Source of the DNA: Maribacter sp. HTCC2170
GTDB taxonomy: Bacteria; Bacteroidota; Bacteroidia; Flavobacteriales; Flavobacteriaceae
DNA length: 64,000 bases
Reading direction: 5' to 3'
NCBI RefSeq assembly: GCF_000153165.2
Contig: NC_014472.1
Location: 3,220,001-3,284,000, forward strand
The notes below the pieces were generated by a model that did not search any database, was not told the origin of the DNA, and worked only from the letters and a program-made list of their open reading frames with translations. This document shows positions 1-64,000 of the stretch, one piece after another. Position 1 is the stretch's first letter. Each line of letters starts with the position of its first letter. Position numbers and translations under genes: made by a program.

Positions 1-1068
1 CTTGATGAGCTTGGTGTGGATATTATTGAAGCGGGCTTTCCAATTTCGAGTCCCGGTGATTTCAAAGCGGTCAGCGAAATTGCCAAAATTGTAAAAAACG
101 CAACAGTATGTGGTTTGACTAGAGCGGTAAAAAAAGATATTGAGGTAGCAGCTGAAGCTCTAAAACCTGCCAAAACCCCAAGGATTCACACGGGAATTGG
201 AACCTCAGATTCTCACATAAAACATAAATTCAATTCAGATAGAGATGCCATTATTGAACGAGCTGTTAGTGCCGTTAGTTATGCAAAGACATTTGTGGAG
301 GATGTAGAATTTTATGCAGAGGATGCCGGTAGAACTGAAAATGAGTTTTTGGCGAGAGTCTGTGAAGCGGTCATTAAAGCTGGGGCTACGGTCTTAAATA
401 TTCCCGATACGACAGGATATTGTTTACCCGAAGAATATGGCGCCAAAATGAAATATCTGAAAGAAAATGTCACAGGCATTCATAAGGCCGTGCTTTCCTG
501 TCATTGCCATAATGATCTTGGCTTGGCAACTGCCAATTCCATAGCCGGGGTTGTCAACGGTGCTAGACAAATTGAATGCACAATTAATGGTTTAGGTGAG
601 CGAGCGGGCAACACTTCTTTGGAAGAAGTGGTAATGATTTTAAGACAGCATCCGTACTTAGAATTAGACACAAACATCAATAGCAAATTACTTTATGATA
701 CTAGCCAAATGGTCTCTGAAAAAATGGGGATGATGGTACAGCCAAATAAAGCAATTGTTGGGGCCAATGCTTTTGCGCATAGCTCTGGAATACATCAAGA
801 TGGGGTTATTAAAAACAGGGAAACCTATGAGATAATAGATCCAGCCGATGTTGGGGTCAATGAATCCTCAATCGTGCTTACTGCAAGAAGCGGTAGAGCA
901 GCTCTTGCCTATCGAGCAAAAAAAGTTGGTTATGAGCTTACAAAGGTGCAATTGGATACCGTTTATCAGGAATTTCTTAAATACGCTGATAGAAAAAAGG
1001 AAGTAATGGATGATGATATTCATGAAATTATTGATGTCAGCAAAATCAACATCGAAAGCATATCATAA
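1..1068 (+). CDS. leuA: 2-isopropylmalate synthase, short form (5' end outside window)
   Basis: Condenses acetyl-CoA with 2-ketoisovalerate, the first committed step of leucine synthesis in the cytoplasm. The reading frame is open from base 1, so the gene starts upstream; about 355 codons are visible. The HMGL-like TIM barrel is clear: a GAGFP-like substrate strand near the start (EAGFP), the metal-binding HxH motif HCHND at visible residues 168-172, and GLGERAGN shortly after. The protein stops soon after the barrel and linker, so it lacks the long C-terminal allosteric domain of the roughly 520-residue enzymes; short forms are common in Bacteroidota. The stop TAA abuts the leuB start, which indicates an operon. 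A homocitrate or citramalate synthase is less likely given leuB next door. Confidence 0.93.
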
Positions 1069-2187
1069 ATGCAGTTAAATATTGCTCTTTTAGGGGGAGA
1101 TGGTATAGGGCCAGAAGTAATGGCCCAGGCCGTAAAATGTCTACAAGCTGTTGAAGAAAATTTTGGCCATGATTTCACATTTACCGAAGGACTGATTGGT
1201 GCCGCTGCTATGGACAAGGTTGGGGACCCTATTCCCAAGGAAACACTAAAATTGTGCAAAGAGTCAGATGCCGTCCTTTTTGGTGCCATTGGTACTCCTG
1301 AGTACGATAATAATCCAAATGCCAAGGTACGCCCAGAAGACGGACTTTTATATTTAAGAAAAGAGCTTGACCTTTTTACCAATATTAGACCCATAAAGGT
1401 CTTCCCGGCATTGATAAACAATTCGCCTTTAAAAAAAGAGGTTATCGCCGGAACAGATCTTGTTATCTATCGCGAACTCACAAGCGGTATTTATTTTGGC
1501 GAAAAAAGCTTAAGTCCTGATGGCTCCGAAGCCATGGATGTTTGTAAGTATACTGAGGAAGAAATAAGCAGGGTTGCCCATATGGCTTTTAAAGCAGCCA
1601 AAAAAAGAAAAAGAAAACTAACCTTGGTAGACAAGGCCCACGTACTTGAGACTTCAAGACTTTGGAGAAAAGTAGTCGGTAATATTGCTGAGAGTTACCC
1701 TGAAGTTGAGCTTACTTGTATGTATATTGATAATGCGTCTATGTTAATGTCACTCAACCCGAGTCAATTTGACGTAATTCTTGCCAGCAATATGTTCGGT
1801 GACATTCTTTCTGCCCAATGTAATGTACTCATTGGGTCTTCGGGACTTCTCCCGTCAGCATCAATAGGCACCGAAAATGCCATGTTCGAACCCATACATG
1901 GATCCTATCCTCAGGCCAAAGACAAAGACATTGCTAACCCGGTTGCTGCAATATTGAGCGCCGCCCTACTCCTCAATCACTTTGGACTAACAGATGAGTT
2001 CAACTCTGTAGTTGCGGCAGTGCATAAATCTTTCAGAAAAAAAATTGTAACGATAGATGTCATGGGAGGCACGAAATATGGTACTGAAAGCGTTGGGGAC
2101 TTTATTGCAGCGAACATTGTCGATGTTGACAATAATCTAAACATCAATGATGAAAATATTGATTTGGGAAAATCAACTATTATTTAA
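1069..2187 (+). CDS. leuB: 3-isopropylmalate dehydrogenase
   Basis: NAD-dependent oxidative decarboxylation of 3-isopropylmalate, third step of leucine synthesis. At 372 residues it has normal family length. Visible landmarks are the N-terminal LLGGDGIGPEV, the REL-S-GIYFG loop with catalytic Tyr142, VDKAHVL with catalytic Lys189, and metal ligands Asp221 (IDNAS) and Asp245 (FGDILS). The ATG follows directly on the leuA stop, so the two genes are co-transcribed and leuCD are expected upstream, outside the window. The last 20 residues are Asn/Asp-rich and variable. The gene converges on the thioredoxin lipoprotein gene with only 8 bases between the stops. Confidence 0.96.
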   Translation: MQLNIALLGGDGIGPEVMAQAVKCLQAVEENFGHDFTFTEGLIGAAAMDKVGDPIPKETLKLCKESDAVLFGAIGTPEYDNNPNAKVRPEDGLLYLRKELDLFTNIRPIKVFPALINNSPLKKEVIAGTDLVIYRELTSGIYFGEKSLSPDGSEAMDVCKYTEEEISRVAHMAFKAAKKRKRKLTLVDKAHVLETSRLWRKVVGNIAESYPEVELTCMYIDNASMLMSLNPSQFDVILASNMFGDILSAQCNVLIGSSGLLPSASIGTENAMFEPIHGSYPQAKDKDIANPVAAILSAALLLNHFGLTDEFNSVVAAVHKSFRKKIVTIDVMGGTKYGTESVGDFIAANIVDVDNNLNINDENIDLGKSTII

Positions 2188-2195
2188 TAACAGAG

Positions 2196-3419
2196 CTATT
2201 CTTCGGACATTTCCCGCACCAAATCATCAAACTCTTTACTAAATGTTTCATATTTCTCGCCAGTTGCAGGACCATTAAATCCTGTATGAATTTTTCTGAC
2301 ATCGCCTTTTTTATCAATAAAAATGGTCGTAGGATATGAAAGCACGTGGTTGAGCATGGGCAATTTTTCTTGTGCCTTACTTTTATTCGATGTGCCATAT
2401 TGTGCCAATAGAATTGGATACTTAACTCCAATAGCCGCTTTTAACCTATTAATACTTTTGAAGGCTTTTTCTTTGGTTTTCGCATATTCAAAAGCCAAGG
2501 CAACCACTTCAACATTTGTACTATTGGACTTCTCTAAATAATTCACTAAAAATTTGGTTTCATCTAAGCAATTGGGACACCAAGTACCCATAACCTGCAC
2601 AATTACCACCTTATTCTTAAATCGATTGTCATTCAAAGAAACTACAGAACCCGAAGAATCGGAAAAGGAAAATGTAAATTTATCGAATCCTGGCTTTAAA
2701 AAAGTTAAGGAATCAGAACTTGGGAGCTCAAAGCCCTCATTACGTTTTGCAACAAACGGTTCTTGAAAATGATTCCCTGAATAAAATGTTCCAACCAGAC
2801 TGCTATCAGTCACTTTCGCTTTGAATAAAAATGCGTGGGCACCATCAAAAGCCGAGATTCTCATGGTATCCCCATCAATAACCCCGTCTAAGTACCGATA
2901 ATCACCTGTATTGGTTCTAAAGGTCCCTGTGACTTTACTTCCTGTTTGCATGAAAATTCCCTTTGCAGCATAGCTATCTTCGGTGTTGGCACTGAACTCC
3001 GTTTCCCAAATTCCTGAAATATTAGCTTTCGGTTCTTGCTTCGTTGTAAATCGTTCTTTTTCTCCATAAGTGGCCTTGAAAGGCACAACGCGATCCAAAC
3101 TTTCCTTTATAAAGTCACCTGTAATTGTGGTTTCTGTGAATTTTCCAGCGATATAGCCTTCAAAAACCGGGGTTCTGATTACTATTGAGTCATTATTTAT
3201 TGTTATTTCCTCAACCTTAATAACCTCTTCCGCATTAAAAACCTCGGCAAACATATGCCCCTCATCACTCTTCTTTAATTCAAAATTAAAAGGAAGAACC
3301 TCATTGTCTTGAACAGCGAGTTCAGCTAACCAAATACCTTCTTTAAGCGTAACATCCTTAGGTTTCCCGCAAGAAAAGAACAGGAATAATATCGCTCCTA
3401 ATAATCCATATTTCAACAT
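2196..3419 (-). CDS. TlpA-like thioredoxin-fold lipoprotein
   Basis: A 407-residue exported protein with a lipoprotein signal (hydrophobic residues 5-16, Cys17 in FFSC). Residues 20-240 form a beta-rich region resembling the DUF4369-type N-terminal part of Bacteroidota thiol oxidoreductases. The C-terminal half, about residues 240-400, is a TlpA/AhpC-TSA thioredoxin fold with the redox motif WCPNC (Cys281, Cys284) after a GTW strand, and a later cis-Pro region (LSYPTTIFID). It probably acts as a periplasm-facing disulfide reductase; the substrate is unknown. It is a single gene, convergent with leuB and divergent from pheT. Confidence 0.85.
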   Translation of the reverse strand: MLKYGLLGAILFLFFSCGKPKDVTLKEGIWLAELAVQDNEVLPFNFELKKSDEGHMFAEVFNAEEVIKVEEITINNDSIVIRTPVFEGYIAGKFTETTITGDFIKESLDRVVPFKATYGEKERFTTKQEPKANISGIWETEFSANTEDSYAAKGIFMQTGSKVTGTFRTNTGDYRYLDGVIDGDTMRISAFDGAHAFLFKAKVTDSSLVGTFYSGNHFQEPFVAKRNEGFELPSSDSLTFLKPGFDKFTFSFSDSSGSVVSLNDNRFKNKVVIVQVMGTWCPNCLDETKFLVNYLEKSNSTNVEVVALAFEYAKTKEKAFKSINRLKAAIGVKYPILLAQYGTSNKSKAQEKLPMLNHVLSYPTTIFIDKKGDVRKIHTGFNGPATGEKYETFSKEFDDLVREMSEE

Positions 3420-3499
3420 AAATCACTTTTTTAATCTACTATCGAAGTAACGCATAAAAACTTACATGAAAAAATTAAAACAATTCAATTAGAACAGTA

Positions 3500-3530
3500 T
3501 TGAATGTCTTACTTCATTGTTTTATCTTTA
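3500..3530 (+). promoter_or_regulatory. Bacteroidota-type promoter for pheT
   Basis: TTG at 3500-3502 is followed after 20 nt by TATCTTTA at 3523-3530, one mismatch from the Bacteroidota -7 consensus TAnnTTTG. Transcription would start near 3535, about 15 nt before the pheT ATG. Confidence 0.55.
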
Positions 3531-3549
3531 CCAGCTTTAAATACTGTCG

Positions 3550-5976
3550 ATGAACATTTCTTACAACTGGTTAAAACAATTCCTGAATACTGATTGGGAC
3601 TCAAAACGCACATCTGAACTTTTAACCGATTTAGGTTTGGAAGTAGAAGGTGTAACAACCTATGAATCTGTAAAAGGAGGGCTTAAAGGTATTGTTGTGG
3701 GTCATGTGCTAACCTGTGATAAGCACCCAAATGCTGATCGTTTAAAGTTAACCACGGTAGATATAGGGCTAGAAAATCCTGTTCAAATTGTGTGTGGCGC
3801 ACCCAATGTCGACAAAGGACAAAAAGTGCCTGTGGCTACAATAGGAACTACGCTTTATTCCAAAGAGGGTGAATCCTGGACTATTAAGAAAGGTAAAATT
3901 CGTGGGGAAGAAAGTCATGGGATGATTTGTGCTGAAGATGAGTTGGGGCTTGGTGAAGGTCATGATGGTATAATGATCCTCAGCGAAATACTTGAACCTG
4001 GGACACCTTGTGCTGAAGTTTTTGAGTTGGAAAATGATGAAGTTTTTGAAATTGGGTTAACTCCCAATAGGGCTGATGCCATGAGCCATTACGGAGTGGC
4101 CAGAGATTTAAAAGCAGGTCTTAAGCAAAAAGAGATTGAAATTGAGCTTATAACTCCATCCACAAGTCATTTTCATATTACCGATAGATCTTTAAAGCTT
4201 GATGTCTCTGTAGAAAATAACGATTTGGCACCAAGGTATTGTGGTGTGACCATCAGCAATTTAATTGTTCAACAGTCACCAAATTGGTTGAGAGATAGGT
4301 TAAAAGCAATAGGTCTAACCCCTATAAACAATATCGTTGATGCCACAAATTACGTTTTGCATGAAATGGGTCAGCCATTACACGCTTTTGATGCTGATAG
4401 AATATTAGGTAAAAAGGTTATTGTAAAGACACTTCCCAAGGGAACAAAATTCATGACCTTGGACGGGGTTGAAAGAGAACTTCATGACGAAGACCTTATG
4501 ATATGTGACTCAGAAAAACCTATGTGCATCGCTGGAGTTTTTGGTGGCATTAATACAGGTGTTACAGAGAATACAAGATCCATTTTCTTGGAAAGCGCGT
4601 ATTTTGATCCTATTTCTATTCGGAAAACTGCAAAGCGACATGGACTGAATACTGATGCATCCTTTAGATTTGAAAGAGGTATTGACATAGAGAACGTAGA
4701 GTACAGTCTAAAAAGGGCCGCACTACTCATCAAGGAGATTGCAGGTGGAGATATAACTTCTGACATTGTGGATCTTTACCCTAAAAAGAAAAGTGACTAT
4801 GAGGTTTTCTTAACTTTTGATAAGATATTTAAACTTATAGGTCAGGAAATTCCTCGTGATACCATTAAATCCATTCTGGCATCTCTAGAAATCAAAGTTA
4901 AGAATGTGACAGAAACAGGCATGGGTCTTGTTATTCCTTCATACCGAGTTGATGTTCAACGTGAGGTTGATGTTATTGAGGAGATTTTAAGGGTATATGG
5001 CTATAATAATATTGCGTTTAAGGATAAATTAAATGCCTCCATCTCCCCTATTTCAAAATACGAAGACTATAAACTGCAAGATAGAACAGGTGATTTCTTG
5101 GCCGCCCGTGGTTTTTATGAGATAATGACCAATAGTCTCACTTCACCAAGTTATGTAGAGTTGATTAATGATTTGAAAGTTGAGCAGTCCGTTGTAATGC
5201 TTAATCCTTTAAGCACCGATTTATCAGCAATGAGACAAAGTATGCTTTTGAATGGATTGGAAACCATTTCCTATAACATCAATCGTAAAAACCAAAACTT
5301 AAGGTTCTTTGAATTTGGTAAAACATACCACCAATTTGAGGATAAAAGAGTGGAAAACAAACATCTAAGCCTCTTGGTAACCGGTAACCGTAACAATACA
5401 GGATGGGCCTCCCCTTCCAAACAAACAGATTTCTTCTTTTTTAAATCGGTTGTCGAAAGCATCCTGAGGAGATTGGGAATTTCGAATTTCAGCTCAAAAC
5501 CAATTGAAGCAACCTTGTTTTCTGAGGGATTAACATTGGTTTCCAAGAAAAAGAAAATCGTTGATTTTGGGGTTATCCATAAATCGCTTTCCAAAAAATT
5601 CGACATAAAGCAAGAAGTGCTTTTTGCTGATTTTAATTGGGATAATATAATAGAGCTGGTTCCTAAATCAGAAATTATATTTAAATCTATTCCTAAATAC
5701 CCAGAGGTAAAACGGGATTTCGCACTTCTTTTGGACAATGCCATCAGTTTTAAAGAAATACACGATGCTGCCTTTCAAACAGAACGCAATCTTCTCAAAA
5801 AAGTGAATCTGTTTGACGTCTATACTGGAAATAAATTGCCTAAGGGCAAAAAATCGTATGCTGTTAGTTTTACATTGCAGGACAACAATAGTACCCTAAC
5901 TGATAAGCAGATAGACAAAATAATGTCTAAACTTCAAAATAAATACGAAAAAGATCTCGGAGCTCAATTAAGGTAA
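3550..5976 (+). CDS. pheT: Phenylalanine-tRNA ligase beta subunit
   Basis: Beta subunit of the heterotetrameric PheRS that charges tRNA-Phe. At 808 residues it matches the long bacterial form. Domains in order: an EMAP-II-like tRNA-binding domain at about 40-155 (KHPNADRLKLTTVD), the B3/B4 editing region at about 205-395, B5 at about 400-475, the catalytic-like core at about 490-700, and a C-terminal ferredoxin-like anticodon-binding domain from about 715, starting IPKYPEVKRDFALLLD. The start MNISYNWLKQFL is the family's usual N-terminus. pheS is not adjacent, as often seen in Bacteroidota. Its last 9 bases overlap the convergent fasciclin gene. Confidence 0.97.
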   Translation: MNISYNWLKQFLNTDWDSKRTSELLTDLGLEVEGVTTYESVKGGLKGIVVGHVLTCDKHPNADRLKLTTVDIGLENPVQIVCGAPNVDKGQKVPVATIGTTLYSKEGESWTIKKGKIRGEESHGMICAEDELGLGEGHDGIMILSEILEPGTPCAEVFELENDEVFEIGLTPNRADAMSHYGVARDLKAGLKQKEIEIELITPSTSHFHITDRSLKLDVSVENNDLAPRYCGVTISNLIVQQSPNWLRDRLKAIGLTPINNIVDATNYVLHEMGQPLHAFDADRILGKKVIVKTLPKGTKFMTLDGVERELHDEDLMICDSEKPMCIAGVFGGINTGVTENTRSIFLESAYFDPISIRKTAKRHGLNTDASFRFERGIDIENVEYSLKRAALLIKEIAGGDITSDIVDLYPKKKSDYEVFLTFDKIFKLIGQEIPRDTIKSILASLEIKVKNVTETGMGLVIPSYRVDVQREVDVIEEILRVYGYNNIAFKDKLNASISPISKYEDYKLQDRTGDFLAARGFYEIMTNSLTSPSYVELINDLKVEQSVVMLNPLSTDLSAMRQSMLLNGLETISYNINRKNQNLRFFEFGKTYHQFEDKRVENKHLSLLVTGNRNNTGWASPSKQTDFFFFKSVVESILRRLGISNFSSKPIEATLFSEGLTLVSKKKKIVDFGVIHKSLSKKFDIKQEVLFADFNWDNIIELVPKSEIIFKSIPKYPEVKRDFALLLDNAISFKEIHDAAFQTERNLLKKVNLFDVYTGNKLPKGKKSYAVSFTLQDNNSTLTDKQIDKIMSKLQNKYEKDLGAQLR

Positions 5977-6546
5977 GAAACTTATTTTCTTTGGAAATAT
6001 GACGCTATCAATTTCATGGATAACCCCGTTACATTGGTTTGAATCAGCAGCAGTTATTCTTGCAGAATTACCAAAACTATCTGTCAGTATAATATCCGTT
6101 CCGCTCATTGTGGCGGTTAGATTTTCTCCTTGAACTGTAGTAAAAACCGCTTTGCCCTCTCCACTGCACATAGCTTGAAGAATCTTGGAAGCACTAAACT
6201 CTCCAGCAATGATATGGTATCTCAAAAGTGCTTGCAGATCTTTTTTGTTTTCAGGATCAAATAAATCTGATGTTTTAAAGGACAAAGACTTATCAAAAGC
6301 CATGTTTGATGGAGCAAAAACAGTGTAAGGTCCGTCATAACTTAATACTTCGGCCAAATCTGCAGCTTTCATTATCGCCAATAAAGTAGTGTGATTCTCT
6401 GAGTTTCTGGTAGTTGTAGTTATAGATTTTTCTACTTTTTCTAAAGGCAACAAATCATTCTCAAAGGTTGAAAAATTATTTTGGGCCGTAGTGAAAAAAG
6501 TGAAAAAAAGGGTGAGCAAGGTCACCTGGGGGACATAGCATTTCAT
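5968..6546 (-). CDS. Secreted fasciclin (FAS1) domain protein
   Basis: A 192-residue exported protein with a cleavable-type signal peptide (residues 1-21, ending TTAQ) and no lipobox. Residues about 50-190 form one FAS1 domain: the H1-like block YTVFAPSNMAFDKS, the YHIIAGEFSASKI block and the terminal H2-like block NGVIHEIDSVIFP. FAS1 domains serve in cell-surface adhesion and matrix binding; the partner is unknown here. The 3' end overlaps the end of pheT by 9 bases on the opposite strand. Upstream, TATCGAATC occurs twice (6572-6580 and 6590-6598), possibly an operator; no clear promoter was found. Confidence 0.88.
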   Translation of the reverse strand: MKCYVPQVTLLTLFFTFFTTAQNNFSTFENDLLPLEKVEKSITTTTRNSENHTTLLAIMKAADLAEVLSYDGPYTVFAPSNMAFDKSLSFKTSDLFDPENKKDLQALLRYHIIAGEFSASKILQAMCSGEGKAVFTTVQGENLTATMSGTDIILTDSFGNSARITAADSNQCNGVIHEIDSVIFPKKISFLP

Positions 6547-6708
6547 TTAGGTTCTCTTAAGGGCTTGATAATATCGAATCGACAAACTGTATCGAATCAT
6601 CGACAATATACAATATTAACCTATTCAAAACCCTAATAGTTAATATGGTAGTTTTATTTTAACATAATATTAACAATTGAGAAAATCTAAGGCTGTAATC
6701 TACCTGAA

Positions 6709-7839
6709 TTAATCCTGATAAAAGATTTGAATAGGAACCGCGTCTAAATCAAGATTGTCCAAAAACTCTGGAACAGGATCTAGTTGTATCCTCAATAATC
6801 CCCCTTTGTTTTCATCATCTATCTTTTGGTATCCGACAAGCATAATGCTATTGGTGTTGTCATAACTCACCATAGATGTATCGCCAATCTTGAATTCAAA
6901 TTCCAACTGGGATTCGGTAAGAAAGTTTTCATAATAGTACAAAACAGATAGGTTATTGGCAAAATCATAAATTGCTGGAATATTATCATATGTCCCACCA
7001 TCTGTTGGTCTTTTATAGAAAAGTCTACCTTGGCTATCAAAATCATTTAATTTTGACTGGTAAAACATAGGTTCTTTACCTTCTTCGTAGCCAATATATT
7101 GAACATTCATGGTTGAACTATTCAATACCGTATGTAGCTCTAGATAGGAGATAATTAGATTTGAATTTGTATCGGCAAATATCTGTTCAACGTCATAACC
7201 TAGGTCAATTTCATGGATTAAGGAATCGGTGTCACCATCTATCACTGCAAGTGCATTCTCATCGGTAATATCTAAATCAAAAGTCAGTACAAATAATCGA
7301 TTATTTGTAAATACCATTTGTAATGGTTTTTTATCCAATTCGACATCCACACTATTATCCTCGGGCGCTGATAAATCTATTACCCGCACATAGTACCTGT
7401 CGATTTTTGAAGTTTCTTCCAACAGATATGAAACATATAACTTATCACCCTCCACGGCCAAGGATGTGGCTGTTAAGTCGCAGTCCATCAAATCGTCAAA
7501 CAGATCAATACTACTTGAAATATCATCCTCGAAATCATGTATCATTACCTGACCACTGCAATTTGTAAGCTTGGTATAATAGGCGAAAATCGATTCTTTC
7601 GTGAAATATATAGTTGGCAGAGGAACATTTTGAAATGAACTTTCTGCATGGCTTAAATCCACTTGTTGCTCGTTTGTTTGAAGTAATTGGGCAGAAAGAA
7701 TACCGTTGCTTTTTTGAAGAAGAACATAATCGGCGTCAAAAAAAACTTCCTTATTTTCAGTAATCTCGGAATCACTGGATTTACTACAACCAATGACCAC
7801 CAATGCCAAAAAGGCATAAACGATGCTGTAGGTTTTCAT
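6709..7839 (-). CDS. Lipoprotein of unknown function
   Basis: A 376-residue protein with a lipoprotein signal (Cys18 in VIGCSKSS) followed by a Ser/Glu/Asp-rich tether. The rest is a series of short beta-strand-like segments with turns containing Asp/Asn, which suggests a beta-propeller, but I recognise no specific family and no catalytic motif. It lies 24 bases downstream of the ABC-F gene on the same strand, so the two may share a transcript. Expected location is the outer or inner membrane surface. Confidence 0.72.
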   Translation of the reverse strand: MKTYSIVYAFLALVVIGCSKSSDSEITENKEVFFDADYVLLQKSNGILSAQLLQTNEQQVDLSHAESSFQNVPLPTIYFTKESIFAYYTKLTNCSGQVMIHDFEDDISSSIDLFDDLMDCDLTATSLAVEGDKLYVSYLLEETSKIDRYYVRVIDLSAPEDNSVDVELDKKPLQMVFTNNRLFVLTFDLDITDENALAVIDGDTDSLIHEIDLGYDVEQIFADTNSNLIISYLELHTVLNSSTMNVQYIGYEEGKEPMFYQSKLNDFDSQGRLFYKRPTDGGTYDNIPAIYDFANNLSVLYYYENFLTESQLEFEFKIGDTSMVSYDNTNSIMLVGYQKIDDENKGGLLRIQLDPVPEFLDNLDLDAVPIQIFYQD

Positions 7840-7863
7840 GATGTAAAAATTTGGGCGATAAAA

Positions 7864-9504
<1,641 letters not shown>

Positions 9505-9515
9505 TTAAATCCGTG

Positions 9516-9547
9516 CAAAAATAGTCAAATTAATGCCCTTAAACCAA
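9516..9547 (-). promoter_or_regulatory. Promoter of the ABC-F gene
   Basis: On the minus strand, TTG (complement of 9545-9547) is followed after 21 nt by TATTTTTG (complement of 9516-9523), a full match to TAnnTTTG. It lies 24 nt upstream of the ABC-F start codon. Confidence 0.65.
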
Positions 9548-9635
9548 GAAACATTCCTTCTAAATTAGGTGAATATCTTAACGTCAATGATTATTTTTTA
9601 ACTCGCAGTTAACAGGATAGTGCATATGGGTTGCT

Positions 9636-9643
9636 TAATTTTG
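9636..9643 (+). promoter_or_regulatory. -7 element upstream of the 9669 lipoprotein gene
   Basis: TAATTTTG fully matches TAnnTTTG and lies 26 nt before the ATG. No TTG is found at the usual -33 distance, so the promoter may be weak or activated. Confidence 0.4.
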
Positions 9644-9668
9644 TTAGGTACATAGTAGATATGTTTAT

Positions 9669-11054
9669 ATGCATAAAAAATTACTCTATCTATTTCTTTT
9701 CATTTTGGCCGGTTGCAATGAGAGCAAAAAAAGTTCTTCAAGCGTTTTTTTCAGTGGTGAGATTGTAAACCCTTCCAGCAAACATGTAGTTCTTTTTAAA
9801 GGTGATGTTGTCATTGACTCTTCAGCACTTGACGAAAACAATATGTTTTCCTTTAAGTTTGATTCAATTGAAGATGGCCTGTATCATTTTAACCATGATC
9901 CAGAATACCAATATGTGTTTTTGGAAAAAGGAGATAGTCTTCTCATTAGATTAAATACAGTCGATTTTGATGAATCTCTTGTATATTCAGGCACAGGAGA
10001 GGAAATCAACAATTTTATGATGGAAATCTTTTTAGCAAACGAAGGGGAAAAAACCCTGATTGATGACTATTATAGCCTAAATTCAAAAGATTTTTCGAGA
10101 AGGATTGATTCGTTACAGCGTATGAAGATTGATTTGTTGAATGAATTGAAGTTGGAATCTCAACTATCTGAGAAACAATTACAAATCGCCGAGGCGAACA
10201 TCATTTATAATTATGCAATTTTCAAGGAACGATATCCCTTTAGACACAAAAAAGTTTCTAAAAAAAAGGAAGTGCCTAAACTATCCAAAGGATTTTATGC
10301 GTATCGTAACGAACTCACCTATAACAATAAAGACCTTACTTATCTAAGACCCTATTATGAGTATATGGTCAATCATTTTGGAAATTTATCCTATATGTCA
10401 TGTTCTCACGGTTGTGATATTAAAGATAAGATGGCTAAAAACCACCTGCACTTTAACAAACATAAATTAAAGTTAATTGATAGTCTTGTTGAAGAAAAGG
10501 AGTTAAAGGATAATCTTTTTAGAAACGTTGCCATTGATTACTTGTTGAAGGTACATGATAGCGAAGCGAATAATAAAATTTTTATTGAGGTGTTTCATGC
10601 TTTATCAGGAAACAACAGACATATTGATGAGATTGATGGTCTTTATGAGGGGATTAAAAGTATTCAACCCAACAAGAGAATTCCGAATATAGAAGTATCA
10701 AATTTCGATGGGGAAAAAGTATCCTTACAACGTATCGCAAAAGACAATAAGACCGTTTTCTACTTTTGGTCCGGCGCAAATAAGAAACACTTAGAAGACA
10801 TGTCAAATAGAGTAATTGAGCTAAGACAAAAAAGGCCTGATTACAATTTTGTTGGTATAAACGTTCGGACAAAAAGTGATGAATGGAAGAGTTTGGCCCA
10901 AGTCCATGGTTTTGAGGACTCCAATCAATATAGGGCAGAAGATTTTGAAGAATTGACTCGTGCCTTAATCATTTACCCAATGAATAAATGCATTATTACC
11001 GAAAACGAAATGATAGTGAATGCTTTTGGCGATATGTATAGGTCTTTTAAATAA
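9669..11054 (+). CDS. Thioredoxin-fold lipoprotein lacking the CxxC motif
   Basis: A 461-residue lipoprotein (Cys16 in LAGCNE). The N-terminal 110 residues resemble the DUF4369-like beta domain of Bacteroidota TlpA-like proteins (SGEIVNPSSKHVVLFKGD). A helical middle with Lys/Glu-rich stretches follows. The C-terminal part from about residue 340 has the TlpA order (IPNIEVSNFDGEKVSL, then VFYFWSGANKK), where a redox protein would have WCxxC. The cysteines are replaced by SGAN, so disulfide chemistry is unlikely. It may be a structural or binding relative. A bidirectional terminator follows directly. Confidence 0.75.
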   Translation: MHKKLLYLFLFILAGCNESKKSSSSVFFSGEIVNPSSKHVVLFKGDVVIDSSALDENNMFSFKFDSIEDGLYHFNHDPEYQYVFLEKGDSLLIRLNTVDFDESLVYSGTGEEINNFMMEIFLANEGEKTLIDDYYSLNSKDFSRRIDSLQRMKIDLLNELKLESQLSEKQLQIAEANIIYNYAIFKERYPFRHKKVSKKKEVPKLSKGFYAYRNELTYNNKDLTYLRPYYEYMVNHFGNLSYMSCSHGCDIKDKMAKNHLHFNKHKLKLIDSLVEEKELKDNLFRNVAIDYLLKVHDSEANNKIFIEVFHALSGNNRHIDEIDGLYEGIKSIQPNKRIPNIEVSNFDGEKVSLQRIAKDNKTVFYFWSGANKKHLEDMSNRVIELRQKRPDYNFVGINVRTKSDEWKSLAQVHGFEDSNQYRAEDFEELTRALIIYPMNKCIITENEMIVNAFGDMYRSFK

Positions 11055-11055
11055 A

Positions 11056-11083
11056 AAACCCGAAAACAAATGCCTTCGGGTTT
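11056..11083. terminator. Bidirectional intrinsic terminator
   Basis: AAACCCGAA at 11056-11064 pairs with TTCGGGTTT at 11075-11083 around a 10-nt loop, with A-rich and T-rich flanks on both sides. It separates the convergent lipoprotein and transaldolase genes. Confidence 0.8.
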
Positions 11084-11107
11084 CTATTATTTTTACAAAA
11101 AATCTAA

Positions 11108-11761
11108 CTAGTTTCCTTTTTTATAATCTGCCAAAAACTTTTCCAGCCCGCTATCCGTAAGTGGGTGTTTTAACAAACCTTCAATTGAAGAAAGTGGCCC
11201 TGTCATAACATCTGAACCTATTTTAGCACAGTCGATTACGTGCATAGTATGCCTAACAGAAGCTGCCAATATTTGCGTATCAAAGGCATAGTTATCATAT
11301 ATATGGCGAATTTCAGCAATCAGATTAAGACCATCAGTCGAAATATCATCCAATCTTCCAATAAATGGGGAAACATAAGTGGCACCTGCTTTTGCAGCTA
11401 ATAAAGCTTGCCCTGCAGAAAACACCAAAGTACAATTGGTTCTAATACCTTTATCCGAAAAATATTTTAAAGCCTTCACGCCGTCTTTTATCATAGGAAC
11501 CTTTACAACTATCTGCTCATGAAGATCCGCCAATTCCTCTCCCTCTTTAACCATTGCTTTAAACTCGGTAGCAATTACTTCGGCAGAAACATCACCATCC
11601 ACAATATTGCATATATCAACATAGTGCTTTAGTATATTGTTTCTACCTGTTATACCTTCTTTTGCCATTAAAGAAGGGTTAGTGGTAACACCATCTAAAA
11701 CACCAAGCTCTTGAGCTTCTCGAATTTGATCTAAATTGGCTGTATCAATAAAAAATTTCAT
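11108..11761 (-). CDS. tal: Transaldolase, small FSA-like type
   Basis: A 217-residue cytoplasmic enzyme of the transaldolase/fructose-6-phosphate aldolase family, linking pentose phosphate sugars with glycolysis. Family marks are the N-terminal [20 protein letters not shown] at about 26-31, the Schiff-base Lys87 in VVKVPM, and [24 protein letters not shown]-type strands in the middle. Length fits the short bacterial TalC group. True transaldolase and F6P aldolase activity cannot be told apart safely from sequence; the genome context of Bacteroidota favours transaldolase. Confidence 0.93.
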
Positions 11762-11824
11762 GAATTTGAATATTATTTGGTTACTATTTTTTTCGTTCCT
11801 TACCTATTTTGAAACCGGGTAAAA

Positions 11825-12634
11825 TTACAATTTATAATGGTTTAACAATAGCTTCTCATATACTTTGTCGGGCAATATTTTCTTAAGGGTCAATGAGAAC
11901 TTTTGCATAAATGAACCAACCTTGTAATGAACCTTAGGTTTTTTAGTGTTCATTATCCTATATACCATCCGCGCAACTTGAATTGGGTCACTACCACTAG
12001 ACACATCCTCATCTATCAACTTTAAAGTATTACCATAAGGTACCTTATACGGGGAATCCTCTATCACAGGCGCATGATACCTGCCAGAGGCGATATTAGT
12101 TGCGAAATCTCCAGGTGCCAAATTAGTAAGATGGACCCCAAAATTTTTCGTTTCCATTCGAATAGCTTCAGTTGTAATTTCCAAAGACCCCTTAGTTGCC
12201 GAATAAATACCCCTATATGGTAAACCCATATACCCAGCAATAGATGTTATATTAATAATCAAACCACTACCCTGCGCTCTCATTTGTGGCAGTACGGCTT
12301 TTATCATATGTAATGGGCCATGAAAATTGGTCTCGAAGGTTTTCAAAATCTCGTCATGAGGTATTTCTTCGATTGGGCCTGTAATTCCAACACCTGCATT
12401 GTTTATCAAAACATCAAGCCTACCTTCCTTCTCAAGTAGAATCTTTACTGCTGTCTTAATAGTATGGGTTTCCCTTACGTTTAATTCCAGAAGCTCAAAA
12501 TCAGAAAAATCCGGGTATTTGTTCAAATCTCTGGTCGTACCGTAGACCTTGTGTCCTTTTGATTTCAAAAAATTTCCGATGGATCTTCCAATACCAGAGG
12601 AACCACCCGTAATAAGAACTATTTTTTGCTCCAT
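11825..12634 (-). CDS. SDR family NAD(P)-dependent oxidoreductase
   Basis: A 269-residue classical short-chain dehydrogenase. The N-terminal Rossmann motif is GGSSGIGRSIG, the NNAG motif appears as INNAGVG, the catalytic Ser lies in INITSIAGYMG and the Tyr-Lys pair in YSATKGS. The C-terminal extension (about 215-269) is basic and hydrophobic and may touch membranes. The substrate is unknown; similar flavobacterial proteins are only annotated as SDR. It lies 63 bases upstream of the transaldolase gene on the same strand. Confidence 0.88.
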   Translation of the reverse strand: MEQKIVLITGGSSGIGRSIGNFLKSKGHKVYGTTRDLNKYPDFSDFELLELNVRETHTIKTAVKILLEKEGRLDVLINNAGVGITGPIEEIPHDEILKTFETNFHGPLHMIKAVLPQMRAQGSGLIINITSIAGYMGLPYRGIYSATKGSLEITTEAIRMETKNFGVHLTNLAPGDFATNIASGRYHAPVIEDSPYKVPYGNTLKLIDEDVSSGSDPIQVARMVYRIMNTKKPKVHYKVGSFMQKFSLTLKKILPDKVYEKLLLNHYKL

Positions 12635-12759
12635 AATTGATGCAAATTAACAAATTATTATGGCCAGTGAGATGCACCACTCTAAATAATTTATCTGAAA
12701 AAATTAGCGGGTAAGACAGGCTTGTTCACAAAATGTACTAAACTATGGGGTACAAAAAA

Positions 12760-12855
12760 CGGCAAGCTACCTACATCGCACCGCTACGACCGTATACCCT
12801 TGCTGCGTTCCCACCCTGGGGGATTCTACAGGAGCTGGTCGTGTAGGACTTGCCG
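12760..12855 (-). ncRNA. ffs: Signal recognition particle RNA, small bacterial type
   Basis: Read on the minus strand, the transcript begins CGGCAAG and ends CTTGCCG, and these ends pair. The apical part contains the SRP domain IV hallmark: CCCCCAGGG, then GGGAACGCAGCAAGGG, the Bacteroidota version of the Ffh-binding loop. A run of six T follows the 3' stem as a terminator. Length is about 96 nt. It binds Ffh and targets nascent membrane proteins to the membrane. It lies in the 370-base gap between the SDR gene and the glutamine cyclotransferase gene; the 65-codon frame across it on the plus strand is not a gene. Confidence 0.93.
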
Positions 12856-12859
12856 AGTG

Positions 12860-12889
12860 CAAATATACAATCTTTTAAAACTTTTTCAA
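12860..12889 (-). promoter_or_regulatory. Promoter of SRP RNA
   Basis: On the minus strand, TTG (complement of 12887-12889), a 19-nt spacer and TATATTTG (complement of 12860-12867) match the Bacteroidota consensus fully. The expected start, 4-5 nt downstream, coincides with the first base of the RNA's closing stem. Confidence 0.85.
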
Positions 12890-13004
12890 TCGTTTTATAT
12901 TCTAATTTTTATGAATTAACTTGCCTTTTTTATTGGCTTTCGTAAGTATTTCTTTTAGAGATCAATACGGAGATATTTCCTAAAAACATCAAACAAAAGT
13001 ATTC

Positions 13005-14048
13005 ATGAATCCATTTAAAGTATTAGTCTTTAACTTCTTTCTGCTATTTTTTGTTGCCTGCGGAAGCGGTAATACATCTGCATCATCGCTTTTTGAAATT
13101 CAATTGGAAGGCAATAAAACCAGCTTTAAGCAAAATCAATCAGTCGGAATTGCCATAAAGAACAAAAAGGAAAAATCAATCGATAAAATCATTTATACTA
13201 TAGATGGTAAAGAACTGCAACTAAGCGGGAACAAAATAGCATTGGACCTAACAACTTTGGGAAACAAAATTTTAAAGGCAACCATCGGTTATGAAGATAC
13301 TACCGCTGAAATATCAAAGAAGATAAAAGTTCTGGCACCAACTGCACCGGCATTATATACCTATGAAATTATCAATGAGTATCCACATGATATAAAAGCA
13401 TATACTCAAGGTTTGGAGTTTCACGACGGCATACTCTATGAAAGCACAGGAAAAAAAGGTAGATCTTCTCTACGCAAAGTTGATTATAACACAGGCAAGG
13501 TACTAGCACAAATAGACTTGGAAAATACCCAATTTGGGGAAGGAATCACTATTATGAACGGGAAAATATATCAACTGACCTGGCAAAATGGTATTGGTTT
13601 TATTTATGACCTAACGGATTTTAAAAAGATAGATAGTTTCCAATATGGTCAAAGTAAAGAAGGTTGGGGACTTTGTCATGATGGTGAAAAAATATTTAAA
13701 AGCGACGGTACAGAAAAAATTTGGTTTTTGAATCCAGACACTTTGGCTGAAGAAGGTTTTATTCAGACCGTAACCAATAAATCGGTGTTCAATATGGCCA
13801 ATGAATTGGAATATATTGATGGGAAAATTTACGCAAATGTCTACCAAAAGCCTAGCATGATGATTATAGATGCATTAAGTGGAGCAATAGAAGGAGTAAT
13901 CAACTTTGGCGGGTTAAAGGAAAAAGTAACTAAACATGCAGATTTGGACGTACTTAATGGTGTAGCCTACCACCCCGAACGAAAGACTTTTTTTGTTACA
14001 GGAAAGAATTGGGATAAGATGTTCGAAGTAAATATTATTAAAAAATAA
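13005..14048 (+). CDS. Glutaminyl-peptide cyclotransferase (glutamine cyclotransferase), lipoprotein
   Basis: A 347-residue protein with a lipoprotein signal (Cys19 in FVACGSG), a short Ig-like region at about 25-105, and a glutamine cyclotransferase beta-propeller from about 115 to the end. Family signs are YTQGLEFHDGILYESTGKKGRS, FGEGITIMNGKIYQLTWQ and the final HPERKTFFVTGKNWDKMFEV. The plant-papaya type enzyme converts N-terminal Gln to pyroglutamate; in bacteria the periplasmic role is little known. The stop overlaps the next ATG by one base, which indicates a co-translated operon. Confidence 0.88.
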   Translation: MNPFKVLVFNFFLLFFVACGSGNTSASSLFEIQLEGNKTSFKQNQSVGIAIKNKKEKSIDKIIYTIDGKELQLSGNKIALDLTTLGNKILKATIGYEDTTAEISKKIKVLAPTAPALYTYEIINEYPHDIKAYTQGLEFHDGILYESTGKKGRSSLRKVDYNTGKVLAQIDLENTQFGEGITIMNGKIYQLTWQNGIGFIYDLTDFKKIDSFQYGQSKEGWGLCHDGEKIFKSDGTEKIWFLNPDTLAEEGFIQTVTNKSVFNMANELEYIDGKIYANVYQKPSMMIIDALSGAIEGVINFGGLKEKVTKHADLDVLNGVAYHPERKTFFVTGKNWDKMFEVNIIKK

Positions 14049-14443
14049 TGGAACGCTTCGAAAAAAAAATACTCGTTTGCAAAGATGACCTAGATGATTT
14101 ACAACATGTAAACAACGTTCGATATGTTCAATGGATACAGGACATTTCAAAAGAACATTGGCAAAATGTTGCACCAAAAGAAATGAAAACAGGAATTCTT
14201 TGGGTCGTTAAAAATCACAATATAGATTATGCAAGTTCAGCGGTCTTAGGTGATACTATTTTAATCAAGACACATATCGCCGCTACTAAAGGTGCTATTT
14301 CTGTTCGTTGTGTTGAAATGTATAATAATAAAACAAATCAACTTTTAGTGCGTTCACATACTGAATGGTGCTTGCTTAATGCTCTTACTTTAAAACCCAT
14401 ACGTATTTCTGAGGCCATAAAGGAGGTTTTCGTTAGCAAGTAA
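14048..14443 (+). CDS. Acyl-CoA thioesterase, 4HBT hotdog type
   Basis: A 131-residue single-domain hotdog protein. The active-site helix region reads DDLQHVNNVRYVQWIQD, the usual D-x-HVNN pattern of the YbgC/4HBT group, and beta strands follow (VVKNHNIDYASSAVLGDTILIKTHI). It probably hydrolyses acyl-CoA or acyl-ACP; the chain specificity is not visible. The start codon shares an A with the stop of the preceding cyclotransferase gene. Confidence 0.87.
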   Translation: MERFEKKILVCKDDLDDLQHVNNVRYVQWIQDISKEHWQNVAPKEMKTGILWVVKNHNIDYASSAVLGDTILIKTHIAATKGAISVRCVEMYNNKTNQLLVRSHTEWCLLNALTLKPIRISEAIKEVFVSK

Positions 14444-14462
14444 AAGAACAATGCCCTAAAAA

Positions 14463-15992
14463 ATGCAACGGTATTTATATTTCATCTCCGTTTTGCTCCT
14501 AGTTATTTTATGGAGTTCTTGCCGTAAAGATTTTGAATATGCTGCCAATGTGGGCAATTTAGAGTTTTCGAAGGATACGGTATTCCTTGACACAATTTTT
14601 ACTAATATCGGGAGCAGCACTTATACCTTAAAGGTTTACAACCCTAATAGAGATGATATCGAAATACCTACTATTGGACTAGAACAAGGCCAAAACAGTA
14701 AGTATAGGTTAAATGTTGATGGAGTTGCCGGCAAAGAATTCAGAAACATTCCCATTCTTGCCCAAGACAGTTTATTTATTTTCATTGAAACCACTTATGA
14801 CCAATCGGCCAGCATAGATAATAAATTTTTATATACTGACGTTATTATTTTTGACTCTGGAATAAACCAGCAAGAAGTCCCTTTGATAACCTTGGTCAAG
14901 GATGCTGTTTTCTTATACCCTAGAACCCAAGCTGATGGAACAAAGGAAACAATTCTATTAGGTTTAGATGTAAATGGTGAAGAAATACACGCAGAAGGTT
15001 TTTATCTTGATGAAACTGAGTTGGAATTCAACAATGAAAAACCATATGTCATTTATGGCTTTGCTGCGGTAAAAGAAGGTGAGACCATAAATATCGCTGC
15101 AGGTAGTCGTTTGCATTTTCATAAAAATTCAGGGATCTACGTCTCAGACGGTGCCTCAATCAGCATAAATGGGTCATTAAGTAATGATCGTGATATTTTG
15201 GAGAATGAGGTTATTTTTGAGGGTGATCGTTTGGAACCAGAGTTTTCAAATATACCAGGACAATGGGGATTACTGTGGATCGCCTCGGGCAGTAACAGCA
15301 ATAATATTGAATATCTAACTTTAAAAAATGCCACTACTGGTGTATTTGTTGAAGGCGATGAGCAACTCCTTTCTCCTACTCTAAACATACGAAACACTCA
15401 AATCTATAATAGTGCCAATACAAATCTTTGGGCCAAAAACGCCTTTATCGTAGCGGAAAATGTCATTCTTGGGGGTGCAGGCAATAATTCGTTACATTGT
15501 AACCTTGGGGGTAATTACACTTTTACCCATTCAACTATTGCAAATTATTGGATCCACGGATTCAGGACAGGAACGGCGTTAAGAATAGATAATCATGATC
15601 CAAATGAAGTTGGGGAATTAACCAAAGCCAATTTCTACAATTGTATTGTTGACGGTAATAATACCAGAGAACTGTCACTACAGGATAATGGAGTAAATCC
15701 ATTCAACTTCCAATTTGACCATTCAATTATTAAATATAATGATGCGCCAGGTCAAACCAACAACAACCCTTTATATGATTTTGATGATACCTTATTATAT
15801 AAACAAGTCTTTTTAAATGAAGATGTGGATTTTAGTGATGTTACAAAGAATATTTTTTGGATTGGCGAATCTTCCTTCGCCAAGGATAAAGGGGAACAAG
15901 AAAATGCACTACTTGTGCCATTTGATATTCTAGGCACAGATAGGACTATTTTACCAGATATTGGAGCATATGAATTGCCCTTACAGAATTAA
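14463..15992 (+). CDS. Large lipoprotein with beta-helix-like repeats
   Basis: A 509-residue lipoprotein (Cys20 in WSSCRKD). Residues 30-150 look like an Ig or choice-of-anchor module (FSKDTVFLDTIFTNIGSSTYTLKVYN). Residues about 190-430 show short recurring strands such as IEYLTLKNATTGVFVEG and INGSLSNDRDILENEVIFEG, typical of a right-handed beta-helix. The C-terminal DIGAYEL motif is common at the end of parallel-beta-helix repeat proteins. It is widely conserved in flavobacteria but unnamed. Third gene of a likely operon, 19 bases after the thioesterase. Confidence 0.8.
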   Translation: MQRYLYFISVLLLVILWSSCRKDFEYAANVGNLEFSKDTVFLDTIFTNIGSSTYTLKVYNPNRDDIEIPTIGLEQGQNSKYRLNVDGVAGKEFRNIPILAQDSLFIFIETTYDQSASIDNKFLYTDVIIFDSGINQQEVPLITLVKDAVFLYPRTQADGTKETILLGLDVNGEEIHAEGFYLDETELEFNNEKPYVIYGFAAVKEGETINIAAGSRLHFHKNSGIYVSDGASISINGSLSNDRDILENEVIFEGDRLEPEFSNIPGQWGLLWIASGSNSNNIEYLTLKNATTGVFVEGDEQLLSPTLNIRNTQIYNSANTNLWAKNAFIVAENVILGGAGNNSLHCNLGGNYTFTHSTIANYWIHGFRTGTALRIDNHDPNEVGELTKANFYNCIVDGNNTRELSLQDNGVNPFNFQFDHSIIKYNDAPGQTNNNPLYDFDDTLLYKQVFLNEDVDFSDVTKNIFWIGESSFAKDKGEQENALLVPFDILGTDRTILPDIGAYELPLQN

Positions 15993-16082
15993 GTCTTACA
16001 GATAATTAAACTTAGGGCAGATATACAAAATCAGATTTGTCATCTCTGCAAACAAATTGTTTTGATTTCCTTTATTTCGAAG

Positions 16083-16126
16083 AAAAGAGGAAAATTAAGA
16101 CCATATACGCATGTAATTCCTCTTTT
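16083..16126 (-). terminator. Possible terminator of the HTH-PAS gene
   Basis: AAAAGAGGAA (16083-16092) pairs with TTCCTCTTTT (16117-16126) around a 24-nt loop. Read leftwards the stem ends in a T-rich run. It touches the stop codon of the minus-strand gene. The long loop makes it uncertain. Confidence 0.4.
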
Positions 16127-16709
16127 ACTTCTTTTCAAAATTGGCAAATGAAAGGAATCCATCAATATTATCTCTATAAATAATTGGAAAAACTAAAAGT
16201 CTGCACACTATAGGGTAACCCAATTTGTGGTAGTTAGGGAATATTTCTGTAAAAAAAGAGTCTTTGGAGTGTTGTAACAAGTTAAAACTTCTTCTTAGAT
16301 TCTCAGGAAAATCAGTGTGCCGCAGATAGTCCCCAGGGCGTTTACCTTTAATCTCTTTAAGTTCGTAACCTGTATGTTCCGCATACTTATCATTTATACT
16401 AACAACCTTGCCATTCTTGTCTGCAATGCAAATGGCGGGAAATTCCTTCCTAATATCCCTTAACTTCTTCATAAAAAGATCATCACTATTAGTCGGTAGT
16501 TTCATATCACCTTTTCCCAACAAAAGCCATTGTGGACTATAATCCTCAAATATTGTTAAAATTTTCATTAATCTTTCGTACCCAATATCTGCTCTACGTT
16601 CTATTGTTTTTAAAATATAACCTCTTGAAAATCCGCATAATGAATCAAATTTACTGCCACTTATTTCTAAATCTTTAAGGATTGCTTTTAACCTCTCATA
16701 TATATCCAT
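16125..16709 (-). CDS. HTH-PAS regulator-like protein
   Basis: A 194-residue cytoplasmic protein. The first 70 residues (SGSKFDSLCGFSRGYILKTIERRADIGYERLMKIL, then WLLLGKGDM) look like an XRE/phage-repressor-type helix-turn-helix of the kind found in Bacteroidota repressors. Residues about 80-190 form a PAS domain (PAICIADKNGKVVSINDKYAEHTGY and ELKEIKGKRPGD). No kinase or other output domain follows. I infer a ligand- or redox-sensing repressor. It starts the regulatory island and is divergent from the first LytTR gene, with 226 bases between them. Confidence 0.78.
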   Translation of the reverse strand: MDIYERLKAILKDLEISGSKFDSLCGFSRGYILKTIERRADIGYERLMKILTIFEDYSPQWLLLGKGDMKLPTNSDDLFMKKLRDIRKEFPAICIADKNGKVVSINDKYAEHTGYELKEIKGKRPGDYLRHTDFPENLRRSFNLLQHSKDSFFTEIFPNYHKLGYPIVCRLLVFPIIYRDNIDGFLSFANFEKK

Positions 16710-16935
16710 TATTGATTATTATTAAAATTCTTATTTATTTTGTATTAAAATTCCTCATAAAAATATTCAACAGAAGATTAAATTCGACAATGAACAGAGC
16801 TCATTGTAACCTTAAGATAAGAAATTATAGCCTCGTCAAGAAATTGAATGAGGTCAAAATTGAACTGAATAACGACACTTCTTAAAAAGTGAACAGGTTG
16901 GTAAAAAAATAGATCCATAGATGTAAAAGAATTAA

Positions 16936-17673
16936 ATGCTTGTGGAATACAATTATGTTATCATATGCTCGGATCGCGATTTTAGTTTAGATTTAAAGTT
17001 TAGACTGAAGAAGTATGAAGATTTAGCATTCGTCTCGTTCGCAAAAGATAAAACAGAAGGTTTATTCGTTATTCTAAAACATCGTCCTGATATTGTTTTT
17101 ATAAACTTGTCAAAAAATGCGCCAGAATATTTTAAGATGGTAGTAGAACTTCGGCAGTATTTTCATAATCTACCTATTATTATTGGTATTTCGAACGATA
17201 AGCAATATGTTTTTAAAGCAATAAAAAATCATTTCTTTGACTATTGGCTTTTACCTTACAGCGAATGGGACATAAGCAAGTCCTTACTACATGCCAAAGC
17301 ACAAATACCTGAGAAAACCGAACCTAAAACTCTATGCCTAAAATCATATCGGGATTTTCAATATTTGAACACTGATGATATTCTATACCTCAAATCTGAC
17401 AACAATACCACATGTTTCACTATGAAAAATAGCTCCGAAATAATTGCTTATAAAACCTTGAAGGTATTTGAAAAACAGTTACCAGAACAATTTAAACGTA
17501 TTCATCAAAGCTACATCCTGAATACAGATTGTGTTTCGGGAATTAACTATGGAAAAAACCTCTGCACCATAGCATTCAATAACTCCCAAGTGCCTTTTTC
17601 TAAATCGTATATTAAAAATATTGATGAACTCAAGAAAAAGTTAGCGCAGTCTGCCATTTTCGCCAATAAGTGA
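16936..17673 (+). CDS. LytTR regulator with pseudo-receiver domain (paralogue 1)
   Basis: A 245-residue protein: a receiver-like fold at about 5-120 and a LytTR DNA-binding domain at about 135-240 (FQYLNTDDILYLKSDNN, FKRIHQSYILNTDCVSGI). In the receiver, the beta-3 strand ends PDIVFINL, so the phospho-acceptor position is Asn57, and the conserved beta-5 KP pair has become LP. Phosphorylation is therefore not expected. It is clearly a paralogue of the next gene at 18048; both share FDYW at the end of helix 4. No partner kinase is adjacent on the 5' side. It probably acts as a phosphorylation-independent transcription factor. Confidence 0.85.
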   Translation: MLVEYNYVIICSDRDFSLDLKFRLKKYEDLAFVSFAKDKTEGLFVILKHRPDIVFINLSKNAPEYFKMVVELRQYFHNLPIIIGISNDKQYVFKAIKNHFFDYWLLPYSEWDISKSLLHAKAQIPEKTEPKTLCLKSYRDFQYLNTDDILYLKSDNNTTCFTMKNSSEIIAYKTLKVFEKQLPEQFKRIHQSYILNTDCVSGINYGKNLCTIAFNNSQVPFSKSYIKNIDELKKKLAQSAIFANK

Positions 17674-17728
17674 TTTTTTATTAATCAAGAAATCCAAGAA
17701 AAACAGGAATCGTATATCAGGAACCTAT

Positions 17729-17851
17729 TTATTCTCTTTTAAATATCCCACTCTCATCATTTTGATCACCCTGAACCCCATACTTTTGTTTTAGACTCAA
17801 CAGTATTGCAACTATACCAAGAGAAGAAAAAATACAAATGAATAGTGCCAC
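17729..17851 (-). CDS. Possible small membrane peptide
   Basis: A 40-codon frame from a GTG start, ending in TAA. It encodes a hydrophobic segment (ALFICIFSSLGIVAILLSL, residues 2-20) followed by a polar tail with KQKYG and FKRE. The pattern of one membrane helix plus charged tail is coherent, but there is no promoter match, no ATG and a stop just upstream of the GTG. It could also be the remnant of a longer gene. Family unknown. Confidence 0.25.
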   Translation of the reverse strand: MALFICIFSSLGIVAILLSLKQKYGVQGDQNDESGIFKRE

Positions 17852-17968
17852 ATTAGCTACGAGCTATCAGAACCTACAAGTCAACATATGAAGGTGAATT
17901 TGTTATGGATTCATTTTTTTTGGAAGTTTTTTCCTTCAAATCATGGAATTTTTGTAAATTATATAGAC

Positions 17969-17992
17969 AAACCTTACTTTTTATAAGGTTTT
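17969..17992. repeat. Inverted repeat shared with 22265-22288 (copy 1)
   Basis: AAACCTTA pairs with TAAGGTTT around a short T-rich loop. A stretch of the form AAACCTT-NN-TTTTTATAAGGTTTT occurs here and again at 22265, with only two differences in the compared stretch. This copy lies 79 bases before the start of the second LytTR gene. It may be an operator, a terminator-like hairpin or a 5'-leader element. Confidence 0.5.
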
Positions 17993-18047
17993 GCTGGTGT
18001 TCTTAGTCGCACACTATTATTAATTTTCCCCTATAAAGTCTAAACAA

Positions 18048-18791
18048 TTGGAATTCAACTACTCCATCATTGATTCTGACGCAACTTCCAATTTGCAATT
18101 GCAGCATTTTTTGGAAGAATATGGAGATTTCTCATGTTCATCTTTAGCTAAAAATAGTAACGACGGTCTTAATTCGATTTTAAAATTTTCTCCCGACGTT
18201 GTTTTCGTAAATCTTAATGAAAATGCTTCCGAATATTTTCAAATGGTCATGGAGATGCATCAGTATGTGAAAAAAATTCCTGTCATTATAGGCATATCCA
18301 AGGCCAAGGAATATGCATACGATGCAATAAAAAATGGCTTCTTTGATTATTGGCTTAAACCATATAATGAATTTGACATTAGAAAATCATTGCTAAGGCT
18401 TAAAAAACATATACCAGAACCTGTACTGGGGATTTCACAACCCAAAACCATTTGTCTAAAATCGTACCGGGATTTCCAATATTTGAACGCTAGTGATATT
18501 ATGTATTTGCAGGCCGATAATAATGCAACAAAATTCGTAATGAAAGATGGGTCAATGAGAAATGCTTTTAAAACCCTCAAAACGTTTGAAAGTATGTTAC
18601 CAAATAATTTCGTGAGAATTCATCAAAGTTTCATTGTGAACACTGATTATATTTCGGGCATCAGTTATGGTAAATCTTTATGTTCATTAAAACTTCGCAA
18701 CCTTCAATTGCCTTTCTCCAAATCGTATAGGGCAAATGTTGATGGCTTAAAAGCCGCATTGTCTAAAAACACAATATCTGCACTTACTTAG
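18048..18791 (+). CDS. LytTR regulator with pseudo-receiver domain (paralogue 2)
   Basis: A 247-residue paralogue of the gene at 16936 with the same architecture. Asn55 replaces the phospho-acceptor Asp (PDVVFVNL), though the beta-5 KP pair is kept (WLKPYNEFD) and the acidic pair near the N-terminus is partly kept (IIDSDA). The LytTR domain spans about 135-245 (FQYLNASDIMYLQADNN, FVRIHQSFIVNTDYISGI). The start is TTG; an in-frame stop lies 27 bases upstream, and the TTG start aligns with the paralogue's N-terminus. The next gene, 137 bases downstream, has three direct repeats at the spacing expected for LytTR binding. Confidence 0.84.
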   Translation: MEFNYSIIDSDATSNLQLQHFLEEYGDFSCSSLAKNSNDGLNSILKFSPDVVFVNLNENASEYFQMVMEMHQYVKKIPVIIGISKAKEYAYDAIKNGFFDYWLKPYNEFDIRKSLLRLKKHIPEPVLGISQPKTICLKSYRDFQYLNASDIMYLQADNNATKFVMKDGSMRNAFKTLKTFESMLPNNFVRIHQSFIVNTDYISGISYGKSLCSLKLRNLQLPFSKSYRANVDGLKAALSKNTISALT

Positions 18792-18793
18792 AA

Positions 18794-18848
18794 AAATCCT
18801 CTCAAAATTGGGTTAAATCCTCTCAAACCCTGGCTTTATACTCTCACT
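18794..18848. promoter_or_regulatory. Three direct repeats at 21-bp period, candidate LytTR binding sites
   Basis: AAATCCTCTCAAA occurs identically at 18794-18806 and 18815-18827, and a weaker copy (TTATACTCTCACT) at 18836-18848. All three are exactly 21 bp apart, two helical turns, so they lie on the same DNA face. LytTR proteins bind short direct repeats with about this centre spacing. The sequence does not match the published LytTR consensus that I recall, so the assignment rests on spacing and on the adjacent LytTR genes. Confidence 0.55.
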
Positions 18849-18858
18849 TTTTAAAAAA

Positions 18859-18891
18859 GCTGCTTATAGCAGCCATAGGTTATTAGTTTTA
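18859..18891 (+). promoter_or_regulatory. Hairpin and candidate -7 element of the repeat-protein gene
   Basis: GCTGC-TTATA-GCAGC forms a perfect inverted repeat at 18859-18873. TAGTTTTA at 18884-18891 matches TAnnTTTG except the last base. No TTG lies at the -33 distance, which fits an activator-dependent promoter with the 21-bp repeats at roughly -48 to -102. Confidence 0.35.
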
Positions 18892-18928
18892 TGTCATAAT
18901 AAAACCAAAACTAAAAAAGAACAAAATT

Positions 18929-19300
18929 ATGAAAAGAGCACTGAGTATTTTAGCAGTAGTAGCAATGACATTAGGATTATTGGCTACAACAACAGAAAAC
19001 GAAATTCAAGATCAAGAAGTAATCACGTGCGATGATTGCGCTCACGATTCTGATGATAGGGAAACTTTGGCATGTGATGATTGCGCTCACGATTCAGATG
19101 ATAGGGAAACTCTGGCATGTGATGATTGCGCTCACGATTCAGATGATAGGGAAACTCTGGCATGTGATGATTGCGCTCACGATTCTGATGATAGGGAAAC
19201 TCTGGTATGTGATGATTGCGCACACGATTCTGACGATAGGGAAACTTTAGCATTTTGCGATGATTGCGCACATGATTCCGATGATCGTGAGACCGTATAA
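18929..19300 (+). CDS. Small secreted protein of six Cys/Asp/His-rich 15-residue repeats
   Basis: A 123-residue protein. Residues 1-20 are a signal peptide (MKRALSILAVVAMTLGLLAT), then a short acidic spacer. From Cys34 to the end there are six tandem copies of CDDCAHDSDDRETLA; copy 4 ends in Val, one extra Phe precedes copy 6, and copy 6 is cut to 14 residues. Each repeat has a CxxC, a His and five Asp, so it could bind metal, but no known family is recognised. The mature part is strongly acidic. It has its own upstream repeats and a strong terminator downstream, so it is a single transcript between the LytTR genes and the TPR kinase. Confidence 0.8.
   Translation: MKRALSILAVVAMTLGLLATTTENEIQDQEVITCDDCAHDSDDRETLACDDCAHDSDDRETLACDDCAHDSDDRETLACDDCAHDSDDRETLVCDDCAHDSDDRETLAFCDDCAHDSDDRETV
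19028..19297 (+). repeat. 45-bp tandem coding repeat, six copies
   Basis: Units start at 19028, 19073, 19118, 19163, 19208 and 19256. Units 1-5 are contiguous, a 3-base insertion (TTT-type codon) precedes unit 6, and unit 6 has more silent changes. The near-identity of units 1-4 at DNA level indicates recent duplication, so copy number may vary between strains. Confidence 0.95.
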
Positions 19301-19323
19301 ATAAGTAAGATTTTTTTTTACGA

Positions 19324-19358
19324 AATGGCTTTGAATTAATTTTCAAGGCCATTTTTTT
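19324..19358 (+). terminator. Strong intrinsic terminator after the repeat-protein gene
   Basis: AATGGCTTTGAA (19324-19335) pairs along all 12 positions, one of them G-T, with TTCAAGGCCATT (19342-19353). The loop is six bases and five more T follow. It separates the repeat-protein gene from the kinase gene. Confidence 0.88.
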
Positions 19359-19393
19359 GTTATCTTAGATATTATCTCTTGTTATCTATTTCT

Positions 19394-21502
19394 ATGAACA
19401 AATCAAAATACTTCTTAATCCCTAAATGGTTATTGACATTAGTATTCGTATTATTAGCAGTTGCTTGTAACCAAAATAGAAATCAATCCAATATTTCGAC
19501 AGTTGTTGAAAACGATAGTATTTCAATTTGGATTGAACACGGTAAGAATACAAAGATTTCCATAGAGGAAAGAACTAGATATTTAGAAATGGCTTATGAA
19601 CAGGCTTCACAGTTAGCCAATGATTCTATAAAACCAAAGCACTTTTCAAAGCTATCAAATGCGTATTTAAAATTAAGGGATTCTTTGCTTTTTCTCAAAA
19701 TGAACATGGAAAGTACGCAACTCGCCAAAGAAACTGGAGACAGTGTTTCTCTTGCTGAATCGCATTGGGATCTTGCAACATATTATAGGAATAATGGCTT
19801 ACCTGATAGTGCCTACTCTAATTATCGCAATTCTTTTCTTCTTTATGATGCAATGAAAATTGAGAATCTTGCCGCTAGGATTTTATATAATATGGCTACC
19901 ACCCAGAGTAGTATCAAAGATTATACAGGAGCGGAAATTAATGCGTACAAAGCAATAGAAATTTTTAAACCATTGAAGGATAATAGAAGGTTGTTTTTAT
20001 GCTATAACCTGTTGGGTTCAACTTCTACACGATTGAAAGAGTATAAAAAAGCATTGGAGAATTTTAATAAAGCTGAAGAACACCTAAATGAACTGGCCGA
20101 TGAGCAATTTAAAGCTGGGCAATATGCAGGTTTACAGAATAATTTAGGTAATGTATTTAAGTCGCAAAAAAAATTCAAATATGCAATTCCATATTATGAG
20201 AATGCATTATCAAAAGATAGTTTAAAATTTAAAAGACCTGATAGCTATAGCATGTATCTTGATAATTTGGCCAATAGTAGATTTAAATCTGGTGACACGG
20301 TTGGTGTAAAACAACAATTAAATGAGGCACTTGAAATTAGGATAAATCAAAAAGATATAGCAGGAATGGCAAAAAGCCACTACAGTTTGGCTGAATATTA
20401 TTTAAAATACTGGGAAATCGATAAAGCATTGTTAAATGCCCAACTTTCAAAACAATATGCCATTCAGAGCACCAATAATACACGTTTACTAGAGAGTCTC
20501 AAGCTCCTAACGTTGATTGATAAGCCCAATATAGTTGATCATACTTCTGATTATATTGCTTTGAATGATAAATTAATTCAAGAAGAACGTCAGGCCAGGG
20601 ATAAGTTCACTCGAATACGTTTTGAAACTAATGAGGTAAGTGCTCAAAATGAGGTGCTTACAAGAAAACAACAAATTTGGACAGGTGTTGCTTTTGTTAT
20701 TTTTCTTATGGGTCTGGCCGTTTACATTATTCTGAACCAACGTTCAAAAAACCAAGCATTGCGTTTTCAGCAGCAGCAGCAGGCAAGTAATCAAGAAATC
20801 TTCGATTTAATGTTATCACAAAAACAAAAAATAGAAGACACCAAGAAAATGGAACAAAAAAGAATTTCAGAAGAGCTTCACGATGGTGTTCTTGGCAAAA
20901 TGCTAGGTGCACGTATGGTGCTTACAGGCTTGAACAAAAGATCAAATGAAGAAGCCATTGAAGAACGTGCCTCTGCAATTGCTGCCCTAAAAGATGTTGA
21001 AGGGGAGGTCAGGGCAATTTCCCATGAGTTAAGCCATGCTGCATACCAAAACATAAACAACTTCATTAGTTCTATTCAAGAATTAATGAAAAACGTAGGA
21101 ACTGCTAATAATATTGACCATACCTTTGATTATGATGAGGCCTTTGATTGGGATTCGATGTCTGGTGATATTAAGATAAACTTGTATCGGGTAGTTCAGG
21201 AAACACTTCAAAATGCTGTGAAACACTCAGAGTGTAAGAATATTTTGGTTAGCTTTGTAAGGGACAAAAATATATTGAATGTTACGATATCTGATGATGG
21301 CAAAGGCTTTAAATCGAAATCTGGTAAGAAAGGCATTGGTATGCGTAACATTGAATCTAGGATTGGTAAACTAAATGGTAATTGGGACATTAACAGTGTA
21401 GTTGGAGAAGGAACAAAAATTACCTTGAACATACCATTAAAAGAGAGCTTGGATAACCCTCAAATTTTAGTTGAGAAACAGAATTTACAAAAAATAGGAT
21501 AG
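19394..21502 (+). CDS. TPR-containing sensor histidine kinase with lipobox-like signal
   Basis: A 702-residue kinase from the ATG at 19394; a TTG five codons upstream is less likely because the signal peptide starts at MNKSKYF. The N-terminus has a hydrophobic stretch ending AVACNQ (Cys25), a lipobox. Residues about 60-390 form TPR-like helices (YRNNGLPDSAYSNYRNSF, LGSTSTRLKEYKKALENF). A single membrane helix starts near Trp429, then a coiled coil, a HisKA_3-type H-box (ELHDGVLGK, His496) and an HATPase domain (DDGKGF, GIGMRNIESRI). The periplasmic TPR is the likely sensor. The partner regulator is encoded 16 bases downstream. Confidence 0.9.
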   Translation: MNKSKYFLIPKWLLTLVFVLLAVACNQNRNQSNISTVVENDSISIWIEHGKNTKISIEERTRYLEMAYEQASQLANDSIKPKHFSKLSNAYLKLRDSLLFLKMNMESTQLAKETGDSVSLAESHWDLATYYRNNGLPDSAYSNYRNSFLLYDAMKIENLAARILYNMATTQSSIKDYTGAEINAYKAIEIFKPLKDNRRLFLCYNLLGSTSTRLKEYKKALENFNKAEEHLNELADEQFKAGQYAGLQNNLGNVFKSQKKFKYAIPYYENALSKDSLKFKRPDSYSMYLDNLANSRFKSGDTVGVKQQLNEALEIRINQKDIAGMAKSHYSLAEYYLKYWEIDKALLNAQLSKQYAIQSTNNTRLLESLKLLTLIDKPNIVDHTSDYIALNDKLIQEERQARDKFTRIRFETNEVSAQNEVLTRKQQIWTGVAFVIFLMGLAVYIILNQRSKNQALRFQQQQQASNQEIFDLMLSQKQKIEDTKKMEQKRISEELHDGVLGKMLGARMVLTGLNKRSNEEAIEERASAIAALKDVEGEVRAISHELSHAAYQNINNFISSIQELMKNVGTANNIDHTFDYDEAFDWDSMSGDIKINLYRVVQETLQNAVKHSECKNILVSFVRDKNILNVTISDDGKGFKSKSGKKGIGMRNIESRIGKLNGNWDINSVVGEGTKITLNIPLKESLDNPQILVEKQNLQKIG

Positions 21503-21518
21503 TACTAATAAAGGAAAA

Positions 21519-22190
21519 ATGAAGATTGTACGACTTTTATCAGTTGATGACCACGCGATGACGGCAATGGGTTATAAGTATATTTTGGAAGGTTCAGAAT
21601 TTGAAGATTTTCAAGTCAAAGTAGATACCATAAATACCTTTGAAGGAGCAATAGAAAAGATAGATTTCTCTGCCCGTTCATTGCGCTATGACATCCTTTT
21701 GTTTGACATATCACTATTTCCTGCTCATTCGAATGATACAAGAAGTGGCGAGGATTTAGGTATATATGCGCGAGAAAAAGTTCCAGAATCCAAAATTGTA
21801 TTTATGTCCTCTTTTAGTGATAGTTATCGGATTAATAGTCTTTTCAAGACGGTTGACCCCGATGGGTATATGGTAAAATCGGAAATAGATGAGAAATCAC
21901 TTTGCGCCATGGTTCGTACTGTGATGACAAAACCACCATATTATACAGCAAGTGCCTTATCCGCTATTCGTAAAAAAATGGCAAACGATTTTGATTTGGT
22001 TGATGAAACGGACAAAAAAATACTTCATCATATATCCACTGGTACAAGAACAAAGGACATTGGGCCTTTGATTTCAGTTGCTGGAACAACGGTTGAGTCC
22101 CGTAAAAGACAATTGAAACATTTGTTCGGAATTGAACATGGGAATGACATTGAACTGATAGAAGAGGCCAGGAAACGCGGTTTTATTTGA
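21519..22190 (+). CDS. LuxR/NarL-type response regulator
   Basis: A 223-residue protein: receiver domain at about 3-130 with the acidic pair Asp10-Asp11 (SVDDH), phospho-acceptor Asp63 (LLFDIS) and Lys120 (MVKSE), followed by a helix-turn-helix at about 155-215 (DETDKKILHHISTGTRTKDIG, TVESRKRQL). The receiver has an insertion after Asp63 (about residues 66-77). Unlike the two LytTR proteins upstream it keeps a full phosphorylation site. It is the expected output of the TPR kinase, with which it forms an operon. Confidence 0.9.
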   Translation: MKIVRLLSVDDHAMTAMGYKYILEGSEFEDFQVKVDTINTFEGAIEKIDFSARSLRYDILLFDISLFPAHSNDTRSGEDLGIYAREKVPESKIVFMSSFSDSYRINSLFKTVDPDGYMVKSEIDEKSLCAMVRTVMTKPPYYTASALSAIRKKMANDFDLVDETDKKILHHISTGTRTKDIGPLISVAGTTVESRKRQLKHLFGIEHGNDIELIEEARKRGFI

Positions 22191-22264
22191 TTTTTTTATT
22201 TCTACCATATCTTTAAGTTTCTGATTTTCAGCTTTTTACTTAAAATATAATTAATTATAAAGGG

Positions 22265-22288
22265 AAACCTTGGTTTTTATAAGGTTTT
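22265..22288. repeat. Inverted repeat shared with 17969-17992 (copy 2)
   Basis: AAACCTT, two bases, then TTTTTATAAGGTTTT: the same layout as the copy at 17969. It lies 92 bases before the orphan gene at 22357. Confidence 0.5.
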
Positions 22289-22356
22289 CCTAAGTTCTAA
22301 TTCCACGGCATAAAGTTAAATTTATGGTTATCCAGAAGCCAACCTAATTTTAGCAC

Positions 22357-23001
22357 ATGCCTTTAGATTCAGAAAAGTTTGATAATATCTTACCAAATCG
22401 AAATACCAAAACCGCATGTTTTGTTGGCTTAAAGGATTTTGTACAAAGTTTAGAAAAACATTTTTTCTCTAAAATTACGGTCCGAGATAATTCCTCAAAT
22501 GTTCATCAAATCAATTTGGTAATAGAATTAGAGTGCAATTTAACTTTGTTTGAAATGCTATTACACTCTGATAAAGGAAATTGGGGCGCTTTCAATCAGT
22601 CAAGATACTCTCTTGATGCTGAAATTGAAGTTCTGGAAGAAAAGAACAAGGTTTCAATTGATGTAGATGAGTTTTCAATAATACTTAAGGACACTAATAT
22701 TGTCATTGATAAAATATACAACCGAAGTATATCAAATCAACTAGATAGTATTTTCAATGAATTGAATAAACACCAATTCCAGCTTACAAAGGGAAATTCA
22801 GAAGTCCCGTATGAAATCTTTGTAGCTGTATTCGAGGAAGATTTATTGCAAAGCGTGCAACTGGATGTTCCGAAAACAAAAAAGACCCAAAATTATTCAA
22901 GTTTTTGGGCCTTATATTTTGATTCTGAAGAAGATGCTGTAATCTATGATTTAAAAAAATCTAGAATCATTTATGAAGATTTATATATGTTAAATCAGTA
23001 G
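22357..23001 (+). CDS. Protein of unknown function
   Basis: A 214-residue acidic, apparently cytoplasmic protein with no signal peptide, no membrane helix and no motif that I recognise. Predicted strands alternate with helices: INLVIELECNLTLFEMLL, a middle block ending in DVDEFSIILKDTNIVIDKIY, and SSFWALYFDSEEDAVIYDL near the end. The 5' region shares an unusual inverted repeat with the second LytTR gene, so it may belong to the same regulon. It is convergent with glyA, whose stop lies 12 bases away. Confidence 0.7.
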   Translation: MPLDSEKFDNILPNRNTKTACFVGLKDFVQSLEKHFFSKITVRDNSSNVHQINLVIELECNLTLFEMLLHSDKGNWGAFNQSRYSLDAEIEVLEEKNKVSIDVDEFSIILKDTNIVIDKIYNRSISNQLDSIFNELNKHQFQLTKGNSEVPYEIFVAVFEEDLLQSVQLDVPKTKKTQNYSSFWALYFDSEEDAVIYDLKKSRIIYEDLYMLNQ

Positions 23002-23012
23002 TTAGGCAGATT

Positions 23013-24287
23013 TTATGCATTGAACAATGCCCTACCTTCCATTAACGCATTAACTTCTTCTCTTACCTTTGAAATTACTTCTTCATTCTCAGGATTGGTC
23101 AAAACCCTATCCACTAAATCAACTATTGTTTCCATTTCAGGCTCTAACAACCCTCGGGTAGTAATTGCGGCAGTACCAAATCTTATTCCAGATGTAACAA
23201 AAGGTGATTTATCATCAAAAGGAACCATATTCTTATTTGCCGTTATATCTGCCTTTACCAAGACTTTTTCGGCATCTTTACCTGTAATATCTTTGTTTCT
23301 CAGGTCAATCAACATCATATGATTATCTGTACCACCTGATATAATATTATAATCTTTGGCAACGAACGCAGCAGCCATTGCAGCAGCATTTTTCTTTACT
23401 TGAATCATATAATTTAAATATTCATCTGTCAAAGCTTCGCCAAAAGCAATTGCCTTGGCAGCAATTATATGCTCCAAAGGCCCACCCTGATTTCCTGGAA
23501 AAACTGCTAAATCCAAAAGACCTGACATTTTTCTTAAGTTCCCGTTTTTTAAGCGGATACCAAATGGGTTTTCAAAATCCTGCCCCATTAGAATAAGCCC
23601 GCCACGAGGTCCTCTTAATGTTTTATGTGTAGTAGTGGTAACGACATGACAATGAGGAATTGGGTCATTAAGAATGCCTTTTGCTATTAAACCGGCTGGG
23701 TGTGCAATATCTGCCATTAATATGGCATCAACACTATCGGCAATTTCACGAAAACGTTTAAAGTCCATATCCCGTGAATAAGCCGATGCTCCTGCAATAA
23801 TCAAATTTGGTCTTTCTTTTTCGGCAATTTCCTGAATCTTATCATAATTTAAAATACCTGTTTCGGCTTCTACTCCATAAAAAACGGGGTTATATAATTT
23901 TCCAGAAAAATTGACCGGAGAACCATGCGTTAAATGTCCACCATGAGAAAGGTCAAAACCTAAAATCTTATCCCCTGGCTTTAAAAAAGCATGGAATACA
24001 GCGGCATTTGCCTGTGAACCAGAATGAGGCTGTACATTGGCATAAGCAGCACCAAATAGTTCCTTGGCTCTATCAATGGCAATTTGCTCAACTTGATCAA
24101 CCACTTCGCAACCACCATAATATCTTTTACCAGGATAGCCTTCGGCATATTTATTGGTTAGTACGGACCCAGCAGCTTCCATCACCTGCGGACTGGTAAA
24201 ATTTTCCGATGCTATGAGCTCAATTCCGTTTAATTGCCTTTCTTTTTCTTCTTCTATTAAATCAAAAATAAGTTGGTCGCGTTGCAT
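23013..24287 (-). CDS. glyA: Serine hydroxymethyltransferase
   Basis: PLP enzyme converting serine and tetrahydrofolate to glycine and methylene-tetrahydrofolate. I place the start at the ATG at 24287 ([11 protein letters not shown]), giving 424 residues; the frame stays open 12 codons further but that extension is not family-like. Landmarks are [30 protein letters not shown] and the PLP Lys222 in [13 protein letters not shown]. It is divergent from fumarylacetoacetase. Confidence 0.97.
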
Positions 24288-24331
24288 ATTACTAGTTCTG
24301 TTAAATGAGCGGTAAAAATACAAATTGCCAA

Positions 24332-24360
24332 TTGGTTATTAATAGAAAATAATATATTTG
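24332..24360 (+). promoter_or_regulatory. Promoter of fumarylacetoacetase gene
   Basis: TTG at 24332-24334, an 18-nt spacer and TATATTTG at 24353-24360 match the Bacteroidota consensus fully. The start of transcription would be about 33 nt before the ATG. Confidence 0.75.
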
Positions 24361-24397
24361 ATAAGGAATTTATCAAACACAAATTAACAATCGATTT

Positions 24398-25690
24398 ATG
24401 TCTATTACCGCAAATAATCCAAGTTTAAAAACATGGGTTCCTACTCATGAAAACACTGACTTCCCCATTCAAAATATTCCATTTGGAGTTTTTTTGACCA
24501 GAGATGATATCATTACAATTGGAACCAGAATCGGAGATACAGCAATTGACTTAGGCGCAATGCACCAATTGGGATACTTTGAAGGTATCCCGTTAACCGA
24601 TGATATTTTCCTTCAAGACACCTTGAATGATTTTATTTCCGACGGAAAAAAAACTTGGAGACTTGTACGAAATCGTATTAGTTCTATCTTCAATATTGAA
24701 AACAAAACACTACAGAATAATCAAGATCACAGGAACACCGTTCTTTTTGATATTGATGAAATAGAAATGCAATTACCAGTACAAATAGGCGATTATACTG
24801 ATTTTTATTCAAGTCGCGAGCATGCAACAAATGTTGGCACTATGTTTCGTGATCCCGAGAATGCGCTAATGCCCAACTGGCTTCACATACCGGTTGGTTA
24901 TCATGGAAGAAGTTCTACCATTATTCCGAGTGGAGTTCCAGTACATAGACCAACAGGACAAACCATGCCAAAGGGAGCAACAGAACCTGTTTTTGGACCA
25001 TCAAGATTAGTGGACTTTGAATTGGAAATGGCCTTTATCACTACTGATGCCAACAAAATGGGCGAATCTATCTCTGTCAATGAAGCCGAGAATCACATTT
25101 TTGGTATGGTTTTGTTCAATGATTGGAGTGCACGTGATATACAGAAGTGGGAATATGTTCCGTTAGGCCCTTTCTTGGCCAAGAGTTTCGCTTCTTCAAT
25201 CTCGCCATGGATCATAACCCTAGATGCTTTGGAGCCCTATCGAGCTAAGAGTCCTAGCCAAAATCCAGAACCTTTACCTTATTTAACTCAAAGTGGCGAT
25301 CATAGTTTTGATATTCAACTGGAATTAGACATTGTTACTGATAAAGGTGTCTCAACTACAGTTTCAAAATCTAATTTCAAATATATGTATTGGACCATGG
25401 CCCAGCAATTGGCTCACCATACAGTAAATGGCTGTAAAGTCAATAGTGGAGATATGATGGGCAGTGGAACCATTTCTGGCCCTACACCCGATTCTTATGG
25501 CTCTATGCTCGAACTGGCTTGGCAAGGCACCAAACCAGTTGAACTAAATGATGGTAGCGAACGAAAGTTTATTCATGACAATGATACCGTTGTAATTAGG
25601 GGCTTTTGTGAAAAAAACGGTCAAAAACTAGGTTTTGGTGAAGTGTCCACAAAATTACTCCCGGCATTCGAATCCAATTCCAACAAATAA
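24398..25690 (+). CDS. fahA: Fumarylacetoacetase
   Basis: Last step of tyrosine and homogentisate breakdown, cleaving fumarylacetoacetate into fumarate and acetoacetate. The 430-residue length matches the two-domain eukaryote-like FAH: N-terminal SH3-like domain to about residue 125, then the catalytic beta-roll. Motifs include DFYSSREHATNVGTMFR, VGYHGRSST, the metal-ligand stretch DFELEMAF and LFNDWSARDIQKWEYVPLGPFL. No other tyrosine-pathway gene is adjacent. Confidence 0.96.
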   Translation: MSITANNPSLKTWVPTHENTDFPIQNIPFGVFLTRDDIITIGTRIGDTAIDLGAMHQLGYFEGIPLTDDIFLQDTLNDFISDGKKTWRLVRNRISSIFNIENKTLQNNQDHRNTVLFDIDEIEMQLPVQIGDYTDFYSSREHATNVGTMFRDPENALMPNWLHIPVGYHGRSSTIIPSGVPVHRPTGQTMPKGATEPVFGPSRLVDFELEMAFITTDANKMGESISVNEAENHIFGMVLFNDWSARDIQKWEYVPLGPFLAKSFASSISPWIITLDALEPYRAKSPSQNPEPLPYLTQSGDHSFDIQLELDIVTDKGVSTTVSKSNFKYMYWTMAQQLAHHTVNGCKVNSGDMMGSGTISGPTPDSYGSMLELAWQGTKPVELNDGSERKFIHDNDTVVIRGFCEKNGQKLGFGEVSTKLLPAFESNSNK

Positions 25691-25807
25691 TACACAAAAA
25701 GGTTTTTTCAACGAGACAATACGATAGTTTATCGTTTTACGTTATCAACAAAGACAGTTTTGGCACGAGTGTTGAAATTGTACATTGAAACGGTAAATCT
25801 AAATGTC

Positions 25808-26995
25808 ATGAGAAAAATTTTACTATTAAGCGGAATTTTACTTTTTCTTATTGCCTGTGGTGGTGTCAAAAAGACCCAACAGGCCGTAAACACTGGTAAT
25901 TATTTGAACGCCATCAACAATGCCGTTCAAAAACTGTCCAACAATAAAGACAAAAAAGGAAATCAAACCTATGTTCTTTTATTAGAGGAAGCTTTCCAAA
26001 AGAATGTGGAAAGAGAGATGGAGCATATTGCTTACCTCAAAAAAGATGGCAACCCTGCCAATCTTGAGGCAATATACAATGGTTATAAAAACTTGAATCG
26101 TATTCAAGAAACCATTAGACCTTTACTCCCTTTGCAAATACAAGAGGAGAAAAGATACGCAGAATTTGCTCTTATTAATTACAATACCAACATAATTGCG
26201 GCAAAGGAAGAACTTTCCTCCTATTTATACCAAAATGCATTGGGTCTATTGAAAAACGCCAGCAATAAATGGGATTACAGAAAGTCTTTCGATGATTTTG
26301 TTTACTTAAATGAAATAAATCCAGGTTATTCTGATAGCAAGGATAAAATGGAGGAAGCATATGACAAAGGTCAAGATTATGTGAAAGTTGGTATGATCAA
26401 CAACACAGAAAAAATTATTCCTGTGAAGTTAGAAGAGGAGTTATTAAACTTCAACACCTTTGGATTAGAAGATAAATGGACAAAGTACCATACCAATCAT
26501 CTTTCCAGTATTTCATATGATTATGACATGCAGATTGAATTGAGAGACATTAACATCTCTCCAGAGCGGGTAAATGAAAAACAAATCATAAAAGAAAAGC
26601 AAATCAAGGATGGTTACCAATATGCGTTGGACAATGACGGTAATGTTGTAAAAGATAGCTTAGGTAATAAGATAAAAGTGGACAAGTTCAAAACAGTGAA
26701 ATGTAACTTTTATCAATTTACACAATTCAAAACTGCGCAAGTTGCAGGCTTGGTTAGCTTTTTAGACTTGGAAACAAAACAACAACTAAACTCCTACCCA
26801 TTATCAAGTGAGTTTGTTTTTGAACACGTATATGCCAATTATGATGGTGACAAAAGGGCTTTGGACAATGATTTAGTTTCACTGCTGAATCTAGCGGCAA
26901 TACCATTCCCGACTAATGAACAAATGGTCTATGATGCAGGTGAAGACCTTAAAAATAGATTAAAAGGTATTGTTACCAGTCATAGGTTCAACTAA
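25808..26995 (+). CDS. Lipoprotein of unknown function
   Basis: A 395-residue protein from the ATG at 25808 (MRKILLLSGILLFLIACGG, lipobox Cys17); the frame extends 16 codons upstream from a TTG but that part is not signal-like. Residues about 20-240 are helical with a tandem TPR-like look (NYLNAINNAVQKL, YQNALGLLKNASNKWDYRKSFDDF). The C-terminal half is beta-rich and includes a DNDGNVVKDSLGNKIKV turn. I recognise no functional family. An inverted repeat CGATA-GTT-TATCG lies in the upstream region. A strong terminator follows. Confidence 0.72.
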   Translation: MRKILLLSGILLFLIACGGVKKTQQAVNTGNYLNAINNAVQKLSNNKDKKGNQTYVLLLEEAFQKNVEREMEHIAYLKKDGNPANLEAIYNGYKNLNRIQETIRPLLPLQIQEEKRYAEFALINYNTNIIAAKEELSSYLYQNALGLLKNASNKWDYRKSFDDFVYLNEINPGYSDSKDKMEEAYDKGQDYVKVGMINNTEKIIPVKLEEELLNFNTFGLEDKWTKYHTNHLSSISYDYDMQIELRDINISPERVNEKQIIKEKQIKDGYQYALDNDGNVVKDSLGNKIKVDKFKTVKCNFYQFTQFKTAQVAGLVSFLDLETKQQLNSYPLSSEFVFEHVYANYDGDKRALDNDLVSLLNLAAIPFPTNEQMVYDAGEDLKNRLKGIVTSHRFN

Positions 26996-26996
26996 T

Positions 26997-27031
26997 AAAA
27001 AAGGCCCCGATAAAATATCGGGGCCTTTTTT
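26997..27031. terminator. Strong bidirectional terminator
   Basis: GGCCCCGATA (27003-27012) pairs with TATCGGGGCC (27016-27025) around a three-A loop, flanked by A-run and T-run on either side. It serves the lipoprotein gene and the convergent ytxJ gene. Confidence 0.95.
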
Positions 27032-27032
27032 A

Positions 27033-27428
27033 TTATATATATTCACTTAGCCCTACATCATTGATGCCCCCATGAGAACTATGTGCTATTGCAACTCCAT
27101 TTCGAATAACAAGTAGCTGTGGCGACTGGTGCATTACTTGGAATTTATATCCTGTTTCATTTGACACTTCTCTATAACTATGCAAATCCAAATAATAAAC
27201 ATCAAATTGCTCTTCTGAAAATTCATAGCTATTATTAAAAGTATTTAATACCATCCTGCTTATCCCACAAGTTGTAGAATGTTTGAAAATAAGCTGCGTT
27301 TTATCACTTGATTTTTCTGCAATTTCATCCAATTGATCAACAGACACCAATGGTTTCCAAGGTACCCTGTGGCCAGTTTTTCCATCATCATCTTTTGTCT
27401 TTCCAAATAGATTATTGAATAATCCCAT
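27033..27428 (-). CDS. ytxJ: YtxJ-like monothiol bacilliredoxin
   Basis: A 131-residue cytoplasmic thioredoxin-fold protein. The single active-site Cys54 lies in KHSTTCGISRM, the pattern of the YtxJ family (TCPIS in Firmicutes), and HQSPQLLVIRNG gives the cis-Pro loop. YtxJ proteins are linked by phylogenetic profile to bacillithiol, so the organism probably makes bacillithiol. It stands alone, divergent from clpB. Confidence 0.85.
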   Translation of the reverse strand: MGLFNNLFGKTKDDDGKTGHRVPWKPLVSVDQLDEIAEKSSDKTQLIFKHSTTCGISRMVLNTFNNSYEFSEEQFDVYYLDLHSYREVSNETGYKFQVMHQSPQLLVIRNGVAIAHSSHGGINDVGLSEYI

Positions 27429-27589
27429 ATTTCATTTTTGTTTTAAGTCGCATAAAGAGTAATTCCTTACTACTGCCGAAATGTCCTGATTCTGTTAGAT
27501 TTAAACGCCATTTTGTCTGCTTGATTCGCTTGGTAGGGTTGTTGACATTAATGAACCAAAAGTAAACTATAACTAGAAAACACTATAAA

Positions 27590-30190
27590 ATGAACTTTAA
27601 TAATTTCACAATAAAATCACAGGAGGCCATTCAACTCGCCCAGCAAGTTGCACAAGAAAGGGAGCATCAGCAAATTGAAAACGAACATATTTTTAAGGCA
27701 ATTTCACAAGTAGATGAAAATGTTTTACCATTTATTTTGAAAAAACTAAGCGTTAATTCAAACTTATTGAATCAGATTCTTGAAAAAGAACTGGAAAGTT
27801 TGCCAAAAGTTTCTGGAGGCGAAATCATGGTTTCCCGAGAGGCAGGCAAAAGCTTGACCGAAGCAGGTATTATCGCCAAAAAAATGGAAGATGAGTTTGT
27901 TTCAATTGAACACCTGTTACTTGCCATTTTAAAATCCAAAAGCAAGATTTCGCAAATACTAAAAGATCAAGGGGTAACCGAAAAGGATCTTAAGGCTGCC
28001 ATTGAAGAACTTCGCAAAGGCGGAAAAGTCACCTCACAGAGTGCAGAAGAAACATACAACTCTTTGGAAAAGTATGCTAGAAACCTAAACCAAATGGCAG
28101 ATAGCGGTAAGCTAGATCCTGTCATTGGGCGTGATGAAGAAATTCGACGCATTCTTCAGATACTTTCGAGAAGAACCAAAAATAACCCCATGCTCGTAGG
28201 TGAACCCGGTGTGGGTAAGACAGCAATTGCCGAAGGATTAGCCCATAGAATAATTCAGGGTGATATTCCCGAAAACCTAAAAGATAAAATTATCTATTCT
28301 TTGGATATGGGTGCACTTATTGCCGGAGCAAAATATAAGGGTGAGTTTGAAGAACGATTGAAAGCCGTAATAAAGGAAGTTACTTCTTCCGATGGGAACA
28401 TTGTTTTGTTTATTGATGAAATCCACACCCTTGTAGGTGCTGGAGGCGGTCAAGGAGCAATGGATGCAGCGAACATACTTAAACCAGCACTGGCAAGAGG
28501 TGAACTTAGGGCGATTGGTGCCACTACTTTGGATGAATATCAAAAGTACTTTGAAAAAGACAAAGCCTTAGAAAGAAGATTTCAAAAAGTAGTGGTCAAT
28601 GAACCAGAAACTGAAAGTGCGATTTCCATATTGAGAGGAATCAAAGAAAAATATGAGGCACACCACAAAGTTCGTATTAAGGACGAAGCAGTAATTGCTG
28701 CTGTTGAACTTTCTCAACGCTATATTACCAATCGCTTTTTGCCAGACAAGGCTATTGACCTAATCGACGAGGCTGCCTCTAAACTGAGAATGGAAATCAA
28801 CTCAAAGCCTGAGGAACTAGATGTACTTGATAGAAAAATAATGCAACTTGAGATTGAAATTGAGGCAATCAAACGTGAAGATGACAAGGCCAAGTTAAAA
28901 CTATTAAATGTTGATCTTGCTAATTATAAGGAAAAACGAAATGGAGTTTTTGCTAAATGGGAAAGTGAAAAATCTGTCGTAGATGCTATTCAAAAAGCTA
29001 AACAGGACATTGAAGACCATAAACTAGAAGCTGAACGTGCCGAAAGAAGTGGTGACTACGGAAAAGTTGCCGAGCTTAGATATGGAAAAATTAAAGAAGC
29101 TCAGGAGAATTTGGACGTTTTGCAAAATGAACTTCTAGAGCAACAGAAAGGAGATACACTCATAAAAGAAGAAGTCACCAATGAGGACATAGCTGAAGTC
29201 GTTGCCAAATGGACAGGGATTCCCTTAACTAAAATGCTTCAAAGTGAGCGGGAAAAATTGTTAAAGCTTGAAGAAGTGTTACATAAACGAGTAGTTGGTC
29301 AAGAAGAGGCCATACAGGCAGTTTCAGATGCCATTCGAAGAAGTAGAGCGGGGTTACAAGATACTAAAAAGCCAATCGGATCTTTCCTTTTCTTAGGAAC
29401 AACCGGTGTTGGTAAAACTGAGCTTGCAAAAACCCTAGCGGCCTATTTATTCGATGACGAAAATGCAATGACCAGAATAGATATGAGTGAATATCAAGAA
29501 AGGCACTCTGTAAGTAGATTGGTTGGTGCACCTCCAGGATATGTGGGTTATGACGAAGGTGGCCAGTTAACAGAAGCCGTTAGAAGAAGACCTTATTCAG
29601 TAGTATTATTGGATGAAATTGAAAAAGCACACCCAGATACTTTCAATATTCTGTTGCAAGTACTTGATGAAGGAAGGCTAACTGACAACAAAGGTAGAGT
29701 CGCTGATTTCAAAAACACAATAATCATTATGACCAGTAATATGGGCAGTCATATTATTCAAGAAAAGTTTGAAAACAATAAAGACATCCATAGTGCTTCG
29801 GAGACTGCCAGAATTGAAGTTCTAGGTTTATTGAGAAAAACAATTCGACCAGAATTCCTTAATAGAATTGATGACATTATTATGTTCACTCCTTTAAGTA
29901 AATCAGATATAACCCAGATTGTGGTTCTTCAAATAGAGCAATTGAAAAAAATGCTCAGTAAGCAGCATATAACAATTGATGCCACCAATGAGGCAATCAC
30001 ACATCTCGCTAATAAGGGTTATGACCCGCAATATGGGGCCAGACCCATTAAAAGAGTAATACAAAAAGAGGTGCTAAATAGTCTGTCCAAAGAATTGTTG
30101 AGTGGATCCATAAAAACTGACAGCATAGTTTTGATAGATTCTTTTGATGACCAACTGGTCTTTAGAAACCAAAGTGAATTAGTGAATTAA
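27590..30190 (+). CDS. clpB: ATP-dependent disaggregase ClpB
   Basis: Hexameric AAA+ chaperone that rescues aggregated proteins with DnaK. The 866 residues comprise an N-domain (1-145), AAA1 with Walker A GEPGVGKT (204-211), the coiled M-domain at about 410-520 that distinguishes ClpB from ClpA and ClpC, and AAA2 with Walker A GTTGVGKT near residue 605, followed by the GYVGYDEGG pore loop. There is no ClpP-binding IGL/F loop. No heat-shock operator was identified upstream. A terminator follows directly. Confidence 0.97.
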   Translation: MNFNNFTIKSQEAIQLAQQVAQEREHQQIENEHIFKAISQVDENVLPFILKKLSVNSNLLNQILEKELESLPKVSGGEIMVSREAGKSLTEAGIIAKKMEDEFVSIEHLLLAILKSKSKISQILKDQGVTEKDLKAAIEELRKGGKVTSQSAEETYNSLEKYARNLNQMADSGKLDPVIGRDEEIRRILQILSRRTKNNPMLVGEPGVGKTAIAEGLAHRIIQGDIPENLKDKIIYSLDMGALIAGAKYKGEFEERLKAVIKEVTSSDGNIVLFIDEIHTLVGAGGGQGAMDAANILKPALARGELRAIGATTLDEYQKYFEKDKALERRFQKVVVNEPETESAISILRGIKEKYEAHHKVRIKDEAVIAAVELSQRYITNRFLPDKAIDLIDEAASKLRMEINSKPEELDVLDRKIMQLEIEIEAIKREDDKAKLKLLNVDLANYKEKRNGVFAKWESEKSVVDAIQKAKQDIEDHKLEAERAERSGDYGKVAELRYGKIKEAQENLDVLQNELLEQQKGDTLIKEEVTNEDIAEVVAKWTGIPLTKMLQSEREKLLKLEEVLHKRVVGQEEAIQAVSDAIRRSRAGLQDTKKPIGSFLFLGTTGVGKTELAKTLAAYLFDDENAMTRIDMSEYQERHSVSRLVGAPPGYVGYDEGGQLTEAVRRRPYSVVLLDEIEKAHPDTFNILLQVLDEGRLTDNKGRVADFKNTIIIMTSNMGSHIIQEKFENNKDIHSASETARIEVLGLLRKTIRPEFLNRIDDIIMFTPLSKSDITQIVVLQIEQLKKMLSKQHITIDATNEAITHLANKGYDPQYGARPIKRVIQKEVLNSLSKELLSGSIKTDSIVLIDSFDDQLVFRNQSELVN

Positions 30191-30205
30191 TTTATTTTAT
30201 CATAT

Positions 30206-30238
30206 AAAAAGGCATTCGTAAACTGAATGCCTTTTTTT
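30206..30238 (+). terminator. Terminator after clpB
   Basis: GGCATTC (30211-30217) pairs with GAATGCC (30225-30231) around a 7-nt loop, extended by an A-run opposite seven T. Confidence 0.9.
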
Positions 30239-30246
30239 ATCAAAAA

Positions 30247-30282
30247 TATATACCATACAGTATATAGTTTTTTTTATATTCG
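30247..30282 (+). promoter_or_regulatory. Palindromic operator and -7 element before the TetR gene
   Basis: TATATAC-CATACA-GTATATA (30247-30266) is a perfect 7-bp inverted repeat with a 6-nt centre, a shape typical of TetR operators. TATATTCG at 30275-30282 is one mismatch from TAnnTTTG. The arrangement suggests autoregulation. Confidence 0.5.
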
Positions 30283-30299
30283 TATAAAATAGCCATCCA

Positions 30300-30896
30300 A
30301 TGACCACAAAAGCCGAAAGAACTACCGCTTTTATAATTGAAACTGTTGCACCAGTCTTTAATAAGCACGGTTATATTGGCACGAGTATGAGCGATTTGAC
30401 AGAAGCGACAGGTCTTACAAAAGGTGCCCTTTATGGTAATTTTGAAAACAAGGAAGCTTTGGCATTAGCGGCCTACGAATACAGTATCGACAAATTGCTT
30501 TTAGAGATTGATAGTCGATTGAATATTGAAGGAGGTTCTCTGGAAAAGCTTTTCTCTCTCACAAAATTTTATCGAAATTACGATGTTTTCACTAACGAAA
30601 TGGGAGGATGCCCCGTTTTGAATGTTGGTGTTGACGCACAACATAATAACAAACAATTAGCAGCTGCGGCAAGTGAAACCGTCAAAACAATTGAAGGAAA
30701 GATTGCTCTGATCCTTGAAAATGGAGTCAATAATAATGAACTTCGATTACCGGTACCTCCCCTACAATTTGCGAAACAATTGTACACTATGCTTCAAGGT
30801 GCTATTACAATGAGTACCATTACAAAAGATCGTAAATACCTTATGAACACAGTTGCCTATATAGAGGTCTTGGTTAAGAAAGAAATTAAGAAGTAA
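30300..30896 (+). CDS. TetR family transcriptional regulator
   Basis: A 198-residue regulator. The N-terminal helix-turn-helix is canonical (YIGTSMSDLTEATGLTKGALYGNFENKEALA, about 25-58). The C-terminal ligand domain contains GGCPVLNVGVDAQH, typical of the AcrR/YxaF-like group that controls efflux or oxidoreductase genes. The target is unknown, since the neighbours are housekeeping genes. A palindrome sits just upstream. It is convergent with the PorP/SprF gene with 9 bases between. Confidence 0.92.
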   Translation: MTTKAERTTAFIIETVAPVFNKHGYIGTSMSDLTEATGLTKGALYGNFENKEALALAAYEYSIDKLLLEIDSRLNIEGGSLEKLFSLTKFYRNYDVFTNEMGGCPVLNVGVDAQHNNKQLAAAASETVKTIEGKIALILENGVNNNELRLPVPPLQFAKQLYTMLQGAITMSTITKDRKYLMNTVAYIEVLVKKEIKK

Positions 30897-30905
30897 ACAT
30901 TTATC

Positions 30906-32645
30906 TTATTTCGCTACCACCCTATAAATCCAGGTTTTCTCAGCATAACGACCATTAAATTTTCCATCTCTAGCTTTTCTTGCTTCCCCCATGGTATCAT
31001 ATCGTTCTAGATATACATAATTATACTTATTACGGCTTCTAAAGAACGATTTAGGCTGTAAACCTTTTTTATTTAGGTCAGCCATAAAAGCATCGAAATA
31101 TCTCTTAGTTCCAAAAACGTTCGCTATTAAGTAATAACCTGGAGTAAGACCATCTTCACCAACAACCTCCTCATATTTCTCACCAGCCTGTGGCTTATCC
31201 TCCTCTGTCTTCTGCGCAATTTCAGCTAATCTCGCTTTTTCCTTAGCAGCTGCTTCGGCAGCAACCTTGATTGCATTTATAGAATCAACCTTTCTTTGTA
31301 TTTCTTTTTGTTGTGCATCGGCCAATGCGTCTGCTTCCTTCGCTTTTTTAATTGAATCCTGCCTAACTTGTTCTTTTTGCTTATTTACCTCCGCAATCGA
31401 TTTTGCTTTGTTAGCAGCAGTAATTGAGTCTAAGCGTTTCTGCTTTGTTATCCTTTGTAATGCTAAAGCTTCTTTCTGCTTCGATCTGCTAATAGAATCT
31501 GCCTTTCGATTCTGTTCCTTCTTTAAATCGGCAGCTAAATCAGCTTCTTTCTTAACTAAAGCAAGTGAATCTCTTGTTTTTCTTTTTAATTCTTTGGCTT
31601 GCTGCTGCTTCTCTTTTTTAAGGGCTAAAGTTTCTGCTTTCGACAATTCATCTTTTATCTTTTCATTCTCAGCAATCTCTTCCAATGACTCTTCTTTAGG
31701 TTCTTCGAACGATTTAATCTTTTTTCTTGGTTTAATTCTTCCAAAATCAAAAGAAGTAACCAATTCAAAAGTAGGGTCTTTTTCTTTTAATCCAGATTCA
31801 GTACCAAATTCTGCCAAGACCCCAAGTGAAAATCTATTAAAAAACTTACCACCGCCTCCAATGGAAATTCCATAAAAACTATTATATCCGGCTTGGGCCC
31901 AAAACCTATTAGTAATAAGGCTTGTGTTCAACCCGATTTGTTTGCTAAACCCAGGTATGGCCTTGAAATAAATAACAGGGCTAATAAATGCCGAATTTTC
32001 TAATTCACCTACACTTAAAGGAAAAACATAGCCTACTGTACCCAGAATAATCTTATCCGCAGAAAATGGACTATTTTCCTTAGTAGTAATGTTATATCCA
32101 ATCAAATTTTCAGATACAAGACCCAAACTAAGCTTGTCATATCTAAAGAGTATACCTGGAGCAATTTGAACTATAAAATCTTCTGTATTGCTTTGTAAGG
32201 GCAATTGTATTTGAGGATCTATCTGGAAACGGTCATCTGCCAACTGATTTAAGTAAGCAAAAACATTTATTCCTAAAGAAATCTGCACATTATCAGCGAA
32301 ATCATATGTCCTTGAATAATTAACAACACCCCCAGTGTTTAAGTAAACCCCTGTATTATGCTGGTAAAAACCTACCCCCATTGATGATGAATCATCTAAT
32401 CTACCCGTGTAATTTAGAAACAAAGTGGTTGGGTCACCATCTATCATTTGCCATTGCCAACGAGTCCATAGTCCTATGGATTGAGAACTTTCGTAGTTGC
32501 TCGAGAATGCCGGATTGAAAAGAACAGAGTTACTACTTGTAAGATTATGCTGCCTCAAATCTAAAGGAAGGCCAACTTCTTGTGAATTCATTGCACAGGC
32601 AATCAAAAAAAATAAAATAGAGAGTTTGGCTTTTGGCATATGCAA
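30906..32645 (-). CDS. PorP/SprF family type IX secretion protein with coiled coil and SPOR-like tail
   Basis: A 579-residue outer-membrane protein. A signal peptide (cleavage near NSQEV) is followed at about 22-300 by a PorP/SprF beta-barrel (LFNPAFSSNYESSQSIGLWTRWQW, GVGFYQHNTG). Residues about 305-490 are a Lys/Glu/Ala-rich periplasmic coiled coil with many DSI/DSL insertions. The C-terminal 80 residues (PGYYLIANVFGTKRYFDAF, then YVYLERYDTMGEARKAR) look like a SPOR domain, which binds denuded peptidoglycan. The usual PorP/SprF protein is about 300-330 residues, so this is an extended form that could tie the secretion machine to the cell wall. Start at 32645 or two codons later. Confidence 0.85.
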   Translation of the reverse strand: MHMPKAKLSILFFLIACAMNSQEVGLPLDLRQHNLTSSNSVLFNPAFSSNYESSQSIGLWTRWQWQMIDGDPTTLFLNYTGRLDDSSSMGVGFYQHNTGVYLNTGGVVNYSRTYDFADNVQISLGINVFAYLNQLADDRFQIDPQIQLPLQSNTEDFIVQIAPGILFRYDKLSLGLVSENLIGYNITTKENSPFSADKIILGTVGYVFPLSVGELENSAFISPVIYFKAIPGFSKQIGLNTSLITNRFWAQAGYNSFYGISIGGGGKFFNRFSLGVLAEFGTESGLKEKDPTFELVTSFDFGRIKPRKKIKSFEEPKEESLEEIAENEKIKDELSKAETLALKKEKQQQAKELKRKTRDSLALVKKEADLAADLKKEQNRKADSISRSKQKEALALQRITKQKRLDSITAANKAKSIAEVNKQKEQVRQDSIKKAKEADALADAQQKEIQRKVDSINAIKVAAEAAAKEKARLAEIAQKTEEDKPQAGEKYEEVVGEDGLTPGYYLIANVFGTKRYFDAFMADLNKKGLQPKSFFRSRNKYNYVYLERYDTMGEARKARDGKFNGRYAEKTWIYRVVAK

Positions 32646-32734
32646 AAAAACGAAAAACCATGGGTTTTACATACTTTTTTAGGGTATTTTTAGTTAGATT
32701 AAAAGAAATATCCTAACCAAACTAATTATCTATT

Positions 32735-33265
32735 ATGAAGGTTTTAAAAACGTTATTCATTTTTGTTTTTGTATTAAGTGTTTTAAGTTGTGAAGACGAA
32801 CCTAAGATTGAAGATAGTGTTTCAACTTTTTATTTTATTAGACATGCAGAAAAAGACAGGTCTGACAAAGAAAATATTGATCCAGAATTAACCCAAGATG
32901 GTTTGGGCAGGGCAATGCATTGGGCAGAAATTATCGATGATGTACCTATTGATGCGATTTACACTACAGATTATGAACGAACCCAGATGACGGCTGCGCC
33001 TTCTGCGGTAAAAAAGAATCTAACTGTGCAGATTTATGATCCCAGAACCATCGACATCGAACAATTCAAAGCAGATAACTTAAATAAAAAAGTTCTAGTT
33101 GTGGGGCATAGCAACACTACACCAGACTTTGTTAACAAAATGATCGGTCAAGAAAAATACAGTCAAATTGATGATCATCAAAACGGTAGCCTTTTTATTG
33201 TTGAAATTGTAAATGATATTGCTACCGATATGCGATTGAACTTTAATTGTAACTGCTCGGACTAA
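32735..33265 (+). CDS. Histidine phosphatase family lipoprotein
   Basis: A 176-residue lipoprotein (Cys19 in LSCEDE) with a histidine phosphatase (phosphoglycerate-mutase-like) domain. The catalytic RHAEK motif follows the FYFI strand, YTTDYERTQMTA carries the second Arg, and VVGHSNTTPDF has the second catalytic His. Being exported, it is unlikely to be a glycolytic mutase; a SixA-like or phytase-like phosphatase is possible. Its end overlaps the next, convergent gene by 23 bases. Confidence 0.88.
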   Translation: MKVLKTLFIFVFVLSVLSCEDEPKIEDSVSTFYFIRHAEKDRSDKENIDPELTQDGLGRAMHWAEIIDDVPIDAIYTTDYERTQMTAAPSAVKKNLTVQIYDPRTIDIEQFKADNLNKKVLVVGHSNTTPDFVNKMIGQEKYSQIDDHQNGSLFIVEIVNDIATDMRLNFNCNCSD

Positions 33266-33995
33266 TTATTATATTTTTTAATTCAATGCGGGATAACAAC
33301 TCTAACTCACCTTTAATGAACAAACTGTCTATTTTGTAAATAGATTGATTTTTAAGCTTCGGTTTCAAGTTTTTGTAATCTACAAAGCGAATACCACTAA
33401 CTATTCTTTCATTGTAGGCCTCTCTAAATCTTAATCCACCGTCATTCACATGAAACTCATAGGCTAAATAGTCTGGCTTTAATGTTTTTACATTAAACCA
33501 ATAAATATACACGTCATCAAAATCGTCGCCACCATTTTCTTGGCTAAACGTCACTTTTATTTTATAATATTCTTTATCCTTTATCACAATTTCACCCAAA
33601 TATTCTTTCTTAACAGCAGGATCATTCAATCCGTAAGGTAAATAAGCAAAATAGTGAACCGAATTCACCGAGTTACCATATGAATTTGACAAGGAGTCTG
33701 GAAGTTGCGTCAATTTCCCATCAACATATCTCTCAAATCGATTGTTAGTTTTAATATCAATCAAATCCAATGTATCATTTTTTCGAATTCGTTTCAACAC
33801 TTTCTTTCCATCAACCCGCTCCATGACATAATTCCTATCCCTAAAATCAAAAGAAACATTACTTGCCCCATAAAGCTCCCCTCCACTTATCTCAATACTT
33901 TTGTCAACAATTTGTTGTGCATTTAATTGAGAATGTTGTTTCTCTTTACAAGAAATAAATCCAACAAATAGTACAATCATCAAAATCTTTTTCAT
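33243..33995 (-). CDS. Lipoprotein, probably of the DUF6503 family
   Basis: 250 residues from the ATG at 33995 (MKKILMIVLFVGFISC, lipobox Cys16); the frame extends 38 codons further but that part has no signal. The mature part begins with AQQIVDKSIEISGGELY, a stretch that resembles flavobacterial proteins recorded as DUF6503 (from memory), and its strand pattern resembles LolA-like or outer-membrane lipid-sorting folds. A role in lipoprotein or lipid handling is only suggested. It overlaps the phosphatase gene tail to tail. Confidence 0.72.
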   Translation of the reverse strand: MKKILMIVLFVGFISCKEKQHSQLNAQQIVDKSIEISGGELYGASNVSFDFRDRNYVMERVDGKKVLKRIRKNDTLDLIDIKTNNRFERYVDGKLTQLPDSLSNSYGNSVNSVHYFAYLPYGLNDPAVKKEYLGEIVIKDKEYYKIKVTFSQENGGDDFDDVYIYWFNVKTLKPDYLAYEFHVNDGGLRFREAYNERIVSGIRFVDYKNLKPKLKNQSIYKIDSLFIKGELELLSRIELKNIIISPSSYN

Positions 33996-34071
33996 ATTCT
34001 TCTTTTGTATAGAGTTCGTAAATGTGCTTTTAACTTTACAAAAATCAACTATTAAATCTGTTTTAATGAAG

Positions 34072-34101
34072 TTGTAGATAGAATTATTGTTGCTACTTTT
34101 G
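34072..34101 (+). promoter_or_regulatory. Promoter of smpB
   Basis: TTG at 34072-34074, a 19-nt spacer and TACTTTTG at 34094-34101 match the consensus fully. The expected start of transcription near 34106 lies only about 3 nt before the ATG, so the mRNA would be nearly leaderless. Confidence 0.75.
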
Positions 34102-34108
34102 TTCACCA

Positions 34109-34570
34109 ATGCAGACTAATATCAACATAAAGAACAAAAAGGCCCGGTTTGAATATGAAATCTTGGATAAGTATACCGCAGGTATTGTTCTATCCGGAAC
34201 AGAGATAAAATCTATCCGTCAAAGCAAGGCCTCGATCAGTGAGAGCTTTTGTGAATTCAATGACAATGGTGAACTTTTTATAATCAATATGCAGATAGAT
34301 GAATACTCACATGCATCTCATTACAACCACAAGCCTAAAGCAGAGCGAAAGCTATTACTAAATAAACGAGAGTTAAAGAAACTTCAAAAGGAAGTAGCTT
34401 CTAGCGGATTAACAATTATACCGCTAAATCTATTTTTGAATGAAAGAGGTTTGGCCAAAATGAATATCGCCTTGGCCAAAGGGAAAAAACTTTATGATAA
34501 AAGAGAAACCATGAAAGATCGGGACAATAAAAGAGACTTGGACCGTATCAAAAAGAGTTTTAATAATTAG
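34109..34570 (+). CDS. smpB: SsrA-binding protein
   Basis: Binds tmRNA and delivers it to stalled ribosomes. The 153 residues are normal: ARFEYEILDKYTAGIVLSGTEIKSIR at the N-terminus, YSHASHYNHKPKAERKLLLNKRE, and the basic C-terminal tail (KLYDKRETMKDRDNKRDLDRI) that mimics the anticodon stem. The ATG at 34109 is set by homology and by the promoter only a few bases away. No tmRNA gene is nearby. Confidence 0.97.
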   Translation: MQTNINIKNKKARFEYEILDKYTAGIVLSGTEIKSIRQSKASISESFCEFNDNGELFIINMQIDEYSHASHYNHKPKAERKLLLNKRELKKLQKEVASSGLTIIPLNLFLNERGLAKMNIALAKGKKLYDKRETMKDRDNKRDLDRIKKSFNN

Positions 34571-34589
34571 AATCAAAGGGAGGTAAACA

Positions 34590-35231
34590 CTAGTTCTTGT
34601 CCTCCAAAAGTGGAACAAATCTAAAAGCCCCTAACTCTTTTTTCTCAAATTCCTTTTCAGACTTACGAATGAACAATGTCATAATTTGCTTTTCAACACC
34701 AACAGGAATAACTAGCCTTCCACCTATTTTTAACTGCGACATCAGGGCTTTTGGTACCTCAGGGGCACCAGCTGTAACTATTATACTATCAAAAGGGGCC
34801 TCTTCTGACAAACCTTTGTAACCATCACCAAAAATTACCTTCTTAGGACGATACCCCATTTTTTTGAAAAATAGATTTGTTTTTTTAAAGAGAGTCTGTT
34901 GTCTTTCTATCGTATAAACCTTTGCCTTTAACAACAAAAGAATCGCGGTTTGGTAACCGCTTCCTGTGCCAATTTCGAGAATTTTATGCCCAGGCTCAAC
35001 TTTTAACAATTCAGTTTGAAAAGCTACCGTATAAGGTTGTGATATAGTTTGATCAGCAGCAATGGGAAAGGCCTTGTCCTGATAGGCGTGACCTTCAAAA
35101 CTGCTATCCATAAAAAGGTGACGAGGCACTGTCCTGATTGCATCCAAGACTCTTGTATCTTTTATTCCTTTGGCAATCAACACATCAGCCAGTTTGTTGC
35201 GCATTCCTCGGTGTTTCAGCGTATCTTTCAA
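34590..35231 (-). CDS. pcm: Protein-L-isoaspartate O-methyltransferase
   Basis: SAM-dependent repair of isoaspartyl residues in damaged proteins. The 213 residues show VPRHLFMDSSFEGHAYQDKAFPIAADQTISQP, the pcm-specific N-terminal block, and the SAM-binding ILEIGTGSGYQTA. It is convergent with smpB, 19 bases apart. Confidence 0.95.
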   Translation of the reverse strand: MKDTLKHRGMRNKLADVLIAKGIKDTRVLDAIRTVPRHLFMDSSFEGHAYQDKAFPIAADQTISQPYTVAFQTELLKVEPGHKILEIGTGSGYQTAILLLLKAKVYTIERQQTLFKKTNLFFKKMGYRPKKVIFGDGYKGLSEEAPFDSIIVTAGAPEVPKALMSQLKIGGRLVIPVGVEKQIMTLFIRKSEKEFEKKELGAFRFVPLLEDKN

Positions 35232-35357
35232 TTGATATTATCTAGGTTTGGTTCAAAAAAGCGAAGTTAACAAAGTTTGGTTTAAGAATATAGAATGTAG
35301 CTATAATCAGCACCAAAACTTTTAAACTTCAAGCCACATAAACTACCAAACTATGTT

Positions 35358-35365
35358 TATTTTTG
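35358..35365 (+). promoter_or_regulatory. -7 element before the Gfo/Idh gene
   Basis: TATTTTTG fully matches TAnnTTTG and lies 15 nt before the chosen ATG at 35381. It overlaps the alternative TTG start at 35363, which argues for the ATG. A -33 TTG at proper spacing was not found. Confidence 0.45.
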
Positions 35366-35380
35366 AATAAAATATCATCT

Positions 35381-36340
35381 ATGCTTAGAATCGGAGTTTT
35401 AGGAGCAGGGCATTTAGGGAAAATTCATCTTCGCCTACTCAACGAATCGCCCAAATATGATTTAATTGGTTTTCACGATCCAGATGAGATCAATGGAAAA
35501 AAAGTAGCAGCGGAATTTGGATACACCTATTTTGAAAATATTAATCAGCTTATTGATGGTGTTGATGTTGTAGATATTGTTACCCCTACACTTTCCCATT
35601 ATGATTGTGCAAAAAAAGCCATGGAAAAAAGAAAACATGTCTTTATTGAAAAGCCAATTACCAATACACTCGAGGAAGCTGAACAATTAATTAAACTGGA
35701 GAAAAAATATTCGGTAAAAGGTCAAGTAGGTCATGTAGAAAGGTTTAATCCCGCATTCATTTCAGTCAAGGATAAAATCCAAGACCCTATGTTCATTGAA
35801 ACGCATAGATTGGCCGAATTCAACCCCAGGGGAACAGATGTTCCCGTTGTATTGGATTTAATGATACATGATATTGATGCTATTCTTAGTGTTGTGAATT
35901 CCGAAGTAAAACAAGTCAACGCAAGTGGAGTCTCAGTCATCAGTAATTCACCCGATATTGCCAATGCTCGAATTGAATTTGAAAACGGTTGTGTTGCGAA
36001 TCTTACAGCCAGTAGAATTTCTTTGAAGAATATGAGAAAATCTAGGTTCTTTCAACGCGATGCATATATTTCAGTTGACTTTTTGGAAAAAAAAGTTGAA
36101 GTTGTAAAAATGAAAGATGCACCTGAAACACCCGGAGACTTTGATATGATCTTACAGAATGCAGAGGGTGTGAAAAAGCAGATTTATTTTGAGAATCCTG
36201 AAATTGAAGCAAATAACGCAATTCTTGATGAGCTGGAAACTTTTGCCGACGCTATTAACAATGACACAACTCCAGTGGTCAGTTTAAAGCAAGGTACGCA
36301 AGCCTTAAAGATCGCCTTACAAATCATCAAATCATTCTAG
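35381..36340 (+). CDS. Gfo/Idh/MocA family oxidoreductase
   Basis: A 319-residue NAD(P)-dependent sugar-type dehydrogenase. The N-terminal Rossmann motif is GVLGAGHLGKIHLRLL, the family motif EKP appears in FIEKPITN, and the C-terminal alpha/beta domain starts near residue 125 with GHVERFNP. It resembles proteins annotated as UDP-N-acetylglucosamine-type or inositol dehydrogenase-like, but the substrate is not visible. It begins a rightward run of eight genes that ends at the terminator at 42781. Confidence 0.88.
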   Translation: MLRIGVLGAGHLGKIHLRLLNESPKYDLIGFHDPDEINGKKVAAEFGYTYFENINQLIDGVDVVDIVTPTLSHYDCAKKAMEKRKHVFIEKPITNTLEEAEQLIKLEKKYSVKGQVGHVERFNPAFISVKDKIQDPMFIETHRLAEFNPRGTDVPVVLDLMIHDIDAILSVVNSEVKQVNASGVSVISNSPDIANARIEFENGCVANLTASRISLKNMRKSRFFQRDAYISVDFLEKKVEVVKMKDAPETPGDFDMILQNAEGVKKQIYFENPEIEANNAILDELETFADAINNDTTPVVSLKQGTQALKIALQIIKSF

Positions 36341-36353
36341 AATCGCACTGATT

Positions 36354-37241
36354 ATGAAAAACATAGCTGTAATAGGAGCTGGTACAATGGGCAACGGAAT
36401 TGCACATGTCTTTGCTCAAAATGGGTTCAAGGTTAGTCTTATTGATATTTCCATTGAGTCACTAAACCGTGGCCTTGACACCATTACAAAAAATCTGGAT
36501 CGGATGATTGCCAAAGAAAAAATCAGTGATTCAGATAAAACCAATACCCTTAAAAACATAAGTACCCACACAGAAATGGCCAAGGGAGTAGCAAATGTTG
36601 ATTTGGTTATTGAAGCCGCTACCGAAAGATTGGATTTAAAACTGAAGATTTTTAAGGAGCTTGATGCACTTTGTGAGACAAACGCTATTTTGGCCACCAA
36701 TACATCATCAATCTCTATTACACAAATCGCTGCAGCGACGGAAAGACCAGATAAAGTAATAGGCATGCATTTTATGAATCCTGTTCCAATAATGCAACTC
36801 GTTGAGATTATTCGGGGTTACAACACATCGAATGAAACTACCGTTGCCACAATGGATTTATCAAGAAAATTGGGCAAAACACCAACGGAAGTTAATGACT
36901 ATCCCGGTTTTGTAGCCAATAGAATTTTGATGCCGATGATAAACGAGGCGATTGAAACATTGTATAACGGAGTTGCAGGTGTTGAAGAAATTGATACTGT
37001 AATGAAACTGGGTATGGCCCACCCTATGGGACCATTACAACTAGCTGACTTTATAGGCCTTGATGTTTGTCTTTCGATACTAAATGTAATGTATGACGGC
37101 TTTAAAAATCCTAAATATGCCCCTTGTCCCCTACTCATCAATATGGTAATGGCAAAAAAACTTGGCGTAAAATCCGGTGAAGGGTTTTATGATTACTCAG
37201 AATCCAAAAAAGCTGAGAAAGTTTCCTTCCAATTTAAATAA
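36354..37241 (+). CDS. 3-hydroxyacyl-CoA (3-hydroxybutyryl-CoA) dehydrogenase
   Basis: A 295-residue NAD-dependent enzyme. IAVIGAGTMGNGIAHVFAQNG binds NAD, the catalytic-His region reads GMHFMNPVPIMQLVEII, the Asn and Ser of the active site lie in TNTSSISIT, and the C-terminal domain is HBD type (MGPLQLADFIGLDVCLSI). It interconverts acetoacetyl-CoA and 3-hydroxybutyryl-CoA. 13 bases after the Gfo/Idh gene and 5 bases before DUF1015. Confidence 0.93.
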   Translation: MKNIAVIGAGTMGNGIAHVFAQNGFKVSLIDISIESLNRGLDTITKNLDRMIAKEKISDSDKTNTLKNISTHTEMAKGVANVDLVIEAATERLDLKLKIFKELDALCETNAILATNTSSISITQIAAATERPDKVIGMHFMNPVPIMQLVEIIRGYNTSNETTVATMDLSRKLGKTPTEVNDYPGFVANRILMPMINEAIETLYNGVAGVEEIDTVMKLGMAHPMGPLQLADFIGLDVCLSILNVMYDGFKNPKYAPCPLLINMVMAKKLGVKSGEGFYDYSESKKAEKVSFQFK

Positions 37242-37246
37242 AAACA

Positions 37247-38482
37247 ATGGCCACAATAAAACCTTTTAAGGCAGTTAGACCTACTAAGGACAAAGTTGCT
37301 TTTGTTTCCTCAAGGTCATATCAAGAATACTCTGATGAAGAGTTAGAGGCCGCTCTAAATTTTAACCCCTTTTCATTTCTACATATTATTAATCCTGGGT
37401 TTAAATTTGACAAAGAGGTCTCCGGTGAGGAACGATTCAAAATGGTACACAATCGTTATTTGGAGTTTTTAGAAGACAATATTTTCCTAAAAGATAGTAA
37501 AGACAGCTTCTACATATACCAAATTGAAAAGAATAAGTTTAAGTGCTCTGGTATTTTTTGTGCCACTTGCGTAAAAGATTACCGCACTGATATAATCAAA
37601 AAACATGAAGATACTATAAGTCAACGTGAACAGTTATTCGCAAACTATTTGAAAATCGCTGGTTTCAATGCAGAACCTGTTTTAATTACTTATGAGGATA
37701 AACCCTCTATTGAATCAATAATAAATAAGGAGAAACTGAATGAACCAGAATACTATTTTACAACTCCTGACAAAATAAAACATTCCCTTTGGAAAGTTTC
37801 AAATAAAAACATTGTCGATAAACTAATTAAGGAATTCAAAGGAATCGAATCGTTGTACATTGCCGATGGCCATCACCGAAGTGCATCTTCAGATTTATTG
37901 GCCCGAATTTCTGAAAAAAACAATCCTAGTCATACCGGTAATGAGCCCTACAACTACTTTATGAGCTATTTGATTCCTGAATCGGAAATACGGATTTTCG
38001 AATTCAATCGTATGGTCAAGGATTTGAATGGGCTTACAAAAGAAGAGTTCCTAATTAAACTAGACGTATTTTTCAGAATAACCAAAAAGGGGAATGTACT
38101 GTACAAACCTACAAAGAAGCATCACTTTAGCATGTATCTTGACGGAGAGTTTTATTCACTTTTCCTACGAAGAAAAGTATATAAATTCGCTGATGTTCTT
38201 AGTAGACTCGATACGCAGATTCTTTACAAAACCGTGTTGGACCCTATTTTAGGAATTACAGATTTGCGAAACGATAAACGTATTCAATATGGTTACGGAA
38301 AGCACAATGTTATACGTATGAAAGATGAAATTGACCAAGGAAAATTTTTAGTTGGTTTTAGTCTCTTGCCTTTAAAAATAGAAGAAATAAAAGCTATAGC
38401 GGATGCTGGATTGGTTATGCCACCAAAAAGTACTTTCATTGAACCCAAACTGAGAAGTGGCATGGCCATATATGAGTTTTAA
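37247..38482 (+). CDS. DUF1015 family protein
   Basis: A 411-residue cytoplasmic protein. The N-terminal IKPFKAVRPTKDKVAFVSS and the core YIADGHHRSASSDLL mark the DUF1015 family, whose function is unknown; the HHRS segment suggests a ParB/Srx-like nucleotide-binding fold. In Flavobacteriia this gene is often next to serC-serA and yggS; here only yggS is near. Start ATG is set by the family's N-terminus. Confidence 0.9.
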   Translation: MATIKPFKAVRPTKDKVAFVSSRSYQEYSDEELEAALNFNPFSFLHIINPGFKFDKEVSGEERFKMVHNRYLEFLEDNIFLKDSKDSFYIYQIEKNKFKCSGIFCATCVKDYRTDIIKKHEDTISQREQLFANYLKIAGFNAEPVLITYEDKPSIESIINKEKLNEPEYYFTTPDKIKHSLWKVSNKNIVDKLIKEFKGIESLYIADGHHRSASSDLLARISEKNNPSHTGNEPYNYFMSYLIPESEIRIFEFNRMVKDLNGLTKEEFLIKLDVFFRITKKGNVLYKPTKKHHFSMYLDGEFYSLFLRRKVYKFADVLSRLDTQILYKTVLDPILGITDLRNDKRIQYGYGKHNVIRMKDEIDQGKFLVGFSLLPLKIEEIKAIADAGLVMPPKSTFIEPKLRSGMAIYEF

Positions 38483-38495
38483 TATTGAATCAATA

Positions 38496-39152
38496 ATGTC
38501 AATAGCAACAAATCTTAATAAAATAAAGCAAGCATTACCTGACGATGTCACTTTAGTTGCTGTTTCGAAAACAAAGCCCAACACAAGCATTTTAGAAGCT
38601 TACGAGGCTGGGCAACGCATTTTTGGCGAGAATAAAATCCAAGAAATGGCCCAGAAATGGGAAGCACTTCCAAAAGATATTCAATGGCACATGATAGGAC
38701 ATGTGCAAAGAAACAAGGTCAAATACATGAGTGAATTTGTTTCCTTGATTCACGGTGTTGATAGCTTTAGGCTATTAAAAGAGATAAATAAACAAGCGAA
38801 AAAGCACAACCGAACAATAAGTTGCTTGCTGCAAGTACATATTGCGGATGAGGAAACAAAGTTTGGTTTGGATGAGTCAGAGTTGAAAACCATCACAAAT
38901 TCTGAAGAATTTAAACGACTTGAAAATATCAAGATTATTGGTTTAATGGGTATGGCTACATTCACAAATAATAAAACCCAAATCAGAAAAGAGTTTAAAA
39001 ATCTCAAGGACGTATTTGACGTATTAAAGGAGTCATTACCACATGTTTCGACTCTTTCAATGGGTATGAGCGGTGATTATACTGTGGCGATTGAGGAAGG
39101 AAGCACAATGGTACGTATAGGAAGTAGTATCTTTGGAGCAAGGAATTATTAA
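38496..39152 (+). CDS. yggS: YggS/PLPHP family pyridoxal phosphate-binding protein
   Basis: A 218-residue single-domain PLP protein from the ATG at 38496 (MSIATNLNKIKQAL); earlier in-frame ATGs at 38457 and 38472 would overlap DUF1015. The PLP-Lys lies in LVAVSKTKP, followed by FGENKIQEM and WHMIGHVQRNKVK. It keeps PLP and amino/keto acid balance and has no known catalytic reaction. Confidence 0.93.
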   Translation: MSIATNLNKIKQALPDDVTLVAVSKTKPNTSILEAYEAGQRIFGENKIQEMAQKWEALPKDIQWHMIGHVQRNKVKYMSEFVSLIHGVDSFRLLKEINKQAKKHNRTISCLLQVHIADEETKFGLDESELKTITNSEEFKRLENIKIIGLMGMATFTNNKTQIRKEFKNLKDVFDVLKESLPHVSTLSMGMSGDYTVAIEEGSTMVRIGSSIFGARNY

Positions 39153-39172
39153 AAAAATACTGATAACGATTA

Positions 39173-40537
39173 ATGTATACGATACTAGATATAGAAACGA
39201 CGGGAGGGAAATACAATGAAGAAGGTATCACAGAAATCGCTATTCACAAATTTGATGGCCATCAAGTTGTTGACAAGTTCATTAGTCTTGTAAATCCCGA
39301 AAAAGACATTCAACCGTTCGTGGTAAATCTTACCGGAATCAATAACAAAATGTTGCGTACTGCACCTAAATTTCATGAAGTTGCCAAGCGAATAGTTGAA
39401 ATAACAGAGGATTCCGTTCTCGTGGCACACAATGCCCAATTTGATTATCGAATATTACGAACCGAGTTCAGGCGGTTAGGATATAACTTTGAACGAAAGA
39501 CCTTGTGCACAGTCGACCTTTCAAAATACCTATTGCCAGATGCGGAGTCTTACAGTCTTGGTAAATTGGTGAGATCACTAGGCATACCTATGAGTGATCG
39601 GCACAGAGCAAATGGTGATGCAATTGCAACACTAAAACTTTTTAAATTGTTACTTGCCAAAGACTCAGAAAAAAGTATAATCAAAGATGTTGTTAGAGAA
39701 GAAACCCATGGTGAACTCTCCCAAAGACAACTTGATATTGTGGAGCAAATGCCTTCTGAAACTGGCTTATACTACATGCACGATAAAAAGGGTGAAATCC
39801 TTTTCATTGGAAAGAGTACCAATATCAAAAAAAGAGTGAATCAACATTTCACTAAAGATGGAGCAAAAGCGCGTCAACTGCAAAAAGAAACAAAGAAAAT
39901 AACCTTTGAGAAAACAGGAAGTGAACTTGTTGCCTTGTTAAAAGAAAACGAAGAACTTAGAAAGAACCATCCTAAATATAATGTCAACAAAAGACCAAAA
40001 CGTTTATATGGTCTTTATTTATGTGCAAACGACCAAGGCTACAAATACTTTAATATCGCTGTAAAAAAGAAAGATAAAGAGTGCATTACATCATTTAAAA
40101 GTTATGTGGGTGCCCAAAACTTTCTTCAAAAAATCACTGATGAATTTCAGCTTTGTACCAAAATCGGGGATATACCCAGTTCCAAAATTCCCTGCAGTGA
40201 CCAAACAGAGGGAAATTGTCATGGGGCTTGTATTGGGCAGGAAAATGTAGAATCATACAATAGTAGGATCAATACTATTCTTGACAAGTTCAGTCTGGCT
40301 AAAAAGAATATTGTAATTGTTGATAAAGGTCGGGAAATAGGTGAATATAGTGTCATTTTAATAAGAAATGGGAATCTTAAGGGTGTCGGTTATTATGATT
40401 TGAACCATCAAATAAATAATATTCATATCTTAGAATCTATTATCACTCCAATGAAAGGTGACGACTATTCAACCTTTATTGTTGAATCCTATTTAAGAAA
40501 TAAGAGGGTCAAAAAAATAATCGACTTAAACGAATAA
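39173..40537 (+). CDS. DnaQ-like exonuclease fused to GIY-YIG endonuclease domain
   Basis: A 454-residue two-domain protein. Residues 1-165 form a DEDDh 3'-5' exonuclease (ILDIETTGG with Asp and Glu, VAHNAQFDYRIL, and HRANGDAIAT with the late His/Asp). Residues about 200-285 form a UvrC/Cho-like GIY-YIG nuclease: GLYYM for GIY, LFIGKS for YIG, and the Arg in IKKRVNQHF. The C-terminal part has a Cys cluster (PCSDQTEGNCHGACIG). The combination is known from Actinobacteria and Bacteroidota and probably acts in DNA repair. The next gene starts 3 bases after its stop. Confidence 0.92.
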   Translation: MYTILDIETTGGKYNEEGITEIAIHKFDGHQVVDKFISLVNPEKDIQPFVVNLTGINNKMLRTAPKFHEVAKRIVEITEDSVLVAHNAQFDYRILRTEFRRLGYNFERKTLCTVDLSKYLLPDAESYSLGKLVRSLGIPMSDRHRANGDAIATLKLFKLLLAKDSEKSIIKDVVREETHGELSQRQLDIVEQMPSETGLYYMHDKKGEILFIGKSTNIKKRVNQHFTKDGAKARQLQKETKKITFEKTGSELVALLKENEELRKNHPKYNVNKRPKRLYGLYLCANDQGYKYFNIAVKKKDKECITSFKSYVGAQNFLQKITDEFQLCTKIGDIPSSKIPCSDQTEGNCHGACIGQENVESYNSRINTILDKFSLAKKNIVIVDKGREIGEYSVILIRNGNLKGVGYYDLNHQINNIHILESIITPMKGDDYSTFIVESYLRNKRVKKIIDLNE

Positions 40538-40540
40538 GTA

Positions 40541-41374
40541 TTGGGCGCAAACGAAAAAAAGAAAAATTGGCGTATTACATTACATGAAATAATCTATGGT
40601 ACACATACGCCAGCCGGCAAAATGTTCGACATTATTCTGCTAGCACTCATCCTGTATAGTATCATAATTGTTATGCTAGAGAGTGTGCCCCGAATAGATG
40701 GTCGTTTTCATGATTTTTTAAACATATCTGAATGGGTTGTAACCATATTGTTTTCGGTTGAATATGTTTTAAGACTAATTTGCATTAAGCGCCCTAGTAA
40801 GTATATCTTCAGTTTTTTCGGGATTATTGATCTGTTATCCACTATACCTAAATACCTCTCTTTCTTTTTTGTTGGCTCTCAATATTTCACGGCCTTTAGA
40901 GCTCTGCGATTGTTAAGGGTCTTTCGGATTTTGAAACTTGTAAGATATGTGGGTGAATCCAATAACTTGGTAAGAGCCTTAAAAGCAAGTAGGACTAAGA
41001 TTTTTGTCTTTGTATTTTTTGTCCTTGTTGTATCTGTGCTTTTAGGTACAATAATGTATTTGGTTGAAGGACCTGAACATGGGTTCAACAGTATACCACA
41101 TAGCGTCTATTGGACCATTGTGACCCTAACAACTGTTGGGTACGGAGATATTTCACCAGAAACTGCTCTAGGTCAGTTCATAGCAACATTTGTAATGATC
41201 ATTGGTTATGGAATAATAGCCGTTCCAACAGGAATTGTTTCTGCGGAATATGCATCTGCAAAACATGACAAGAATGCCGATGAAGGTCGTTCATGTCACA
41301 ATTGCACTGCCGAAATAATTAGGGATGACGCCCAATATTGTAGAAAATGCGGCCAGAAATTGCTAAAAGGTTAA
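40541..41374 (+). CDS. Voltage-gated potassium channel with C-terminal zinc ribbon
   Basis: A 277-residue membrane protein with six helices. S4 carries regularly spaced Arg (FRALRLLRVFRILKLVRY), the pore loop has the K+ selectivity filter TVGYGD, and S6 follows. The C-terminus is a short zinc ribbon (SCHNCTAEI and YCRKCGQKL, four Cys), probably cytoplasmic. The start is TTG at 40541, chosen because the N-terminal sequence WRITLHEIIYGTHTPAGKMFDI is typical of these channels. The stop TAA shares its last A with the miaA start. Confidence 0.9.
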   Translation: MGANEKKKNWRITLHEIIYGTHTPAGKMFDIILLALILYSIIIVMLESVPRIDGRFHDFLNISEWVVTILFSVEYVLRLICIKRPSKYIFSFFGIIDLLSTIPKYLSFFFVGSQYFTAFRALRLLRVFRILKLVRYVGESNNLVRALKASRTKIFVFVFFVLVVSVLLGTIMYLVEGPEHGFNSIPHSVYWTIVTLTTVGYGDISPETALGQFIATFVMIIGYGIIAVPTGIVSAEYASAKHDKNADEGRSCHNCTAEIIRDDAQYCRKCGQKLLKG

Positions 41375-42297
41375 TGTCAAAAAAAATACTTATCTCGGTG
41401 GTAGGGCCTACGGCTATTGGCAAAACCAAATTGGCAATTGAGTTGGCAAACCATTTTAATGCAGAAATAATTTCCGCAGATTCACGGCAGTTTTTTAAAG
41501 AAATGCAAATTGGAACTGCAGCACCGAATTCTCAGGAATTGGCATCTGCACCACACCATTTTATCCACCATAAAAGTATTCATGAAAATTACTCGGTTGG
41601 TGATTTTGAAAAAGAAGCAATTGCGCTCTTAAGCCACCTATTCGCAAAGAATGATTATGTTGTAATGGTTGGCGGAAGCGGACTTTACTCTGATGTAATC
41701 ACAAAAGGTCTTGATAAATTCCCGAATGTAAGCCCGGATATTCGCAAAAACCTGAATGAAATACTTAAAAAAGAAGGCATAGGACCCCTTCAAAGGCAAT
41801 TGAAGGTGTTGGATGAAAAAAGTTCTAACTCAATTGACCTTGCAAATCCGCATAGATTAATACGGGCTCTTGAAGTTAGTATTGGTAGTGGAAAACCATA
41901 TTCATCATTCCTTAATAAAGACAAAGAAAAACGACCTTTTAAAACAATCACGATTGGGCTACAAGCAGATCGTTCGATTATTTATGACCGAATAAACAAA
42001 AGGGTTGAAATAATGATAGATAAAGGCATGGTGGAAGAAGCAAAAAAGCTTTATCCCCATAGAATTTTAAATGCCTTGCAAACTGTTGGCTATAAAGAAC
42101 TATTTCGTTATTTGGATGGTGAATGGGATCTGGAATTTGCCATATCTGAAATAAAAAAGAATACGAGGCGATTCGCGAAAAGACAATTGACCTGGTATAG
42201 AAAAAATCAAGATATCATTTGGTTTGATTTTAATATGAGCAAAGCTGATGTTTTTCAAAAAATAGATAAGGAAATAATTACTGTACAGAATGAATAA
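41374..42297 (+). CDS. miaA: tRNA dimethylallyltransferase
   Basis: Adds dimethylallyl to A37 of tRNAs reading UNN codons. From the ATG at 41374 it is 307 residues; an upstream ATG at 41347 would overlap the channel gene. P-loop GPTAIGKT (11-18), SADSRQFFKEMQIGTAAP and the C-terminal KKNTRRFAKRQLTWYR are characteristic. It overlaps the start of the gluconokinase gene by 8 bases. Confidence 0.96.
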   Translation: MSKKILISVVGPTAIGKTKLAIELANHFNAEIISADSRQFFKEMQIGTAAPNSQELASAPHHFIHHKSIHENYSVGDFEKEAIALLSHLFAKNDYVVMVGGSGLYSDVITKGLDKFPNVSPDIRKNLNEILKKEGIGPLQRQLKVLDEKSSNSIDLANPHRLIRALEVSIGSGKPYSSFLNKDKEKRPFKTITIGLQADRSIIYDRINKRVEIMIDKGMVEEAKKLYPHRILNALQTVGYKELFRYLDGEWDLEFAISEIKKNTRRFAKRQLTWYRKNQDIIWFDFNMSKADVFQKIDKEIITVQNE

Positions 42298-42772
42298 GAG
42301 TGTGGTGTTTGTAGTTATGGGTGTTTCTGGTTGTGGTAAATCCACCATTGGGACATTATTGTCCAAAAAACTTGATATCCCTTTTTTTGATGGAGATGAT
42401 TTTCATCCCGATGCCAATGTTAAAAAAATGAAAAATGGGCTTGCGCTCGACGATATAGACAGAGAAGGTTGGCTTAAGACGCTGAACAAGCTTGCTGTTG
42501 AACATAAAGAGAAAGGGGCTGTAATTGCATGTTCTGCGCTTAAAGAGAGTTATAGAGCTATACTAAAACAGGATTTGAAAGATCAAATGGTCTTTGTGCA
42601 TCTCGAAGGTTCTTTTGATGAAATACATTCCCGCCTAAAGAAAAGAAAAGGTCACTACATGCCTATAGAACTATTAAAATCACAATTTGAAACACTGGAA
42701 ATTCCAAAAAACGCGATTCATATCTCAATTCTGGAATCACCAGAGGTCATAATATCCAAAATATTAAACTAA
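42290..42772 (+). CDS. gntK: Gluconokinase
   Basis: A 160-residue P-loop kinase that makes 6-phosphogluconate from gluconate. GVSGCGKST (11-19), the family block FFDGDDFHPDANVKKMKNG and ACSALKESYR, plus the RKGHYMP loop. No gluconate permease is adjacent. Last gene of the run; the terminator follows 8 bases later. Confidence 0.94.
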   Translation: MNKSVVFVVMGVSGCGKSTIGTLLSKKLDIPFFDGDDFHPDANVKKMKNGLALDDIDREGWLKTLNKLAVEHKEKGAVIACSALKESYRAILKQDLKDQMVFVHLEGSFDEIHSRLKKRKGHYMPIELLKSQFETLEIPKNAIHISILESPEVIISKILN

Positions 42773-42780
42773 GTCCAATA

Positions 42781-42812
42781 AAAAAGCCCTGGCAGTGTGC
42801 CAAGGCTTTTTT
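42781..42812. terminator. Bidirectional terminator between gntK and the response regulator
   Basis: AAAAAGCC, one mismatch, TGGCA pairs with TGCCA, one mismatch, GGCTTTTT around a three-base loop (42781-42812). T-runs are present in both directions. Confidence 0.9.
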
Positions 42813-42833
42813 ATATAGTTCAAAGATTCTTCT

Positions 42834-43547
42834 TTATTCAGATTCCGTTTTGATTACCAGTCTGAACCCTTCGCCGTGAATGTTCAATATCTCAACCGTA
42901 TCATCACGTTTTAGATATTTACGAAGCTTGGCAATATAAACATCCATACTACGAGAAGTGAAGTAATTATCATCTCTCCATATTTTGGTCAAGGCCAATT
43001 CCCTTGGCATTAAATCATTCTCGTGCAACGCTAAAAGTCGTAATAATTCATTTTCTTTTGGAGAAAGTTTAATAGACTCTTCATCTTTATATTTTAAGAA
43101 TCTCAATTTCGAATTCAAATGAAATCCTCCTATTTGAAATTCAAATTTCTTACTATCAGCTAACGTATTAGAGGCTTTTCTTTGAAGTATTGCTTTAAGT
43201 TTCATCAACAACACTTCAGAATCAAAAGGTTTGTTCAAGTAGTCATCGGCGCCAGCTTTATACCCCTTCAAAACATCTTCCTTCATGGTTTTGGCCGTGA
43301 GGAAAACAATAGGTACATTTTCATTCTTTTCCCTAATCTCACGCGCAAGGGTAAAACCGTCTTTATATGGCATCATAACGTCTAAAATACAGACGTCATA
43401 ATTATCCTTTTTGAACTTTTCAAAGCCCTCCATACCATTCTTGGCCAATGTTACATCAAAATTGTTCATTGACAAATAGTCCTTTAAAACAATCCCGAAA
43501 TTGGGATCATCTTCCACTAAAAGTATTTTCTTATTAATTGTTTCCAT
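42834..43547 (-). CDS. OmpR-type response regulator (RprY-like)
   Basis: A 237-residue regulator: receiver at about 7-125 with acidic pair EDD, phospho-acceptor Asp56 (CILDVMMPYKDG) and Lys in YLNKPFD, and an OmpR/PhoB winged helix from about 140 (KLSPKENELLRLL, TSRSMDVYIAKLRKYLK). The arrangement with the next gene resembles RprXY of Bacteroides. Partner kinase is 6 bases upstream on the same strand. Confidence 0.93.
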   Translation of the reverse strand: METINKKILLVEDDPNFGIVLKDYLSMNNFDVTLAKNGMEGFEKFKKDNYDVCILDVMMPYKDGFTLAREIREKNENVPIVFLTAKTMKEDVLKGYKAGADDYLNKPFDSEVLLMKLKAILQRKASNTLADSKKFEFQIGGFHLNSKLRFLKYKDEESIKLSPKENELLRLLALHENDLMPRELALTKIWRDDNYFTSRSMDVYIAKLRKYLKRDDTVEILNIHGEGFRLVIKTESE

Positions 43548-43553
43548 AATTCA

Positions 43554-45134
43554 TTAAATTAAAGGCAGTTTTATATAGAAAGTGCTTCCTTTATCTTTTT
43601 CGCTTTCCGCATAGACCTCACCTTGATGATCTTCTATTATTCTTTTTACGTAGGCCAATCCCAAACCATGACCTTTTACATTATGTATATCTCCAGTATG
43701 CTCTCTATAAAACTTCTCAAAAACTTTTTTCAAAACCGCTTTGCTCATTCCGGCTCCCTGATCTCTAACCTCAATAACCACATTGTTCTTTACCTCTTGG
43801 GTATAAATATCAATTTTAGGCGCTTCTGGAGAATATTTTATTGCATTGTCCAATATATTTACCAAAACATTGGTAAAATGCATCTCGTTGGCTAAAACGT
43901 CTCTTCTACCAGCTTCTAAGTGCGTTTCAATATAACCTCCTCTATCTGCTACTATTAACTCAACGTGGGCAATAGCATCCTGTATTATGTCGTGAACATC
44001 AACTCTGTCCTTACTTATATCCAGTTGGTTTTTTTCCAGCTTGGAAATTCGTAATACATTCTCTACCTGCGCGTGCATCCGCTTGTTCTCATCCCTGATC
44101 ATTTGAAGATATCGCATAACCCTTTCCTTATCTTCTATGACCTGCGGATTTTTAATCGCCTCAACTGCTAAATTTATCGTCGCAATGGGCGTTTTGAACT
44201 CGTGGGTCATGTTGTTTATAAAATCAGATTTAATCTCTGAAATCTGCTTCTGGCGAATCAATTGATAAATAGCACTCGAATAGGCTACAATTATTACAAG
44301 CGTGAACAACAGAGATAAAGCAGCCATTCCTAAAATTTGACGAATCAAAAACGTTTTCTTCTTAGGAAAAGAAATCATTAAAGAATAATTCGATTTTTCC
44401 TCAGAGTCCTTGAAAATCAAAGATTTATATGGCGTTGCATTTCTAAAACTGAACTTCCGTGATTTCACATTAGTAGGAAGCCCTTTGCTAGATATGCCGT
44501 ATTCGTAATCGGTATTTATATTACGACTACCTAATTCCCCTTCTAACAACAACTCAATTTCTGTCTTTGAAACCCTGTCATATATTGGCACTCGCTTGGC
44601 AAATTCACCAAACATATCTTCAAAGACAGCGATTTCAGTTGAAGATAGTCCCCCAATCTTTTCAAATTTTTCAAGTGGTGTGAACCTACTACGACTTCCG
44701 TCAAGTCCAAAATCCTCTTTAAATGTTGCTTTTACCCGCTTACTGGTATAATTTTTTATGGTCGTGGCATCATCACCATTACCATTGTCAAAGAACGTTG
44801 ATGCGATATTATATTCCTCCTCTAAAATACCATGGGAATAAAAATGTATTTCATCCGAACTAATATCTTTATCAATAAAAAAGAAGTTTTTGAAATGGGA
44901 ACTCTTTAAATCCCCAATACTGTCCTTGATATTTAAATACCTATCAAAATAGTTCTTTCTCTCTCGTTTGGCAATCTTTTCAGTTACCTTATCAAGCACT
45001 TCGGATACACTATTGGAAAATTGCTCTTCCTTATCCTCAACAGATCTTTTGATCCAATAACCCTGTACAAAAATTATCCCAATCAGTGAGAGGCTCATTA
45101 GAATGACCAAAAGAACAAATAACCTCTTATTCAT
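43554..45134 (-). CDS. Sensor histidine kinase (RprX-like)
   Basis: A 526-residue membrane kinase. Transmembrane helices lie at about 6-26 and 270-295, with a long periplasmic sensor between. HisKA has the phosphorylated His311 (MTHEFKTPIATI) and the HATPase domain follows (LANEMHFTNVLVNILDNAIKYS, DQGAGMS, HGLGLAYVKRI). It phosphorylates the adjacent OmpR-type regulator. The signal sensed is unknown. Confidence 0.93.
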   Translation of the reverse strand: MNKRLFVLLVILMSLSLIGIIFVQGYWIKRSVEDKEEQFSNSVSEVLDKVTEKIAKRERKNYFDRYLNIKDSIGDLKSSHFKNFFFIDKDISSDEIHFYSHGILEEEYNIASTFFDNGNGDDATTIKNYTSKRVKATFKEDFGLDGSRSRFTPLEKFEKIGGLSSTEIAVFEDMFGEFAKRVPIYDRVSKTEIELLLEGELGSRNINTDYEYGISSKGLPTNVKSRKFSFRNATPYKSLIFKDSEEKSNYSLMISFPKKKTFLIRQILGMAALSLLFTLVIIVAYSSAIYQLIRQKQISEIKSDFINNMTHEFKTPIATINLAVEAIKNPQVIEDKERVMRYLQMIRDENKRMHAQVENVLRISKLEKNQLDISKDRVDVHDIIQDAIAHVELIVADRGGYIETHLEAGRRDVLANEMHFTNVLVNILDNAIKYSPEAPKIDIYTQEVKNNVVIEVRDQGAGMSKAVLKKVFEKFYREHTGDIHNVKGHGLGLAYVKRIIEDHQGEVYAESEKDKGSTFYIKLPLI

Positions 45135-45210
45135 CTATTCGTAAAATTAAAGATTTAACATCTAGCCTTTTGTACGTTTAACCTAACCTTAACAAAAATG
45201 TTAAAATGGC

Positions 45211-45801
45211 TCAACGCTCGCTATGGGCAAGGAGAAGCTTATGCACCGCGTCTACTTTTGTAATCGTATCTTGCATGTTCAGATTATCTATCACATAGTC
45301 CGCTAATTTGATTTTTTTTTCATCTTCCCATTGGTTCTTCATACGCCTAAAAACATCTGCCTCAGAAACCTTATCCCTGTCCATAACTCTTTTAAGACGA
45401 ATTTCTTTGGGCGCCGTTACAAGAATGGTTTTATCATAAAAATCATGTAATCCATTTTCAAAAATTATGGCAGCCTCCTGGATCACATATGGGACGTCTT
45501 TCTTTTTAGACCATTTAACAAAATCTTTCCTAACCGCTGGATGTACGATAGAATTTAATTGATTTAGTAAGGCTTTATCTTGAAAAATTTTTTGGGCGAT
45601 ATAAACTTTATTCAGCTTTTTATCGTGGTAAGCTTCTTCTCCCAAAAGATTCTTAATGCTTATTCTAAGCTTCTTGGAAGATTTCATTAGTTTCTTGGCC
45701 TTCTTATCCGAATTATAAACGGGAACTCCAAGTTTTTTGAATATTTTAGCCACCGTGGTCTTTCCACTGCCTATACCTCCTGTTAATCCAATAACCATCA
45801 T
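45211..45801 (-). CDS. coaE: Dephospho-CoA kinase
   Basis: Last step of coenzyme A synthesis. 196 residues with P-loop GLTGGIGSGKTT at the N-terminus, VIQEAAIIFENGLHDFYDKTILV and RVMDRDKVSE as family blocks. It overlaps the YbbR gene by four bases (ATGA). A second CoA gene, coaBC, lies in the run upstream. Confidence 0.96.
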   Translation of the reverse strand: MMVIGLTGGIGSGKTTVAKIFKKLGVPVYNSDKKAKKLMKSSKKLRISIKNLLGEEAYHDKKLNKVYIAQKIFQDKALLNQLNSIVHPAVRKDFVKWSKKKDVPYVIQEAAIIFENGLHDFYDKTILVTAPKEIRLKRVMDRDKVSEADVFRRMKNQWEDEKKIKLADYVIDNLNMQDTITKVDAVHKLLLAHSER

Positions 45802-46751
45802 TGGCGCTTTAATATAAATTCAATTTGACTTTCGTTAAGACTAGCACTATGCAGGGATTCTGGTGCTTTCAATAATTGTAAATTAATGGTCTTAGAGGTA
45901 TTGTCTTTTATTGAATTGTAATCTGCCACTACTTCAAATCCCGTACTATCAAGATTCTTCAGATTATCAATTTTAGCTCTGCACAATACAGATGCTGCAT
46001 CTGGGAACGTTCTTATTTCGAAACCATCAGGGAGATTTATGACTTTGATTGGCACATCGATGATTTTTTCTGAAAATCGCGCAACTTTTCCATAAATAAA
46101 AACTGAGTTGTTAGAAAGCGTGACATCCTGTAATTCCGGATAGTTGAACAAATCTACTTTATGGGCGAAATTTTTGGTTTCTTCTGGAAACTCAATATCC
46201 AATGTACTAATCTTGGTTATAGTATCTATAATTGTACTTGGTCCCTTTATCGTAATCATAGCCGGCTCAATCTTCAGCGGCCCATCCAATATATAATTCT
46301 GGGCAAGGTTTATTTTAACTCTCGAATTTACTGGGATTTTCTTCGTGGTCACTTGTGTAAACTCAAAAAACAAAGTATCCCGATCTATTTCTAGCAATGT
46401 CATAGAACGTAATTGTTTATCTATTTGCTTTCTATAAACACTCTGTGGAATGAAGTATTTGGTATTAGTTCGACTGGCAGAAGACAAATCAATTTTCACC
46501 TCTTTGTTTTTCACATTAAAACCAAGGAACTGAAACCCGTTAGCCTGTACCTTAACATCAACTTGGCTTTTAGATACTTTGGACAACAATAAACTGTCAG
46601 GAACATTAACGTACACTAAGTTGAAGGTAGCATTATCTATATAGGATTCTGAAAGGTTACTGATAAACCAAATCAAACTTGAGCAAATCAAGAACATCAA
46701 AAACATTTTTGCTTTTCGTCTTTTTAGTAAGTTCTTGATTTTTAGTATCAC
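45798..46751 (-). CDS. YbbR-like domain protein
   Basis: A 317-residue membrane-anchored protein: one N-terminal helix (KMFLMFLICSSLIWFISNL, about 15-33) and several extracytoplasmic YbbR-like beta modules. YbbR/CdaR proteins regulate diadenylate cyclase in Firmicutes; here no cyclase is near. 12 bases after the glycosyltransferase gene and overlapping coaE. Confidence 0.83.
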   Translation of the reverse strand: MILKIKNLLKRRKAKMFLMFLICSSLIWFISNLSESYIDNATFNLVYVNVPDSLLLSKVSKSQVDVKVQANGFQFLGFNVKNKEVKIDLSSASRTNTKYFIPQSVYRKQIDKQLRSMTLLEIDRDTLFFEFTQVTTKKIPVNSRVKINLAQNYILDGPLKIEPAMITIKGPSTIIDTITKISTLDIEFPEETKNFAHKVDLFNYPELQDVTLSNNSVFIYGKVARFSEKIIDVPIKVINLPDGFEIRTFPDAASVLCRAKIDNLKNLDSTGFEVVADYNSIKDNTSKTINLQLLKAPESLHSASLNESQIEFILKRQ

Positions 46752-46763
46752 CTTGTAAATGTT

Positions 46764-47765
46764 CTAATTGAAAAATAGCTTGGGAAACAAATCTTGAGGT
46801 TTCTTACTGCTAAAATTAATCCAAAAGGTTGATTTAAGAAAACCATAGCCATAACCAATAAATTGAATGCATACTGCAATAATAGAAAGGATAGCCACAG
46901 AGAAGTTTTTGTTTTCTCTAAGTGAATCAAAAAATACCAAAGCAAAATATAACAAGTAGAATGCCATTGGCCATAGAATACCAACAATCAACAATAAGGT
47001 AGCCCCGATAAAACCTAAACAAAATAAGGTCGGAAACCAATAGGTAATTTTGGCCGTCCCCTTATGCCACTTATTTAAAATAGGACGCACCATACCAAAT
47101 TTATTCACCTGAATGAAGAATTTATTCCAATCTATTCTTCTTTTATGGTACACAAATGCTTCAGGAATCAATTTAGTTTCATAGCCTTTATTCCAAATAC
47201 GAATTGTCAAATCGGGATCTTCCCCAGGGTGAATCTTGCCGTACCCTCCTACCCTTTCGAAAGCTTCCTTGGAAATTCCCATGTTAAAACTTCGTGGCTG
47301 AAATTTATCCACCGAAGACTTACCGCCACGAATTCCTCCAGTCGAAAAAACAGATGTCATGGCATAGTTAATCGCCTTCTGAACAGTTGAGAAGGATTCA
47401 TGAGCAGCGTCTGGGCCACCAAAACAATGCACAAAACTATCTGCAAGCGATTTGGCTGCTTCGTCCAAATACTGTGGTGGCAAGATACAATCGGAATCCA
47501 AAACAATGAAATAGTTACCCTTGGCTCTTTCCATACCATAATTTCGAGAGTCCCCAGGCCCTGAATTTTCTTTTTTTAAATAGGAAATATTCAGATTATT
47601 ATTGAACATATTAATGATTTCCGCTGAATCAACAGTTGAACCATCTTCAACAATTACAATTTCGAAGGAATCTTGATAGGTTTGATCAACCAGACTTTCC
47701 AACAGCTCCTTTATTTCATTGGGCCTATTATAAACAGGTATTATAAATGAAAAAGAAAGGTTCAT
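46764..47765 (-). CDS. Glycosyltransferase family 2
   Basis: A 333-residue inverting transferase with a GT-A fold. FIIPVYNRPNEIKELLESLVDQ, acidic ED at 40-41 and the metal-binding DSD at 90-92 (FIVLDSDCILPP). The C-terminus has two or three membrane helices at about 240-315. The product is unknown: a cell-envelope polysaccharide or a lipid-linked sugar. It is in a run with ybbR and coaE. Confidence 0.9.
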   Translation of the reverse strand: MNLSFSFIIPVYNRPNEIKELLESLVDQTYQDSFEIVIVEDGSTVDSAEIINMFNNNLNISYLKKENSGPGDSRNYGMERAKGNYFIVLDSDCILPPQYLDEAAKSLADSFVHCFGGPDAAHESFSTVQKAINYAMTSVFSTGGIRGGKSSVDKFQPRSFNMGISKEAFERVGGYGKIHPGEDPDLTIRIWNKGYETKLIPEAFVYHKRRIDWNKFFIQVNKFGMVRPILNKWHKGTAKITYWFPTLFCLGFIGATLLLIVGILWPMAFYLLYFALVFFDSLRENKNFSVAILSIIAVCIQFIGYGYGFLKSTFWINFSSKKPQDLFPKLFFN

Positions 47766-47861
47766 ACAAAGACTTGAAATTGGTTACAAAACCCTATCAT
47801 AACTAAATAATAGTAATCTACCATTCCAGATTCAGTTGAAATGGAACAATAGAAACGCTCT

Positions 47862-48671
47862 TTAGACAAATTTATCCATTACCTCCTGGCTTACTCCAGT
47901 ATTCGAGAATCCGCCATCATGAAAAAGATTTTGCATTGTCACTTTCTTGGTAAGATCAGAGAAAAGTGTCAATGTGTAATCCGCACATTCCAAAGCCGTT
48001 GCGTTCCCAAGAGGCGACATTTGTTCAGCATAACTGATAAAACCGTCAAACCCTTTAACCCCTTGACCTGCAGTAGTTGGTGTTGGCGATTGAGAAATCG
48101 TATTAACCCTAACTTTCTTTTCTTTTCCGAAGAAATATCCAAAGCTACGAGCAACAGATTCTAAATAAGCTTTATTATCAGCCATATCATTATAATCAGG
48201 AAAAGAACGCTGGGCAGCCATGTAGGTCAAAGCAACAATACTTCCCCATTCGTTCATGGCATCCGCTTTATGCAAGCTTTGCATTACCCTATGAAAAGAT
48301 AAAGCTGAAACGTCAAATCCTTTATGTGTAAAATCGTAATTCTGGTCGGTATATGCACGCCCTTTACGAACGTTGATAGACATACCGATGGAGTGAAGTA
48401 CAAAATCTATTTTTCCTCCAAGAATTTCCATAGATTGGCTTACTAAATTATCAAGGTCTTCCATGTTGGTAGCATCGGCTGGCACAATTTGAGAACCGGT
48501 CTTTTCTGCCAACTCATTTATTTGTCCCATTCTCATTGCTATAGGTGCATTGGTCAAAACAAATGTACCACCTTCTTCATGTACTCTTTCTGCAGTCTTC
48601 CAAGCAATTGAATTTGAATCCAACGCCCCGAAAATAATTCCTTTCTTACCCTTTAATAAATTATAAGCCAT
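47862..48671 (-). CDS. fabI: Enoyl-[acyl-carrier-protein] reductase (NADH)
   Basis: Last step of each fatty acid elongation cycle. 269 residues; KKGIIFGALDSNSIAWKTAERVHEEG binds NADH, and the catalytic pair is Tyr160-x6-Lys167 (PDYNDMADNKA), with Tyr150 at the second position. Sequence from GAGQGVKGFDGFISYAEQMSPLGN onwards is FabI-like. It is the target of triclosan in other bacteria. A TAnnTTTG element precedes it. Confidence 0.95.
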   Translation of the reverse strand: MAYNLLKGKKGIIFGALDSNSIAWKTAERVHEEGGTFVLTNAPIAMRMGQINELAEKTGSQIVPADATNMEDLDNLVSQSMEILGGKIDFVLHSIGMSINVRKGRAYTDQNYDFTHKGFDVSALSFHRVMQSLHKADAMNEWGSIVALTYMAAQRSFPDYNDMADNKAYLESVARSFGYFFGKEKKVRVNTISQSPTPTTAGQGVKGFDGFISYAEQMSPLGNATALECADYTLTLFSDLTKKVTMQNLFHDGGFSNTGVSQEVMDKFV

Positions 48672-48701
48672 GTTCTAGTTTTCTTAGTTTGATATTGTGG
48701 T

Positions 48702-48709
48702 CAAAGATA
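48702..48709 (-). promoter_or_regulatory. -7 element upstream of fabI
   Basis: TATCTTTG on the minus strand (complement of 48702-48709) is a full match to TAnnTTTG, 30 nt before the fabI ATG. No TTG at -33 was found. Confidence 0.4.
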
Positions 48710-48759
48710 TTTAAATAAGTTGAATAAAATAGATTGTAAAAAGTGAAATGAAAAAGGTC

Positions 48760-50412
48760 TCAATTCAGTAATTCTTTGGCATGCGCAAGGGCCGAATCTG
48801 ATAGATCCTTACCGCCTAACATCTCTGCAAGTTCCACTACCCTTTCATCCTGCGAAAGCTCCTTCATATTGGTATGGGTCAATTGGTCACGATCCTCTTT
48901 ATATACTTTGAAATGATGGTTGCCCTTAGATGCTACCTGTGGTAAATGCGTAATTGAGAAAACCTGCATGGTTTTACTCATTTCGAGCATTATATCAGCC
49001 ATTCGATTCGATATTTCTCCAGAAACCCCAGTATCAATCTCATCGAACATCATTGTTGGTAAATTCTCATATTTTGCCAGGATTGATTTAATCGTTAGCA
49101 TAATTCGCGAAAGTTCTCCACCCGAAGCCACTTTTTTAATATCGCCAAAATCGGTTCCTTTATTAGCTGAAAACAAAAATGATAATTCATCCTGACCATT
49201 CTTTTTAAAATCTTCTGATGGACTCCATTCAATTTTGAATTGTGCACTTGGCATCCCCAACAAACTTAACTGTTCTTCTAATTGTTTTTTTAGCTCTGGC
49301 GTTACTTTTTGTCTTTCCTTTGAAATCAATGCGGCTAATTTGTTCAATAGTGATTTCTGCTTGACCAATTCATCACGTTTAGCATCAATCGCAGACTCGA
49401 TGTTCTCTGTAGCATCTACTTTGACCGCAAGCTCCTCCTTTATTTGCAATAAAACTGAAATTTCCTGGGTTCCGTGCTTTTTTTGAAGATTATAAAGCAG
49501 TTGTAATTTGGTATTTACTTCATCCAATAATCCAGGATTCATATCTGCGTGCTCCATAAGTTCTTGAAATTCTGAACTTATATCATCCGCCTCAATAAAA
49601 ACAGATTGAATTCTTTCGCTCAAGGCCTCATAGGCCGTTCCATACCCCGAAAGTCTTGTCGATACTTGCTTTAACTCAGTAAGTAAATTTAAAATGCCAA
49701 CTTGATCATCATTCAAAACATTATGCCCTTTGGACAATTGTTCAACAATGGTTTCTACATTACTCAATTGCTGGTATTGCTCTTCCAATTGTTCAAGCAT
49801 ACCATCCTCCAATTTTGCCCCTTCCAACTCATTCAACAAAAAACTATTATACTCATGTTCTTTGATGGCGTTGCTTTGAAAATCCATTAATCTATCCAGT
49901 TCTTTTACAATGCTTTGATAAGTTCTCAAATGACCCTGATAATCCTTCAAGGCTTCACCATTATTTGCAAGGGAATCAATCACTTTAAACTGAAATTCAT
50001 TTTCAGCCAATCGCAAGGTTTGATGTTGAGAATGAACATCTATCAATCTCGCTCCAAGTTTGGACAACACATCAAGATTAACGGGTGTATCATTAATAAA
50101 GGCTCTAGATTTTCCGCTTGGCAAAATCTCCCTTCTAATAATCGTGGTTTTTTCGTAGTCTAAATCATTGTTCTTGAAAAAGGATTCAAGATTATATTGT
50201 TCTATTTCAAACTCACTTTCGATTATACATTTTTCGTTTTTATCCCGGAGTGTTGAAAGATCTGCTCGTTTACCCAGAACCAGTGAAAGCCCGCCCAATA
50301 AAATTGATTTACCAGCACCCGTTTCCCCTGTAATACAGGTAAATCCATTGGCAAATGAAACATTCAGCCCATCGATCAATGCATAATTTTTAATAGAAAG
50401 ATTACTCAGCAA
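48760..50412 (-). CDS. recN: DNA repair protein RecN
   Basis: SMC-like ATPase of double-strand break repair. 550 residues: MLSNLSIKNYALID at the N-terminus, Walker A GETGAGKS (29-36), a long coiled-coil middle, and FSANKGTDFGDIKKVASGGELSRIML with signature and Walker B (MFDEIDTGVSGEISNRMADIM) at the C-terminus. The start is TTG; an in-frame stop lies just upstream, so no longer start exists. It is in the bamD-rpoZ-coaBC-DUF4835 run. Confidence 0.95.
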   Translation of the reverse strand: MLSNLSIKNYALIDGLNVSFANGFTCITGETGAGKSILLGGLSLVLGKRADLSTLRDKNEKCIIESEFEIEQYNLESFFKNNDLDYEKTTIIRREILPSGKSRAFINDTPVNLDVLSKLGARLIDVHSQHQTLRLAENEFQFKVIDSLANNGEALKDYQGHLRTYQSIVKELDRLMDFQSNAIKEHEYNSFLLNELEGAKLEDGMLEQLEEQYQQLSNVETIVEQLSKGHNVLNDDQVGILNLLTELKQVSTRLSGYGTAYEALSERIQSVFIEADDISSEFQELMEHADMNPGLLDEVNTKLQLLYNLQKKHGTQEISVLLQIKEELAVKVDATENIESAIDAKRDELVKQKSLLNKLAALISKERQKVTPELKKQLEEQLSLLGMPSAQFKIEWSPSEDFKKNGQDELSFLFSANKGTDFGDIKKVASGGELSRIMLTIKSILAKYENLPTMMFDEIDTGVSGEISNRMADIMLEMSKTMQVFSITHLPQVASKGNHHFKVYKEDRDQLTHTNMKELSQDERVVELAEMLGGKDLSDSALAHAKELLN

Positions 50413-50470
50413 AACTTAAATTTAGGATTGCTGTAAAGATAATTTTTATTTCAGTTGAAAAAAACGGAGG

Positions 50471-51358
50471 CTAATATTTTATATTATTCCAAGTGCTGGA
50501 ATATAAAGGAGCTATACGATTTAGAGTTTCCTTTAGCTTAACAATATCAACTTTTGGCCCGTCTGAGAAAACGTTCTGTATTTCGTCTGACTTGGCGTCG
50601 AAGAATGTCGAAATCAAAAATGCATTGGGCCTTCTTTTAATCATTGTTTCAAACAATTTCATAGTTCCGGCAATCACTTGTTTACCTGTACTATTGTTGT
50701 CGGCAAGAATATCTATGCCCTTTCTGTGATAGTTGTACATTGCAACGCGATATTCTCTATATGTGTTGGACATTAGGTTATCAACCAGTTCAAATCTACT
50801 TCTATCAGAAGATTGGCTCCAACCAGCCGAATTACTACTTTGTGCTTGGGTTACGATTTTCTGAGCGGTTCTAAAATAGTCGCTACCGCCTTCCAAAGAA
50901 AAAGTATCTGCATCCAATCCCAAGATAATATACACATAGTAAGATATTACGCTAACCAAATTAGATTCATATACATTCTCATTAAAAATCAGTGGTTGAA
51001 ATTCTATGTATTCAAAATTGAATTGATTGTCTTTATAATTAAACACCGGGGTCTCATAAGAAGTATTGAAAACCGGTCTTGAGGATTGAATTTGAATGTT
51101 ACCTTTGAATCTGTTGGACTCATATTCAGTAATGGTAATGAACATTTGAGCGTTTACCCGCTCATTTTCTTTGTAAACACGATTACTCCATTTATTCTTA
51201 TTCACAAAATCATTGAGTGAGCGCTCCAATGTCTTGAAAACCTGTTGATTGGTTTGTGCAACCTGGTCAGAATTTATAGTCACCAAACAATTCAGTTCTT
51301 GGCCCGAAACTGTGACTACTGAAACTAATAAAAGAAGTGCTAAAAGTAAATTACGCAT
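50471..51358 (-). CDS. DUF4835 family protein
   Basis: A 295-residue exported protein with a signal peptide (cleavage near VSGQEL). The body has ELNCLVTINSDQVAQTNQQVFKTLERSLNDFVNKNKWSN-type features that mark the flavobacterial DUF4835 family, conserved between coaBC and recN. Function unknown; a periplasmic location is likely. Its ATG overlaps the coaBC stop by eight bases. Confidence 0.88.
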   Translation of the reverse strand: MRNLLLALLLLVSVVTVSGQELNCLVTINSDQVAQTNQQVFKTLERSLNDFVNKNKWSNRVYKENERVNAQMFITITEYESNRFKGNIQIQSSRPVFNTSYETPVFNYKDNQFNFEYIEFQPLIFNENVYESNLVSVISYYVYIILGLDADTFSLEGGSDYFRTAQKIVTQAQSSNSAGWSQSSDRSRFELVDNLMSNTYREYRVAMYNYHRKGIDILADNNSTGKQVIAGTMKLFETMIKRRPNAFLISTFFDAKSDEIQNVFSDGPKVDIVKLKETLNRIAPLYSSTWNNIKY

Positions 51359-52556
51359 CTAACCGAATTAAGATTTCGTTTAAAATATCCACGGCTACCT
51401 CTGCCTTGGTTTTTAATTCAAACGGTTTTATCTGTAAATTCTTATCTATAAATGTTATTTTATTGGTCTTACTAGCGAATCCAGCCCCTTGGTCATTCAA
51501 AGAATTCAATATAATGGCATCCAAGTTCTTTTTTTTCAATTTACCCTTGGCATTCTCCAATTCATTTTCGGTTTCAAGAGCAAACCCTACCAAGAATTGG
51601 TCTTTTTTAATATCTCCCAGTGACTTTAAAATATCTTTGTTCTTAACCAAATCAATGGTAAAATCATCTTTAGTCTTTTTAATTTTTTGGGAAGCTATGG
51701 TTTTAGGTCGATAATCGGCCACAGCAGCAGCACATATAGCAATATCACTTTTTTCGTAATATTCATGTGCGGCAGCATACATTTCTTCAGCGGAAATCAC
51801 ATTTACCAATGTTACTGAATCTTGTTCAATTGAGAAGTTTGATGGCCCACTAATTAGTACTACCTCGGCGCCAAGATTTGCAGCGGATTTAGCCAATTCA
51901 AAACCCATTAAGCCGGAAGAATGGTTTCCAATAAACCTTACAGGATCTATGGCCTCATGCGTGGGCCCGGCAGTTATTACTACTCTTTTACCTTTTAAAG
52001 GCAAACCAGTAGACAAATATTCCTTTATAAATTCAACTATATCCTCAGGTTCAGCCATACGGCCTTCTCCATGAAGTCCGCTCGCCAATTCTCCCGAAGT
52101 AGCTGGTATCATAATATTTCCAAAAGATTTCAACTTGTTAAAAGAAATCTTTGTTGTTTCATGTTTATACATGTCCAAGTCCATGGCAGGTGCAAAAAAA
52201 ACAGGGCATTTTGCAGAAAGATAAACCGCCAGTAGCAGATTATCACTAGCCCCATTAGCCATTTTCGATAGGGTATTGGCTGTTGCCGGTGCAATTATCA
52301 TTAAATCTGCCCAAAGCCCTAAATCTACATGATTGTTCCAGTCAGTCTCACACCCTTCTTCTTTGATGAATGAGGTAACTGCAGGGTTCTTTGAAAGCGT
52401 CGCTAAGGTAAGCGGAGAAACAAAAGAGCTGGCACTCTCTGTCAAAACTACTTTGACATTTGCGCCAGCTTTTATCAATAATCGTACTAAAAAAGTAGTC
52501 TTGTAGGCAGCAATTCCTCCAGTAATTCCTAAAAGAATATTCTTTCCGCCTAACAT
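51351..52556 (-). CDS. coaBC: Bifunctional phosphopantothenoylcysteine decarboxylase / phosphopantothenate-cysteine ligase
   Basis: Two consecutive CoA steps in one 401-residue polypeptide. CoaC (1-185): GITGGIAAYKT, the catalytic His region LGLWADLMIIAPATANTLSKMANG and FFAPAMDLDMY. CoaB (about 190-400): VVITAGPTHEAIDPVRFIGNHSSGLMG and AAAVADYRP with KIKK. One base separates it from the rpoZ stop. Confidence 0.95.
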   Translation of the reverse strand: MLGGKNILLGITGGIAAYKTTFLVRLLIKAGANVKVVLTESASSFVSPLTLATLSKNPAVTSFIKEEGCETDWNNHVDLGLWADLMIIAPATANTLSKMANGASDNLLLAVYLSAKCPVFFAPAMDLDMYKHETTKISFNKLKSFGNIMIPATSGELASGLHGEGRMAEPEDIVEFIKEYLSTGLPLKGKRVVITAGPTHEAIDPVRFIGNHSSGLMGFELAKSAANLGAEVVLISGPSNFSIEQDSVTLVNVISAEEMYAAAHEYYEKSDIAICAAAVADYRPKTIASQKIKKTKDDFTIDLVKNKDILKSLGDIKKDQFLVGFALETENELENAKGKLKKKNLDAIILNSLNDQGAGFASKTNKITFIDKNLQIKPFELKTKAEVAVDILNEILIRLDA

Positions 52557-52557
52557 A

Positions 52558-52893
52558 CTACTCTTTGTCTTTCTCCGTATTTCTATGGTAAATCTTGTCC
52601 ATTAACCATTCCTCAACGGCCATGGCATGAGGCTTAGGGAGCTTTTCGTAAAACTTGGAAACTTCAATCTGTTCCTTGTTTTCAAAAACTTCTTCTAAAC
52701 TATCGCTGTAAGTGGCAAATTCTTCAAGCTTTTCCAAAAGCTCTTTCTTAATTTCTGAATTAATCTGAATGGCTCTTTTGGCAGTTATTGAAATCGCCTC
52801 ATAGATATTATCTGTCTTCTGATCAAACTCATTCTTATTTATCGTTACCGTTGAAACGGCCGCTTTGGAATTCTTTAAATCATTCATGTTCAT
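52558..52893 (-). CDS. rpoZ: RNA polymerase omega subunit
   Basis: A 111-residue Bacteroidota-type omega (RpoZ-like). NIYEAISITAKRAIQIN is the conserved omega helix; the C-terminal half (LPKPHAMAVEEWLMDKIYH) is lineage-specific. Start at 52893 or the second ATG two codons later. It is in the bamD-rpoZ-coaBC run. Confidence 0.9.
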   Translation of the reverse strand: MNMNDLKNSKAAVSTVTINKNEFDQKTDNIYEAISITAKRAIQINSEIKKELLEKLEEFATYSDSLEEVFENKEQIEVSKFYEKLPKPHAMAVEEWLMDKIYHRNTEKDKE

Positions 52894-52905
52894 AATAACC
52901 GCAGT

Positions 52906-53742
52906 TTATTTTGTTTCTTTTTCTTCTACTTCGTTTATAATCTTATTGCCAAGTTCCTTATCAATTTTCTTGAGCAATTTTGCCGCATCATCTTCAAATT
53001 TAGTCTCAGGATATTGCTTTTTAAGTACGCTATATGCCGTTTTTGCTTCTTCCAAACGTTCTGGCTTTAATCTCGAAAAACTATTCATGCCAAACTCAGT
53101 TGCAGCTTCAAATTTCAAATACAAAGCTTCTTCCCTATAAATTGAACCTGGATAATCTGAAATAAAATTATCAAAAGCTGCCATTGCAGGTGTTAAGAAT
53201 GAATAATCAAAACGGCCCAGTTTATTGAACTGTTTACCAATTTCAAATGCTTTTCTCTCCTTCTTCGTAGTCAATTCTTTAGCCATTTTATTGGCTTCAT
53301 CAAAATACTCAGAATCTGGAAATGTGTTTATAAAGCTTTGTAATTTTATCAATGCCTTATCAGTATCGGTTTGATCCAATGAATGTAAAGGTGAAAGCTG
53401 AAAATAACTTTTTGCTCCTAAAAATGAGGCTTGTGGCACTTTTTCACTTTTGGGATACGATTTTATAAAACGCTCAAACTGATACCCTGCTGTGTTATAA
53501 TCTTTAGTTTCAAAATAGGTGTTGGCAAAAAAGAACATCACCCTTTCCCCCTGAGGTTTACCTACATACTTGGGAGCAATTTGCTCAAACAAACGATTTG
53601 CACGTTTATAATCTTCTTCCTCGTAGTATTTTTGAGCCAAATCATACTTAGCCTTAACATCCTCATTTTTAAGTGCTTTTTGGTACTCATTACATGAAGA
53701 CAAGACAACGGCTATAGCAAGAAAAGATAATAGTTTTCTCAT
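52906..53742 (-). CDS. bamD: Outer membrane protein assembly factor BamD
   Basis: Lipoprotein subunit of the BAM complex. 278 residues from the ATG at 53742; the ATG at 53754 would make a five-base-or-less leader given the promoter just upstream. Lipobox Cys17 (VLSSCNEY), then five TPR-like repeats (YYEEEDYKRANRLFEQI, YFETKDYNTAGYQFERFIKSYP). The C-terminal tail is Glu/Lys-rich. First gene of a run reading into recN. Confidence 0.93.
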   Translation of the reverse strand: MRKLLSFLAIAVVLSSCNEYQKALKNEDVKAKYDLAQKYYEEEDYKRANRLFEQIAPKYVGKPQGERVMFFFANTYFETKDYNTAGYQFERFIKSYPKSEKVPQASFLGAKSYFQLSPLHSLDQTDTDKALIKLQSFINTFPDSEYFDEANKMAKELTTKKERKAFEIGKQFNKLGRFDYSFLTPAMAAFDNFISDYPGSIYREEALYLKFEAATEFGMNSFSRLKPERLEEAKTAYSVLKKQYPETKFEDDAAKLLKKIDKELGNKIINEVEEKETK

Positions 53743-53758
53743 TTTTAAAAACATTTTG

Positions 53759-53766
53759 CAAAATTA
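53759..53766 (-). promoter_or_regulatory. -7 element of bamD
   Basis: TAATTTTG on the minus strand (complement of 53759-53766) matches TAnnTTTG. A TTG lies 24 nt further upstream, slightly long. The expected start near 53754 fits an ATG at 53742 better than one at 53754. Confidence 0.5.
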
Positions 53767-53861
53767 GGGATTCTGAACGGATATAAAAAACAAAATTTAT
53801 GGTGCTAAAATAGCACGGTCACAATACTCTACAACCCTATTTAGCTTAGATTTAACGTTCT

Positions 53862-54767
53862 TTACGAACTTTTCTCAGTATGTAGGTCTGCATATGGTTT
53901 GATGAACTCGCTGATTTTGTTCTTAAGTTGCTCAGTAGCTTCAACCAAGGGGAGCCTAACCACCGCTGTAGAAAGCCCTAATACTTCAAAGACGGATTTG
54001 ATACCTGCTGGATTACCTTCTTCAAAAATCAAATCCATTCCATCGTGCAAGGAAGATTGCAGTTTATTGGCGGCATCAACCCAAGAATTCAACCCTAATT
54101 GAATCATATTCGAAAACTCCGCCGGAAGACCTTGGCCCAAAACAGAAATAACTCCAGAACCGCCTGCCAAAACAGTGGGCAGAGCAGTCATATCATCTCC
54201 AGAAATCACCATGAATTTCTTCGGCTTTTCTTTAATAATATGTAATACCTGGGCCATATTGCCTGAGGCCTCTTTTACACCAATAATATTCTTGGCATCC
54301 TGTGCGAGACGAACAACAGTTTTGGGCAGCATATTACTCCCCGTCCGACCTGGAACATTATACATTATTATTGGAACTGGGCAATTATCAGCAATGGCCA
54401 TAAAATGTCTATAAATACCTTCCTGGGTTGGTTTATTGTAATAAGGTGAAACGGAGAGTATCGCGTCAAAATCCTGTAGGTTTTGATTTTTAACCTCCTC
54501 AACAACCGCGGCTGTATTATTCCCGCCAATTCCCAAAACAAGAGGCAAACGACCTGCGTTAGCACTAACAATGGTAGAAATAACCAGTTCTTTCTCGGTG
54601 CAGGTCAATGTTGCAGTCTCCGCTGTGGTTCCCAAGGCAACCAAATAATTCACCCCGCCATCTATGCAATGATTCACGATATTGGTCAAAGCCATTGTAT
54701 CAATAGAAAAATCACTTTTAAAAGGGGTGATCAGCGCAACTCCGGTACCGATAAATTTATCCATCAT
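53862..54767 (-). CDS. dapA: 4-hydroxy-tetrahydrodipicolinate synthase
   Basis: First committed step of lysine and diaminopimelate synthesis. 301 residues: [20 protein letters not shown] with the Thr pair, [13 protein letters not shown] with the catalytic Tyr, and the Schiff-base Lys in IGVKEASGN. Start at 54767 (overlapping the preceding stop as ATGA) or the next codon. Confidence 0.95.
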
Positions 54768-55300
54768 GTAATTTCATTTAGAACTTTCAGATACTTCTTA
54801 AGTTCTAGTTTAAATGTTTTAAAATCTTTTATTGGTATTTCCAATATTAAATCATTCAATCTCTGATCTACTTCTTTAAAACCAACTTTCACACGAGCTT
54901 TGGTTTTTACCGTCATCAATTGTAATAACAAATTCTCTTCATTATAATAATTGACCAATAAGTCATAATCCCTACTTAAAAATTCAAGCGCATAGCTATT
55001 TTCAATTTCTCCCTTCCAACCCAAATCCTTATCAGAAAAGACAGGAGTTGAATAGGGTGAGTTTTTATCGTAGTAGCTTTTATAGCCAATAATCTTAACG
55101 GCATTGGGTCTTAGGTTATACTCATCTACAAACTCAAAAAACAATTCTGGCTTTTCAAAATTGTCCAAATCGACCAGACAACCAATTGCCGTAATACCTG
55201 TGCTTCTTTGAACATTGGCAGCCGGTTTCAACAATTCCTCCTTTAAGAACTTAGAGCCAGATTTATGCTTGAATTTGTCCTTTAATCCTTTTAAAAACAT
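54764..55300 (-). CDS. DUF6913-like protein
   Basis: A 178-residue cytoplasmic protein, basic at the N-terminus. The fold appears alpha/beta with [11 protein letters not shown] and [26 protein letters not shown]. Flavobacterial relatives next to dapA are recorded, as I remember, as DUF6913; no function known. It overlaps dapA by four bases. Confidence 0.75.
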
Positions 55301-55310
55301 GTATTTTTAC

Positions 55311-55328
55311 ATTTACACAAATGTAAAT
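55311..55328 (-). promoter_or_regulatory. Palindrome overlapping the -7 element of the DUF6913-dapA run
   Basis: ATTTACA-CAAA-TGTAAAT (55311-55328) is a perfect inverted repeat. Within it, TACATTTG on the minus strand (complement of 55318-55325) matches TAnnTTTG, 18 nt before the DUF6913 ATG. An operator overlapping the promoter is possible. It lies between divergent genes. Confidence 0.5.
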
Positions 55329-55368
55329 AATAAACACTCATCTTCACGAGGCTAATGTAAAAACTATA

Positions 55369-56133
55369 ATGCATTTAAAAATCAAACATTTTGTTTTATT
55401 TCTAACAATTATTGTGTTTTTATCCTGTAAACAAGATAATTATCAACTTTTGAAAATTGAAGGAAGGCAGATACAAATTGATAGTTCTCTTTCAAAAAAA
55501 GAATTGATCGAAGAATTTGTTGCGCCATATCGTAATCGCATCAATGAGGTGTTGGACAGCACTTTAGCGTACGCACCAAAAGCTATAACAAAGACTGATG
55601 GCGAACTGAACACCACAGCAGGGAATTTGATGGCAGATATCGTTTTTAACCAATCAAATCCAGTTTTCAAAGCAAGAACAGGGAAAAGTATTGATTTTGT
55701 TTTGCTAAATCATGGCGGAATCAGAGCTATTATTTCAGAAGGAAAGGTGAGTGCACGTAATGCTTTTGAAGTAATGCCTTTTGAAAACAATATAGTGGTT
55801 GCCGAGCTCAAAGGATCAGATGTGAATGATATGATTTCCTATTTGATTAAATCTGGTAGGGCCCATCCAATTTCAGGAATGCAATTGATTTTAGATAAGA
55901 CTAAGACCGTCAAATCGATTCGAATACAGGAAAAACCATTGGATGTAGATAAAACCTATTACGTTGCCACATCAGATTACCTAGTCTCAGGAGGTGATAA
56001 CATGGGATTCTTTAAAAACAATACATCTATTACCGATACAGACTATCTGATTAGAAATGCGATGATCGATTATTTTAAGAAAGTAGACACCCTGGCCCCT
56101 AAAGTTGATGACAGGTTTTATATAGAAAATTAG
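55369..56133 (+). CDS. 5'-nucleotidase C-terminal domain lipoprotein
   Basis: A 254-residue lipoprotein (Cys20 in FLSCKQD). Residues about 35-245 are the 5'-nucleotidase C-terminal substrate-binding domain: TTAGNLMADIVFN, VLLNHGGIRAIISEGKVSARNAFEVMPFENNIVV and YYVATSDYLVSGGDN. The catalytic metallophosphatase domain is absent and is encoded by the next gene, one base downstream. Together they match the single two-domain UshA-type protein. Confidence 0.92.
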   Translation: MHLKIKHFVLFLTIIVFLSCKQDNYQLLKIEGRQIQIDSSLSKKELIEEFVAPYRNRINEVLDSTLAYAPKAITKTDGELNTTAGNLMADIVFNQSNPVFKARTGKSIDFVLLNHGGIRAIISEGKVSARNAFEVMPFENNIVVAELKGSDVNDMISYLIKSGRAHPISGMQLILDKTKTVKSIRIQEKPLDVDKTYYVATSDYLVSGGDNMGFFKNNTSITDTDYLIRNAMIDYFKKVDTLAPKVDDRFYIEN

Positions 56134-56134
56134 T

Positions 56135-57046
56135 ATGGATAGAAGAAAATTTATTACAAAAACCTCAGCTTCGACTGCCTTTGTTGGGCTGGGAGGACTT
56201 TCTTTGGGCTCGTGCAAAAGTTTGTCAACCAATCATATTACCATCTTACACACGAATGATGTACACAGCCACATCGACGCTTTTCCAAAAACCCACTCCC
56301 ACTTTCCAAATTTGGGTGGCTTAGCCAGGAGGGCAACATTAGTTGAAACTATACGTACCGAAAACCCCAACACACTGTTACTGGACGCAGGAGACATTTT
56401 TCAAGGCACCCCTTATTTTAATTTTTATGGAGGTGAGCTAGAATTTAAATTGATGAGCAAGCTAAAATATGATGCAGCTACAATAGGAAACCACGATTTT
56501 GACAATGGCATTGATGGGTTATTTGCCCAATTACCACATGCCTCATTTGAATTATTATCGGGCAATTATGATTTTAGCAATACGGTATTAAACGGTCATG
56601 TTAAGCCCTATAACACATACAAGGTCGGTGGCTTGAAAATTGGTATTTATGGTATAGGTATTGAACTCATAGGGTTAGTCACTAAAAAACTTTTTAAAGA
56701 AACAAAATATTTAGACCCCTATGATATTGCAACCGATATTGAAACCAAACTAAAAGAAGAGGAAAATTGTGATTTGGTTATTTGTCTTTCGCATTTGGGA
56801 TATCATTATAAAAACGAAAACAAACCTGACGATTTAAAACTTGCGGCAAAAACAAAATATACTGATCTGATTATTGGAGGTCACACCCATACTTTCCTGG
56901 ACAAACCAACAGTAATCAAAAATGCGTTGGGCACGAACATATTGGTCAATCAGGTTGGTTGTTATGGGATAAACCTTGGGCGCATTGACTTTTATTTTGA
57001 TAGCGATAAAAACAAACAGTCGAAAGGGACAAGCATCATCGTTTAA
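56135..57046 (+). CDS. Metallophosphatase domain of a split 5'-nucleotidase, Tat-exported
   Basis: A 303-residue calcineurin-like phosphoesterase. The N-terminus has a twin-Arg signal (DRRKFITKTSAS) followed by a lipobox-like GSCKS. Metal-binding motifs are all present: HTNDVHSHID, LLDAGDIFQGTPY, GNHDFDNG, a His in LSHLGYHY, and GGHTHTF. It lacks the C-terminal substrate domain, which lies in the preceding gene. Four bases overlap with the convergent gene at 57043. Confidence 0.92.
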   Translation: MDRRKFITKTSASTAFVGLGGLSLGSCKSLSTNHITILHTNDVHSHIDAFPKTHSHFPNLGGLARRATLVETIRTENPNTLLLDAGDIFQGTPYFNFYGGELEFKLMSKLKYDAATIGNHDFDNGIDGLFAQLPHASFELLSGNYDFSNTVLNGHVKPYNTYKVGGLKIGIYGIGIELIGLVTKKLFKETKYLDPYDIATDIETKLKEEENCDLVICLSHLGYHYKNENKPDDLKLAAKTKYTDLIIGGHTHTFLDKPTVIKNALGTNILVNQVGCYGINLGRIDFYFDSDKNKQSKGTSIIV

Positions 57047-57354
57047 CTAACTTTCGAAGCCAAGACATATTCAACTATTTCTTTTAATTCTTCCTTAAGT
57101 GAATTCTTAGGAAAAGGTTTATTGGCCATGCGATACCAATATCCTGCATTCCATTCGTCACCTTCTTTTCGGTGTAAATACCCATGTATCCAACTGCCCA
57201 AATCATTAAGCATTTCTTGGGCAAGATCGTGTGAGGAATTCCAATTTCCTTTAGCATCAAACCATAGGGCCTTTAAACCTTCAGGCCAATCATTCGGAGG
57301 ATATTCTCTTTGAAAAGTTTCTTCAAATTCCATGTAATTATTTGGAATCATCAC
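57043..57354 (-). CDS. Small conserved-looking protein of unknown function
   Basis: A 103-residue soluble protein rich in Trp (WPEGLKALWFDAKGNWNSSHDLAQ, GSWIHGYLHRKEGDEWNAGYWYRMANKP). This pattern recurs in Bacteroidota and proteobacterial proteins of unknown function. No signal or membrane segment. It overlaps the antiporter gene by four bases, so it is probably co-translated with it. Confidence 0.75.
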   Translation of the reverse strand: MMIPNNYMEFEETFQREYPPNDWPEGLKALWFDAKGNWNSSHDLAQEMLNDLGSWIHGYLHRKEGDEWNAGYWYRMANKPFPKNSLKEELKEIVEYVLASKVS

Positions 57355-58586
57355 GATAGCTTTTTAATCAGTTTACCTACTGTCAGCCCTTGAACTATAA
57401 TGGAGAATACCACCACGATGTAGGTTATCACCAAAAACAAATCACGATGCATGTCTTGGGTTAGGCCCAATGCAAGCGCAATGGATATACCGCCCCTCAA
57501 TCCGCCCCAAGTCATAATGAGGTTGGTATTAGGGACAAAGTCCAGCTTCTCTTTGAAAAAATTAATGGGCAGCAATAGTGATAAATATCTGCACGTAAGT
57601 ATGATGGGAATTGAAATTAACCCCGCAATCATATAATCCAATTCAAACGTAAGAACTAGCATTTCCATCCCTATCAGCACAAATAAGAGCGTATTCAAGA
57701 GAATATCTATCAATTCCCAAAATTTATCTACGTATGTTTCAGTGATTTTAGACATTGAGCTTTCACGCAATGTATCATTGCCAACAACCAGCCCCGCTGC
57801 GACCATTGCCAAAGGAGCTGAAAGATGAAACTCATGAGCGATTGTGGTTCCTACCATTACAGTTGCCAAGGTGATAATGACTTCAATATCATAGTCATCT
57901 ATAGATTTCATTAATCTATAGGTAATCCAACCAATTAGTAATCCCAATAAAATTCCACCGAAAACCTCAACACCAAACAATTCCAAAACATCTAATGCGG
58001 ATACTTGTGCTTCACCTGATGATGCAAACTGGAAGATGGTCAAAAACACTACGACCCCTACCCCATCATTAAACAAGGACTCCCCGACAATTTTGGTTTC
58101 TAATTTTTTAGGAGCACCGGCCTTCTTTAAAATACCAAGTACAGCAATCGGGTCAGTTGGAGAAATCAAAGCACCAAATAACAAGCAATAAACAAAGTCA
58201 ACATCCATTCCAAAAGCCATTAATAAGTAATAAGTTGCTATTCCTACTAAAAACGTGGAAACTAAAACCCCTAAGGTCGAAAAAACCAATATAGGCCATC
58301 GTTGTACATGCAATTGTTGAAAATTGGTGTGTAATGCCCCTGCGAAGAGCAAGAAACTTAACATGATATCCAACAGCAAGGTTTTGAAATCAATTTGCTT
58401 AATAATGTACTTTTCAGCATTCAGAAGGGTGTCATCAAAATAGCTCAAGGCAAAAACCCCCAAGGTAAAAACAATGGTAATAACCATAAGGCCTATGGTA
58501 TTGGGTAGTTTTAAAAAACGAACATTGATAAAACCAAAGATGGCAGATAAAAAAACGAGAATAGTGGCTATCAGAAAATAACTCAT
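57351..58586 (-). CDS. Cation:proton antiporter, CPA1/NhaP type
   Basis: A 411-residue inner-membrane protein with about 12 helices. Core motifs include FGALISPTDPIAVLGILKKAGAPKKLETKIVGESLFNDGVGVVVFL, with the conserved ND pair, and the TWGGLRGGISIALAL helix. It exchanges Na+ or K+ for H+, so helps ion homeostasis in salt water. The usual C-terminal regulatory tail is missing. Cation specificity is not visible. Confidence 0.92.
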   Translation of the reverse strand: MSYFLIATILVFLSAIFGFINVRFLKLPNTIGLMVITIVFTLGVFALSYFDDTLLNAEKYIIKQIDFKTLLLDIMLSFLLFAGALHTNFQQLHVQRWPILVFSTLGVLVSTFLVGIATYYLLMAFGMDVDFVYCLLFGALISPTDPIAVLGILKKAGAPKKLETKIVGESLFNDGVGVVVFLTIFQFASSGEAQVSALDVLELFGVEVFGGILLGLLIGWITYRLMKSIDDYDIEVIITLATVMVGTTIAHEFHLSAPLAMVAAGLVVGNDTLRESSMSKITETYVDKFWELIDILLNTLLFVLIGMEMLVLTFELDYMIAGLISIPIILTCRYLSLLLPINFFKEKLDFVPNTNLIMTWGGLRGGISIALALGLTQDMHRDLFLVITYIVVVFSIIVQGLTVGKLIKKLS

Positions 58587-58652
58587 TGGAAGGGGTTAAA
58601 ATATATTGTATTCTTCAAAATTAACAGAAACCAAGACAAAAACACAGGTATT

Positions 58653-59237
58653 CTAATCTTTTCGCAACCAAGTATCAGGACTTAGGTAGAATATTTTCTT
58701 CCATCCTTGAACCGACTCCGAATCATAAAATTGCGGGTACGGAAAAGGTGTGGTTATCGCATAGTGCAAATGTGGTGGTTTTCCTTTTGCGTTTCCTGTA
58801 TCACCCACTGTACCTAAAACCGTTCCAGGTTTTACAGGTTGAAAGGCAAAAGCATCATTTGTATCTAAATGCGCATAATAATGAAATCGCCATTTGGGCC
58901 CCAGAATCATTACAGACTTTCCCCCTTTTCCTCCTTCATGGGTATAAACCACAATACCATGTGTTGAAGAAATCACATTTGTTCCTCTCTCAGCGAAGAT
59001 ATCAACGCCTTTATGAGTAATTGAAGTTCCCCAAGGATATGCCCAAAAAGAGTCTTCTGCCCAGCTGTTTGTTGTTGCCTCCTGAACAGGAATTATCATT
59101 TTCTGTGGAATGATGAACCCAATAACCAATATCAAAGCGATGGCCAATAGCCATTTTTTGGAATATCTGTAACGTACCAAAAATGCTATTGAAGACAATA
59201 GTGCATACCAAAAACGTCTTGTAGTGTTGGTTATCAT
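58653..59237 (-). CDS. Membrane-anchored M23 metallopeptidase
   Basis: A 194-residue protein with one N-terminal membrane helix (about 28-46, WLLAIALILVIGFIIP) and an M23/LytM-type domain. Zinc ligands are visible as the His and Asp in THKGVDIFAE and the HLHY motif (PPHLHYAI), with a further His in HYYAHLDTND. It probably cleaves peptidoglycan cross-bridges, or acts as a regulator of amidases. It lies 11 bases downstream of ligA on the same strand. Confidence 0.9.
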   Translation of the reverse strand: MITNTTRRFWYALLSSIAFLVRYRYSKKWLLAIALILVIGFIIPQKMIIPVQEATTNSWAEDSFWAYPWGTSITHKGVDIFAERGTNVISSTHGIVVYTHEGGKGGKSVMILGPKWRFHYYAHLDTNDAFAFQPVKPGTVLGTVGDTGNAKGKPPHLHYAITTPFPYPQFYDSESVQGWKKIFYLSPDTWLRKD

Positions 59238-59248
59238 TGTCTTAATTC

Positions 59249-61243
<1,995 letters not shown>

Positions 61244-62689
61244 CTAAACTTGCTCTTTTTTAATCCATTTTGGTAATGCCTTTGGTACATAAGTCTCCAT
61301 TTTTTCCAACAATCCTTCAATCGTATCATCAACCAGCAACATCGAATAGTTTTCAATCTTAAGGAATCCCTGAGCCACCATTTTACGCAACATTTTTAAT
61401 AAATCATCATAAAAGCCATTGGTGTTCAATATTCCGATCGGTTTTTGATGAAGCCCCAATTGCGCCCAGGTTATCATCTCGAACAACTCTTCCAAGGTAC
61501 CATACCCACCAGGCAAAGTAATTATACCCTCTGATCGTTCATGCATCAATAATTTTCGTTCATGCATATTTTCAGTGACGATCAATTCGGTAAGCCTTGT
61601 ATGACACACCTCTTTTAGTTTCAAAAAGTCAGGAATAATCCCTACTACCTTACCCCCTTGACTCAATGCACCTTGGGCAACTTTGCCCATTACCCCAATC
61701 TTTGCGGCCCCATAGACCAAAGTAATATTGCGTTTGGCAAGCGCCTTACCCAATTCCTCCGCTGCCTCTAGAATTCCCGGGTCAATACCTTCGCTACTTC
61801 CACAAAATACAACGATACTTTTCATATGTTGATTTTTATTATTTTGATAGATACCTTTCAACATTCTATTGTTTCCAAAGATATCTTTTCGTAATTCCAC
61901 CTCAGAAAAATAACTCTTTAAGAGTGATTTTGTCTCCTCGCCCATATATTGGTTAACCTCAAAGTAAAGGGATCCGTTTTGATCTAGGTTTTCCTTTGCA
62001 AAATCGACTATCTTTCGATAGAATACCAATGCATCATTGTCTTCAACGAACAAGGCCAATTCAGGCTCATTGTCAAGGACATTTTTATTCATCTCAGTTT
62101 TCTCCAACATCCTTACATACGGCGGATTGGAAACAATAACATCAAATTTTAAATGAAGCTCTTTCAAGGTCAAAACATCTGCCTGCAAAAATTCAACTTC
62201 GACCTGGTTCAAAATGGCATTTTTCTTTGCTACTTCCAATGCTTTATTTGAAATATCCAAAGCGTAAACCTTTGAATTTGGTAACAACTTGGCTAAAGAA
62301 ACTGCTATGCACCCGCTACCAGTACCAATATCAAGTATATTTATTTCAGATTTACCATGTTCTAAATCGGAAACAATCCAACGAACCAAATCTTCAGTTT
62401 CAGGCCTTGGAATAAGCACATTCTCGTTTACCTTAAATTCTAAATTCATAAATTGAGTCAACCCAAGAATATACTGGATGGGTCGCTCCAATTTCAATTG
62501 ACTTAGTGCCTCAAATAATGGTTGCTCTTCCTCTTTTTTAATAATCAATGATGGCTGCAAAGCCAGTACAAAACGTTCAAGTTTTAAATAATGCTCTATT
62601 GCCAGATAAAAAAAGCTAGCTACCTCATCTTTTGGATAAATGGAATCCAACTCTTTGTGATATATGTTTTTTATTTCCTTTAAAAGCAT
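61244..62689 (-). CDS. prmC: Fusion of PrmC (release factor Gln methyltransferase) and a LOG family protein
   Basis: One 481-residue frame. Residues 1-288 are a full PrmC/HemK: an N-terminal helical domain, SAM motif ILDIGTGSGCIAVSLAK and NPPYV (the catalytic pocket for the RF Gln), ending GNNRMLKGIYQ. After an 8-residue Asn/Lys/Gln linker follows a complete LOG domain of 193 residues (SIVVFCGSSEGIDPG, PGGYGTLEELFEMITW). The LOG part keeps its own Met at 61825, so a separate start is possible. LOG proteins hydrolyse cytokinin-type or related nucleotides. In other species the two are separate genes, so this may be a real fusion or a lost stop. The linker is AT-rich. Confidence 0.9.
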   Translation of the reverse strand: MLLKEIKNIYHKELDSIYPKDEVASFFYLAIEHYLKLERFVLALQPSLIIKKEEEQPLFEALSQLKLERPIQYILGLTQFMNLEFKVNENVLIPRPETEDLVRWIVSDLEHGKSEINILDIGTGSGCIAVSLAKLLPNSKVYALDISNKALEVAKKNAILNQVEVEFLQADVLTLKELHLKFDVIVSNPPYVRMLEKTEMNKNVLDNEPELALFVEDNDALVFYRKIVDFAKENLDQNGSLYFEVNQYMGEETKSLLKSYFSEVELRKDIFGNNRMLKGIYQNNKNQHMKSIVVFCGSSEGIDPGILEAAEELGKALAKRNITLVYGAAKIGVMGKVAQGALSQGGKVVGIIPDFLKLKEVCHTRLTELIVTENMHERKLLMHERSEGIITLPGGYGTLEELFEMITWAQLGLHQKPIGILNTNGFYDDLLKMLRKMVAQGFLKIENYSMLLVDDTIEGLLEKMETYVPKALPKWIKKEQV

Positions 62690-62692
62690 CTA

Positions 62693-63178
62693 TTACAATT
62701 GTTTTATCATCCAAACCGGACAAGAATAATGTCCTGTATTTCCCATTGGGGCATCTATATATTCAAATCCAGATTTTTTGTACAACCGTTGAGCAGCTTT
62801 CATATAGGGCATAGTCTCTAAATAGCATTGTTCAAAGCCAGACTCTTTTGCCCTTTCTAGGCATTTATTCATCATTACTGAACCAATACCTCTACCCCTG
62901 ACCTCTTCCAAAAAGTACATTTTTTGAAGTTCACAGACGTTGCCTTCAAAATTTTCCAGCTGAGCAATCCCTGCACAACCGATAATCTTACTATTATACT
63001 CAGCTACATAATAAGTTGCTTTTGGCACATTATAATTTTCGAACATATGGTCTAAAGCTTTGTCTGCATAAGCTGTCCCAACTTTTGGCACTCCTAAATC
63101 AACAAGTACTTTGCGAATTACTGTAGCAACTTCTTCATTGTCCTTTGGCTCAATTTCACGTATTTTTGCGTTATTCAT
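62693..63178 (-). CDS. GNAT family N-acetyltransferase
   Basis: A 161-residue acetyltransferase. The acetyl-CoA binding motif is RGRGIGSVMMNKCLERA (near residue 95) after the strand KMYFLEEV; IGCAGIAQL and the C-terminal YKKSGFEYI complete the fold. Substrate unknown. Three bases separate it from prmC; possibly one transcript into ligA. Confidence 0.92.
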   Translation of the reverse strand: MNNAKIREIEPKDNEEVATVIRKVLVDLGVPKVGTAYADKALDHMFENYNVPKATYYVAEYNSKIIGCAGIAQLENFEGNVCELQKMYFLEEVRGRGIGSVMMNKCLERAKESGFEQCYLETMPYMKAAQRLYKKSGFEYIDAPMGNTGHYSCPVWMIKQL

Positions 63179-63252
63179 GTAATGTAAAAAGCCTATGTTT
63201 TAATATCCTATTTTAGCGGAGTGAAGATACATGAATTTAATATGTATAGTAA

Positions 63253-63714
63253 GTGAAAAAAATATTTTCCATCGTTGTTTTAGTACTTTTTGTTGTCAGT
63301 TGTAAAATAAACAAGCAACCAGTATTTCTAGGTATTGAAAAAATTGACCTTGAACAAGCTACTCTAGATTCAATCACCGTAAGGGCCGATGCACTTTTCA
63401 ACAATGGGAATGATTTAGGTGGAACGTTATTGACCGATGAGATTGAGGTTTTTATTGATGATGCCTATATCGCAACCGTATCATCAGAGGCATTCAAAGT
63501 TCCCCCACAGGATACTTTCACAGTGCCTCTTAGGGTCAATTTCCCCAGTTCTAAAATATTCAATGAAAATAACGGAGGTCTTTTAGGAGCAATTATCAAA
63601 CAGGTATTGAACAAGAAGATTGAAGTGAATTTCAAAGGTGACATTACCTATAAACTTGCTGGTTTTTCATTTGATTACCCAATTGACCATACTGAAGAAA
63701 TCCATATAAAATAA
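63253..63714 (+). CDS. LEA type 2 (WHy-like) lipoprotein
   Basis: A 153-residue lipoprotein (Cys17 in FVVSCKINK). The rest matches an LEA_2/WHy beta-sandwich: FLGIEKIDLEQATLDSITVRADALFNNGND, EVFIDDAYIATV and LPLRVNFP-like strands. The start is GTG at 63253; the ATG 11 bases upstream hits a stop at once. Such domains occur in bacterial water-stress and outer-membrane proteins. One base separates it from ribD. Confidence 0.8.
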   Translation: MKKIFSIVVLVLFVVSCKINKQPVFLGIEKIDLEQATLDSITVRADALFNNGNDLGGTLLTDEIEVFIDDAYIATVSSEAFKVPPQDTFTVPLRVNFPSSKIFNENNGGLLGAIIKQVLNKKIEVNFKGDITYKLAGFSFDYPIDHTEEIHIK

Positions 63715-64000
63715 ATGTCTTTAGACCATTTATATATGCAACGGGCCTTACTGCTGGCTAAAAACGGATTAGGAACTACTGCTCCCAACCCAATGGTTGG
63801 AGCTGTACTTGTCTGTAATGAAAAGATAATTGCCGAAGGGTACACAAGCCCATATGGTGGAGCACATGCAGAGGTGAATGCCATAAATTCGGTTGAAGAT
63901 AAGTCGATTCTTGCCAACTCAACTCTATATGTAACATTAGAGCCTTGTTCACACCATGGGAAAACTCCTCCTTGCGCAGATTTAATAATAAAGCACAACA
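63715..64000 (+). CDS. ribD: Riboflavin biosynthesis protein RibD (3' end outside window)
   Basis: Deaminase/reductase of riboflavin synthesis. Visible are 95 codons of the N-terminal cytidine-deaminase-like domain: [26 protein letters not shown], zinc ligand His51 with catalytic Glu53 ([10 protein letters not shown]), and [12 protein letters not shown] with zinc ligands Cys78 and Cys87. The reductase domain lies beyond the window. The ATG follows the lipoprotein gene stop with no gap. Confidence 0.96.

Follow-up and report, generated by a model that had tools for sequence, protein, structure and literature searches.

The peptide gene and its repeat array

The window, that is, the whole stretch of 64,000 nucleotides that was analysed, belongs to the genome of Maribacter sp. 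HTCC2170, which consists of a single contig of 3,868,304 bp. Five genes follow one another on its plus strand and code for a LytTR-domain regulator (18048..18791), a small peptide precursor (18929..19300), a sensor kinase (19397..21502), a NarL-type response regulator (21519..22190) and an uncharacterised protein of 214 amino acids (22357..23001). The precursor gene starts with ATG and codes for 123 amino acids, exactly as given in the preliminary description, which had read from it a secreted protein with a signal peptide and six repeats. The open reading frame, TRF and the orthologues confirm the six units, and the N-terminus MKRALSILAVVAMTLGLLATTT was judged by eye to be signal-peptide-like and to lack a lipobox cysteine. 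Behind a short leader, the 12-residue core CDDCAHDSDDRE is repeated without any amino-acid change in six of six units. The units are joined by the linker TLA, which once reads TLV, an additional F precedes the sixth unit, and the protein ends with TV. Each core contains two cysteines, one histidine and five aspartates, which bears out the earlier remark on a CxxC, one His and many Asp per unit.

At the DNA level, TRF describes the array with a period of 45, 5.6 copies, a match of 92% and a score of 399, the highest of the five TRF rows for the whole window. An antisense reading frame (19023-19352) and one in another frame (19032-19250) overlap the array and are most simply explained as by-products of the repeat. 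The structure model of the precursor, calculated from an alignment of only eight sequences, is unstructured (pLDDT 40).

Selection on the repeat unit

The DNA units had been called nearly identical, which agrees with the TRF match; however, the copies of the window array differ silently from unit to unit, while the amino acids of the core are constant. Here, 47 counting steps are silent and five non-silent, and no amino acid of the core is changed; an array of 14 copies shows 101 silent steps and no non-silent one. In 18 of the 19 scored arrays, namely the 18 that vary, pN/pS lies between 0 and 0.13, a count which was made on units fitting a pattern that we chose from the repeat and which favours identical cores. 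Non-silent steps within the core occur in four other arrays (G152, 8; G252, 6; G261, 10.5; G285, 40.5). The 19 scored arrays are part of 22 found in the family described below; those of G209 and G388 were inspected as DNA outside this count, and that of G444 was left unscored. The latter array (L092) has 15 unit starts with one step of 49 instead of 51 bases, and its frame accordingly breaks, either really or by sequencing error.

Within the arrays of six Maribacter species pairs, silent codon differences amount to 0.15-0.24, compared with 0.40-0.52 between the species, as expected of concerted evolution. The core is uniform inside each of these species and differs between them in five of the six pairs. 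In the pair G364/G175, silent differences are equal (0.50 and 0.48) even though all cores of one species are identical and differ by 25% from those of the other, which indicates that the likeness of the units is maintained at the protein level. The preliminary description had named the synonymous/non-synonymous pattern as a check on whether the frame is translated. Run as a silent/non-silent count, this check yielded mostly silent core changes and thus constraint on the protein. That the array is a neutral or selfish stretch of DNA whose protein serves no function, as the high DNA identity of the units (92% in TRF) might suggest, is already contradicted by these silent changes; given in addition the conserved locus, operator and terminator described below, it is hardly credible.

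A conserved locus in Flavobacteriaceae

A search of 99 related genomes with the window protein gave matches at E<=10 in 21, of which the clear ones belong to its own genome and seven others of the genus Maribacter. The units of these relatives differ from those of the window and are uniform within each protein (for instance CDDCSHDKDEREAVA, CDDCAHTKDRRKEKVASAT and CDDCSHDKDRREAKDVVY). Three of 12 genomes of the genus (G002, G004 and G011, all incomplete at 68-94%) gave no peptide match, and a further one (G003) gave only a weak match. This weak match (L017) and those from other genera (L010, L011, L014) are short lipobox peptides, each flanked by a LytTR regulator and a TPR kinase as in the window. 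A scan of genome contigs gave one relative, from a Maribacter MAG.

With the LytTR protein as probe, 72 of 397 genomes of the family matched at E<=1e-62, and 14 of 296 genomes of the order matched at E<=1e-50, all of these in the same family, Flavobacteriaceae. Together with six extra members of the genus, the 72 genomes provided 78 loci, and in 75 of them a peptide reading frame directly follows the LytTR gene. Two of the others (G256, G440) have a distant LytTR protein (43-46% identity) without a peptide, and the locus of G351 is cut by a contig edge, so that no peptide was called there. A kinase gene follows the peptide in 74 of the 75 loci, the remaining one (G047) stopping at a contig edge. 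The NarL-type regulator was found behind peptide and kinase in 71 of the 75; it was absent from the fetched stretch in G007, G155 and G201, and again G047 ends too early. The order of genes in Flavobacteriaceae is hence LytTR regulator, peptide, TPR sensor kinase and NarL-type regulator.

Further genes recur around this core in 71 genomes, with counts limited by the length of the stretch fetched: a lipoprotein-like gene upstream (57), a gene for a protein similar to the 214-aa protein downstream (67), which makes it a recurrent fifth gene and for which Pfam gave an insignificant match only, and a glyA-like gene on the opposite strand (59). From this recurrence, the locus appears to be an old and mostly vertically inherited part of the chromosome. 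In the window, the lipoprotein gene upstream and the LytTR genes are separated by a gene for a PAS-domain regulator with a weak helix-turn-helix match (16125-16709, minus strand). Elsewhere in the same genome, there are two similar-looking lipobox peptides (L151, 1501-1641; L152, 1477-1614), which match the family profile with E-values of 3e-11 and 4e-4, and one of which ends with ASDKDEEPDRGDDK; no LytTR gene was seen by eye in the 3-kb stretches around them.

Anatomy of the peptide family

The predominant form of the peptide, found in 53 of 75 members, is 45-61 residues long and carries a single C-terminal core, mostly behind a lipobox. Arrays of 2-15 copies are present in the other 22, with unit lengths from 12 to 34 residues. 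The core is often of the type A-T-D-G-D-x4-D-x-R-D or A-C-D-G-C-x4-D-D-R (ATDGDxxxxDxRD and ACDGCxxxxDDR), and an acidic residue lies within three places before an arginine in 54 of 72 members, others ending differently, for example with SGGSGG. A leader with an LYE-like motif occurs in 43 of the 75 members and a lipobox cysteine in 57, whereas the window protein and 17 others lack the latter. CxxC is found in 21 members and is absent from the body of 54. Only one member (G105, with TDGC) has an odd number of cysteines after residue 24, which implies that the two core cysteines are mostly gained or lost jointly and suggests that, in the cysteine form, they make a contact or a disulphide.

On a tree of the LytTR and NarL-type regulators (75 rows; 22 of 72 inner branches open, long branches flagged, support uneven), at least eight state changes are needed for arrays, seven for the lipobox and nine for CxxC, and about ten array clades can be distinguished by eye. 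Independent pairs that relate the lipobox to the CxxC state and to the array state number four and seven on starred branches, too few for a pairing test. In some arrays, long spacers lie between the units and stretches of basic residues occur, among them RRKR in G421; these could be cleavage sites. A repeated peptide released from a precursor had been one of two roles proposed at the outset. The precursor part of that proposal has gained ground: the unit corresponds to the C-terminal core of the one-copy relatives, several lineages have multiplied it, and as protein it is strongly constrained. Very probably, the functional peptide is this unit, of which the array is a multiplied form. Release of the units is a separate matter, and the lipobox cysteine of most relatives counts against it, since it would anchor the intact peptide in the membrane.

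Metal binding and peptide modification

The view that no family with this repeat is known agrees with searches of NCBIfam, PADLOC, PHROGs and Pfam, which gave no named family. The window protein has no match in NCBIfam or PADLOC, two unnamed PHROGs families match it on the repeat (best 9.2e-07), and no Pfam match holds up in the orthologues. A phage or defence gene was discarded as a candidate, as the PHROGs families are without a name and PADLOC returned just a TPR model, for the kinase. The lipoprotein family NF050142 (PG1828) resembles the peptides in its signal-peptide and lipobox region, where 18 of 24 members of the peptide family match it weakly (best 9.1e-07); however, the one peptide shown in full matches with residues 1-31 only and scores 21.6 bits, the cut-off being 50, and the window protein is unmatched.

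The composition of the core had also prompted the proposal of metal binding, with CxxC and His as ligands of zinc or copper, or acidic residues as ligands of calcium. In favour of such a secreted metal-binding protein, besides the two cysteines, one histidine and five aspartates per core, is a match of the window protein to Zn_Ribbon_YjdM (PF08274) with 34.6 bits, above the cut-off of 30.8, accompanied by weak matches to several further zinc-ribbon models. However, the best stretch covers profile positions 11-27 of 30 and hence falls short of a full zinc ribbon, and a two-unit orthologue scores only 12.6 bits (E 0.15). An array of 14 units even scores 3e-22 to an unrelated viral Pfam family. 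After scoring of the orthologues and the long array, the zinc ribbon was rejected as inflated by the repeat. The long array in L083 (1680-3200) gives absurd matches above the Pfam cut-offs (PF07935 with 3e-22, and another whose best stretch is two residues), a warning for the automatic annotation of repeat proteins. As a role shared by the family, metal binding is moreover at odds with the absence of CxxC from 54 of 75 members, of His after residue 24 from 55 of 75 and of His from 11 of the 21 members with CxxC. No fold is predicted from the shallow alignment, and five arrays without cysteine matched none of the calcium-repeat families. Metal binding is thus a very improbable explanation of the locus, although it is possible in the Maribacter form alone.

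Alternatively, the precursor could give rise to a multi-core RiPP or a bacteriocin-like product, whose excised units would act against competitors or as a metallophore. Precursors with several cores are described for graspetides (PMC8939145), and RiPP-lipoprotein hybrids of Bacteroidota, such as DybA and ChrA, are described as using lipobox or SPI signals (PMC12636315). The latter hybrids are, in that description, also small peptides with a functional motif at the C-terminus; the peptides studied here differ from them in their tandem arrays and their neighbours, and the CPxCGxG motif is absent from the window protein. MNIO (PF05114) has no match at E<=0.01 in the Maribacter genome, and an MNIO-modified RiPP was rejected on this ground. 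Among the eight largest neighbour clusters of the 71 genomes, no modifying enzyme, processing enzyme, protease, export partner, transporter or immunity gene was recognised, nor, by eye, an ATP-grasp ligase; the maturation or protease gene that had been proposed as something to look for did not appear among the recurrent neighbours. Regulators and a kinase are the genes that recur, and a RiPP or bacteriocin appears improbable.

Candidate operator, promoter and terminator

The gap between the LytTR gene and the peptide gene contains three direct repeats in steps of 21 bp, AATCCTCTCAAAA at 18795, AATCCTCTCAAAC at 18816 and TATACTCTCACTT at 18837 (18795..18849, plus strand), which form a candidate LytTR operator. 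Within the 64 kb, the pair at 18795 (score 30.5) is the sole strong one, the next site outside scoring 12.0. In 59 of 72 loci, the two best copies of the upstream motif near AATWCTCNYARAA are exactly 21 bp apart, and a weaker third copy is visible one step beyond the best pair; the exact pair is missing in the other 13. In the control, the best pair stood 21 or 22 bp apart in 98 of 3600 resampled sequences. The motif had been fitted to these 72 upstream sequences themselves, from a starting consensus picked out by eye, and was applied unchanged to the resampled ones. The 72 loci are those with a LytTR identity of at least 48%, and G106, G205 and G211 (44-45%), which have peptides, were left out.

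Downstream of the repeats lies TAGTTTTA (18884..18891, plus strand), a possible promoter element, which we take to correspond to the -7 consensus of Bacteroidota. A similar box is present in 45 of the 72 upstream regions, in 44 of them 38-61 bp before the ATG. In the gap between peptide and kinase gene, a hairpin of -16.0 kcal/mol followed by a T-run forms an intrinsic terminator (19323..19358, plus strand). Of 71 loci, G047 being left out because it ends at a contig edge, 67 have a similar terminator 3' of the peptide gene, compared with 4 of 213 shuffles. With a candidate operator upstream and a terminator downstream, the peptide is most likely made from a separate short transcript between LytTR and kinase.

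LytTR binding sites are described as 9-bp repeats 10-13 bp apart, with triple repeats for RcoM1 and CoxC (PMC11347149), and the peptide-responsive sil system is reported to have 10-bp repeats with an 11-bp spacer (PMC2766830). The geometry of the 21-bp repeats matches these published sites.

Regulators and sensor kinase

The LytTR regulator (Pfam LytTR, 1.4e-16) has Asn at position 55 of its receiver-like domain, where the phosphoacceptor would be expected. In the 72 loci, this position is occupied by N (60), H (6), R (2), S (2) and D (2), so that the phosphoacceptor Asp is missing from 70 of 72 orthologues. Judged from these sequences, the kinase is probably unable to drive the LytTR regulator in the usual way. 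In contrast, the NarL-type regulator retains D10, D11, D63 and K120 in 68 of 68 proteins and is the likely partner of the kinase, with which it would form the natural pair. A second LytTR regulator, 56% identical, is encoded in tandem (16936-17673) without such a peptide reading frame behind it; two LytTR matches are present in the genome of the window only, among the 72 matching genomes.

The kinase is a protein of about 700 amino acids, in which an N-terminal hydrophobic signal and a TM stretch were assigned by eye, and which contains a TPR sensor part (about residues 36-395) followed by HisKA_3 and HATPase_c (Pfam). A conserved cysteine follows the N-terminal hydrophobic stretch, as if the TPR sensor were lipidated. 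In G003 (L109), 1640 bases separate a kinase reading frame of only 452 residues from the response regulator behind it, and the kinase gene may be split there. The sensor is modelled with confidence as a TPR superhelix (pLDDT 91.8). Foldseek returned LGN/Pins structures first, most of whose titles name a partner complex, while Rap ranks 24th and NprR 40th. The sequence profile placed designed TPRs at the top, followed by, among others, kinesin light chain, LGN, RapF and NprR. The modelled fold would thus suit a receptor of linear peptides, although TPR folds are versatile and bind other partners, O-GlcNAc transferase and designed TPRs being among the relatives of the sensor.

Over 38 within-genus pairs, mean identity is 61% for the TPR sensor, 79% for the kinase part, 86% for LytTR and 91% for the NarL-type regulator, and the sensor has the lowest value in every pair, the pairs being interdependent. 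Such divergence resembles that of receptors following a changing ligand, but rapid evolution is common in sensor domains in general. No paralogous kinase that could serve for comparison was found, this one being the sole HisKA_3 match in the genome. No kinase column follows the CxxC state beyond chance (best 0.48, permuted mean 0.55), and direct co-variation of peptide and receptor was accordingly not found.

The position of the peptide between regulator and kinase wherever both are found would also be compatible with an accessory protein of the kinase, secreted or lipid-anchored and never released, whose units dock on the TPR sensor and hold or inhibit it, additional copies raising the avidity. 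The result would be a feedback loop of the kind represented by CpxP or RcsF. The lipobox cysteine in 57 of 75 members, the conserved N-terminal cysteine of the kinase sensor and the absence of a dedicated protease from the vicinity agree with such a role. However, the window protein and 17 other members have no lipobox cysteine, the long spacers and basic runs of some arrays may be sites of cleavage, and avidity alone leaves the near identity of the units unexplained. An accessory protein is therefore considered unlikely, but deserves more weight than the other alternatives.

Comparison with known peptide signalling systems

Gram-positive bacteria provide the best-known cases of peptide signalling. 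Like the LytTR-linked systems Agr, ComCDE, Blp and Sil, the locus has adjoining genes for peptide, LytTR regulator and kinase (75 of 78 and 74 of 75 loci) and LytTR-type direct repeats before the peptide gene (a predicted site, in 59 of 72). It differs from them in its Gram-negative host, the separate NarL-type regulator and the multi-copy precursors. The peptides of these systems undergo Gly-Gly or AgrB processing, whereas those described here carry a Sec or lipoprotein signal (by eye). Moreover, a TPR sensor with HisKA_3 and HATPase_c takes the place of the polytopic kinase of the AgrC/ComD type, and a LytTR regulator phosphorylated by the kinase is not to be expected from sequences which lack the phosphoacceptor Asp in 70 of 72 cases. 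Precursors of the yeast alpha-factor type hold several tandem copies of one pheromone with short spacers. They are alike in being multi-copy, but the present precursors are bacterial, come without known processing enzymes and have one copy in 53 of 75 members.

RRNPP systems (Rap-Phr, NprR-NprX, AimR) share a short propeptide with an N-terminal secretion signal, a presumably functional C-terminus and an adjoining TPR protein, the last in terms of gene adjacency and TPR fold only; Rap and NprR are, as described above, among the structural and sequence relatives of the kinase sensor. However, RRNPP receptors are described as intracellular proteins of 250-500 residues in a survey that used Firmicutes and viruses (PMC10075063), whereas the TPR domain of the present locus forms the sensor of a membrane kinase of about 700 residues. 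As it fails a defining feature of each system tested, the locus was not filed as a member of any peptide quorum-sensing system. By analogy, it would most likely work like them.

Among the matches listed, the open-access literature contained no Bacteroidota or multi-copy peptide signal like this one. A review mentions that Bacteroidetes have homologues of some of the kinases and regulators of peptide quorum sensing, for example of most Nis proteins; neither TPR nor tetratrico- appears as a word in it (PMC8895600).

Proposed mechanism and implications

The repeated unit, its protein-level constraint, the conserved locus, the candidate operator, the terminator and the resulting transcription unit are supported by the observations above; what we infer is export, release or processing, recognition of the units by the TPR domain through binding, and signalling between cells. 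We consider the chance slightly better than even that the gene codes for a multi-copy precursor of a secreted signal peptide, which is transcribed under LytTR control and sensed by the adjacent TPR kinase. According to this mechanism, the LytTR regulator encoded upstream would bind the 21-bp direct repeats and control a short transcript, which would cover this one gene and stop at the terminator behind it. The product, six copies of one signal peptide with the core CDDCAHDSDDRE, would be exported through Sec, and its units would be released by proteases or, in the lipidated relatives, displayed on the cell surface. They could then bind in the groove of the TPR sensor, from where the signal would pass to the NarL-type regulator, and many copies per precursor would give a higher peptide yield. 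That Flavobacteriaceae as a family use such a peptide language, with a fast-evolving signal of 1-15 copies, an external TPR receptor-histidine kinase and a phosphorylation-independent LytTR regulator, is a wider claim which may equally well prove true or false.

The finding is larger than first stated, since the six-repeat protein is the Maribacter version of a peptide family at one locus of Flavobacteriaceae. The joint gain and loss of the two core cysteines, together with the multiplication of the unit, constitutes a natural experiment on signal evolution. If the proposed reading is right, the genome itself spells out the sequence of the ligand, so that tests with synthetic peptides are immediately within reach. 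The locus would then represent a class of Gram-negative peptide communication in which traits of RRNPP and of Agr/Com systems are combined and the signal is amplified in the style of a polyprotein, and would provide a marine bacterial group with a conserved, species-variable peptide code.
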